37,277 bases of DNA from contig NZ_CADCWS010000018.1 of assembly GCF_902806475.1 (NCBI RefSeq), forward strand, positions 1 through 37,277, given 5' to 3'. Below are positions 1 through 37,277 of the stretch, piece by piece. Source of the DNA: Candidatus Frankia nodulisporulans. Its GTDB lineage: Bacteria; Actinomycetota; Actinomycetes; Frankiales; Frankiaceae. The notes under the pieces were generated by a model that saw only the letters and a list, made by a program, of their open reading frames with translations, did no database searches and was not told the DNA's origin. The position numbers were made by a program, and so were the translations under genes. The first letter of the stretch is position 1. Each line of letters begins with the position of its first letter.

Positions 1-104
1 CAGGGAAGCACGGCATATCGCTCTACGTGCTCTGACGATTGCGGTGTGGCAGGCTGGCGTCACAAGGTGGCGTTGCCGCGTGCTGACGCAGGCAGGGGAG
101 TGAG

Positions 105-968
105 ATGGCGAGTTCGTGGATCAACTTCCTGTCCGACTACGGTGTGGACGACGCCTCTGTCGGCGTCTGTCACGGTGTGATCGCCAGGCATGCCCCGTCG
201 GCCCGGGTGCTTGATCTCTGTCATGGGATCGCACCGCAGGACGTCGGTCATGCCGCCATAACCTTGGCCGATGCGGTGGGCTACCTGCCGATCGGCATCC
301 ATCTCGTCGTTGTCGAGCGCCTCGACGCGGACGGGTACACCCGGGGAATCGCGGTTCGTGCCGCCGACGGCTCGGTGTTCGTCTGCCCGGACAACGGCGT
401 CGCCTCGCTGGCCTGGGAGGCCCGCGGCGGGATCGTCGAGGTTCGCGAGATCGCCAACCGGGAGCTGTGGCTGCCGCTGCCGACCGCGGTCTTTCGCGGG
501 CGTGACGTCTACGCGCCGGTCGCCGCCCGGATCGCCGGGGGCCTCGACCTGGCCCAGGTCGGCCCGCCCCTCGACGCGGCCAGCCTCATCCAGTTCCGGC
601 CCCGCACCTGCGTCGTCGACGACGACCATGTGCATGGTGAGGTCGTCTCGATCGACCACTTCGGCAACCTGTCGCTGAACATGACGCGTAATGACCTCGA
701 GGCCGCCGGCATCCTGCTCGGCGATCCCGTGGAGGTCCGCACCGGCAGTCGGACCATGCGGCTGACCTTCACCCACACCTACGGCGAGGTGCCCCGGGGT
801 GGCGTGACGATCTGCGAGGACGCGCTGCGCCGTCTGATGATCGCGGTCAACTGCGGGCGTGCCAGCGACGCGCTGCGGCTGCGCCGGGAGGACGCCGTCG
901 TCGTCGGCCAGCTGCCCCGCGAGACGTCTCCCTTTCAGATAGTCCGGGATCTACCCCTGTCCGTCTGA
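105..968 (+). CDS. SAM hydroxide adenosyltransferase-fold (DUF62) protein, divergent active site
   Basis: A 287-residue protein of the SAM-dependent chlorinase/fluorinase/hydroxide adenosyltransferase (DUF62) family. Members normally split S-adenosylmethionine into adenosine and methionine using water or halide. Family landmarks visible are SDYG near residue 10, VCPDNG near 93-98, IDHFGNLSLN in the C-terminal barrel and AVNCG near the end. Two hallmark motifs are altered. The usual VVDPGVG..R segment reads VVERLDADGYTR (residues 69-80), so the catalytic Asp is Glu71. The usual FHGRD motif reads FRGRD (130-134), replacing the catalytic His by Arg131. Length is normal. The ATG is preceded by GGGGAG 5 nt upstream, a strong ribosome site. 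Fold assignment is firm, but hydrolase activity is doubtful. The next gene starts 236 bp downstream, so it is probably a separate transcription unit. Confidence 0.85.
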   Translation: MASSWINFLSDYGVDDASVGVCHGVIARHAPSARVLDLCHGIAPQDVGHAAITLADAVGYLPIGIHLVVVERLDADGYTRGIAVRAADGSVFVCPDNGVASLAWEARGGIVEVREIANRELWLPLPTAVFRGRDVYAPVAARIAGGLDLAQVGPPLDAASLIQFRPRTCVVDDDHVHGEVVSIDHFGNLSLNMTRNDLEAAGILLGDPVEVRTGSRTMRLTFTHTYGEVPRGGVTICEDALRRLMIAVNCGRASDALRLRREDAVVVGQLPRETSPFQIVRDLPLSV

Positions 969-996
969 CCCGGCGACCGTCCACCACCGCGAGATG

Positions 997-1011
997 GCTA
1001 CTCAGAGTAGC
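997..1011. promoter_or_regulatory. Perfect 7-1-7 palindrome, BldD-like box
   Basis: GCTACTC-A-GAGTAGC is a perfect inverted repeat 29 nt after the upstream stop codon. Its core ACTCAGAGT fits the centre of the published Streptomyces BldD consensus (NTNACNCWGNGTNAN); the outer T and A of that consensus are not matched. It lies about 50 nt upstream of a candidate -10 element, TACGAT at 1064-1069, for the epimerase gene. No U-tract follows, so a terminator is less likely than an operator. Confidence 0.5.
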
Positions 1012-1204
1012 TAACACACCGTCGCATCCTTACGCTGCGCAGTGAATGCGGCGTGTGTGCGCGTACGATGACGAGGACGATGGCGCAGCCACGAGCAGCC
1101 GGTGGATGGTGGACGGGTGGCTGGTGGCCTGCGGGGGCATCTCGCGATCAGCCGTGGCGTGGCACGTCACCGCGTCGGGGCCGGGCCGTTCCGGGGAGAC
1201 TGCG

Positions 1205-2248
1205 ATGAGACCACGCCGGGTGCTGGTGACCGGTGTCGCCCGTCCGCTGGGCGCCGAGGTCGCCTCCGTGCTGGCAGCCGATCCCGAGATCGAATCGGTG
1301 ATCGGTGTTGACACCACCGTTCCCACGGCCGATCTCGGCCGTACTCATTTCGTTCGTGCCGATATCCGCCATCCGCTGATCGCCAAGGTGATCTCCGCGA
1401 CCGGTATTGACACGGTGCTGCATCTCAACGTCATCGCGACGCCGCTGGGAGCCGGCGGTCGAGCCGCGATGAAGGAGACGAACGTGATCGGCACGATGCA
1501 GCTGCTCGCCGCGTGCCAGAAATCGACCACGGTCACCAGGCTCGTGGTGAAGTCCACCACCGCGATCTACGGTTCCTCCGCGCGCGATCCCGCGCTGTTC
1601 ACCGAGGACACACAGCCACGTGCGCTGCCCATGGCCGGCTATGCGAAGGATGCCGTCGAGGTCGAGGGCTACGTGCGCGGATTCAGCCGGCGCCGGCCCG
1701 ACATCGCGGTCACCGTGCTGCGGTTCACCAACATCCTCGGCCCGCACTCCGACAACGCGCTGGCGCTCTACCTCGATCTTCCGGTGGTGCCGACGGTGCT
1801 GGGCTTCGACCCGCGCATCCAGTTGCTGCACTCCACCGACGCGCTCGCGGTGCTGCTGCGCGCCGCGCGCGGCCACCACGCGGGTACCTTCAACGTCGCG
1901 GGGGATGGCGTGATGCTGCTGTCGCAGGCGATTCGACGGGCCGGCCGGCCGAGTGTTCCCGCTCCCTTCCCGGCCATCGAACTACTCGGGGGGCTCGCCC
2001 GCCGACTACGGATCATCGACTACTCCGCGGAGCAGCTCGATCTGCTCACGCATGGGCGGGCGGTGGACACGAGTCGGCTGATCGGGGTTTTCGGCTACCG
2101 CCCGCGGTATTCGACGGTGGAGACCTTCGACGCGTTCGTGCGGTACCGGGACCTTCGATTCACCATCGATCACGAGCTGGTCTCCCGCGTCGAACATGGT
2201 CTGCTCGGTTCGCTGAACCGGCGACGGCTGACGGGTTCGGCGCGATGA
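1205..2248 (+). CDS. NAD-dependent epimerase/dehydratase family protein (GalE2-like)
   Basis: A 347-residue extended short-chain dehydrogenase-fold protein. The N-terminus has a Rossmann strand followed by TGVARPLG, a GxxxxxG form of the nucleotide-binding loop. Also visible are KSTTAIYG near residues 115-125 and VLRFTNILGP near 165, both typical of nucleotide-sugar epimerases. The segment that normally holds the catalytic YxxxK reads GYAKDAVEVE, with no Lys at +4 from Tyr, so true epimerase chemistry is uncertain. I chose the ATG at 1205 because GGGGAG lies 7 nt upstream; an in-frame ATG at 1046 would add 53 poorly structured residues. An acyltransferase follows about 60 bp later on the same strand. 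M. tuberculosis has the same pair (Rv0501 galE2, Rv0502), which suggests a shared envelope-lipid or glycan role. The substrate is unknown. Confidence 0.85.
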   Translation: MRPRRVLVTGVARPLGAEVASVLAADPEIESVIGVDTTVPTADLGRTHFVRADIRHPLIAKVISATGIDTVLHLNVIATPLGAGGRAAMKETNVIGTMQLLAACQKSTTVTRLVVKSTTAIYGSSARDPALFTEDTQPRALPMAGYAKDAVEVEGYVRGFSRRRPDIAVTVLRFTNILGPHSDNALALYLDLPVVPTVLGFDPRIQLLHSTDALAVLLRAARGHHAGTFNVAGDGVMLLSQAIRRAGRPSVPAPFPAIELLGGLARRLRIIDYSAEQLDLLTHGRAVDTSRLIGVFGYRPRYSTVETFDAFVRYRDLRFTIDHELVSRVEHGLLGSLNRRRLTGSAR

Positions 2249-2308
2249 CGGCCCGGTTCGCGACGTTCCGCCATGCCCGGCGGGAAGCCAGGGAAGGCGG
2301 CGGCGTTC

Positions 2309-3715
2309 ATGTCCGACGGTGACGTACCCGAGCCCACACAGGGCGAGGCGAAGATCATCCCACTCAACGGTGACCGACGCCCGGACCAGGAGGGCGCGAG
2401 GCCCGGTGCCACCCGCCGTGACCGGACCCGCGCGCGTGGCACCACCGCGCGTGGCACCACCCAGCCCGCACAGCGCCGTTCGACCACCCCGACCACCCCG
2501 ACCACCCCGACCACCCCGACCGCCGCGACCAAGCCGACCGCCGCGACCAAGCCGACCGCTCCCGCCGCGGCACGCGCCACCCCCGACGCCGACGACGGTG
2601 GCGCGTCGCCCCTGCGCGGTGTCGGCCCGGACGCCGCCGGCCCGCCGGGTGCGAACCGGACCCCCGCGGCCTCCCGCACGGCCGCGGAAGCACCGTCGCG
2701 TGGCCGGACCGGTGCGACCGGTGAGGTCGCGCGGGCACCTCGAGCCCGCCGCAGGACGCTGGACGGCCCCGCGTCGGCCGATCCGCCAGCCACGGTCACC
2801 GATATGGGCCCGCGGCCCGCGGCCGACGATGCTGACCGGCCGGCGGACGATGCCGAGCGACCCGGCGCGGGTACCGGTGACCTCGAGTCGGCGCTGGCGG
2901 GTGTGCTCGCCTTTCTGCGCCGCCGGATCACCGGCGACTACGTCATCGACGAGCATGGCTTCGATGCCGATCTGACCGAGCACGTGCTCGCTCCGCTGCT
3001 GCGCCCGATCTACCGCGACTACTTCCGCGTCGAGACCCGGGGCCTGGAGAACATTCCCGACACCGGTGGTGCCCTGGTGGTCGCCAACCACTCCGGCACC
3101 CTGCCCGTGGACGCCCTGATGATGGCGATGGCGATCCTCGACCACCATCCCGCCCACCGCAACCTGCGGATGCTGGCGGCGGATCTCGTGTTCGCCGTGC
3201 CGTTCCTGGCGCCCTTCGCCCGCAAGATCGGTAACACGCTGGCCTGTCAGGCCGATGCCGAGCGGCTGCTGGGTGCGGGCCATCTCGTGGGCGTGTGGCC
3301 GGAAGGGTTCAAAGGGGTGGGAAAGCCCTTCCGGGATCGCTACACCCTCCAGCGTTTCGGCCGGGGCGGATTCGTCTCGGCGGCGCTGCGGGCCGGCGTG
3401 CCCATCATTCCGTGCACGGTCGTCGGCGCGGAGGAGATCTATCCGATGATCGGGAACGCGAAGTCACTGGCCCGACTGCTCGGACTGCCCTATCTGCCGA
3501 TCACGCCGACCTTCCCCTGGCTGGGGTTGTTCGGTCTGGTCCCGTTGCCATCGAAGTGGTACATCGAGTTCGGTGAGCCGGTCGCCACCGATGTTCATCC
3601 GCCGGAGGCGGCTGACGATCCGATGCTCGTCTTCGAGCTCACCGACAGTATCCGGGAGACGATTCAGCACACGCTGTACAGCCTGCTGATGCAGCGCCGT
3701 TCGGTCTTCTTCTGA
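2309..3715 (+). CDS. PlsC-like lysophospholipid acyltransferase family protein with long disordered N-terminus
   Basis: A 468-residue protein with two parts. Residues 1 to about 195 are low-complexity, rich in Ala, Thr, Pro and Arg, with tandem TTP and ATKPTA repeats. Residues from about 230 on are an acyltransferase domain like those that acylate glycerol-3-phosphate or lysophosphatidate at the membrane. Motif I reads NHSGTLPVD (about residue 260), so His and Asp are separated by six residues instead of the usual four. The later motifs GVWPEG and VPIIPCTVVGAEE match glycine/glutamate motif III and the proline motif IV. The ATG at 2309 starts MSDGDVPEP, with GGGAAGG 11-18 nt upstream; an ATG at 2273 would add 12 residues. 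It resembles M. tuberculosis Rv0502, also next to GalE2. The substrate cannot be read from sequence. Confidence 0.85.
   Translation: MSDGDVPEPTQGEAKIIPLNGDRRPDQEGARPGATRRDRTRARGTTARGTTQPAQRRSTTPTTPTTPTTPTAATKPTAATKPTAPAAARATPDADDGGASPLRGVGPDAAGPPGANRTPAASRTAAEAPSRGRTGATGEVARAPRARRRTLDGPASADPPATVTDMGPRPAADDADRPADDAERPGAGTGDLESALAGVLAFLRRRITGDYVIDEHGFDADLTEHVLAPLLRPIYRDYFRVETRGLENIPDTGGALVVANHSGTLPVDALMMAMAILDHHPAHRNLRMLAADLVFAVPFLAPFARKIGNTLACQADAERLLGAGHLVGVWPEGFKGVGKPFRDRYTLQRFGRGGFVSAALRAGVPIIPCTVVGAEEIYPMIGNAKSLARLLGLPYLPITPTFPWLGLFGLVPLPSKWYIEFGEPVATDVHPPEAADDPMLVFELTDSIRETIQHTLYSLLMQRRSVFF
2481..2552 (+). repeat. In-frame tandem repeats in the acyltransferase N-terminus
   Basis: Four perfect 9-bp units (CGACCACCC, 2481-2516) are followed by two perfect 18-bp units (CGACCGCCGCGACCAAGC, 2517-2552). 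They encode Thr-Pro and Ala-Thr-Lys-Pro repeats. All units are multiples of three, so gain or loss of units would keep the reading frame. Confidence 0.95.
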
Positions 3716-3748
3716 CAGGGGCCAGCCGGCCAGTGGGTCGTGGGCGGA

Positions 3749-4630
3749 TCAGGCGCTGACGACCCGCCGCCGCAGCGCCATCCCGGCCGCGACACCGCCG
3801 GCGAGCGCGCCCGCGCCGGCGGCCGCCGGAATGCCGATCCGGACCGCCTTGCGGGCCGTCCGGAAATCCTTGACCGGCCAGTCCCGTTCCCGGGCGATCG
3901 CCTTGAGATCCGGGTCCGGGTTGATGGCGACCGGATGGCCGACCAGGGAGAGCAGCGGAAGGTCGTTGATCGAGTCGGAGTACGCCCAGCAGCGGGACAG
4001 ATCCAGCCCCTCACGTTCGGCCAGGGCCGCCACCGCCTCGGCTTTCGCCTGGCCGTGCAGCAGACCGCCGACCAGCCTGCCGGTGTAGGAGCCGTCGCGG
4101 ACCTCGCTGACGGTGCCCAGCGCACCGGTCAGGCTCAGGCGGCGAGCGATCACCGAGGCGAGTTCCACCGGGGTCGCGGTCACCAGCCAGACCCGCTGGC
4201 CGGCGTCCAGATGCTGCTGGGCGAGCGCATGGGTGCCCGAGTAGATCTGCTCCGCCATCCGCTCGTCGTAGATCTCCTCGCCGTAGCGGACGATCTCCGC
4301 GACCGAACGGCCGGCCACGAAGGCGAGGGCGGTCTCCCGGGCGTCCTTGATGCCGTCGGGGTTCTCCTGCCCGCGCAGCCGGTAGGTCAGGTGCGCCAGC
4401 CCGAAGCGGAGCAGAGCGCGGGAGTCGAAGAAGTCCCGGGCGGCCAGACCGCGGGCGAAGTAGAAGATCGACGCGCCGGCCATCACCGTGTTGTCGACGT
4501 CGAAGAAGGCGGCCGTGGACTCGTCGAACGGTGGACGAGGGACTTCCTGCGCCGCGACCTTCAGCGCGGCGATCGCCGCAGCCTCGGCCGCCTGCCTGAT
4601 CTCGGCCGCACCCTTGCGTCGCACCCTCAT
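3749..4630 (-). CDS. HAD-superfamily IB hydrolase (SerB1-like phosphatase)
   Basis: A 293-residue member of the phosphoserine-phosphatase-like HAD subfamily IB. Motif I is FFDVDNT (Asp44 nucleophile, Asp46 acid/base). Motif II is in VTATPVELA, where family members carry a Ser or Thr. Motif III/IV is [11 protein letters not shown] near residues 222-232, with Ser replacing the usual Gly of GDS. The C-terminus ends in an Ala/Gly hydrophobic stretch (about 270-287) that could be a membrane anchor. I chose the ATG at 4630 because GGAG lies 8 nt upstream; an ATG at 4663 would add 11 residues. It converges with the acyltransferase, the stops being 33 bp apart. M. tuberculosis SerB1 (Rv0505c) sits at the same point of the conserved gene order. 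Phosphatase activity is likely; phosphoserine as substrate is not proven. Confidence 0.85.
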
Positions 4631-4818
4631 CCGGTCATCTCCATGCGGTCCTGCGCCCGTCAACGTGTCGTCAGACTACGGCGCGATGCTGTCGGCGGAC
4701 GGCTCTCGGCGGGGATCTGATGGCGCGAAGGTGCTCCCGCCAACAACAATGCGCAGGGCGGGTCGGTGATTCGCCGGAAAATTCCGCGGATCGCGAGTCC
4801 GGTCCGATGGATCGGTAC

Positions 4819-5748
4819 TCAGGCCGATCTGTGCGCGGGCAGGGAGCGCGCCAACGTGCGTACCGCGCGCAGTTGCAGCGCCCGGACGGCGCCCTCGTTG
4901 CGGCCCATCGCCAGCGCGGTCTCGCGCACCGACATCTCCTCGAGGAACCGCAGCGCGATGCACTCCCGCTGGTCCGGCCCCAGGCGTTGGATCGCTTCCA
5001 GCAGTTCCTGGCGGGTCAGGCCCGCGACGATCAGCTCCTCGGGGCCGGGTGTGACGTGCCGGTGGTCGCGGTCGGCGGCGGCGAGGATGTCCGCGGTCGG
5101 GATCTCGAAGCGACGCCGCGCGGAACGGGCCTGGTCAACCAGCAGATTACGGGCGATGGTGATGAACCAGGCGCCGATGTCGCGGCCCTGCCAGGTGAAG
5201 GCGCCAATCATCCGCAGTGCCCGGAGGAACGTTTCGCTGACGACGTCCTCGGCCGCCGCCGGATCACCGCCCACCCGGTAGAGCGCGTAGCGGAACACCC
5301 GATCGGCGTAGTGGTCGTAGAGCTCACCGAAGGCATCGCTGTCGCCCCGGCTGGCCCGGGTGACCAGGGCCGCCCAACGCTGGTCGGTGGGTTCGTGCCG
5401 GTCGGGTTCCGCGGCCGGCTCCGGTCCGCCCGCCGGGACGGTCGAGCCGGTGGGGGCGTCCGGGCTGTCGCCGTCGCGGCCGGGGCGGTCCGGGCCGGGC
5501 GTCGCGGTGGTGGGATCGGCGGCGGTGCGCTCCGCGGGTGCGTCGATGGGCGGTGACGCGCCCGTCGCCGCCACCGAGGTGGCGAGCAGCCAGCGGCCGA
5601 GCCGGGCGAGGCCAGGCAGGCCAACCCGGCCGACCTGACCGGCCGGTCGGCCGGTCGCGGGAGACAGCGCGGGGGCCGGTCGCACGTTCCGGCCTCGCCG
5701 CGCACTGGCAGGGCCGGCGGCGACGTTGGTGAACGTGCAGTCGGTCAC
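4819..5748 (-). CDS. bldN: ECF-family RNA polymerase sigma factor, BldN-like
   Basis: A 309-residue group 4 sigma factor. Region 2 spans about 125-208 (AFGELYDHYADRVFRYALYR, AEDVVSETFLRAL, GAWFITIARNLLVDQAR). Region 4 spans about 246-305, with VRETALAMGRNEGAVRAL as its helix-turn-helix. This last motif is characteristic of Streptomyces BldN (SCO3323), the developmental sigma factor that drives chaplin and rodlin genes. Roughly 124 residues precede region 2, rich in Pro, Ala and Gly. Streptomyces BldN is likewise made as a pro-protein with an N-terminal extension of about 86 residues. I chose GTG at 5748 because GGAG sits 8 nt upstream; an ATG at 5904 is open but lacks a ribosome site and would enter the divergent promoter region. 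Location beside glutaredoxin, rex and hemACDB matches Streptomyces. No RsbN-type membrane anti-sigma gene follows; the next gene is the HAD phosphatase. Confidence 0.82.
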   Translation of the reverse strand: MTDCTFTNVAAGPASARRGRNVRPAPALSPATGRPAGQVGRVGLPGLARLGRWLLATSVAATGASPPIDAPAERTAADPTTATPGPDRPGRDGDSPDAPTGSTVPAGGPEPAAEPDRHEPTDQRWAALVTRASRGDSDAFGELYDHYADRVFRYALYRVGGDPAAAEDVVSETFLRALRMIGAFTWQGRDIGAWFITIARNLLVDQARSARRRFEIPTADILAAADRDHRHVTPGPEELIVAGLTRQELLEAIQRLGPDQRECIALRFLEEMSVRETALAMGRNEGAVRALQLRAVRTLARSLPAHRSA

Positions 5749-5914
5749 AGTCCGGACTCCGGAGGTTCGGTCGCGCCAAGACGGCCGCGAGGCCTCGGTG
5801 GACAAGGACTCAGGTAGCTGAGTGTAGCTGTACCGCGTACGGGTGGCAGCCGGGGACCGCATCCGGGTCGCCCGCGGCCGCCCCGCACCGGCCCTCCCAG
5901 GCACGGCCTGGACC

Positions 5915-5927
5915 TACCATCGGGGGC
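5915..5927 (+). promoter_or_regulatory. Candidate -10 element placing transcription start on the ATG (possible leaderless mRNA)
   Basis: TACCAT at 5915-5920 fits the actinobacterial TANNNT -10 pattern, and the ATG of the glutaredoxin-like gene begins exactly 7 nt later. That spacing would put +1 on the start codon. No convincing -35 is visible. The spacer contains GGGGG, so a normal ribosome site in a longer transcript is also possible. Confidence 0.4.
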
Positions 5928-6239
5928 ATGAGACCCGACGGCCCAGGCTCCGCGGAACCGGACGGCGAGGCCCGCATCACGCTCCTGACCCGGGTGGGTT
6001 GCCACCTGTGTGACACCGCCCGCGACGCGATCATTCGCGTCGCGGCGCAGGAGGGGGTCGGCTGGCGCGAGGTCGACGTCGACTCCGACGTCCGGCTCGC
6101 CGACGAGTACGGCGACCGGGTGCCGGTCACCCTGGTCGATGGCCGCGAGCACGGTTACTGGCGGGTGGAGCAGGAGCGGCTGCGCCAGGCCCTCGTCGGC
6201 GGCGGCCGCTGGTCGATGCGTCCCACCGGCCGTCCCTGA
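5928..6239 (+). CDS. Glutaredoxin-like (DUF836) family protein
   Basis: A 103-residue thioredoxin-fold protein. The pattern TLLTRVGCHLCDTA places a CxxC redox pair at Cys25 and Cys28, right after the first beta strand. REVDVDSDVRLADEYGDRVPVTLVDG then gives the cis-proline segment (VPVTLVDG) expected of glutaredoxins. Such proteins reduce disulfides in the cytosol; partners are unknown here. It is divergent from bldN and 189 bp upstream of rex. The same small redox protein precedes hemA in M. tuberculosis (Rv0508) and lies next to rex in Streptomyces (SCO3321), so the assignment is supported by context. The ATG has GGGGG immediately upstream, and a -10-like element spaced for leaderless transcription. 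Confidence 0.88.
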   Translation: MRPDGPGSAEPDGEARITLLTRVGCHLCDTARDAIIRVAAQEGVGWREVDVDSDVRLADEYGDRVPVTLVDGREHGYWRVEQERLRQALVGGGRWSMRPTGRP

Positions 6240-6263
6240 TCCATGTCCAGCGCACTTTCGTGC

Positions 6264-6287
6264 ACTTCGTGAATCGCTTCACGAAGT
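6264..6287. promoter_or_regulatory. Rex operator (ROP-like) palindrome upstream of rex
   Basis: ACTTCGTGAA-TCGC-TTCACGAAGT is a perfect 10-4-10 inverted repeat (written here as its two arms and spacer). Its inner part TCGTGAA-N4-TTCACGA closely resembles the Rex operator described in Streptomyces coelicolor (TGTGAA-N4-TTCACA). It ends 3 nt before a candidate -10 hexamer TACACT (6290-6295), so it covers the -35 and spacer region and bound Rex would block the promoter. The expected regulation is repression at low NADH/NAD+ and release at high NADH. Confidence 0.8.
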
Positions 6288-6289
6288 CG

Positions 6290-6295
6290 TACACT
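6290..6295 (+). promoter_or_regulatory. Candidate -10 of the rex-hemACDB promoter
   Basis: TACACT fits the TANNNT consensus. With +1 around 6302, the untranslated leader before the rex ATG would be about 127 nt. The -35 position falls inside the Rex palindrome. Confidence 0.45.
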
Positions 6296-6372
6296 GCCCG
6301 ACGACATCTGACTTGTGGCGCCGCACCTCGACGAGGATCGGCAAGGCCACGAAAGATGGGCCCGCGACTTCT

Positions 6373-6388
6373 GACGGGATCTCCCGTC
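6373..6388. promoter_or_regulatory. 7-2-7 palindrome in the rex leader
   Basis: GACGGGA-TC-TCCCGTC is a perfect inverted repeat 41 nt upstream of the rex ATG. The 2-nt spacer is too short for a good RNA loop, so a protein-binding site is the more natural reading. I do not recognise the binder. Confidence 0.4.
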
Positions 6389-6428
6389 CTCGCAGCGAGG
6401 GACGCGTGCCCGCAGATCGGAGCCGCGG

Positions 6429-7610
6429 ATGAGCCAGCCACGGCGTCGCCCAGCGGTCATCAGGCGACGTGCGCGCAGTGAACCGGCGGCCAACCGATCA
6501 TCGGTGCCGGAGGCGACGGTGGCCCGGCTCCCGCTCTACCTCCGCGTACTGACGACCATGGCGGATCATGGCGTGCACACTGTGTCGTCGGACACGCTGG
6601 CCGCCGCCACCGGGGTGACGTCGGCGAAAGTCCGCAAGGACCTGTCCTATCTGGGTTCCTACGGCACCCGCGGGGTGGGCTACGAGGTGGATGTCCTGCT
6701 GGACTGCATCGCCACGCGGCTTGGGCTCACCGAGGACCGTTCCGTCCTTCTGGTCGGGGTGGGCAATCTTGGCCATGCTCTCGCCGGTTACGGGGGGTTT
6801 CATGCGCGGGGTTTCCGTATCGTGGCTCTGGTCGACGCGGATCCCGACCGGGTCGGCGAGCGGGTCGGCGAGGTGGTCGTCCGTCCCGTCGACGAGCTGG
6901 AGCAGGTGATCGCCGAGTGTGCCGTCACGATCGGGGTGATCTGCACTCCGGCGGCTGCGGCACAACGGGTGTGTGACCGGCTGGTGGCCGCGGGGGTCAC
7001 GAGCATTCTCAATTTCGCCCCCACGGTTCTGATGGTGCCGGAAGGGGTGGACGTGCGTAAGGTCGACCTCGCCGTGGAACTGCAGATCCTTTCGTTCCAC
7101 GAGGCGCGCAAACGACCGGCGGGATCCGCCGCCGACGGGTCGTCCAGCCCCGCCCCGCCCGTGCGGACCGGCAAGGCCGCGGATTCCGCCGCGACGGTCA
7201 GTGCCCGTGGCGCCCTCGAGGTCCACAGCGGAGCGCGGGCGCGGCCGCGGAGGTTGGCCGGGGCGGTGGGCGAACCGCGTCCGGGGCCGGCGACGACACC
7301 GGCGGCGGAGCCACCCGTCGCGGATCGCGACCGGCTCGGCGATCCGCCCCCGACGACAGCGGCACGTGGGGTGAACTCCCGGCCGGACAGGGTGACAAGC
7401 GAGACGGATGGGGTCGTGCGGGTGACTCGTCAAGCCGGACAGGCACGGCCGGCGCAGGTCGTGCACGAGATCGGACCGAGCTGGCCGGGGCAACCAGGCT
7501 GGTCGGGGGGACCGACACCGCCGGTCCTGCCGCGCGGTGTGGTGGCCGCGCCGCCAATGTTCGCCGCCCGCCCGAGTGCCTCGGGTGGTCCGGGTGGTGA
7601 GTGGGCATGA
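6429..7610 (+). CDS. rex: Redox-sensing transcriptional repressor Rex with long C-terminal extension
   Basis: A 393-residue Rex protein, which senses the NADH/NAD+ ratio and represses respiratory genes when NADH is low. Residues about 28-85 form the winged helix ([24 protein letters not shown], shown by its [15 protein letters not shown] recognition region). Residues about 95-220 form the Rossmann domain, with [15 protein letters not shown] as the dinucleotide loop and [10 protein letters not shown] as the second strand. The C-terminal domain-swap helix includes [13 protein letters not shown] near 215-228. Canonical Rex proteins end about there or somewhat later (Streptomyces about 258). Here about 165 further residues rich in Pro, Ala, Gly and Arg follow. 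The start has GGAG 7 nt upstream. The stop overlaps the hemA ATG (ATGA), suggesting translational coupling. A ROP-like palindrome upstream implies autoregulation. Confidence 0.93.
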
Positions 7611-8974
7611 GCCTGCTGGTCGTCGGACTCAACCACCGCACGGCGCCGACCTCCCTGCTGGAGCAGGCGTCGGTCTCGCCCGCGGACACCCCCAAGGTCC
7701 TGCACGATCTGACGGCGGCCGCGCACGTGAACGAGGCGGTCGTGCTGTCCACCTGCAACCGCACCGAGTTCTACGCGGAGGTCGAGACCTTCCACGGCGG
7801 CGTCGCCGACATCTCCGACCAGCTGAGCCGGATCTGCGGTATCGACCTCGCCGACCTGGCCGCGCACCTGTACGTCCACCACGACGCGCGGGCGGTCGGG
7901 CACCTGTTCTCCGTCGTCTGCGGGCTCGACTCCATGCTGGTGGGCGAGTCCCAGATCCTCGGGCAGGTACGTGGCGCGTACCGGGCCGCGCAGGAGGCCG
8001 GGGGCAGCGGTGCCGCGTTGTCGGGCCTGTTCCAGGCGGCGCTGCGGGTCGGTAAGCGGGCCCATTCCGAGACGTCGATCGACGCCGCCGGGGCGTCCAT
8101 CGTAGCGGTGGGCATCCAACTGGCCGCGGTGAGCCTCGGTGTCCTGGCGGAGACCCCGGTCGCACCCCTGACGGAATCGGCACAGCCCGCGCAGCCGCCG
8201 CTGGCGGGTGCCCGCGTGCTGCTCATCGGCGCGGGCGCGGTCGGCTCGCTGGCGGCGCAGACGGCGCGGCGTGCCGGAGCCAGCGACATCGTGATCGCCA
8301 ACCGTACGGCGGCCCGGGCGGACCGGGTCGCGCAGCTGCACGGCGGGCGGGTCGTGAGCCTGTCGGACCTGCCGCACGAGATCATGCTGGCGGACCTGGT
8401 GATCTCCTCCACCGGTGCCGCGGGCCTGGTCGTCGACCAGGAGATGACGGCCGCCGGCCTCGCCGGGCGCGGGGGGCGACCCCTGGTCTTCCTCGACCTC
8501 GCGCTCCCGCACGACATCGACCCGGGCGTGCGTGAGCTGGCGGGGGTCAGCCTCATCGACATCGAGACGCTGCGGGTCGCCCTGGACGGGGCGCAGGTGG
8601 CGCACGACGTCGAGGCGGTCCGCGGGCTGGTCGCGACCGAGGTCGCGGGATTCCTCGACCGGCGCCGCGCCGACCGGGTCGCGCCGACCGTGGTGGCGCT
8701 GCGCGCCTACGCCGACTCCGTCGTCGGCGCGGAGCTCGCCCGGTTGCGTACCCGCCTGCCTGACCTGGACAGTCGAGAGTGGGAACAGGTGCAGGGGGCG
8801 GTCCGCCGCGTCGTGGACAAGCTGCTGCACGCCCCGACCGTGCGCGTCCAGCAGCTGGCCGGCGCACCCGGCGGCGACTCCTACGCGGAGGCGCTGCGGG
8901 AACTGTTCGACCTGCCGCGCGAGGTACCCGCAGTGGTGTCCGCGCCCGATCTTGATCTTGTGGAGCATTCGTGA
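7607..8974 (+). CDS. hemA: Glutamyl-tRNA reductase
   Basis: A 455-residue enzyme that reduces glutamyl-tRNA(Glu) with NADPH to glutamate-1-semialdehyde, the first committed step of C5-pathway tetrapyrrole synthesis in the cytosol. The catalytic domain shows GLNHRTAP near the N-terminus and [10 protein letters not shown] with the active-site Cys50. [16 protein letters not shown] follows near 105-120. The NADPH domain has [14 protein letters not shown] near 205, and the C-terminal dimerisation helix region ends at about 430. Length is normal. The ATG at 7607 overlaps the rex stop as ATGA; a GTG two codons earlier is an equal alternative. The product is passed to GSA aminomutase (hemL), encoded about 14 kb downstream. 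Confidence 0.96.
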
Positions 8975-10185
8975 CGGCGACCGACCCGACCAGCGACCAC
9001 GTCGAACCCACGGGGCGGCGCGCGCAGCTGCGCGCCCACTTCGCCGGGCGTCGACTGCGGCTGGGCACCCGCCGATCGGCGCTGGCGATGGCCCAGTCCG
9101 GGATGGTCGCCGACCAGCTCCGCGCGCAGGTCGGCTGCGAGGTCGACCTGATCCCGATCGTCACGGCGGGCGACCGTTCGGCCGCGGAGATCAGCCAGAT
9201 CGGTGGCACCGGTGTGTTCGTCAGCGCGCTGCGGGACGCGCTGCTGGCGCAGGAGATCGACCTCGCCGTGCACTCGTTGAAGGACCTGCCGACCGCGACC
9301 CCGTCCGGCCTCGTCCTGGCCGCCGTCCCGCCCCGGGAGGACACTCGGGATGTGCTGGTCTCACCAAGTGGCCGGCGGCTGCGGGAGCTCGGGCGCGGCG
9401 CCCGGGTCGCGACCGGGTCGCCGCGCCGCGCCGCGCAGCTGCGGGCGCTCAGGCTGGACCTTGACGTCGTCCCGATCCGCGGCAACGTCGACACCCGGAT
9501 CAAGAAGGCCATCGACGGCGAGGTCGACGCGGTCGTGCTCGCCTACGCCGGGCTCGCCCGTCTCGACCGGCTCGACGCCGTCACCGAGGTCATCGACCCG
9601 CAGGTGATGCTGCCGGCGCCCGGCCAGGGGGCGCTCGCGATCGAGTGCGGCGGGGGTGGCGGGCTCGCGCTGGCCGGTCCGGGGCGGGTTCTGGTCGGCG
9701 TGCCGATGACCGAACGTGAAGGGGCGAACCGGGAGATCCAGGGCGTGACGGCGCCGTGGCGCGCGTCTGCGGGATCGACCGGTGGCCAAACGTGGCCAGA
9801 TCATGGTCAGCCCGTCGATGGTGCCCTCGCCGAGCTGCTACGGTTTGTGCTCGATGACGCATCGTCGTCCATCGCGGTGAGGGCCGAACGCGCGTTCCTC
9901 GCCGCGATCGAGGCCGGCTGTACCGCCCCGGTCGGCGCCCTGGCAGTGGCACAGCCGGCGCCGGTGGCGGACGCGGGCCTGGTGGGCGCCGGCTCAGTGG
10001 CAACGGCCGGTGATGCGTCCCCCGCGGGTCGACTGCGCCTGCGGGCGGTCGTCGCCGCGCCGGATGGCAGCACGGTCCTCCGGCGTGACGTGACCGGGTC
10101 CGCCGTCGACCCGGAGGCGCTCGGGCAGCGCCTCGCGGACGACATGCTGTCCGCCGGAGCACACTCGCTGATGGGAACTAGCTGA
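8971..10185 (+). CDS. hemC: Hydroxymethylbilane synthase (porphobilinogen deaminase) with internal insertion
   Basis: A 404-residue enzyme joining four porphobilinogens into hydroxymethylbilane. Motifs seen are [15 protein letters not shown] near residue 28, [11 protein letters not shown] with the catalytic Asp near 104, and [11 protein letters not shown] near 150. [10 protein letters not shown] follows near 170, then [13 protein letters not shown] near 220. The dipyrromethane-cofactor cysteine is Cys316 in [10 protein letters not shown]. The family is normally about 310-330 residues. The excess here is mainly an insertion of about 55-60 residues (about 229-288) between GALAIEC and [11 protein letters not shown], plus a smaller Ala/Gly-rich stretch after the cofactor loop. 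GTG start overlaps the hemA stop (GTGA), so it is in the rex-hem operon. Confidence 0.94.
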
Positions 10186-10187
10186 GC

Positions 10188-11999
10188 ATGGCCACCCGAC
10201 GCACGAAGAAGCCCGTCTCCCCGGTCGCACTGGTCGGCGCCGGCCCCCGCGACCCCGGGTTGTTGACGGTCCTCGCGGTCGAGACCCTGGCGGCGGCCGA
10301 TCTCGTCGTCGCGGATCCCGACGTCGCACCCGCCGTGCTGGACCACCTCACCGCCGAGGTCCTGCGCATCGGTGACCTCGAGGCGTCGAAGCCGATCCGG
10401 GACGCCGAGGCCGCGACGGCCGCCGTGGTCAGCCGCGCCCGCGCCGGTGACCGGGTGGTCCGGCTCTACGCGTCCGACCCGTGGCTGACCCGGATTGGCG
10501 CCGCCGACGCCCAGGCGCTGGCGAAGGCCCGCATCCCCTACCGGGTGGTGCCCGGCATCCTCACCGGTGCGGCGGTCGCCACCTACGCCGGCGTCGCACC
10601 CGGCTCGCCGATCACGTTCGCCACCACCGCCGGTGACTTCTCCTCCTCGGGCACGCTGCCCGCGCCGTCGCCGTTCGGCGGCAGCGACCCGGTCGGGCCG
10701 CTGACCGCCCCCGGTTTCGGCCGGCTCGGCGCCCGGCCGATGACCGGGCTGGGCAGCGGCCTCGGTGGGGGTCTGGGCGGCGGCTTCGGCTCGCCGCTGG
10801 GCCTCGGTGGCGGTGGTTTCGGTGGCTTCGGCGCTCCGCCGCCCGCCCCCGGCGACCTCGACTGGGGCGCCCTGGCGCAGACCCCGGGGACCCTCGTCAT
10901 CACCGCGGCGCCGACCGAGACGGGCAAGGTCGTGGCCGCCCTGGTCGAACACGGCCGGCCCGGGGACACCCCGGTCGCCGTCACCGTCGATGGCACCACC
11001 ACCGACCAGCGCACCGTCACCTCCACGCTGGACCGCCTCGAGGCCGACGTCGCGCCGCTGCTGAACGCCAGCCAGGCACCCGTCTCCCAGGTCGTCATCT
11101 CGGTCGGCCCGGTGGTCGCCACCCGCGCGAAGCTGTCCTGGTGGGAGACCCGCGCGCTGTTCGGCTGGACGGTGCTCGTCCCCCGCACCAAGGAGCAGGC
11201 GGCCACCCTGTCCGACCTGCTGCGTTCGCACGGCGCGAGTCCGCTGGAGGTGCCGACGATCGCCGTCGAGCCGCCGCGTACCGCGGCCCCGATGGAGCGG
11301 GCGATCACCGGCCTGGTCTCCGGGCGCTACCAGTGGGTCGCCTTCACCTCCGTGAACGCGGTGCGCGCCGTCCAGGAGAAGGTCGAGGAGCGCAGCCTGG
11401 ACGCCCGGGCGTTCGCCGGGGTCAAGGTGGCCGCGATCGGCGAGGCCACGGCGGACGCGCTGCGGGCGTTCGGCATCCGACCGGACCTCGTCCCCACGGC
11501 GGCGCAGACCAGCGAGGGTCTGCTGGAGGACTGGCCGGACTTCGACGAGTCCCTCGACCTGCTGGACCGGGTGCTGCTGCCCCGGGCCGACATCGCCACC
11601 GAGACCCTCGTCGCGGGCCTGAAGGACCGCGGCTGGCAGGTCGACGACGTCACCGCCTACCGGACGGTGCGCGCCGCCCCGCCGCCCGCCCCGATCCGCG
11701 AGGCGCTCAAGGGCGGCCGGGTGGACGCGGTCGTGTTCACCTCCTCGTCCACCGTGCGCAACCTGGTCGGGATCGCGGGCAAGCCACACGAGACGACCGT
11801 GATCGCCGTGATCGGCCCGGCCACCGCCGCGACCGCCCAGGAACTCGGTCTGCGGGTGGACGTCCAGGCCCCGGAGGCGTCCATCCCGGCGCTGGTCGGT
11901 GCCCTGGCCGAGTTCGCCGCGGAACACCGCGAGGAACTCGGCAAGATCGGCCCGCTCGCCGCCCGCCTGCCCAAGCCGCGGCGCGGCGCCCGGCGGTGA
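10188..11999 (+). CDS. hemD: Fused degenerate SUMT domain / uroporphyrinogen-III synthase
   Basis: A 603-residue two-domain protein. Residues 1 to about 300 resemble uroporphyrinogen-III C-methyltransferase: VGAGPRDPGLLT near the start and VVPGILTGAAVATYAG near 120 are recognisable. The SAM-binding GGDP motif has become VRLYASDPWL. A Gly-rich linker (about residues 180-215) interrupts this half. Residues from about 322 on are uroporphyrinogen-III synthase, starting at WTVLVPRTKEQAATL and including FTSVNAVRAV, LLPRADIATETL and VFTSSSTVRNLVG. This half closes and inverts ring D of hydroxymethylbilane. The same fusion occurs in M. tuberculosis Rv0511, also with a changed GGDP site. Methyltransferase activity is therefore doubtful, while HemD activity is likely. 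The ATG lies 2 nt after hemC. Confidence 0.93.
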   Translation: MATRRTKKPVSPVALVGAGPRDPGLLTVLAVETLAAADLVVADPDVAPAVLDHLTAEVLRIGDLEASKPIRDAEAATAAVVSRARAGDRVVRLYASDPWLTRIGAADAQALAKARIPYRVVPGILTGAAVATYAGVAPGSPITFATTAGDFSSSGTLPAPSPFGGSDPVGPLTAPGFGRLGARPMTGLGSGLGGGLGGGFGSPLGLGGGGFGGFGAPPPAPGDLDWGALAQTPGTLVITAAPTETGKVVAALVEHGRPGDTPVAVTVDGTTTDQRTVTSTLDRLEADVAPLLNASQAPVSQVVISVGPVVATRAKLSWWETRALFGWTVLVPRTKEQAATLSDLLRSHGASPLEVPTIAVEPPRTAAPMERAITGLVSGRYQWVAFTSVNAVRAVQEKVEERSLDARAFAGVKVAAIGEATADALRAFGIRPDLVPTAAQTSEGLLEDWPDFDESLDLLDRVLLPRADIATETLVAGLKDRGWQVDDVTAYRTVRAAPPPAPIREALKGGRVDAVVFTSSSTVRNLVGIAGKPHETTVIAVIGPATAATAQELGLRVDVQAPEASIPALVGALAEFAAEHREELGKIGPLAARLPKPRRGARR

Positions 12000-13021
12000 G
12001 CGCGTCCGGCGGGCTGCCCGGCGGGCCGCTCGGGGACTGGTCGACGGCACGGCCCCGGCGCCTGCGGCGGACGTCCGCCCTGCGCCGGCTGGTCGCCGAC
12101 GTCCGGGTACACCCCGCAGACCTGGTGCTGCCGATGTTCGTCCGGGAAGGCGTGGACGAACCCGTCCCGATCTCCTCGATGCCCGGGGTCGTCCAGCACA
12201 GCCGTTCCTCGCTGCGCAAGGCCGCGGTGGAGGCGGTCGAGGCGGGTGTCGGCGGACTGATCCTGTTCGGGGTGCCGGCGGACAAGGACGCGCGCGGCTC
12301 GGGCGCCGACGATCCGGGCGGCATCGTCCAACTGGCGCTGGCGGATCTCGCCGGTGAGGTCGGCGGCGACGTCGTGCTGATGAGCGACCTCTGCCTGGAC
12401 GAGTACACCGACCACGGACACTGCGGCCTGCTCACCGCCGACGGCGAGGTCGACAACGACGCCACGCTCGTGCGCTACGCCGAGATCGCCCTCGCCCAGG
12501 CCCGGGCCGGCGCCGAGGTCGTCGCGCCCAGCGGCATGATGGACGGCCAGGTCGCCGCGATCCGGGCGGCCCTGGACGGCGGGGGCTTCACCCACCTGCC
12601 GATCCTGGCCTACTCGGCGAAGTACGCGTCGGCGTTCTACGGCCCGTTCCGCGAGGCCGCGCAGTGCGCGCCGCGGTTCGGCGACCGGGCCGGCTACCAG
12701 CAGGACCCGGCCCGGTCGGTGGGGGAGGCGCTGCGCGAGGTGGCGCTGGACCTCGCCGAGGGCGCGGACGCGGTGATGGTCAAGCCGGCGCTGGCCTACC
12801 TGGACATCCTGCGTGCGGTGGCCGACGCGGTGGACGTGCCGGTCGCCGCCTACCAGGTCTCCGGCGAGTACGCGATGATCGAGGCCGCCGCGGCCGCCGG
12901 TTGGATCGACCGCGACCGCATGATCGCCGAGACCATCACCGGTATCGCCCGTGCCGGCGCCGACATCATCCTGACCTACTGGGCCGTCGAGGTCGCCCGC
13001 GGCCTGCGGTCCACCCGCTGA
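11996..13021 (+). CDS. hemB: Delta-aminolevulinic acid dehydratase (porphobilinogen synthase)
   Basis: A 341-residue enzyme condensing two 5-aminolevulinates to porphobilinogen. RRLRRTSALRRLV opens the family domain. The metal site near 133-146 reads DLCLDEYTDHGHCG: first Cys present, second replaced by Asp, third present, a mixed arrangement between the three-Cys zinc type and the Asp-rich type. Schiff-base lysines are in YSAKYASAFYGPFREAA (about 207) and VMVKPALAYLDI (about 262). GTG at 11996 overlaps the hemD stop (GTGA). Although an upstream open frame extends far into hemD, family length and the overlap fix this start. It is the last gene of the rex-hemACDB operon; a weak 6-bp hairpin follows. 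Confidence 0.95.
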   Translation: MSASGGLPGGPLGDWSTARPRRLRRTSALRRLVADVRVHPADLVLPMFVREGVDEPVPISSMPGVVQHSRSSLRKAAVEAVEAGVGGLILFGVPADKDARGSGADDPGGIVQLALADLAGEVGGDVVLMSDLCLDEYTDHGHCGLLTADGEVDNDATLVRYAEIALAQARAGAEVVAPSGMMDGQVAAIRAALDGGGFTHLPILAYSAKYASAFYGPFREAAQCAPRFGDRAGYQQDPARSVGEALREVALDLAEGADAVMVKPALAYLDILRAVADAVDVPVAAYQVSGEYAMIEAAAAAGWIDRDRMIAETITGIARAGADIILTYWAVEVARGLRSTR

Positions 13022-13467
13022 TCCCCTGCCGCGCTGGCCCCTCGTGGCCAGATGGTGGGAGGCGGGCATCATGTCAATAAATTGGTACTTTCGCGGCTTA
13101 TCGGACGAGGGTGCTCCGTCCAAAGTGACGGTCGGTGTCCTGGCGGCCGCCGCCACGCGGATGCCCATCGTGGTGGTCCGGTTTCACCCTGTGGCCGCAG
13201 GCCGTTGGCGCAGGTGGCGGCGGGTGTCGTGACGCGCGCGGCTCGGGCCGGGGCGGGCGGACGCGTCAGCGTCGCAGGCGGCTCTGCCCGCCTCGGGGTC
13301 GTGACATCCGTCGCTTCGGATCTGGTACCCCCCGGGGGTAGTGGTGGACGATACGGGGGAGGGGTACTTTCGGCATGCCGGACGTGCCCGCCCGGGTGCT
13401 CCGCCCGGCGAGGACATCGCCCGCGGAGCACGCTGACCGAAGACCGAGAAAGGGATGAGGGTCGCCG
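13022..13467 (+). other. 446-bp intergenic region between hemB and copZ
   Basis: No convincing gene. It holds a small hairpin after hemB (CTGGCC-CCTCGT-GGCCAG, 13034-13051, no U-tract), a short AT-richer patch near 13075-13090, and the copper operator/promoter area at 13326-13370. A 27-codon ORF at 13375-13458 shows no regulatory-codon pattern. Confidence 0.6.
13326..13340. promoter_or_regulatory. CsoR-like copper operator upstream of copZA
   Basis: TACCCCC-C-GGGGGTA is a perfect inverted repeat. It matches the G/C-tract TAC...GTA pattern of actinobacterial CsoR operators. A second, imperfect TAC-flanked G-tract lies at 13352-13367 (ATACGGGGGAGGGGTAC). Just after it is TACTTT (13365-13370), a candidate -10. 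CsoR released by Cu(I) would derepress copZ-copA. No csoR gene is in the window, so the regulator would be encoded elsewhere. Confidence 0.65.
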
Positions 13468-13680
13468 ATGACCACCACTGCCTACACCGTGACCGGGATG
13501 AACTGCGGCCACTGCGTCCAGTCGGTGACCGAGGAGCTGGAGCGGCTGGCCTCGGTCTCGACCATCACGGTCGATCTGGCCGACGGTCGGGTCACCGTGG
13601 TCAGCGAGCAGGATCTGGCCGACGGGGACGTCCGCGCCGCGATCTCGGAGGCCGGGTTCGAACTCGTCGGGCGTGCCTGA
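13468..13680 (+). CDS. copZ: CopZ-like copper chaperone (HMA domain)
   Basis: A 70-residue protein made of a single heavy-metal-associated ferredoxin-like domain. [19 protein letters not shown] carries the metal-binding MxCxxC pair near residues 9-15, and VTVVSEQDL and [11 protein letters not shown] give the later strands. It would bind cytosolic Cu(I) and hand it to the ATPase encoded 2 nt downstream of its stop. The ATG follows GAGGG 7 nt upstream. Operon position behind a CsoR-like operator supports a copper role. Confidence 0.9.
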
Positions 13681-13682
13681 AC

Positions 13683-16274
13683 GTGCCCGCCACCGACTCC
13701 ACGCACCCTGACCGGGTGGAGCTCGCGATCGGCGGGATGACCTGCTCGTCCTGCGCGGCACGGGTGGAACGCAAGCTCAACCGGCTGGACGGCATCACCG
13801 CCACGGTCAACTACGCGACCGAGAAGGCCACCATCACCCGGGTCGCTCCCCCCCTGAGCACCGACCCCCTGAGCACCGGCACGGCGGCGGCCGATGGTCA
13901 GGCGGCCAGCGGTCAGACCGTCGGCACCGAGCCCACCAGCCTCGGACTGTCCGTCGACGATCTGATCGCGGCCGTGCGTGCCGCCGGTTACACGGCGACG
14001 GCCGCACCGGCGTTCTCACCGGCAGCCCCGACAGTCCCGACAGCGCAGCCCACGGCCGGCGCCCAGCCGGACAGCCCCGCTGCGGCTGAACCCGCCGGGC
14101 GGCCCGAGGCGGAACCCGGCGGCGCCGATCTGCGCCTGATGCGGCGCCGTCTGCTCGTCTCGGCGGTGCTGGCCGCGCCGGTGATCGCACTGGCGATGGT
14201 CCCAGCCTGGCAGTTCGACTACTGGCAGTGGGTCAGCCTGGCCCTGACGGTGCCGGTGGTAACCTGGGGGGCCTGGCCGTTCCACGCGGCGGCGGCCCGG
14301 GGTGCCCGGCACGGCGCGGCGACCATGGACACCCTGGTCTCCCTCGGCACGCTCGCGGCCTTCTGCTGGTCGCTCTACGCGCTGGTCTTCGGCGGCGCCG
14401 GCGATCCCGGGATGCGCCATGGCTTCTCGTTCACCGGCGGCCTGGGCGACATCGGCGCCCACCCCACCCCACCCGCCATGCCCGGTATGGACGACATGCC
14501 AGGCATGACGAACATGCCGGGGATGACACCGGCCGGTGGGGCCGCCGGCGGCACGGACGACGCGGCGATCTACCTCGAGGTGGCCGCCGGCGTCCCGGTG
14601 TTCCTGCTGGCCGGGCGGTTCCTGGAGCTGCGGGCCCGCCGGCGTTCGGGGGCGGCGCTGCGCGCCCTGCTGCACCTGGGCGCACGGGAGGTCACCATCC
14701 GCCGTCCCGCCGACGCGACGCGACCGCCCGCGCCCGCCGCGCCCGCCGTGTCGGCGGACCGTCCTCAGGACACGTTCGTCGAGGTCCGGGTGCCGATCGA
14801 GGAGCTGCGCATCGGCGCGGAGTTCGTCGTGCGACCCGGCGAGAAGATCGCGACCGACGGGGTCGTGGTCGAGGGGCGTTCCGCGGTCGACGCGAGCATG
14901 GTCACCGGGGAGTCGGTGCCGGTCGAGGTCGGGCCGCAGGACGCCGTCGTCGGCGCGACCGTGAACGCCGGCGGGCGGCTGGTGGTGCGGGCGACCCGGG
15001 TCGGCGCCGACACGCAGCTCGCGCGGATCGGGCAGTTGGTGGAGCAGGCCCAGAGCGGCAAGGCGAAGGTGCAACGGCTCGCCGACCGGGTCTCGGCCGT
15101 GTTCGTCCCGGTCGTGCTGGTGGCCTCCCTCATCACGCTGGTGGCGTGGCTGGTCGCCGGCGCGTCGACGACGGACGCGTTCACCGCGGCCGTGGCCGTA
15201 CTGATCATCGCGTGCCCGTGCGCGCTGGGCCTGGCCACACCGACCGCGCTGCTGGTCGGCACCGGACGCGGCGCGCAGCTGGGCATCGTCATCCGGGGAC
15301 CGGAGGTCCTCGAGTCGACCCGTCGCATCCAGGTGGTGCTGCTGGACAAGACCGGGACGCTCACCAGCGGCCGGATGCGGGTCACGGAGGTCCATCCGGC
15401 ACCGGGGGAGGATGCCGCCCAGGTGCTGCGGATCGCCGGAGCCGCCGAGGACGGCAGCGAGCATCCGATCGGTCGGGCGATCGCACGGGCCGCACGGGAC
15501 GCGCGGGCCGACGGCACGCTGCCGCCGGCGACCGAGTTCGCCGGGGACGCGGGCCTTGGCGTGCGCGCGGTGGTCGAGGGCCATCGGGTGGTCGTCGGCC
15601 GGGACAGCCTGTTCGGCGAGCTTCCCCCCGTGCTCGCCGGGGCTCTGGCGGGCGAGCGGGAGCTTGGCCGGACCGCCGTCGTCGTCGGCTGGGCCGGGCA
15701 GCCCCGCGGGCTGATCAGCGTCGCCGACACGGTGCGGCCCACCGCGGTCGCCGCGGTCGCCGATCTGCGCCGCCTCGGTCTGCGTCCGATCCTGCTGACC
15801 GGGGATTCGACGGCCGTCGCGCGGGCGGTGGCCACCGAGGTCGGCATCGCCGCCGGCGAGGTGATCTCCGAGGTGCTGCCCGAGGAGAAGGTCGCCGCGG
15901 TGCGCCAGCTCCAGCAGGACGGCCACACCGTCGCGATGGTCGGCGACGGGGTGAACGACGCGGCCGCGCTCGCCCAGGCCGATCTCGGCATCGCCATGGG
16001 CGGCGGGACGGACGCGGCGATCGAGGCCTCCGACCTCACCCTGGTGCACGGCGATCCACGGCTGATGGCCGACGCGATCCGGTTGTCCCGCGCCACCCTG
16101 CGCACGATCCGCGGCAACCTGATCTGGGCGTTCGGCTACAACGTCGCGGCTCTGCCGCTGGCCGCCGCCGGCCTGCTCAACCCGATGATCGCCGGCGCCG
16201 CGATGGCGTTCAGCTCGGTGTTCGTCGTGACCAACAGCCTGCGGCTGCGCCGCTTCCGCCCGACTCCGCCGTAG
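13683..16274 (+). CDS. copA: Copper-translocating P1B-type ATPase
   Basis: An 863-residue membrane pump exporting Cu(I) at the cost of ATP. An N-terminal HMA domain has GMTCSSC (Cys21, Cys24), followed by a long Ala/Pro linker of about 100 residues. Membrane segments start at about 155. The ion-path motif [10 protein letters not shown] lies near 510, the phosphorylation site DKTGTLTSG near 555, the nucleotide-domain HP motif [10 protein letters not shown] near 595, and [14 protein letters not shown] near 755. YN and MxxSS occur in the last two helices ([18 protein letters not shown]), the P1B-1 copper signature. Between two N-terminal membrane helices lies a Met-rich loop with repeated MPGM (about 265-284). 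The chosen GTG (13683) is 2 nt after copZ. No strong ribosome site is visible there, so translational coupling is likely. Confidence 0.93.
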
Positions 16275-16290
16275 CCCCCCGCCCGCCGAG

Positions 16291-16308
16291 CCGGCCCCGC
16301 TGGGCCGG
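16291..16308. terminator. Hairpin downstream of copA
   Basis: CCGGCCC-CGCT-GGGCCGG is a perfect 7-bp stem with a 4-nt loop, 17 nt after the copA stop and between convergent genes. There is no T-run, as is common in high-GC actinobacteria. Confidence 0.5.
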
Positions 16309-16348
16309 TCCGGCGCGCGGGGCCGCTCCGGCGGGGCTGGTCCGGCTG

Positions 16349-16366
16349 GTCCGCCGGCAGGCGGAC
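16349..16366. terminator. Hairpin abutting the stop of metG
   Basis: GTCCGCC-GGCA-GGCGGAC is a perfect 7-bp stem directly after the minus-strand metG stop codon. It could end metG or, on the other strand, copA transcripts. No T-run follows. Confidence 0.5.
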
Positions 16367-17881
16367 TCAGGCCTTGGCCAGCTCCAGCCGGGGGAAGACC
16401 GGGGTGGGCTCGGCCACCTGGTCGCCGCCGTCGCCGCACTGGGCGGCGATGCGCGCGGCCGCCTCCGGGAGGAACGCGACCAGTCGCGTCGCGATCTCAC
16501 GGCAGGTGGCGACCAGTTCCGCGAGTACGGCGTCGAGGGCGGCGGGGGGCGCGTCCTGCTTGCGTTCGGCCTTCGCCAGCTCCCAGGGACGGGCCGCCTC
16601 GACGTAACGGTTGCCCTCGTCGCCGATCGCCGTGATCGCCTCGGCGGCCCGCCGGTAGTCGAACGCGGTGAAGGCGGCGTCGATCGCGGCGGGCGCGTCC
16701 GCGCGCGCCTTACGCAGGGCGGCCGCGCCCGGATTGTCCGCGGGGACCGGGGGGATCACCCCGTCCCGGTAGCGGCGGACCATCGACACCGTGCGGTTGA
16801 CCAGGTTGCCGATGTTGTTCGCGAGATCCTCGTTCGCCCGGTTGACCAGACGCTCGGTGGTGTAGTCGGTGTCGCCGCTGCGGGCCACGTCACTGAGCAT
16901 CCACCAGCGCAGCGCGTCGGAACCGTAGGCGGCGACGATGTCGGCCGGGTCCTCGGCGTTGCCGGCCGACTTGGAGATCTTCATCCCGTCGGCGGTCAGG
17001 TACTCGTGGACGAAGATGGTGTCCGGCAGCCGCACGCCCGCGGAGAGCAGCATCGCCGGCCAGTAGACGGCGTGGAAGCGGATGATGCCCTTGCCGATGA
17101 CATGCACCCGCGCGTCACTGCTCGTCCACCAGTGGTCGAAACTCGCCTCGTCCGTGCCGTAGCCGGGGGCGGTGATGTAGTTGCCGAGCGCGTCGAACCA
17201 GACGTAGATGACCTGGTCCGGGTCACCGGGTACGGGGATGCCCCAGCCACGGGCGCGGGTCATGCTCCGTGAGGCGCTGAAGTCCTCCAATCCCGCCTCG
17301 ATGAACGACAGCACCTCACGCTTACGGGTGGCGGGTTCGATGCGCAGCCGGTCGGTGGAGATGAGCTCGTGCAGCTGGTCGGCGTAGCGGCTGAGCCGGA
17401 AGAACCAGTTGCTCTCCTCGACCAGGTCCGGGACGGTGCCGTGCTCCGGGCAGCGCCCGTTGACCAGCTCGTCCTCGCCGTAGAACTGCTCGCAGCCGAC
17501 GCAGTACAGGCCCGCGTAGCTCTTGCGGTAGAAGTCGCCGGATTCGGCGCACGCCGCCCACAGCTTCTCCACCCCGGGCCGGTGCCGCGGGTCGGTGCTG
17601 GTCTTGATGAAGTCGTCGAAGGACAGGTCCAGCGGTTCGCGCAGCGAGATGAACCGGGCCGCCACCCGCTCGACGTACTCCACCGGGGTGATGCCCTCGG
17701 CCTCGGCGCTCTGGACGTTCTTCAGCGCGTTGTCGTCGGTGCCGGTCTGCAACCGGACCTCCTCGCCACGCGCCCGCAGGTGGCGAGCGTAGGCGTCGGT
17801 CTCGACCAGCTCCAGCGCGTGCCCCACGTGTGGTTTGCCGTTGACGTACGGGATGGCCGTCGTCACGAAGTAGCGACCCAT
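16367..17881 (-). CDS. metG: Methionyl-tRNA synthetase paralogue (class I)
   Basis: A 504-residue class I aminoacyl-tRNA synthetase that would charge tRNA with methionine. The signature HIGH motif is HVGH (residues 18-21) and KMSKS is KISKS near 300, within DGMKISKSAGN. A zinc-knuckle half CVGC lies near 127, with CPEHG about 20 residues later. WVDALTNY-like WFDALGNY and GKGIIRFHAVYWPA are typical MetRS elements. The usual TGTDEHG motif reads TGTDDNALKNV, which sets this protein apart from housekeeping MetRS such as M. tuberculosis Rv1007c and suggests a second, specialised copy. It ends without a C-terminal EMAP-like domain. The ATG at 17881 follows GGGAGG with an 11-nt gap. Its leader carries a Met-codon-rich reading frame and a strong hairpin (see 17913-18052). 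Function as a true MetRS is likely but not certain. Confidence 0.85.
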   Translation of the reverse strand: MGRYFVTTAIPYVNGKPHVGHALELVETDAYARHLRARGEEVRLQTGTDDNALKNVQSAEAEGITPVEYVERVAARFISLREPLDLSFDDFIKTSTDPRHRPGVEKLWAACAESGDFYRKSYAGLYCVGCEQFYGEDELVNGRCPEHGTVPDLVEESNWFFRLSRYADQLHELISTDRLRIEPATRKREVLSFIEAGLEDFSASRSMTRARGWGIPVPGDPDQVIYVWFDALGNYITAPGYGTDEASFDHWWTSSDARVHVIGKGIIRFHAVYWPAMLLSAGVRLPDTIFVHEYLTADGMKISKSAGNAEDPADIVAAYGSDALRWWMLSDVARSGDTDYTTERLVNRANEDLANNIGNLVNRTVSMVRRYRDGVIPPVPADNPGAAALRKARADAPAAIDAAFTAFDYRRAAEAITAIGDEGNRYVEAARPWELAKAERKQDAPPAALDAVLAELVATCREIATRLVAFLPEAAARIAAQCGDGGDQVAEPTPVFPRLELAKA

Positions 17882-17912
17882 CGGTTTCGGATCCTCCCGC
17901 CCCGCCGCGGCC

Positions 17913-17949
17913 CCACCCGAGGAGGCTCCGCCCGGGGCCTCCTCGGTGG
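17913..17949 (-). promoter_or_regulatory. Strong leader hairpin of metG (putative attenuator)
   Basis: On the minus strand the arms CCGAGGAGGC (17946-17937) and GCCTCCTCGG (17926-17917) pair perfectly over 10 bp. Three more pairs form beyond a one-base bulge (17949-17947 with 17915-17913), and the loop is 10 nt. It begins 4 nt after the stop codon of the Met-rich leader frame. The 3' arm contains CCTCC (17925-17921), complementary to GGAGG (17897-17893) of the metG ribosome site, so two mutually exclusive pairings can be drawn. No U-run follows, so translational control fits better than classic termination. Confidence 0.55.
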
Positions 17950-17953
17950 TCTG

Positions 17954-18040
17954 TCAGGACGCGCGCAAGAGGCCGGATGGCATGTGCATCAGCATCATCC
18001 GGCTGCTCGTCGCCTCGGCGTTGACCCGTGTCGTCGACAC
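17954..18040 (-). CDS. Putative Met-rich leader peptide upstream of metG
   Basis: A 28-codon frame starting with GTG at 18040 and ending with TGA at 17956-17954. Residues 15-20 read MMLMHM, four methionines in six, inside a short non-conserved-looking peptide. A -10 hexamer TAGGAT lies at 18052-18047, with 6 nt (CTGGCT) between it and the GTG. Transcription would therefore start at or next to the start codon, making a leaderless message. Actinobacteria translate leaderless genes well, and cysteine-rich leaderless leader peptides regulate sulfur genes in mycobacteria. An internal start at the first ATG (17998) would leave 14 residues. The position immediately before the hairpin and metG suggests a methionine-tRNA sensor. 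Expression is unproven; the coding call is inference. Confidence 0.5.
   Translation of the reverse strand: MSTTRVNAEATSSRMMLMHMPSGLLRAS
18028..18040. promoter_or_regulatory. 6-1-6 palindrome between metG leader and CDF exporter
   Basis: GTGTCG-T-CGACAC is a perfect inverted repeat that coincides with the presumed transcription start of the metG leader. It could be an operator for either divergent unit, or chance within the leader frame. Confidence 0.3.
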
Positions 18041-18046
18041 AGCCAG

Positions 18047-18052
18047 ATCCTA
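18047..18052 (-). promoter_or_regulatory. Candidate -10 of the metG leader transcript
   Basis: TAGGAT on the minus strand fits TANNNT well. No good -35 is visible at 16-18 nt. The GTG of the leader frame lies 7 nt downstream of the last T. Confidence 0.5.
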
Positions 18053-18136
18053 CGCCGCGCCGGATGACGCACAGGTGCGACGGACTGGCAGCTGCGATCA
18101 TGCCGCATTGATCATTTTGGGTTACCGTCCCAGGCC

Positions 18137-19171
18137 ATGGGACCAGCACCCACCCACAGTCATCCCCATGCCCGTTCTCATCCGGACGGGTCCACCCGAT
18201 GGTGGCCACGGCTGCGCCACCGGCTCTCGGATCTGTTCGGGAGCCATCTGTTCGGGAGCCACAGCCATGACAGCGCCGACCAGATCGACGACGCGCTCGA
18301 GGCGGACGCGGCCGGCCGGCGGGCGCTGCTGATCAGCCTCGGTGGTCTGGCGGTGACCGCGGTCGCGCAGGCGATCGCGGTGGTGCTGTCCGGATCGGTG
18401 GCGCTGCTCGGCGACACGCTGCACAACGTCGCCGACGCGCTCACCGCGGTACCACTGCTGATCGCGTTCACGGTGGCCCGCCGCCCGGCGACCGACCGTT
18501 TCACCTACGGCTACGGACGGGCCGAGGACCTCGCCGGCCTCGCCGTCCTGGCGATGATCACGCTGTCGAGCGGGGTCGCGGCCTACGCGGCGATCGACCG
18601 GCTGCTGCATCCCCAGCAGATCCATCAGCTCGGCGCGGTGGCGGCCGCCGGTCTGATCGGCTTCGTCGGCAACGAGATCGTGGCCCGCTACCGGATCGGG
18701 GTGGGACGCCGCATCGGATCGGCGGCGCTGGTCGCCGACGGCCTGCACGCCCGCACCGACGGGTTCACCAGCCTCGCGGTTCTGCTCGGCGCCGCCGGCG
18801 TGGCGGCCGGCTGGAGATGGGCCGATCCGGTGATCGGCCTGGTGATCACCGTGGCGATCCTCGGGGTGCTGCGTTCGGCCGCCCGTGTCGTCGGTGCCCG
18901 GCTCATGGACGCCGTCGACCCGGCGATCGTCGCCGAGGCCACCCACACCCTGCTGCACACCCCCGGCGTCGAGGCCATCCGCGAGCTGCGCATCCGCTGG
19001 ATCGGCCACAGCCTGCGCGCCGAGGTCGACGTCACCGTGGACGCCACCCTCACCCTGGCCGCCGCCCACGACGTCGCCCATGCCGCCCAGGCCCATCTGC
19101 TGCACCACATCCGCCGGCTGTCCGCGGCGACCATCCACACCAGCCCGCGAACAGCCGCTCCCGGACACTGA
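18137..19171 (+). CDS. Cation diffusion facilitator (CDF) family metal exporter
   Basis: A 344-residue membrane protein of the CDF family, which exports divalent metals such as Zn(II), Co(II) or Fe(II) in exchange for protons. The N-terminal cytosolic part has a His-rich stretch (HSHPHARSHPDG). Hydrophobic segments begin near residue 65. The transmembrane metal site is built from HNVAD (about 96-100) and HARTD (about 204-208); both are HxxxD, with His in the first position. The C-terminal cytosolic domain (about 255-335) has IRELRIRWIGHSL and AHAAQAHLLHHI, typical of the CDF dimer domain. Start ATG at 18137 has only a weak ribosome site. It diverges from metG. The exact metal cannot be read from sequence. 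Confidence 0.88.
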   Translation: MGPAPTHSHPHARSHPDGSTRWWPRLRHRLSDLFGSHLFGSHSHDSADQIDDALEADAAGRRALLISLGGLAVTAVAQAIAVVLSGSVALLGDTLHNVADALTAVPLLIAFTVARRPATDRFTYGYGRAEDLAGLAVLAMITLSSGVAAYAAIDRLLHPQQIHQLGAVAAAGLIGFVGNEIVARYRIGVGRRIGSAALVADGLHARTDGFTSLAVLLGAAGVAAGWRWADPVIGLVITVAILGVLRSAARVVGARLMDAVDPAIVAEATHTLLHTPGVEAIRELRIRWIGHSLRAEVDVTVDATLTLAAAHDVAHAAQAHLLHHIRRLSAATIHTSPRTAAPGH

Positions 19172-19274
19172 CCCCGCCGGCCGACACTGACCCGCCGGCC
19201 GATGTCGAGAACACGGCGGCGGCTCCGTCCCAGGGGGTGAAAGGCCAGGGTTGTCGGGTGACCGGAGGTGGCGG

Positions 19275-20441
19275 GTGATCGGGGGCATGGTGGACGAGTC
19301 GTTGCTGCGGGAGCTGGTGCCCACGGTGATCGGCGTCCTCGTCCGACGCGGGGCGGATTTCGCATCGGCCGAGGACGCCGTGCAGGATGCGCTGATCCGA
19401 GCGCTCGGGACCTGGCCCGAGGATCCCCCGCTGGACCCGAAGGCCTGGCTGGTCACGGTCGCGTGGCGGCGTTTCCTCGACGCGACGAGGGCCGAGGCGT
19501 CCTGACGTGGACGCGAACAGGTCGTCGACGCCGAGCCGGAGGTGGGCCCGGCGCCCGCCACCGACGACACCCTGCGCCTCTACTTCCTGTGCGCGTCGCC
19601 GGTGCTGGCGCCGGCGTCGGCCATCGCGTTGACGCTGCGTGCGGTGGGCGGCCTGACCACCCGGCAGATCGCGTCGGCCCACCTCGTCCCCGAGGCGACC
19701 ATGGCGCAGCGCATCAGCCGGGCGAAACGGCGCATCGCCGGCCTCCCCCTGGACACCGCCGGTGGCCTCGCGACCGTGCTGCGGGTGCTCTACCTCGTCT
19801 TCAACGAGGGCTACGGCGGGGACGTCGACCTCGCCGCCGAGGCGATCCGGCTGACCCGCCAGCTCGCCGAGCTGACCGACGAGCCCGAGGTGGCGGGTCT
19901 GCTCGCGCTCATGCTGCTGCACCATGCCCGCCGGGTGTCGCGGACCGGCCCGTCCGGCGACCTGGTGCCACTCGCGGACCAGGACCGCACCCGCTGGGAC
20001 ACGGCCGCGATCGCCGAAGGTGTGACGATCCTGCAACACGCCCTGGCCCGTGATCAGCTCGGCGAGTACCAGGCGCAGGCCGCGATCGCGGCCCTGCACG
20101 CGGACGCCCCCAGCACCGCCGAAACAGACTGGGTACAGATCGTCGAGTGGTACGACGAACTGCTGCGCCTGACCGACAGCCCGGTGGTCCGCCTCAACCG
20201 CGCCGTGGCCCTAGGCGAGGCCGACGGCCCACAGACCGTCCTGGCCGCCCTCGCCGCCGTACCCCCCGACCTGCCCAGATACGCCGCCACCTCGGCCTAC
20301 CTGCACGAACGCGCCGGCGACCTGGCCCACGCCGCCGACCTCTACGCGCAGGCCGCCCACGCCGCCACCAGCGTGGCCGAACGCGACCACCTCACCCGCC
20401 AGGCCGCCCGCACCCGCCACCACCTGACCCCGCCGTCCTGA
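19275..20441 (+). pseudogene. ECF42-type RNA polymerase sigma factor interrupted by an in-frame TGA
   Basis: The frame opens at GTG 19275 (GGAGG 6 nt upstream). It encodes a sigma region 2 beginning MVDESLLRELVPTV, then LVTVAWRRFLDATRAEAS, and hits TGA at 19503-19505. Without any shift, the same frame continues as RGREQVVDAEPEVGPAPATDDTLRLYFLC. It then gives sigma region 4 (LTLRAVGGLTTRQIA, VPEATMAQRISRAKRRI) and a long C-terminal helical domain with FNEGYGG and VVRLNRAVAL, ending at 20441. Sigma factors of the ECF42 group have exactly this order, with a C-terminal TPR-like domain and about 400 residues. The full span is 389 codons, so a single sense codon (CGA Arg would be one transition away) seems to have become TGA. 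A nonsense mutation, a sequencing error or UGA readthrough are all possible. A GTG at 19542 could start the downstream part, but its spacing to GGAG is poor. Confidence 0.8.
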
Positions 20442-20471
20442 CCCCCGCCGTCCTGACCCCCGCCGTCCTGA
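20428..20471 (+). repeat. 15-bp tandem repeat across the sigma-gene stop
   Basis: The unit CCCCCGCCGTCCTGA occurs three times (the first lacks one C), spanning the stop codon and repeating TGA at each unit. This is a simple duplication of the gene's last codons. Confidence 0.9.
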
Positions 20472-20604
20472 TCCCCCACTCGTGGTCCGGGTGGTTCCGC
20501 GGAACACCTGTGTCGGCCAGGGGCGTCGGTGGCGGTGTCGGACTCGCATCCGCCGCACATGTTCCACGCAGGCGACTCACACGTGAGCCTGATGTTCTCG
20601 TCCT

Positions 20605-20634
20605 ACCGGTGCATCCAGAACGCACCGGTGCATC
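20605..20634. promoter_or_regulatory. Direct repeat upstream of the P450 gene
   Basis: ACCGGTGCATC occurs at 20605-20615 and again at 20624-20634, start-to-start 19 nt, 23-52 nt before the ATG. A further 5-2-5 palindrome CTCAC-AC-GTGAG lies at 20576-20587. Together they look like a regulator-binding region; the binder is not recognised. Confidence 0.4.
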
Positions 20635-20656
20635 TGTGTCGAAGGGAGTCTCCACG

Positions 20657-22141
20657 ATGAGCCGAACGTCCCAGGCGCCGTCCGTCGAGTCCGTGCCGCG
20701 GCCGGCGGCGGTGCCGCTCGCGGTACCGGGGCCCGCGGACAGCGCGATCGTGGCGCTGCGGCGGTTGCGGGCTGATCCGCTTGGGCGGCTCACCGAACTG
20801 GCTCGCGAGCATGGTCCGGTGGTGCGGGTGGCGAGCTGGCCGGTGTCGGCGTATCTCGTCGCCGAGCCGGACGCGATCGCCGACGTGCTGGTCAGCGGGC
20901 ACCGGGCCTACGGCAAGGGAGCGGTGCGGCGTGGGCCGGCGGGCCGGCGCACGGTGGTGCAGCCGCTGACACTGCTGCTCGGCGAGGGGCTGCTGACCAG
21001 CGCGGGGGACGTCCACCGGCGACAGCGCCGGCTGATCCAGCCGCTGTTCCATCGGCAGCGCATCGCCGGTCACGCCGCGACCTTCGCGCGGATCGCCGAG
21101 CGCACGGCCGCCACCTGGCGCGACGGCCAGCGTCTTGACGTGCACGCCGAGATGACCGAGATGACCCTGGCGATCGTCGCCCGGACCCTGTTCGACGTCG
21201 ACCTGGACAGCGAGGTCGTGGACATCGTCCGTGCCACGATCGACCTGACGATGCCGGCGGCCCGCCGGGCCGGACTACCCGGTTTCACGGCCCTGGAGCG
21301 GCTGCCGCTTCCCGCGTCCAGGGCCCGTCGGGACGCGCGCGCCGCACTGGACCAGGCGATCCACGCGATGATCGCCACCCGCCGAGCCGCCGGGGCCACC
21401 GGCGACGACCTGTTGTCCCTGCTGCTGGCCGCCCGCGACGACGAAACCGGCGCGCCGATGAGCGACGAGCAGATCCGGGACGAGGCGCTCACCCTGCTGC
21501 TGGCCGGACACGAGACCACCGCGAACGCCCTGGCCTGGACGTTTCACCTGCTGGGACGGGACGCCGCGGTCCGCGCCGCGTTGCACGCGGAGGTGGACGA
21601 GGTCCTCGGCGAGCGGTGCCCGACCATGGACGACCTGACCCGACTGCCGTGTACGAACGCCGTCCTCGCCGAGGCGATGCGGCTGTACCCGCCCGTCTGG
21701 GCGATGGGACGGCACCTGTTGGCCGACCGGGACATCGCCGGCTACCGCCTGCCCGCCGGCTCCACCCTCATCCTCAGCCAGTGGGTGGTGCACCGCGACG
21801 AACGCTGGTGGCCGCGGCCGGAGGTCTTCGACCCCACCCGCTGGACGGGCCAGCCGGGCCTGCCGGGCCTGCCGGGCCAGCCGGGCCTGCCGGGCCAGTC
21901 GGGCCAGTCGGGACGGCCGCGGTTCGCGTACTTCCCGTTCGGTGGGGGGCCGCGTCAGTGCATCGGCAACACGTTCGCGCTGGCCGAGGGCGCGCTCGCG
22001 CTGGCCGCGATCTCCCGGCACTGGTCGCTGGCCCCGGTGCCGGGCACCGATGTGGTGCCTGTCCCGCAGGTCACTCTTCGCCCGGCCGGTGGGCTGCCGA
22101 TGACCGTCCACCGCCGTCATGGTCGTGCGGAACAAGGGTGA
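20657..22141 (+). CDS. Cytochrome P450
   Basis: A 494-residue heme-thiolate monooxygenase. The I-helix motif is LLAGHETTANALAW (about 281-294), the K-helix ExxR is EAMR near 340, and the PERF-like region is RWWPRPEVFDPTRW. The heme loop is FPFGGGPRQCIG with the proximal Cys near 434. The sequence style (DLTRLPCTNAVLAEAMRLYPP, QWVVHRDERWW) resembles bacterial P450s of the CYP110/CYP4-like type more than the classic CYP105 type. A collagen-like Gly-x-x tract sits between the meander and heme loop (about 397-419). The ATG has AAGGGAG 9 nt upstream; a much longer open frame upstream overlaps the sigma gene and is not coding. No ferredoxin gene adjoins it. The substrate is unknown. Confidence 0.92.
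   Translation: MSRTSQAPSVESVPRPAAVPLAVPGPADSAIVALRRLRADPLGRLTELAREHGPVVRVASWPVSAYLVAEPDAIADVLVSGHRAYGKGAVRRGPAGRRTVVQPLTLLLGEGLLTSAGDVHRRQRRLIQPLFHRQRIAGHAATFARIAERTAATWRDGQRLDVHAEMTEMTLAIVARTLFDVDLDSEVVDIVRATIDLTMPAARRAGLPGFTALERLPLPASRARRDARAALDQAIHAMIATRRAAGATGDDLLSLLLAARDDETGAPMSDEQIRDEALTLLLAGHETTANALAWTFHLLGRDAAVRAALHAEVDEVLGERCPTMDDLTRLPCTNAVLAEAMRLYPPVWAMGRHLLADRDIAGYRLPAGSTLILSQWVVHRDERWWPRPEVFDPTRWTGQPGLPGLPGQPGLPGQSGQSGRPRFAYFPFGGGPRQCIGNTFALAEGALALAAISRHWSLAPVPGTDVVPVPQVTLRPAGGLPMTVHRRHGRAEQG
21847..21914 (+). repeat. 9-bp repeat tract in the P450 gene
   Basis: Tandem GGGCCTGCC/GGGCCAGCC/GGGCCAGTC units encode Gly-Leu-Pro, Gly-Gln-Pro and Gly-Gln-Ser triplets. Units keep the reading frame. 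Confidence 0.9.
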
Positions 22142-22490
22142 CTCTTGTCATGGCGGGTCGGTGTCTGGGGTGAGGATGCGCTGAACAGGCGGCATTGTCG
22201 GGCGCCGCGGGCCACGGCGCGGGCCCCCGATCGGGCGAGGCGGCACCGCCCCTCGGTAGGGTCAACCAGGAACATTACGGCCTGCCGGGCGATATCAGGG
22301 CAACACGTTTATAAAGCCTGATTCCCGGCGTGTGGCGCACAGACCGCCGCCGGTGGGCGGCCGGGGCAGACCCCCGTCCGCCGGCGGCCTGGGCCCGTCG
22401 GCGCTGGTGGCGCCCATCCGGGCCAGGCGGAGACCGGCGGCACGTCCATGCGGGGCGCGAACTGTCGTAGGGACCTGCGAGGATCGGGGC
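22142..22490 (+). other. 349-bp intergenic region between P450 and hemL
   Basis: No gene seen. It contains a 10-bp palindrome CCCGATCGGG at 22226-22235 and an unusually AT-rich patch TTTATAAA at 22308-22315. Around this patch, ATCAGG and CCTGAT form a weak 6-bp stem. TATAAA at 22310-22315 could be a -10 for hemL, though no good -35 is visible. Confidence 0.5.
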
Positions 22491-23852
22491 ATGGTGGTTC
22501 CCTCCGCCGCGCCGGCCTCCGAGGAGCTGTTCCGGCGCGCCGAGCGTGTTGTTCCCGGCGGGGTCAACTCGCCTGTCCGAGCCTTTCGTGCCGTGGGTGG
22601 CAGCCCGCGCTTCATGGTCTCCGGTGACGGTCCCTACCTCACCGATGCCGACGGCCGTACCTACGTCGATCTGGTCTGCTCCTGGGGGCCGATGATCCTC
22701 GGCCACGCGCATCCGGCCGTGGTCGAGGCGGTGTCGCGGGCGGTCACCGCCGGCACCAGCTTCGGCACGCCGACGCCCGGCGAGGTCGAACTCGCCGAGC
22801 TGATCGTGGAGCGGGTCGGGCCGGTGGAGAAGGTCCGGCTGGTCAACTCGGGCACCGAGGCGACCATGAGCGCCGTGCGGCTCGCCCGTGGCTTCACCAA
22901 CCGTGCGACGATCATCAAGTTCGCCGGCTGCTACCACGGGCACGTCGACGCGCTGCTCGCCGCCGCGGGCTCGGGCCTGGCCACCTTCGGCCTGCCCGAC
23001 ACCCCGGGCGTGACCGGCACCGCGACCGCCGACACGATCGTGCTGCCCTACAACGACCTCGCCGCGGTCGAGGCGGTCTTCGCCGAGCGGGGCGCCACGA
23101 TCGCCGCCGTCATCACCGAGGCCGCCGCGGCCAACATGGGTGTCGTCCCGCCGCTGCCGGGCTTCAACGCGGGCCTGCGCCGGCTGTGCGACATCCACGG
23201 CGCGCTGCTGATTCTGGACGAGGTGATGACCGGCTTCCGGATCTCCCGGGCCGGCTGGTGGGGCATCGAGGGCGACCTTGAGGACTGGTCGCCGGATCTG
23301 TTCACCTTCGGCAAGGTGATGGGTGGCGGGCTGCCCGCTGCGGCGTTCGGCGGGCGGGCCGACGTGATGTCACGGCTGGCTCCCGCCGGGCCCGTCTACC
23401 AGGCCGGCACGCTGTCCGGGAACCCGATCGCGGTCGCCGCCGGCCTTGCCACCCTGCGGGCCTGCACCGACGAGGTGTACGCGACGGTGGACGCCCGCGC
23501 CGGTGACGTCGCCGGCATCGTGTCCACGGCGCTCACCGAACAGGGCGTGGCGCACCTGCCGGCCAGCGCAGGCTCGTTGTTCAGCTTCTTCTTCACCGAC
23601 GCCACCGCCGTGATCGACTACGCCGGTGCCCAGGCGCAGAACGCCGCCCGCTACGCCGCGTTCTTCCACAGCATGCTCGACGCCGGCATCTACCTGCCGC
23701 CGTCGGCGTTCGAGGCCTGGTTCGTCTCCGCCGCCCACGACGACGTCGTGCTCGAGCGGATCGCCGCCGCCGCCCCGGCCGCCGCCCGCGCCGCCGCCGC
23801 CGTCCCCGACGCCACCCCGGCCACCCCGGTCGCCGCCGGAGGCGCGTCGTGA
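22491..23852 (+). CDS. hemL: Glutamate-1-semialdehyde 2,1-aminomutase
   Basis: A 453-residue PLP enzyme converting glutamate-1-semialdehyde, the HemA product, to 5-aminolevulinate. Motifs seen are [13 protein letters not shown] near residue 20, [13 protein letters not shown] near 65 and [16 protein letters not shown] near 120. The PLP-binding lysine lies in [18 protein letters not shown] near 274, and [15 protein letters not shown] follows near 305. The C-terminus carries an Ala-rich extension. ATG at 22491 is preceded by GAGGA about 9 nt upstream; longer in-frame extensions upstream lack support. Its stop overlaps the next gene (GTGA). It completes the C5 route to ALA with hemA and hemB. Confidence 0.96.
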
Positions 23853-24496
23853 CGCCCCTGGACGGGCGCACCCGGGTGCATCTGGTCCGCCACGGTGAGG
23901 TGTTCAACCCGGGCAAGGTGCTCTACGGTCGGCTGCCCGGCTTCGGCCTGTCCGACAACGGGCACCGCCAGGCCAAAATCACCGCGGAGCACCTCGCCGA
24001 CCTCGACATCGCCGCCGTCGTGGCGAGCCCACTGGACCGCGCCCAGCAGACCGCCGGGCCGATCGCCGCCGCCCACAACCTGCCCGTCGGTGTCGATGCG
24101 CGCCTCATCGAAAGCCGTAACGCGTTCGAGGGCCGCACCTTCGAGGCCGGCCCGGCGGCCCTGAGCCGCCCCGCCATGTGGCCGCTACTGCGCAATCCGT
24201 TCCGGCCGTCCTGGGGGGAGCCCTACACCGAGATCGCGCAGCGCATGCTCGCCGCCGTCACCGACTGGCGCGACCAGTACCCCGGCCGCCACATCGTGCT
24301 GGTCAGCCACCAGCTCCCGGTGTGGACGGCCCGGCGCGCCCTGGAGGGCGTCCACCTGTGGCACCGTCCCGACCGGCGCCAGTGCGCCCTGGCCAGCGTC
24401 ACCACCGCGGTCTACCAGGGCAGCCAGCTCGTCGGCGTCGAGTACGCCGAGCCCAACGGCCCGACGGGCAACACGCCCGGTTCGGTCGGCGCCTGA
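23849..24496 (+). CDS. Histidine phosphatase family protein
   Basis: A 215-residue member of the phosphoglycerate-mutase-like histidine phosphatases. The catalytic motif is VHLVRHGEV with RHG at residues 14-16. [16 protein letters not shown] is the typical substrate-side segment, [13 protein letters not shown] contains the conserved Arg, and [11 protein letters not shown] supplies the second catalytic His. GTG start overlaps the hemL stop. The same gene follows hemL in M. tuberculosis (Rv0525), so the pair is conserved, but the substrate is unknown. Mutase activity is unlikely given the short, phosphatase-like form. Confidence 0.87.
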
Positions 24497-24501
24497 GCGC
24501 G

Positions 24502-25443
24502 ATGGGCGCCCCCCCGGGCCTGACCGGCATCCTGTCGGCGTTGCGCTGCCCGGTGTGCGCCGACGAGCTGGGCGGTGCTGGTTCGGGTGGTGCTGGTTCG
24601 GGCGGTGCGGGTTCGGGTGAGGTGTGCTGCGCGGCGGGGCACAGCTTCGACCTTGGCCGCGGGGGCTACCTCAGCCTGCGCGGCGGCCGGTCGCGGCGGA
24701 TCACCGGCGACACCTCGGCGATGGTGGCCGCCCGCGCCGCCTTCCTGGACGCCGGGTACTACGCGCCGCTGACCGCCCGGCTTGGCGCACTCACCGCCGC
24801 GGCCCGCGCCGATGCCCGGGCCGCACCGACGATCCTGGAGATCGGTGCCGGCACCGGCCACCACCTGGCCGGCGTGCTGACCGCCCTCGAACACGGCGCC
24901 CGTGGGATCGCGGTGGACGTGGCGCCGCCGGCGCTGCGTCGCGCGGCTCGGGCGCATCCGCGAATCGGGGCGGTCTCCTTCGACGCCGCCGAACAGTGGC
25001 CCGTCGCGGACGGCCAGGTGGACGTGCTGCTCGACGTGTTCGCCCCGCGTCATCCGGGTGAGATGCGCCGGGTGCTGCGCCCGGGCGGGCTGCTGCTCGT
25101 CGTCACACCCGGACCCGCGCATCTCGCCGAGTTGCGGGGCCCGCTCGGCCTGGTCGGCCTGCACCCCGACAAGGACGGCCAGCTCGCGGGACGGCTCACC
25201 GAACAGTTCAGCCCCGGCCCGGTCGAGCGGCTGGACGTCCCGCTCACACTCCCGGTCACCGCCGCCGCCGACCTCGCCCTGATGGGCCCCACCGGCCACC
25301 ATCGCACCCGCGACGACCTGTGTCAGGCCGCCGCCGCGGCCTGGGGGAGCGACCTCGAGAGCGCCACCGTCCCCGTCACCGCGAGCTTCCGGCTGCATCT
25401 GTTCCACGCCGGATCGGCCGGTTCGATCAGGGTGGCATGGTAG
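24502..25443 (+). CDS. RlmA/TlrB-type 23S rRNA (guanine-N1)-methyltransferase family protein
   Basis: A 313-residue SAM-dependent methyltransferase of the RlmA family, which methylates N1 of G745 or G748 in helix 35 of 23S rRNA. The N-terminal zinc finger has CPVC (16-19) and CCAAGHSFDL (about 42-51), followed by GYLSLRGG and GDTSAMVAARAAFLDAGYYAPL. Both of these match the family. The Rossmann core has LEIGAGTGHH near 112-121 and VAPPALRRAARAHP. The gene product of Streptomyces fradiae tlrB in this family gives tylosin resistance, but most members are housekeeping or intrinsic. A GAGSG repeat sits between the two zinc half-sites. The ATG at 24502 follows the phosphatase by 5 nt. This gene is not part of the equivalent mycobacterial cluster. 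Confidence 0.85.
   Translation: MGAPPGLTGILSALRCPVCADELGGAGSGGAGSGGAGSGEVCCAAGHSFDLGRGGYLSLRGGRSRRITGDTSAMVAARAAFLDAGYYAPLTARLGALTAAARADARAAPTILEIGAGTGHHLAGVLTALEHGARGIAVDVAPPALRRAARAHPRIGAVSFDAAEQWPVADGQVDVLLDVFAPRHPGEMRRVLRPGGLLLVVTPGPAHLAELRGPLGLVGLHPDKDGQLAGRLTEQFSPGPVERLDVPLTLPVTAAADLALMGPTGHHRTRDDLCQAAAAAWGSDLESATVPVTASFRLHLFHAGSAGSIRVAW
24574..24618 (+). repeat. 15-bp repeat inside the RlmA-like zinc finger
   Basis: Three units of GGTGCTGGTTCGGGT (one or two mismatches) encode Gly-Ala-Gly-Ser-Gly repeats between the CxxC and CC..H zinc half-sites. Confidence 0.95.
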
Positions 25444-25526
25444 CCGGCGGCCGCGGCTGCTGACACCGGCGCGGCCGTGGGGAACCACACGCGCACCGGT
25501 GGGTACTCGCGCCTACGCTGAGTCGA

Positions 25527-25562
25527 GTTCTACAGCTGGTCGTAGTTCTACAGTGGGTCGTA
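25527..25562. repeat. Tandem 18-bp repeat upstream of the ResA-like gene
   Basis: GTTCTACAGCTGGTCGTA and GTTCTACAGTGGGTCGTA are adjacent copies with two mismatches. Each holds TCTAC...GTAG half-sites of inverted orientation. It lies 39 nt before the start codon of the cytochrome c assembly operon, so it may bind a regulator. Confidence 0.5.
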
Positions 25563-25600
25563 GACGGGTGCGGGAGCCGAGAGGGGCAGGGCACATACTG

Positions 25601-26266
25601 GTGCGCGTGGCAGAGATGGGACGGCGGTTCAGATCAGCTGATGGTCCGGACTCGCCGCTGAGTGGCCATGCCCGTGTTCGACCGGTCCGCGTTCGACCGG
25701 CCCGGGTGGGGCGCCTGCTGGCGCTGGTGATGGCGTTGGTCGGTGTGCTCGCCGCGTGCTCCGCGCACGGCAACGCGACCGATGCGACGGGTGGCGACGG
25801 CTACGGCTTCGTCCAGCAGTCGGCCGGGACGGACTACGTCAGTGTCGGCAACCGGCACGCCGCGCCCAGGCTGTCCGGCAAGGATCTTGACGGCAAGCCG
25901 ATCGACCTGGCCTCGCTGCGGGGCAAGGCCGTCGTGGTCAACTTCTGGGCCTCCTGGTGCGCGCCGTGCCGCGCCGAGTCACCGGGCCTGGCCAAGCTCG
26001 CCCGTCAGGAGCGGTCGGTCGCCTTCCTCGGTGTCAACGAGAAGGACGGCACGTCCAGCGCGAAGGCGTTCACCCGTGACTTCGAGATGCCCTATCCGAG
26101 TGTCGTCGACCGGCTGGGCACACTCGCCGCCGGCTGGCCGGTGGCGCCCGGGCTCCCGTCGACGTTCGTGCTCGACGCCGACGGTCGGATCGCCGCCCGG
26201 TTCACCGGCGGTGTCCTGCCCGAGGAACTCGCCCCCGTGCTGACCCGGTTGCAGGCCGAGACGTGA
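25601..26266 (+). CDS. ResA/TlpA-like thioredoxin-fold lipoprotein of cytochrome c biogenesis
   Basis: A 221-residue exported thiol-disulfide protein. The N-terminus is Arg-rich, then LLALVMALVGVLAAC forms a signal with lipobox LAAC, so it is likely anchored to the outer face of the membrane. The thioredoxin fold follows: GKDLDGKPIDLASLRGK, VVVNFWASWCAPCRAES with the CxxC pair, and PGLPSTFVLDADG with the cis-Pro. It would reduce the apocytochrome CxxCH motif, taking electrons from CcdA encoded next. I chose GTG at 25601 (AGGG 9 nt upstream); ATG at 25616 is the alternative. Gene order ResA-CcdA-ResB-CcsB is the standard System II set and matches M. tuberculosis Rv0526-Rv0529. Confidence 0.88.
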   Translation: MRVAEMGRRFRSADGPDSPLSGHARVRPVRVRPARVGRLLALVMALVGVLAACSAHGNATDATGGDGYGFVQQSAGTDYVSVGNRHAAPRLSGKDLDGKPIDLASLRGKAVVVNFWASWCAPCRAESPGLAKLARQERSVAFLGVNEKDGTSSAKAFTRDFEMPYPSVVDRLGTLAAGWPVAPGLPSTFVLDADGRIAARFTGGVLPEELAPVLTRLQAET

Positions 26267-26273
26267 TCCGCCC

Positions 26274-27170
26274 ATGAGCGCCGCTGACCTGGTCACCAAC
26301 GGTTCGGTGCTGCTCGCGGCACCCGTGGCGGCCGCCGCCGGACTGATGTCGTTCCTCTCTCCGTGCGTGCTGCCACTCGTCCCCGGCTATCTCAGCTTCG
26401 TCACTGGCCTGTCCGGTGAGGAACTCGAGGAGCGCGAGCGCCGCGACACCCTCCCCGAACCGGCCGAGCCGGTACTCGTGAGCGCCGGGTCAGCTGGTGG
26501 GGCGGTGCTGCCCGCGAACCCCGGCCTGGCCGGGCAACGGGAACCGGGCCCACCGCGGGCGCGGCTGCGCCAGTTGCGCTGGGGCGGACGGGTGACCGCC
26601 GGCACGGGACTGTTCGTGCTCGGGTTCACGGCGGTGTTCGTGTCCTACGGTGCGGCGTTCGGCGGGCTCGGTAACCGACTGCAGGCCCATCAGGTGGGGG
26701 TGAACCAGATTCTTGGTGCCTTCACGGTCGTGATGGGCCTCGCGTTCGCCGGGCTGTTCTCCCAGCTGTCCTGGGCGAACCGGGAATGGCGTTTCCACCG
26801 GCTACCGCGTCCCGGGCTGATCGGTGCGCCCCTGCTCGGGGTGATGTTCGGTGTCGGCTGGGCGCCCTGTATCGGTCCGACCCTCACCGCCGTGCTGGGG
26901 CTCGCGACGACGAGTGCGACCGCTGGCCGGGGCGCGTTCCTGTCCGCCGTCTACTGCTTCGGGCTCGGGGCGCCGTTTCTCGCGGTCGGGCTCGCCTTCC
27001 GGCGGGCCGCTGGTGCCCTGCTCCTGCTGCGCCGGCACTCCCGCATTCTGACCGTCTCCGGTGGGCTCCTGCTGGTCGCGGTCGGAATGCTCCAACTCAC
27101 CGGGGCCTGGGCCGATCTGATCATCTTCCTGCGGCCCTACGCTCCCGGCTTCTCGGAGACGCCGCTGTGA
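26274..27170 (+). CDS. ccdA: Cytochrome c biogenesis protein CcdA
   Basis: A 298-residue membrane protein of the DsbD/CcdA transmembrane family that carries electrons from cytosolic thioredoxin to the ResA-like protein outside. The two reactive cysteines are visible: SFLSPCVLPLVPGYLSF (Cys31, first helix) and GWAPCIGPTL (fourth helix region). An Ala/Pro/Arg-rich loop of about 55 residues (about 48-100), longer than usual, separates helices 1 and 2. Later hydrophobic segments end at GVLQLTG-like MLQLTGAWADLI. It starts 8 nt after the ResA-like gene. Its stop overlaps the resB start (GTGA). Confidence 0.93.
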   Translation: MSAADLVTNGSVLLAAPVAAAAGLMSFLSPCVLPLVPGYLSFVTGLSGEELEERERRDTLPEPAEPVLVSAGSAGGAVLPANPGLAGQREPGPPRARLRQLRWGGRVTAGTGLFVLGFTAVFVSYGAAFGGLGNRLQAHQVGVNQILGAFTVVMGLAFAGLFSQLSWANREWRFHRLPRPGLIGAPLLGVMFGVGWAPCIGPTLTAVLGLATTSATAGRGAFLSAVYCFGLGAPFLAVGLAFRRAAGALLLLRRHSRILTVSGGLLLVAVGMLQLTGAWADLIIFLRPYAPGFSETPL

Positions 27171-29113
27171 CCCCTCCTCCCAGCTCCACCTCGTCCACGC
27201 GTGAGACCAGCGAGGACGCCGGGTTCGACCAGGAGTCCGCGCCCACCCGCCGGCTCCCCGACGGCCATGCCGACGCGGCCGCCACCGTCCGTCCGGAGGC
27301 GTTCGACCCACCGACCCGCGCCAGCACGGACACCGGCGCGGGAGCCGCCGAGCCGGACGCGCCGTCGCGGGCGAGCCCGACGCGTCCCGGCGGGGCCGCG
27401 GTGGGACGGTCCGGGCCGTGGGCGCTCGCGGTGCGCAGCTGGCGGCAGCTGACCAGCATGCGCACCGCGCTGTTGCTGCTGTTCCTGCTGGCGCTCGCCG
27501 CCGTGCCGGGTTCGCTGCTACCCCAGCGCAACATCAACCCGCTGCGGGTCGAGCAGTATCTCAAGGTTCATTCGACGATCGGTCCGGTGCTGGACCGGTT
27601 CTCCGGGTTCGACGTCTTCGCCGCACCCTGGTTCGCCGCGATCTACCTGCTGCTGTTCATCTCGCTGATCGGCTGCCTGTCCTCGCGTATCCGCTGGCAC
27701 GCGCGGGCGCTGTTCACCGCCCCGCCGAAGGCCCCGGCGCGTCCCGGTCGTCTGCCCGGGGGCAGTTCCTGGACGTCCCCGCTGCCGCCGGACGAGGCCG
27801 CCGAGATCGCCCGCGGGGTGCTGCGCGGGCGGCGGTTCCGGGCCAGCGTCGCGCCCGCCGATGCCCGCCGGCCGGACGGAACCCCCGACCACTCCGTCGC
27901 CGCGGAGAAGGGCTACCTGCGCGAGACCGGCAACCTCGTCTTCCACGTCGCGCTGGTCGGCCTGCTCGCCGCGGTCGGCTTCGGCTCCTGGTTCGGCTAT
28001 TCGGGGACGACCCTGGTGGTCTCCGGCGACGGATTCGCCAACACGCTCGTCTCCTATGACCAGTTCAGCGGCGGCAAGATCGTCAACACCGCGAAGCTGC
28101 AGCCCTTCTCACTGACCCTGGACCGGTTCCGGGCGTCCTACCAGCCCAACGGCGAACCGGCCGACTTCCGCGCGGACGTCAGCTACGCCACCGACCTGGA
28201 CGCCCCGACCCGGACGTCGACGATCCGGGTCAACCATCCGCTGATCCTCCACGACGCCAAGGTCTACCTGATCGGCCACGGGTACGCGCCGCATTTCGTC
28301 CTGCGTGACGCCAAGGGCACCGTCGTCTGGCAGAACAACGTGCCCTGCACGCCACGCGACGGCATGTTCACCTCCACCTGCACGGTGAAGATCCCCGACG
28401 CCGGCCTCGCGCCCGTCGGCACCCGACGTGAACCGCGGCAGTTGGCCTTCAGTGGCGTCTTCACCCCGACGACCCGGCTGGACCCCACCCGCGGCTACGT
28501 CTCGATCTTCCCGGCGGCCACCGCCCCCGGAATGACGATCACCGGTTTCGTCGGCAACCTGCATCTGGACGAGGGCGTGCCGCAGAACGTCTACACCGTC
28601 GACACCCGGGACATGAAGCAGATCCCGCTGACCGGCCCCGCCGGCGCCGGCCGCACCGCGCAGATCCTGGCCCCGAACAACCCCCGCCAGCGCACGCTGA
28701 CCGGCCTGCCCGGCGGCCTGAGCCTCGAGGTCGACAGCGTCGCCGAGTTCGCCACCTTCCAGGTGAAGGCCGACCCGGCCAAGCGCGAGGCGCTGGTGTT
28801 CGCGGTGCTCATCATCGTCGGCCTGATCGCGAGCCTGCGGGTGCGCCGCCGCCGGGTCTGGGTCCGCGCGCGTCCGGCGTCCGGCGGCGGGTCCATCGTC
28901 GAGATCGGCGGCCTGTCCCGCTCGCACGGGGACGGCTTCGCCACCGAACTCGCCGACCTCACCACCGGCGTCCGCGAGGCCACCGGAGCACCACCGCAGG
29001 ACAAGGCAGCAGAGCCAGCTGAGGCAGCAGAGCCAGCTGAGGCAGCAGAGCCAGCTGAGGCAGCAGAGCCAGCTGAGACAGCAGAGCCGAAGAGCAGGGA
29101 ACGGGAGCGCTGA
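27167..29113 (+). CDS. resB: Cytochrome c biogenesis protein ResB
   Basis: A 648-residue System II cytochrome c synthetase subunit. Residues 1-85 are a disordered Thr/Ala/Pro-rich region. The ResB domain begins at RSWRQLTSMRTALLLLFLLALAAVPGSLLPQ (hydrophobic helix about 97-117). A second helix is at WFAAIYLLLFISLIGCLSS and a third near 260-280 (VFHVALVGLLAAVGFGSWFG). A large extracytoplasmic region follows, then a last helix EALVFAVLIIVGLIASL near 541. The cytosolic tail ends with tandem AAEPAE repeats. It works with CcsB to attach heme to apocytochromes. GTG at 27167 overlaps the ccdA stop, and its stop overlaps the ccsB ATG (TGATG). Confidence 0.93.
   Translation: MTPPPSSTSSTRETSEDAGFDQESAPTRRLPDGHADAAATVRPEAFDPPTRASTDTGAGAAEPDAPSRASPTRPGGAAVGRSGPWALAVRSWRQLTSMRTALLLLFLLALAAVPGSLLPQRNINPLRVEQYLKVHSTIGPVLDRFSGFDVFAAPWFAAIYLLLFISLIGCLSSRIRWHARALFTAPPKAPARPGRLPGGSSWTSPLPPDEAAEIARGVLRGRRFRASVAPADARRPDGTPDHSVAAEKGYLRETGNLVFHVALVGLLAAVGFGSWFGYSGTTLVVSGDGFANTLVSYDQFSGGKIVNTAKLQPFSLTLDRFRASYQPNGEPADFRADVSYATDLDAPTRTSTIRVNHPLILHDAKVYLIGHGYAPHFVLRDAKGTVVWQNNVPCTPRDGMFTSTCTVKIPDAGLAPVGTRREPRQLAFSGVFTPTTRLDPTRGYVSIFPAATAPGMTITGFVGNLHLDEGVPQNVYTVDTRDMKQIPLTGPAGAGRTAQILAPNNPRQRTLTGLPGGLSLEVDSVAEFATFQVKADPAKREALVFAVLIIVGLIASLRVRRRRVWVRARPASGGGSIVEIGGLSRSHGDGFATELADLTTGVREATGAPPQDKAAEPAEAAEPAEAAEPAEAAEPAETAEPKSRERER
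29006..29077 (+). repeat. Four perfect 18-bp repeats at the end of resB
   Basis: The unit GCAGCAGAGCCAGCTGAG occurs four times without change, encoding Ala-Ala-Glu-Pro-Ala-Glu, followed by a partial unit. Codon choice here (GCA, CCA, GCT) is unlike the C/G-ending codons of its neighbours. Confidence 0.95.
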
Positions 29114-30261
29114 TGGCGGTCAACGAGGGCTTCGCCAGCCTGTCCAACCATCTGTTCGGCAGCGGCATGGCGGTGTACTCGGCCGCGATGCTCGGTTTCG
29201 CGGCCGAGTTCGCGTTCAGCCGCCCGGGCACCCGTGACGGCGAGGCGGTGACCTCCACCGAGACCTCCACCGTCCCAGCCGCACGTACGTCGGCGGACCG
29301 GTCCGCCGTGCTGGTCGCGGCCTCGGCCGCCGGGTCGGCGGGCAGCGTGATCGATGGTCCGGCCGCGGACGCCGCGGAGCGCGCCCGTGAGATCGAGGAG
29401 GTCCGCCGGCGGGACCGGGCCGCGCACTCGCTCGCCGGCGGTGACGACGGTGACCTGCGGGTCTCGGCGCGGGCCCGCTGGATCGGCCGGTTCGCGGTGG
29501 GCGCCACCGCCATCGGCTGGGCGTTGCATCTCGCGTCGGTCGTCACCCGCGGGGTCGCGGCGGACCGGGTGCCGTGGGGCAACATGTACGAGTACTCGTC
29601 GATGATCTGCCTGATCGCGGTCACGACGTTCCTCGGCCTGATCACCCGGCACAACGTGCGCTGGCTGGGCGTCTTCGTCATGGTGCCGGTGGTGCTCTAC
29701 CTCGGCTTCGCCGGGACGGTGCTCTACGTGGCGCCCGGGCCGCTGGTGCCGGCGCTCAACTCGTACTGGCTGAAGATCCACGTGGTCGGGGCGATCGTCG
29801 CGAGCGGGGTGTTCCTCGTCTCCGCGGTGACCACGCTGCTGTTCCTCATCAAGGAACGCTGGGAGAACCGGCTGGCCGAGGTCGCCACCGGACGGGCCGA
29901 GGCCAGCCGGGCGATGCAGAACCGCGGTGGGATCGTCATGCGGCTGCCCTCGTCGGCCGCGCTGGACACCCTCACCTACCGGATCATCGCGTTCGCCTTC
30001 CCGATCTGGACCTTCGCGATCATCGCCGGTGCGATCTGGGCCGAGGCGGCGTGGGGTCGCTACTGGGGCTGGGACCCCAAGGAGACCTGGTCGTTCATCA
30101 CCTGGGTCTGCTACGCCGCCTACCTGCACGCCCGCGCGACCGCCGGCTGGCGTGGCCGCCGCGCCGCGACCATCTCACTGGTCGCGTTCATGGCTCTGTT
30201 CGTCGACTACTACCTGGTCAACCTGGTCATCACCGGCCTGCACTCCTACGCCGGCGTCTGA
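29113..30261 (+). CDS. ccsB: Cytochrome c biogenesis protein CcsB (CcsA/ResC family)
   Basis: A 382-residue membrane protein that handles heme and, with ResB, ligates it to apocytochrome c outside the membrane. The heme-binding tryptophan-rich motif is WGRYWGWDPKETWSF near 313-327, and conserved histidines occur in helices (ALHLASVV, KIHVVGAIV, YLHARATAGW). The first helix is followed by a hydrophilic insert of about 70 residues (about 37-110) rich in Ala, Glu and Arg. The ATG at 29113 overlaps the resB stop. It is the last gene of the ResA-CcdA-ResB-CcsB operon, ending at a strong terminator. Confidence 0.94.
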   Translation: MAVNEGFASLSNHLFGSGMAVYSAAMLGFAAEFAFSRPGTRDGEAVTSTETSTVPAARTSADRSAVLVAASAAGSAGSVIDGPAADAAERAREIEEVRRRDRAAHSLAGGDDGDLRVSARARWIGRFAVGATAIGWALHLASVVTRGVAADRVPWGNMYEYSSMICLIAVTTFLGLITRHNVRWLGVFVMVPVVLYLGFAGTVLYVAPGPLVPALNSYWLKIHVVGAIVASGVFLVSAVTTLLFLIKERWENRLAEVATGRAEASRAMQNRGGIVMRLPSSAALDTLTYRIIAFAFPIWTFAIIAGAIWAEAAWGRYWGWDPKETWSFITWVCYAAYLHARATAGWRGRRAATISLVAFMALFVDYYLVNLVITGLHSYAGV

Positions 30262-30282
30262 CCGGACGCCGGCACAGAAGAT

Positions 30283-30328
30283 CCCCTCGTCTAGGCCGCC
30301 CCTCGGTCGGGGCGCCCTAGACGAGGGG
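30283..30328. terminator. Strong bidirectional terminator hairpin
   Basis: CCCCTCGTCTAGG pairs perfectly with CCTAGACGAGGGG (13 bp). Inside, after a C/C mismatch, CGCCCC pairs with GGGGCG around a 6-nt loop. It lies between the convergent ccsB and minus-strand small membrane gene and ends 6 nt before the latter's stop codon. Confidence 0.85.
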
Positions 30329-30334
30329 CGGCTG

Positions 30335-30754
30335 TCAGCCGCGGGAGGGCGAGGGGGGCTCGGACTCGCCGCCGCGGATGCGCTCGGTGAGTTCCCGCAG
30401 GAACTCCGGGTCGTCGTCCGGGCCCTTGGGACGGGCGACGGGACGGCGGGTACCCATCCGCGAGCCGGGATGGCCGAGACCGGCCTCACGCCGGGTGACC
30501 TCCCAGGCGGACCGCTGACCGAACGCCGGATGGTCGGAGACGGCGCGTCGCGGCGCGCGTGCGCCGTAGCCGTTCACCCGCGGCCGGCCGAACAGGAACC
30601 AACCGACCGCGCCGGGGATCCAGAACAGCGCGACCGCCACGATCCAGAGAAGTTTCGACCCCACTCGTACTTCGTCCGGGGGCGTCCCGACCACATCGAT
30701 GATCGCGTACGCCCAGACACCGATGATCACAAACGTCAGCGCGAGGCCCAGCAC
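30335..30754 (-). CDS. PLDc_N-type small membrane protein
   Basis: A 139-residue protein with two transmembrane helices. The N-terminal part reads VLGLALTFVIIGVWAYAIIDVV, then a short hydrophilic turn (DEVRVGSKLLW) and a second helix ending in PGAVGWFLFGRPR. This is the phospholipase D-nuclease N-terminal (PLDc_N) pattern common in small actinobacterial membrane proteins. The remaining 80 residues are basic and Pro-rich, ending acidic/Ser-rich. I chose GTG at 30754, which has AAGGAG 10 nt upstream and starts directly before the first helix; upstream in-frame extensions are low-complexity. No enzymatic motif is present. The function is unknown. Confidence 0.8.
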   Translation of the reverse strand: MLGLALTFVIIGVWAYAIIDVVGTPPDEVRVGSKLLWIVAVALFWIPGAVGWFLFGRPRVNGYGARAPRRAVSDHPAFGQRSAWEVTRREAGLGHPGSRMGTRRPVARPKGPDDDPEFLRELTERIRGGESEPPSPSRG

Positions 30755-31171
30755 CTGCTGGTCGCTCCTTCCAGCTCTCCGTGACCGATTACGTCCTGTC
30801 AGGTTTCGCCTGGCATATGGGCTATGAACGTCGGCACGCGGGTTAGTAGTCCCGGTCCGCCGGGCGGTCACCGTGGCCCAGCGGGGCAGCCGCCGCGGCC
30901 TGCGGGTCCTGGCCGTGCGCGGCGACTCGGACGGGCCGGACGGTGTGCTCCCCCGCTGTCCGCGGCTGCCCGAAGGCGGCCCCCGGAGGGCGCACGTGTC
31001 GCGAAGATGGCCGGCCCGTGTATCCCTAGTGTGCCCCTCCTCCCGGGGTCGCGTCCGGCCGGTTGGCAACAGCGTTGTCGGCGTCGCCCCGACCGGCAGC
31101 GCTGGGTGCGCCGATCGTCACCGGTGGTGGGGGAGCCTACGGTTGTCGGTGCCGGCTGCGAGGATGGGGCA
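30755..31171. other. 417-bp divergent intergenic region
   Basis: It separates the PLDc_N-type gene (minus) from the UbiD gene (plus). I see no gene and no strong repeat. TAGTGT at 31027-31032 fits a -10 for the menaquinone operon, with no clear -35. Confidence 0.45.
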
Positions 31172-32623
31172 ATGGCCTGGGCGGATCTACGCGCGTTTCT
31201 CGCGCACCTCGAACGGCGGCGTGACCTGCGACGGGTGTCGGTGCCCGTCGACCCCAGGCTGGAGGTCACCGAGATCGTCACCCGGGTGGTGCGTGAGCAC
31301 GGCCCGGCGCTGCTGTTCGAAGCCCCCCTCGGGTCGGACATGCCGCTGGCGATCAACGTGTTCGGCACCGAGGCGCGGATGGCCGCGGCCCTCGGCGTCG
31401 AGCGTCTGGATGAGATCGGCGAGCGGATCGCCGCCCTGCTGCGCCCCGAGCTACCGGTCGGCCTGTCCGGCCTGCGCGACGCCCTGGGCAAGGCCGCGTC
31501 GCTGACGTCACTGCCGCCGCGCCGGGTGCGCACGGCCCCCTGCCAGGACGTCGTTCTCGAAGGGTCGGACGTCGACCTGTTCCGCCTGCCCGGGGTGCAC
31601 GCCTGGCCGAGCGACGGCGGCGCCTTCCTCAACCTGGGGCTGACCCACACCCGTCATCCCGAGACCGGCGCCCGCAACCTCGGGATGTACCGGTTGCAGC
31701 GCCACGACGCCCGCACCGTCGGCATGCACTGGCAGATCCACAAGGATTCCAACGCCCACCACGCCGTCGCCGAGCGGCGCGGCGAGCGGCTCCCCGTGGC
31801 GATCGCGTTCGGCTGCGACCCGGCGGTCACCTACGCCGCGTCCGCCCCACTGCCCGCCGACATCGACGAGTACCTGTTCGCCGGCTACCTGCGCGGCGAG
31901 CGGGTGGAGATGGTCGACTGCCGCAGCGTCCCGCTGCGGGTGCCGGCGAACGCGCAGATCGTGCTCGAGGGCTGGCTGGAGCCGGGGGAGCGGCTGCCCG
32001 AGGGCCCGTTCGGCGACCACACCGGCTTCTACACGCCCGTCGAGCCGTTCCCGGCACTGCACGTCGACGTGATGACGATGCAGCGTGAGCCGGTGTTCCA
32101 GACGATCGTCGTCGGCCGCCCGCCGCAGGAGGACGGGCCGATGGGCAAGGCCACCGAACGGATCTTCCTGCCGCTGATCCGGATGATGATTCCCGAGATC
32201 GTCGACTACGACCTGCCGGAAGCCGGCGTGTTCCACAACTGCTGCATCGTCTCGATCGACAAGCGTTACCCCAAGCACGCCCAGAAGGTGATGCACGCCA
32301 TCTGGGGCGCCGGGCTGCTGTCGCTGTCCAAGCTGATCGTCGTGGTCGACGCCGACTGTGACGTCCACGACTACCACGAGGTGGCCTGGCGGGCGTTCGG
32401 CAATGTGGACTACGCCCACGACCTGCTCACCACGATCGGCCCGGTCGATCATCTCGACCACGCCTCGTACGAGCAGTTCTGGGGTGGCAAGGTCGGGGTC
32501 GACGCGACCCGCAAGCTACCGACCGAGGGTTACCGCCGGGACGGCGGCTGGCCCGAGGAGATCGTGATGGATGCCGCGGTGCGCGACCGGGTCACCCGGC
32601 GTTGGAAGGAGTACGGCCTGTGA
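31172..32623 (+). CDS. mqnL: UbiD-family decarboxylase of menaquinone synthesis
   Basis: A 483-residue prenylated-FMN-dependent decarboxylase. Family landmarks are WQIHKDSNAHHAVAERRGE near 190-205, VLEGWLEPGERLPEGPFGDHTGFY near 262-285 with the catalytic Glu residues, and MGKATERIFLPLIRMMIPEIVDY. DADCDVHDYHEVAWR follows. In the futalosine pathway this enzyme removes the carboxyl group from the prenylated naphthoquinone acid. The cofactor would come from the UbiX encoded two genes downstream. ATG at 31172 has GAGGA upstream at suitable distance. The stop overlaps the next start (GTGA). Assignment to menaquinone rests on neighbours mqnP, mqnE and mqnA; the related Streptomyces gene is SCO4490. 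Confidence 0.88.
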   Translation: MAWADLRAFLAHLERRRDLRRVSVPVDPRLEVTEIVTRVVREHGPALLFEAPLGSDMPLAINVFGTEARMAAALGVERLDEIGERIAALLRPELPVGLSGLRDALGKAASLTSLPPRRVRTAPCQDVVLEGSDVDLFRLPGVHAWPSDGGAFLNLGLTHTRHPETGARNLGMYRLQRHDARTVGMHWQIHKDSNAHHAVAERRGERLPVAIAFGCDPAVTYAASAPLPADIDEYLFAGYLRGERVEMVDCRSVPLRVPANAQIVLEGWLEPGERLPEGPFGDHTGFYTPVEPFPALHVDVMTMQREPVFQTIVVGRPPQEDGPMGKATERIFLPLIRMMIPEIVDYDLPEAGVFHNCCIVSIDKRYPKHAQKVMHAIWGAGLLSLSKLIVVVDADCDVHDYHEVAWRAFGNVDYAHDLLTTIGPVDHLDHASYEQFWGGKVGVDATRKLPTEGYRRDGGWPEEIVMDAAVRDRVTRRWKEYGL

Positions 32624-33567
32624 GTGACGCGACCTTCCTGCCTGGACCGTCCGGCGGCCTGTCCGGCTCCTCCGGGGGCGGCGAGCGGCACGAACTGGGC
32701 CACGTGCGGGCGTTCCTACGGCTGGTCGTCATCGAACACTCGGTGTTCGCGTTGCCGTTCGCCTACATCGCGGCGCTGGCCGCCTGCTTCGACGCGTCCC
32801 GCTCGGTGCACTGGACGGACCTCGGGCTGGTCACGATCGCGATGGTCGCCGCCCGCACCTTCGCCATGGCCGCCAACCGGATCATCGACCGGGCGATCGA
32901 CGCCCGCAACCCGCGCACCGCCGGTCGGGAACTGGTCACCGGCGCGATGTCGGTGCGCACCGCGGTGGTCGGCTCGGTGGTCGCGCTCGCCGTGTTCCTC
33001 GCCGCCGCGGCGATGCTGAGCTGGCTGTGTCTGGCCCTCGCGCCGGTCGCCGTCGCCCCCCTGGTCGTCTACCCGTACGCCAAGCGTTTCACCGACTTCC
33101 CGCACGCCGTCCTCGGCATCGCCCAGGCCATCGCCCCCGTCGGTGCCTGGATCGCCGTCTCCGGCCACTGGTCGTGGGCCGCCGTCGTGCTCGGCCTCGC
33201 CGTCGGTGCCTGGATCGGCGGGTTCGACCTCATCTACGCCTGCCAGGACGCGGAGATCGACCGCCGCATCGGCGTACGGTCGGTCCCGGCCCGGTTCGGG
33301 ATCCGCGGCGCGCTGATCGGCTCGACAGTCACACACATCGTCACGTTCGCCCTGTTCGTGACGTACGGCCTGATGGAGGGCACCGGCGCGTTCTGGTGGG
33401 CCGGCCTCGCCATGACCGCGGCCACGTTATCCTACGAGCACGCCATCGTCTCCCCGAACGATCTCTCCCGGGTCAACCGGGCCTTCCTCACGGCGAACGG
33501 CTTCGTCGGCATCGCCCTGTTCGCCTTCGCCGTCGCAGACCTGTTCAGCCGCGGTCTGTCGGTCTGA
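32620..33567 (+). CDS. mqnP: UbiA-family prenyltransferase, menaquinone (MqnP)
   Basis: A 315-residue integral membrane prenyltransferase that attaches the polyprenyl chain to the naphthoquinone acid. The first Asp-rich motif is NRIIDRAIDARNPRT near 86-100, the NxxxDxxxD pattern. The second is YACQDAEIDRRIGVRS near 205-220. About eight hydrophobic helices are visible. The N-terminus has a Gly/Ser-rich stretch of about 25 residues. GTG at 32620 overlaps the UbiD stop, suggesting coupled translation. Neighbouring UbiD, UbiX, MqnE and MqnA place it in the futalosine pathway and not in ubiquinone synthesis. Confidence 0.9.
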   Translation: MSDATFLPGPSGGLSGSSGGGERHELGHVRAFLRLVVIEHSVFALPFAYIAALAACFDASRSVHWTDLGLVTIAMVAARTFAMAANRIIDRAIDARNPRTAGRELVTGAMSVRTAVVGSVVALAVFLAAAAMLSWLCLALAPVAVAPLVVYPYAKRFTDFPHAVLGIAQAIAPVGAWIAVSGHWSWAAVVLGLAVGAWIGGFDLIYACQDAEIDRRIGVRSVPARFGIRGALIGSTVTHIVTFALFVTYGLMEGTGAFWWAGLAMTAATLSYEHAIVSPNDLSRVNRAFLTANGFVGIALFAFAVADLFSRGLSV

Positions 33568-33568
33568 C

Positions 33569-34318
33569 GTGCCGAGGGTGCCCTGGGTGGTGGGGGTCAG
33601 CGGCGCCAGCGGCACCCCGTACGCCGCCGCGGTGCTCGGCGGCCTGCTGGCCGCCGGCCATCCGGTCGACCTGGTGCTCTCCCGCGCCGCCCGGCTCACC
33701 CTGCTGGACGAGACCGGCCTCGCCTGGCACGACAGCGCCTGGCCGCCGGTCCTGACCGCCTGGCTCCGCGCCCCCTTCGGCGCCGCAGCCACCTCCGCTG
33801 TCCCGTCCGGACCAGGGGCAGCGTCCAGGCTCGGGGAACTGCTCGCGGCGCGGGTCAGGGTGCACGCCCCCGGCAATCTCGCGGCCGGGCCCAGCAGCGG
33901 CTCCTACCCCACCCGCGGGATGATCGTGGTCCCGGCGAGCACCGCCTGCCTCGCCGGCATCGCCCTCGGCCTGTCCAAGGACCTGCTCCAACGCTGCGCG
34001 GACGTGACCCTCAAGGAAGGCCGCCGCCTGCTTGTCGTCCCCCGCGAGATGCCCTACACCGGGGCGACCCTGCGGCACATGCTCACCCTGCACGAGGCCG
34101 GCGCGGTCGTGGCCGCGGCGAGCCCCGGCTTCTACGCGGGCGCCCGCGACGCCGCCGACCTGGTCGACTTCGTCGCCGGACGAGTCCTGGACGCCGCCGG
34201 CGTCCCGCACACGCTCTACCGCCGCTGGTCCGGCGAACTCGGCGCCGCCCGCGGCGACACGCAGCCCCGAAACGGTTCCGCGGAACCGGCTGGCGACCTC
34301 GGGCATCCAGGCCGATGA
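33569..34318 (+). CDS. ubiX: UbiX-family flavin prenyltransferase
   Basis: A 249-residue flavoprotein that prenylates reduced FMN to make the cofactor of UbiD enzymes. GVSGASGTPYAAAVL gives the N-terminal SGASG flavin loop, MIVVPASTACLAGIALGLSKDLLQRCADVTLKE holds the central active-site segment, and VPREMPYTGATLRHMLTLHEAGAVV is the C-terminal motif. It is longer than the usual 190-210 residues because of a Pro/Ala loop (about 60-90) and a hydrophilic C-terminal tail. GTG at 33569 comes 1 nt after mqnP. Confidence 0.9.
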   Translation: MPRVPWVVGVSGASGTPYAAAVLGGLLAAGHPVDLVLSRAARLTLLDETGLAWHDSAWPPVLTAWLRAPFGAAATSAVPSGPGAASRLGELLAARVRVHAPGNLAAGPSSGSYPTRGMIVVPASTACLAGIALGLSKDLLQRCADVTLKEGRRLLVVPREMPYTGATLRHMLTLHEAGAVVAAASPGFYAGARDAADLVDFVAGRVLDAAGVPHTLYRRWSGELGAARGDTQPRNGSAEPAGDLGHPGR

Positions 34319-34374
34319 TCGCCCCACAGCCGCCCCCGAGGCTCCCTGGCGGAACCAGCCTCCGAGGGAGCACA

Positions 34375-34412
34375 GTGTTCCCGGACAGGCGAGGTGTTCC
34401 CGGACGGGCGAG
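34375..34412 (+). repeat. Tandem 19-bp repeat
   Basis: GTGTTCCCGGACAGGCGAG and GTGTTCCCGGACGGGCGAG are adjacent copies with one mismatch. They lie in the 120-bp gap between ubiX and the first DUF4229-like gene, ending 26 nt before its start. Confidence 0.8.
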
Positions 34413-34438
34413 GCGGCGGTGAAGCGAGGGTGACGGAT

Positions 34439-34687
34439 ATGGCGGGCGGCGACTCGGCGAAGAAAAAGGCGAAGGCGAAGGCGGCCCCGCCGTCCGATGT
34501 CGATCTGCGGGCGCAGCTGCCGTACTTCGTGGCGCGGTTGGCGGTGCTGGTGCTGGTCACGGTGGTTCTGGCGCTCGTGGGGGTGAGCGTGCTGCTGGCG
34601 GTGCTGATCGGGTTCGTCGTGGCGGGGCTGCTGACCTGGCCGCTGGGGCGGTTGCAGCGGCGGGCGGCCAGGCGCGACCGCCAGTAG
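34439..34687 (+). CDS. DUF4229-like small membrane protein (copy 1)
   Basis: An 82-residue protein. A Lys/Ala-rich N-terminus (KKKAKAKAAPP) is followed by LPYFVARLAVLVLVTVVLALVG and LLAVLIGFVVAGLLTWPLG, two transmembrane helices joined by a short turn, and a basic end (RRAARRDRQ). This matches the DUF4229 layout. ATG at 34439 has GAGGG 8 nt upstream; GTG at 34430 is an in-frame alternative. It sits directly before mqnE. The function is unknown. Confidence 0.78.
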   Translation: MAGGDSAKKKAKAKAAPPSDVDLRAQLPYFVARLAVLVLVTVVLALVGVSVLLAVLIGFVVAGLLTWPLGRLQRRAARRDRQ

Positions 34688-34760
34688 TGAACCCCTCCGA
34701 CGAGGGGGGCTGTGATGGGGCAGCCGTGCCGGGACAGGCGGAGCGGGGCGACGATCGGGC

Positions 34761-34773
34761 TAGTCTGGACCGT
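34761..34773 (+). promoter_or_regulatory. Candidate -10 for leaderless mqnE
   Basis: TAGTCT at 34761-34766 fits TANNNT and is followed after exactly 7 nt by the mqnE ATG, so +1 would fall on the A of ATG. No ribosome site precedes this ATG. No clear -35 is visible. Confidence 0.5.
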
Positions 34774-35922
34774 ATGGATGCTGGGCTCAAACGGGAGATC
34801 GAGGCGAAGGTCGCGGCCGGTGAGCGCCTGAGCCGAGCCGACGGTGAGGCGCTGTACGGCAGCGACGACCTGGCCTGGCTGGGTGGCCTCGCGCACGACG
34901 TCCGCACCCGAAAGAACGGCGACCGGACGTTCTTCAACGTCAACCGGCACCTGAATCTCACCAACGTGTGCTCGGCGTCCTGCGCCTACTGCTCGTTCCA
35001 GCGCAAGCCCGGCGAGTCCGACGCGTACACGATGCGCATCGAGGAGGCCGTCCGGCTGGCGAAGGAGATGGAGCCGGCCGGCATCACCGAGCTGCACATC
35101 GTCAACGGCCTGCACCCGACCCTGCCGTGGCGCTACTACCCGCGCTCACTGCGCGAGCTGGGCAAGGCGCTGCCGGGGATGGCGCTCAAGGCGTTCACCG
35201 CCACCGAGATCCACTGGTTCGAGAAGATCAGCGGGCTGCCCGCCGACGAGATCCTCGACGAACTGATCGACGCGGGCCTCGAGTCGCTCACCGGCGGCGG
35301 CGCGGAGATCTTCGACTGGGAGATCCGGCAGAAGATCGTCGGCCACGAGACCCACTGGGAGGACTGGTCGCGCATCCACCGGCTCGCGCACGCCAAGGGG
35401 CTGCGCACGCCGTGCACGATGCTCTACGGCCACATCGAGGAGCCCCGCCACCGGGTGGACCACGTGCTGCGGCTGCGTGAACTGCAGGACGAGACCGGCG
35501 GGTTCGCGGTGTTCATCCCGCTGCGGTTCCAGCACGACGCGGCCGGCGACCCGCGCAACCGGCTGATGAACCAGCCGATGGCCACCGGTGCCGAGGCGCT
35601 GAAGACCTTCGCCGTCTCCCGGCTGCTGTTCGACAACGTCGACCACGTCAAGTGCTTCTGGGTGATGCACGGCCTCACGACCGCCCAGCTCGCACTGAAC
35701 TTCGGTGCTGACGACCTGGACGGTTCCGTCGTCGAGTACAAGATCACCCACGACGCGGACCGGTTCGGCACCCCGACCACGATGACCCGCGAGGACCTGC
35801 TGGGCATCATCCGGGACGCCGGGTTCCGGCCGGTCGAGCGGGACACCCGCTACCGGGAGATCCGCGCCTACGGCGGGCCCGATCCGGCCCGCCGCGAGGT
35901 CGCCACGGCCATCGACGCCTGA
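34774..35922 (+). CDS. mqnE: Aminofutalosine synthase (radical SAM)
   Basis: A 382-residue radical SAM enzyme adding the 5'-deoxyadenosyl radical to 3-[(1-carboxyvinyl)oxy]benzoate, the MqnA product, to give aminofutalosine. The iron-sulfur motif is CSASCAYC (CxxxCxxC, first Cys at 66) in LNLTNVCSASCAYCSF. GITELHIVNGLHPTLPW, LTGGGAEIFDWEIRQKI and HETHWEDWSRIHRLAH match the MqnE family (Streptomyces SCO4494). ATG at 34774 gives the normal family length and has a -10-like TAGTCT 7 nt upstream; an in-frame start at 34687 would add 29 unlikely residues. It lies between two DUF4229-like genes. Confidence 0.93.
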   Translation: MDAGLKREIEAKVAAGERLSRADGEALYGSDDLAWLGGLAHDVRTRKNGDRTFFNVNRHLNLTNVCSASCAYCSFQRKPGESDAYTMRIEEAVRLAKEMEPAGITELHIVNGLHPTLPWRYYPRSLRELGKALPGMALKAFTATEIHWFEKISGLPADEILDELIDAGLESLTGGGAEIFDWEIRQKIVGHETHWEDWSRIHRLAHAKGLRTPCTMLYGHIEEPRHRVDHVLRLRELQDETGGFAVFIPLRFQHDAAGDPRNRLMNQPMATGAEALKTFAVSRLLFDNVDHVKCFWVMHGLTTAQLALNFGADDLDGSVVEYKITHDADRFGTPTTMTREDLLGIIRDAGFRPVERDTRYREIRAYGGPDPARREVATAIDA

Positions 35923-35936
35923 GGCGGGCCGTCGCG

Positions 35937-36185
35937 ATGGTGAGCAGCAACCCGCGGTATCCGTCCCGCCCGCCGGGGGCACCGGGCACCGGGTGGGTGT
36001 TCGCGCTGGCGTTCGTGGTCATTCTCGTCCCCGGCATCGTGGTCGACGCGTTGCTGGCCTGGGTCGGGGTGCCGATCGGCCCGGCGGCCCTGCTGGGGCT
36101 GCTCGCGGTCTTCGTCGGGCTGGGCTTCTTCCCGACCGTGCTGCGCCGCCTCGGCTGGGTGCCGGCGAGAAAACGGAGGTCCTGA
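35937..36185 (+). CDS. Small two-helix membrane protein
   Basis: An 82-residue protein: a Pro-rich N-terminus, hydrophobic helix WVFALAFVVILVPGIVVDALL, short linker GVPIGP, second helix LLGLLAVFVGLGFFPTVL, then a basic end (ARKRRS). The layout mirrors the DUF4229-like proteins on either side, but sequence similarity is weak. The stop overlaps the next ATG (TGATG), so it is translated with copy 2. No function can be assigned. Confidence 0.75.
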   Translation: MVSSNPRYPSRPPGAPGTGWVFALAFVVILVPGIVVDALLAWVGVPIGPAALLGLLAVFVGLGFFPTVLRRLGWVPARKRRS

Positions 36186-36433
36186 TGAAGTGGCCCAACC
36201 GGCCCGGCCCACGGCCACAGCGCGGGCTGCTGGCCATCAACGTGCGGTACTTCGCGGTGCGGGCACTGCTGTTCGGGGTGGTACTGGCCGTCGTGCTGCT
36301 GCTCGGGCTTGGCGGCCTGCTCGCCTTCCTGCTGGCGCTGGCGATCAGTGGGCTGGCCAGCTATCCACTGGCGCTGCGGCAACGTCGGGCCGTCATCGAC
36401 GCGATGGAGAACCGACACGGCGGGCAGCGTTGA
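36185..36433 (+). CDS. DUF4229-like small membrane protein (copy 2)
   Basis: An 82-residue protein with a Pro/Arg-rich start, then VRYFAVRALLFGVVLAVVLLLG and LLAFLLALAISGLASYPLAL, two helices. It ends in RQRRAVIDAMENRHGGQR. It resembles copy 1 at 34439 in the YFxxR helix start and the xxxSYPL/TWPL helix end. GGAGG is 6 nt before the ATG. The stop overlaps the mqnA start (TTGA), so it is tightly coupled to menaquinone synthesis. Confidence 0.8.
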   Translation: MKWPNRPGPRPQRGLLAINVRYFAVRALLFGVVLAVVLLLGLGGLLAFLLALAISGLASYPLALRQRRAVIDAMENRHGGQR

Positions 36434-37277
36434 ACAGCGGGCCGGCGCGGCCACGGGTCGGGCACATCCAGTTCCTGAACTGCCTGCCCCTGTACTGGGG
36501 GCTGGTCCACTCGGGCGCGCTGCTCGACCTCGAACTGACCAAGGACACCCCGGACCGGCTGGCCGAGGCGCTCGTCGCCGGTGATCTGGATATCGGGCCG
36601 ATCAGCCTGGTCGAGTACCTGCGCCATGCCGACGAGCTGGTCGTCCTACCGGATCTCGCCGTCGGATCGGACGGACCGGTGCTGTCCGTGCTGCTCAGCA
36701 CGGCGGTGCCGCTGGCCGAGGTGCGCACGGTCGCGCTCGGCTCCACGTCCCGGACGAGTGTGCTGCTGGCGCGGATGCTGCTGGAGGAACTGCACGGCCT
36801 CACCCCGACCTACGTGACGATGCCGCCCGACCTGCCGCTGATGCTGCGGGAAGCGGACGCGGCGGTGATCATCGGGGATGTGGCGCTGCGGGAGACCTAC
36901 GAGGCCGAGCGGGACGGGGCGGCGCATCCGCTCGGTCTGATCGACCTGGGCGCGGCCTGGCGGGACTGGAGCGGGCTGCCGATGGTGTTCGCGGTGTGGG
37001 CGGCCCGCCGGTCCTTCGCCGACCAGCACCCCGGGGTGGTCAAGGAGGTGCATGACGCCTTCCGCGCCGGCCTCGACCTCGCGCTCGGCGACGTGGCGGC
37101 GGTCGCGGCCCGGGCGGCCCGGTTCGAGGTGTTCGACCCGGCGACGCTCGCCCGCTACTTCACCACGCTGGACTTCTCCCTGGGTGAGCGGCAACAGGCC
37201 GGCATCCGGGCCTTCGCGGCCCGGGCCGCCCGCCGCGGCGACGTACCGCCGCTACGGACCATGACCTTCGCCCAGGT
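36430..37277 (+). CDS. mqnA: Chorismate dehydratase (MqnA), runs off the window
   Basis: At least 282 residues, open at the window end and probably almost complete. MqnA dehydrates chorismate to 3-[(1-carboxyvinyl)oxy]benzoate, the first step of the futalosine menaquinone pathway. The fold is that of periplasmic-binding-like proteins: RVGHIQFLNCLPLYWGL at the N-terminus, LVAGDLDIGPISLVEYL near 55, GSTSRTSVLLARMLL near 105, and AAVIIGDVAL near 145. DLGAAWRDWSGLPMVFAVW follows near 180. The start is TTG at 36430, overlapping the upstream stop; no ATG or GTG is available near the first strand. Its product is used by MqnE encoded just upstream. Confidence 0.9.
   Translation, partial: MNSGPARPRVGHIQFLNCLPLYWGLVHSGALLDLELTKDTPDRLAEALVAGDLDIGPISLVEYLRHADELVVLPDLAVGSDGPVLSVLLSTAVPLAEVRTVALGSTSRTSVLLARMLLEELHGLTPTYVTMPPDLPLMLREADAAVIIGDVALRETYEAERDGAAHPLGLIDLGAAWRDWSGLPMVFAVWAARRSFADQHPGVVKEVHDAFRAGLDLALGDVAAVAARAARFEVFDPATLARYFTTLDFSLGERQQAGIRAFAARAARRGDVPPLRTMTFAQ

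Follow-up and report, generated by a model that had tools for sequence, protein, structure and literature searches.

A leaderless Met-codon leader ORF as a probable attenuator of metG in Frankia and scattered actinobacteria

Introduction

Attenuators built on a leader peptide have been described for many amino acids, and cysteine-rich leaderless leader peptides are known from mycobacteria. The mycobacterial leaders resemble the metG leader described here in combining a short ORF, a run of cognate codons and an actinobacterial host, but they concern cysteine and precede biosynthetic operons. Vecchione and Sello are said to have described, in 2010, ribosome-mediated transcriptional attenuation of an auxiliary, antibiotic-resistant TrpRS of Streptomyces. 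As with metG, a synthetase is there placed under a leader peptide with cognate codons; that system concerns Trp and an auxiliary enzyme, whereas the Frankia MetRS concerns Met and is not auxiliary.

The available parts of the published work on Streptomyces describe leader-peptide attenuators on the synthetase genes leuS, trpS, alaS and thrS (PMC8079986; for trpS and leuS also PMC1262725), and the leuS, trpS and thrS leaders of S. lividans are given there as leaderless (PMC8079986). Like the metG leader, these consist of a short ORF with cognate codons followed by hairpins ahead of the synthetase gene; unlike the leuS, trpS, alaS and thrS leaders, it concerns methionine and metG. Eight leader peptides are given in the available part of the same source, none of them for a MetRS gene, and a leader peptide named metL is proposed upstream of metNIQ (PMC8079986). 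From what is accessible of that work, metL shares with the metG leader a leaderless peptide with Met codons, but it belongs to a methionine import gene and its peptide is unrelated. The preliminary description of the locus studied here knew of no methionine attenuator of this kind in actinobacteria, a statement that the proposed metL overtakes. In the available part of PMC1262725, no conserved RNA structures were observed upstream of methionine operons and no conserved hairpins are reported for the cys leaders.

A further parallel is the hisS family, in which T-box and His leader-peptide attenuators are swapped between relatives and paralogues, according to the available part of PMC2965389; in that part, the main text lacks the terms methionyl, metG and metS. 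As far as this partial source allows a comparison, the present MetRS family seemingly resembles hisS in being read by a leader peptide in certain bacteria and by a T-box elsewhere, and the hisS case differs from Frankia metG in concerning histidine and Firmicutes. A T-box (RF00230) would serve the same purpose as the metG leader by direct tRNA binding, with no leader peptide. Within the accessible portions of its sources, our literature search found no leader-peptide attenuator on a methionyl-tRNA synthetase gene.

Results and Discussion

The DNA analyzed here (the window) is a stretch of 37,277 nucleotides from Candidatus Frankia nodulisporulans. The leader and metG lie on its minus strand. 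The gene metG (16367 to 17881) encodes a methionine--tRNA ligase of 504 aa, which scored 435 bits against TIGR00398 (cut-off, 336), and its start codon is ATG 17881. It is flanked by a convergent P-type ATPase gene on one side and a divergent CDF transporter gene on the other, a layout by which metG is predicted to be the sole gene of its own transcript. We propose, with a probability of roughly 0.8, that positions 17882 to 18052 form a ribosome-mediated attenuator of metG that senses the charging of elongator tRNA-Met. This leader, present in Frankia and in scattered actinobacteria, probably raises enzyme output when charged tRNA-Met is short. The gene had been presented as that of a methionyl-tRNA synthetase paralogue; that term does not fit, since metG is the only MetRS above the TIGR00398 cut-off in 13/13 Frankia genomes.

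The leader begins with a putative -10 promoter element, TAGGAT (18047 to 18052), which is kept in 13/13 Frankia leaders. This element forms an abrupt upstream edge of conservation, the DNA upstream of it being unconserved across the 13 Frankia genomes. GTG 18040, located 6 nt past TAGGAT, opens a leader ORF of 28 codons followed by a TGA stop at 17956 to 17954 (VSTTRVNAEATSSRMMLMHMPSGLLRAS; 17954 to 18040). Transcription is predicted to start at or adjoining this GTG, i.e., the ORF would be leaderless, and the spacing of TANNNT 6 to 7 nt ahead of a start codon also recurs among distant relatives. The ORF is kept in 13/13 Frankia genomes, and all of its indels among them are in-frame. Residues 15 to 20 form the Met run MMLMHM (17981 to 17998; Met at residues 15, 16, 18 and 20), our candidate stall site, and 3 or 4 Met codons are found in 13/13 Frankia leaders. 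TAGGAT, the frame and its Met run were all found as the preliminary description had given them. The locus thus has the short upstream ORF rich in cognate codons that marks an attenuator.

The distribution of the Met leader was investigated with a strict detector (TANNNT, a gap of 6 to 7 nt, and an ATG or GTG ORF of 6 to 45 aa with MM). It matched upstream of the window-type MetRS in 47/76 more distant loci, which are mutually related and hence not independent trials. No match was obtained in dinucleotide shuffles (0/3040), in other 248-nt slices from the same loci (0/4012) or upstream of canonical-type metG genes (0/15; L025 was omitted, being without upstream DNA, and L030 was represented by 160 nt). 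A looser detector gave 0/18 for sister MetRS genes present alongside the window type, 3 of them in genomes whose window-type gene is also without a leader. The Met-rich ORF was absent in 8/76 distant loci (L065, L066, L067, L069, L088, L114, L120 and L126). In a class sample, 35/35 window-type MetRS genes were preceded by a Met leader, namely 13 Frankia leaders, L017, a set of 20 and L173. Within this set of 20, 14 leaders have MM, 1 has three Met without MM and 5 have a single internal Met; L136, one of those with MM, fails the promoter rule, and 7 of the 20 repeat contigs of another locus set. L152 also carries a leader; together with seven repeats of named loci it makes up the eight loci omitted from our listing of 78 leaders, 65 of which were aligned, the remainder being of the Frankia type or doubtful. 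Comparison of these loci establishes the leaderless Met ORF and its link to the MetRS type, and it supports the view that, in several actinobacterial families, such an ORF accompanies a single type of MetRS. A Met ORF tied to one MetRS type, with none found at other MetRS genes, is what a Met-tRNA-sensing attenuator predicts.

The in-frame indels, together with a C-terminus (PSGL[LF]RAS) that is conserved in Frankia, could also be those of a small protein with a function of its own, next to which the hairpins would be incidental. Across genera, however, the peptides share little besides their Met codons (for example, MITPSTQHRMMPPHRGC, MTTRLVMMAP and MNAQVMMAR), and the RNA segments persist even where the peptide has shrunk to 9 residues, which makes a conserved small protein highly improbable.

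The control of this MetRS type appears to differ in L114, a relative from a Thermomicrobiales MAG. Its T-box-like leader fell short of the gathering score of 93, with 77.4 bits (E 4e-17), and the alignment puts AUG opposite the specifier. At the gathering score, Rfam families, T-box RF00230 included, gave 0 hits in the window and 0 in 24 related loci.

We then considered the RNA downstream of the Met run. A hairpin of 13 bp and a single bulged G begins at 17949, 4 nt past the stop (CCAC CGAGGAGGC ... GCCTCCTCG g GTGG), as had been described; its core is kept after the stop in 13/13 Frankia genomes, and the exact 13-bp form is not conserved. Its 5' arm contains segment 3 (CCGAGGAGGCCCC; 17934 to 17946) and its 3' arm segment 4 (GGAGCCTCCTCGG; 17917 to 17929), and hairpin 3:4 of the window was calculated at -23.6 kcal/mol with 12 bp. 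The preliminary description had named conservation of the Met run and of the hairpin in relatives as a check on the attenuator; the run and the hairpin core are both present in all 13 Frankia genomes, and 3:4 covaries across relatives. Indeed, with one leader per genus, matched arms of 3:4 outpaired swapped arms (0/20000 permutations), and the swap test gave 10/20000 for 13 SGL-type leaders, 7 of them from Frankia. Hairpin 3:4, which this comparison establishes, is thus the conserved hairpin after the ORF that is typical of attenuators. Minimum-energy folding of the whole window leader gave a stability that is not unusual (z, -0.87). Misalignment of the hairpin types by MAFFT left a covariance model, R1, with just 4 base pairs, and the model was set aside.

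Segment 2 (GGCCTCTT, Gly-Leu-Leu codons; 17967 to 17974) lies within the ORF; its ability to pair with segment 3 makes it a candidate antiterminator arm. Its GGCCT is found in 13/13 Frankia leaders and also, with the exception of Umezawaea (GGTCT), in the SGL-type leaders compared. The swap test for 2:3 gave 598/20000 permutations with one leader per genus and was not significant within the Frankia/SGL type or within other actinobacterial types. In Frankia, the 2:3 duplex energy was no better than after synonymous recoding; against synonymous recoding plus shuffled tails, 4/42 non-Frankia leaders were below 0.05.

Leaders were also folded with a ribosome placed on them, in a set of 62 that included 12 from Frankia, L012 having been left out for its different start pattern. 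Segment 3 was not found in 2/62 leaders. When the transcript ended at segment 3 and the ribosome was stalled, pairing of 3 with 2 exceeded 0.5 in 60/60, a count obtained with few rival partners and with no shuffled control, to which we attach no weight. Segment 2 falls within the terminating ribosome in 58/60 leaders, and the counts of leaders with segment 2 outside the stalled ribosome or segment 3 beyond the terminating ribosome were built into the search windows and are uninformative. In equilibrium folding, the ribosome binding site (RBS) was the more open for a ribosome at the stop in 19/62 leaders and for a stalled one in 4/62, and the 3:4 index when stalled was lower in 17/59 leaders and higher in 3/59. 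Modeled in this way, the leaders gave no clear switch and no support for RBS control. Such an outcome would suit a conserved promoter and 5' untranslated region without Met-dependent control, in which the Met codons are incidental. We give that explanation little credence in view of the absence of the pattern from the 3,040 shuffles and the 18 sister MetRS genes and of the T-box-like leader on a relative (L114); the sequence comparisons lend good support to attenuation by Met codons.

The RBS of metG (GGGAGGATC; 17890 to 17898) reads GGGAGGA in 9/13 and GGAAGGA in 4/13 Frankia leaders. In the preliminary description, a ribosome at the stop would open the hairpin and free the CCTCC of segment 4 to mask GGAGG in the RBS, and a stall on Met codons would keep the RBS open. 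Both CCTCC and GGAGG are present in the window, the outer pairs of a hairpin that begins 4 nt past the stop would be covered by a terminating ribosome, and in relatives there is support for masking of the RBS by another segment (see below). However, the match is not conserved, since segment 4 contains GGAGCCTC in 13/13 Frankia leaders and CCTCC in just 2/13, and GGAGG is missing from 4/13; moreover, swap tests of segment 4 with the RBS were not significant. The predicted RBS opening was also reversed, the site being more open at the stop, in 8/12 folded Frankia leaders, the window's included. Eight folded Frankia leaders with GGAGGA had predicted openings of 0.61 to 0.71 at the stop versus 0.18 to 0.36 when stalled; among four with GAAGGA, three hardly changed and L016 was likewise more open at the stop. 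Masking of GGAGG by CCTCC is thus improbable. The claim of a Met-codon attenuator loses this output step and keeps its basis, a leaderless Met ORF associated with one MetRS type.

A different output is suggested by CGGGGC (17899 to 17904), which adjoins the RBS upstream and is complementary to GCCCCG of segment 3. The OFF fold of the Frankia type might be a hairpin of GCCCC (segment 3) with GGGGC by the RBS, built around a 4:5 stem and prevented during a stall by 3:4 or 2:3, so that control would be translational. GGGGC lies beside the RBS in 13/13 Frankia leaders, a ribosome at the stop gave the outer stem in 5/10 folded SGL-type leaders (L007, L009, L015, L059 and L063), and matching changes occur in L060, L061 and L063. 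Nevertheless, the swap test was not significant (2905/20000), and the window's own fold with the ribosome at the stop gave 3:4 without the outer stem. We regard this fold as possible, if rather unlikely.

Outside the Frankia type, pairing of a segment with the RBS is evident from sequence comparison. The swap test for segment 5 with the RBS in the non-Frankia types gave 0/20000 in a first set, 0/20000 in 44 leaders left after cleaning and 1/20000 with about one leader per genus; for 4:5, the same three sets gave weaker results (53, 229 and 720 of 20000, respectively). The first set (63 leaders thinned to 54) had a wrong hairpin or start in several rows, L075, L084, L107, L110, L124 and L125 among them. 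In the cleaned set, faulty rows were dropped or re-assigned and 54 rows were thinned to 44, which left the results for 3:4 and 5:RBS unchanged. RBS masking thus does seem to occur in relatives, via another segment that covaries with the RBS.

For the proposed Met-tRNA-sensing attenuator, we infer that the ribosome stalls, that 2:3 acts as a switch and that regulation runs in the following direction. Transcription would start at the GTG, and a ribosome would initiate on the bare 5' end. With ample Met-tRNA, it would pass the Met run, reach the stop and cover segment 2, and the downstream RNA would then adopt an OFF fold based on hairpin 3:4. With scarce Met-tRNA, it would stall on the Met codons, about 14 to 33 nt before the center of segment 2, leaving that segment free to pair with emerging segment 3; the resulting ON fold would yield more MetRS. 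In Frankia, the OFF state would either end transcription early or close the RBS. That Met should be sensed by a ribosome is not obvious, because a shortage of tRNA-Met also hits initiation; Met starvation slows initiation as well and could blunt such a sensor.

The window-type MetRS is patchy, being found in 35/393 genomes of the class sample, 13 of these from Frankia, and it is auxiliary in many non-Frankia hosts. A broader reading, which we hold tentatively and at somewhat less than even odds, is that an unnamed Met-tRNA-sensing attenuator, patchy but widespread in Actinomycetota, governs a MetRS lineage of its own. In most hosts, it would be an inducible backup that brings in the auxiliary MetRS upon failure or inhibition of the housekeeping MetRS; for Frankia, Crossiella and Actinorugispora, the backup enzyme would have become the only MetRS over the cut-off, with the switch retained. 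In the non-Frankia types, a relay of 1:2, 3:4 and 5:RBS versus 2:3 and 4:5 would carry the ribosome position to the RBS, and the leader peptide would sense translation's own starting amino acid, workable through the leaderless start. If the switch works as inferred, it would explain how a block of one MetRS could lead to induction of the second in hosts that have two, natural MetRS inhibitors could be reported on directly, and the family would be big enough for study of the relay from a leaderless ribosome position to a downstream ribosome site.

Finally, the leaders were inspected for terminators. A classical intrinsic-terminator (trp-type) attenuator does not fit the window, which has GTGGGGCCGCGG instead of a T-tract after segment 4, and no T-tract follows 3:4 in the Frankia leaders. 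Without the Frankia type (n = 66; hairpins chosen automatically), the T fraction in the 10 nt past segment 4 was 0.33, versus 0.15 elsewhere, and T-tracts are visible in L115, L123, L129 and L130. A search for further alphaproteobacterial members returned the query genome only (1/76). The two alphaproteobacterial MAG loci, L129 and L130, have the identical segment order together with a clear T-tract.

Met-rich leader of metG in Frankia

On the minus strand of the window, a TAGGAT box (18052-18047) lies 6 nt ahead of a GTG at 18040; the 28-codon ORF that starts there runs to TGA 17956-17954 and has Met at residues 15, 16, 18 and 20. The stop is followed by a hairpin of 12 pairs (-23.6 kcal/mol; drawn with 13 pairs and one bulge in the preliminary description). 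CGGGGC and then the ribosome site GGGAGGATC stand between this hairpin and the ATG (17881) of metG, which encodes a 504-aa methionine--tRNA ligase (MetRS; TIGR00398 score 435 bits, cut-off 336). The box, the GTG ORF with its Met run and the hairpin were all located as first described. Since a convergent heavy-metal P-type ATPase gene lies on one side and a divergent cation-efflux gene on the other, metG stands alone by layout. Both neighbors, on the opposite strand, are metal-transport genes (P-type ATPase, 13455-16274, plus; cation-diffusion-facilitator transporter, 18137-19171, plus).

We found metG in all 12 same-genus relatives at 84-95% identity. Alignment of the upstream DNA of the 13 genomes revealed no shared conservation before TAGGAT and high conservation from TAGGAT onward. 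The GTG leader ORF was present in 13/13 genomes, with Met runs of the forms RMMLMxM, RMMHM, RMMMRM and QMMMHM and the C-terminal end PSGL[LF]RAS directly before the stop; indels measured 3 or 6 nt inside the ORF and 1 nt past the stop. The hairpin core GAGGC...GCCTC was likewise kept in all 13. The Met codons and the hairpin core, features whose conservation in close relatives had been proposed as a check, were both retained. The CCTCC proposed to mask the GGAGG of the metG ribosome-binding site (RBS) when a ribosome is at the stop fared differently: it was found in only 2/13 leaders, and the RBS is GGGAGGA in nine genomes and GGAAGGA in the other four.

In 13/13 Frankia genomes the window-type metG was the one MetRS above the TIGR00398 cut-off; the window's own genome is 86% complete, and its relatives give the same picture. 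Among 14 non-Frankia genomes, 12 had two or three MetRS over the cut-off, and Crossiella and Actinorugispora had the window type alone. Judged by these counts, the term "paralogue" used for metG in the preliminary description is right for Streptomyces, Kutzneria and Nonomuraea and wrong for Frankia. One Frankia genome (G010) encodes a second, divergent MetRS-like protein (G010:C1:3874000-3876600; Pfam tRNA-synt_1g), which at 186.5 bits falls under the cut-off.

The leader follows one MetRS lineage

A wider scan covered one genome per species with the window-type MetRS and the best 80 loci of a longer list; four were Frankia already counted, leaving 76. Upstream of most actinobacterial members, we observed a short ORF that is preceded by TANNNT at a distance of 6-7 nt and carries Met codons toward its end, as in the peptides of Crossiella (MLRTCDSMTMRGRMMMFSGLLRMS), Streptomyces (MITPSTQHRMMPPHRGC), Actinomadura (MRTFAAQEMMPRSRGR), Nonomuraea (MTTRLVMMAP) and Actinoplanes (MQPRRERMMRPFPGLLAVR). 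A strict detector requiring Met-Met matched 47/76 loci; it hit 0/3040 dinucleotide-shuffled copies of these regions and 0/4012 other slices. Because the loci are related, the counts are not independent trials. A laxer rule found a candidate in 78/89 loci, L115, L129 and L133 being among the few doubtful ones. No Met-rich ORF was found upstream in 8/76 loci: the three Thermomicrobia loci L114, L120 and L126 and five actinobacterial members of the lineage (L065, L066, L067, L069 and L088). In the three Kutzneria loci, a TAGCCT box precedes metG by 6-7 nt, as though metG had a leaderless transcript of its own. In Saccharothrix (L068), the hairpin is retained and Met-Met is missing from the leader ORF; this is possibly a decaying attenuator. 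The Nocardiopsis genome that is the source of L135 has one in-frame TGA within its metG match (G307:C18:217186-218703).

In a class sample, the window-type MetRS was patchy, occurring in 35/393 genomes, and its upstream DNA held a Met leader in 35/35. Of a subset of 20 such leaders, seven on contigs already in the species scan, 14 had MM (one of these failing the promoter rule), one had three Met apart and five had a single internal Met. The strict rule gave 0/15 upstream of canonical-type metG in the class sample, and a looser rule gave 0/18 upstream of other MetRS genes in genomes holding the window type, three of the 18 coming from genomes whose window-type gene also has no leader (L066, L067, L088). 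The leader is therefore tied to the window-type lineage and not to MetRS genes generally. Sequence comparison shows both the predicted Met sensor and its link to this MetRS gene.

Pairing within the leader RNA

We denote a stretch near the end of the leader ORF as segment 2, the hairpin arms as 3 and 4, and the RBS-pairing stretch of non-Frankia leaders as 5. In an arm-swap test, arms are exchanged between lineages; segments that co-evolve should form stronger pairs with their own partner than with a foreign one. For hairpin 3:4, the matched value was reached by 0/20000 permutations with one leader per genus and by 10/20000 with 13 SGL-type leaders (the Frankia type and similar ones, seven from Frankia). 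The arms thus covary, the compensatory change for which relatives were to be checked, and the predicted hairpin is established by comparison. In non-Frankia leaders, the pairing between segment 5 and the RBS gave 0/20000 with 54 leaders, a set in which several rows had a wrong hairpin or start; after cleaning, it gave 0/20000 (44 leaders) and 1/20000 (26 leaders, about one per genus). The letters of this pairing differ visibly between groups: Streptomyces and its relatives join CGGAGCC to GGYUCCG, relatives of Micromonospora and Actinoplanes join CGUCUCCC to GGGAGACG, and Haloactinopolyspora joins ACGUGUCC to GGACACGU. A 4:5 pairing is only suggested, since its counts in the same three sets were 53, 229 and 720 of 20000. 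The 2:3 signal was weak (88/20000 for all 30 leaders, 598/20000 for one per genus), and swaps within groups gave nothing.

The T fraction in the 10 nt past segment 4 was 0.33 versus 0.15 elsewhere (n=66), an excess to which segment 5 itself may contribute. Hairpin 3:4 was followed by a clear T-tract in L115, L123, L129 and L130. In L129 and L130, two alphaproteobacterial MAG loci, segments 2 and 3 have quite different letters (GGAAGCGG, CCGCUUCC) and still match. In the roughly 250 nt ahead of metG, these two loci hold a Met-containing ORF, alternative segments, and a hairpin with T-tract; read from sequence, these putative leaders are textbook terminator attenuators in different letters.

Putative mechanism

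A ribosome would begin on the leaderless GTG of the leader ORF. With Met-tRNA plentiful, it would get to the stop and cover segment 2, as its footprint would in 58/60 leaders, and hairpin 3:4 would form. With Met-tRNA scarce, it would stall on the Met run, and the free segment 2 could capture segment 3 ahead of the synthesis of segment 4. We infer the stalling, the 2:3 pairing and the direction of regulation. The output step seems to vary by group. Most non-Frankia actinobacterial leaders would block the RBS by pairing with it, and the alphaproteobacterial loci would use a terminator; the Frankia leaders would rely either on early termination that needs no T-tract or on a GCCCC:GGGGC hairpin beside the RBS.

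We folded the leaders at equilibrium with a 13-nt ribosome footprint placed at the stop or stalled on Met. Of 62 leaders, 19 had a predicted RBS that was more open for the stop position and four had one that was more open for the stalled position. Among the Frankia leaders folded, the eight carrying GGAGGA had openings of 0.61-0.71 at the stop and 0.18-0.36 when stalled; of the four with GAAGGA, three were nearly unchanged and one (L016) was more open at the stop. In these eight leaders and L016, the predicted opening is thus the reverse of RBS masking by a ribosome at the stop. The 3:4 index under stalling, in 59 leaders, was lower in 17 and higher in three. A switch decided during transcription is poorly judged by folding at equilibrium; the predictions give no support to the model of RBS masking by CCTCC and only a little to the attenuator model of 2:3 versus 3:4.

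Relation to known leaders

Attenuation has reportedly been described for an auxiliary TrpRS. Leader peptides are described in Streptomyces lividans for leuS, trpS, alaS and thrS, together with a metL leader peptide for metNIQ (PMC8079986). PMC1262725 reports attenuators upstream of trpS and leuS but found none upstream of methionine operons. A leader peptide for a metG gene was not found in the literature searched, mainly open-access and in part partial text, nor did we find an Rfam family matching the leader at gathering score. The kind of mechanism is shared with known leader-peptide attenuators; the combination of amino acid (Met), gene (metG) and putative RBS relay sets this leader apart.

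In L114, a Thermomicrobiales MAG locus, a match to the T-box model along its whole length (2691-2948; 77.4 bits, E 4e-17, under the gathering score of 93) replaces the leader ORF upstream of a MetRS of the same lineage. In its alignment, AUG lies opposite what we take to be the consensus specifier triplet, as expected if the lineage responds to the charging of tRNA-Met. The T-box-like leader is a different RNA device, probably for the same signal. For hisS, T-box and leader peptide are described as replacing one another (PMC2965389).
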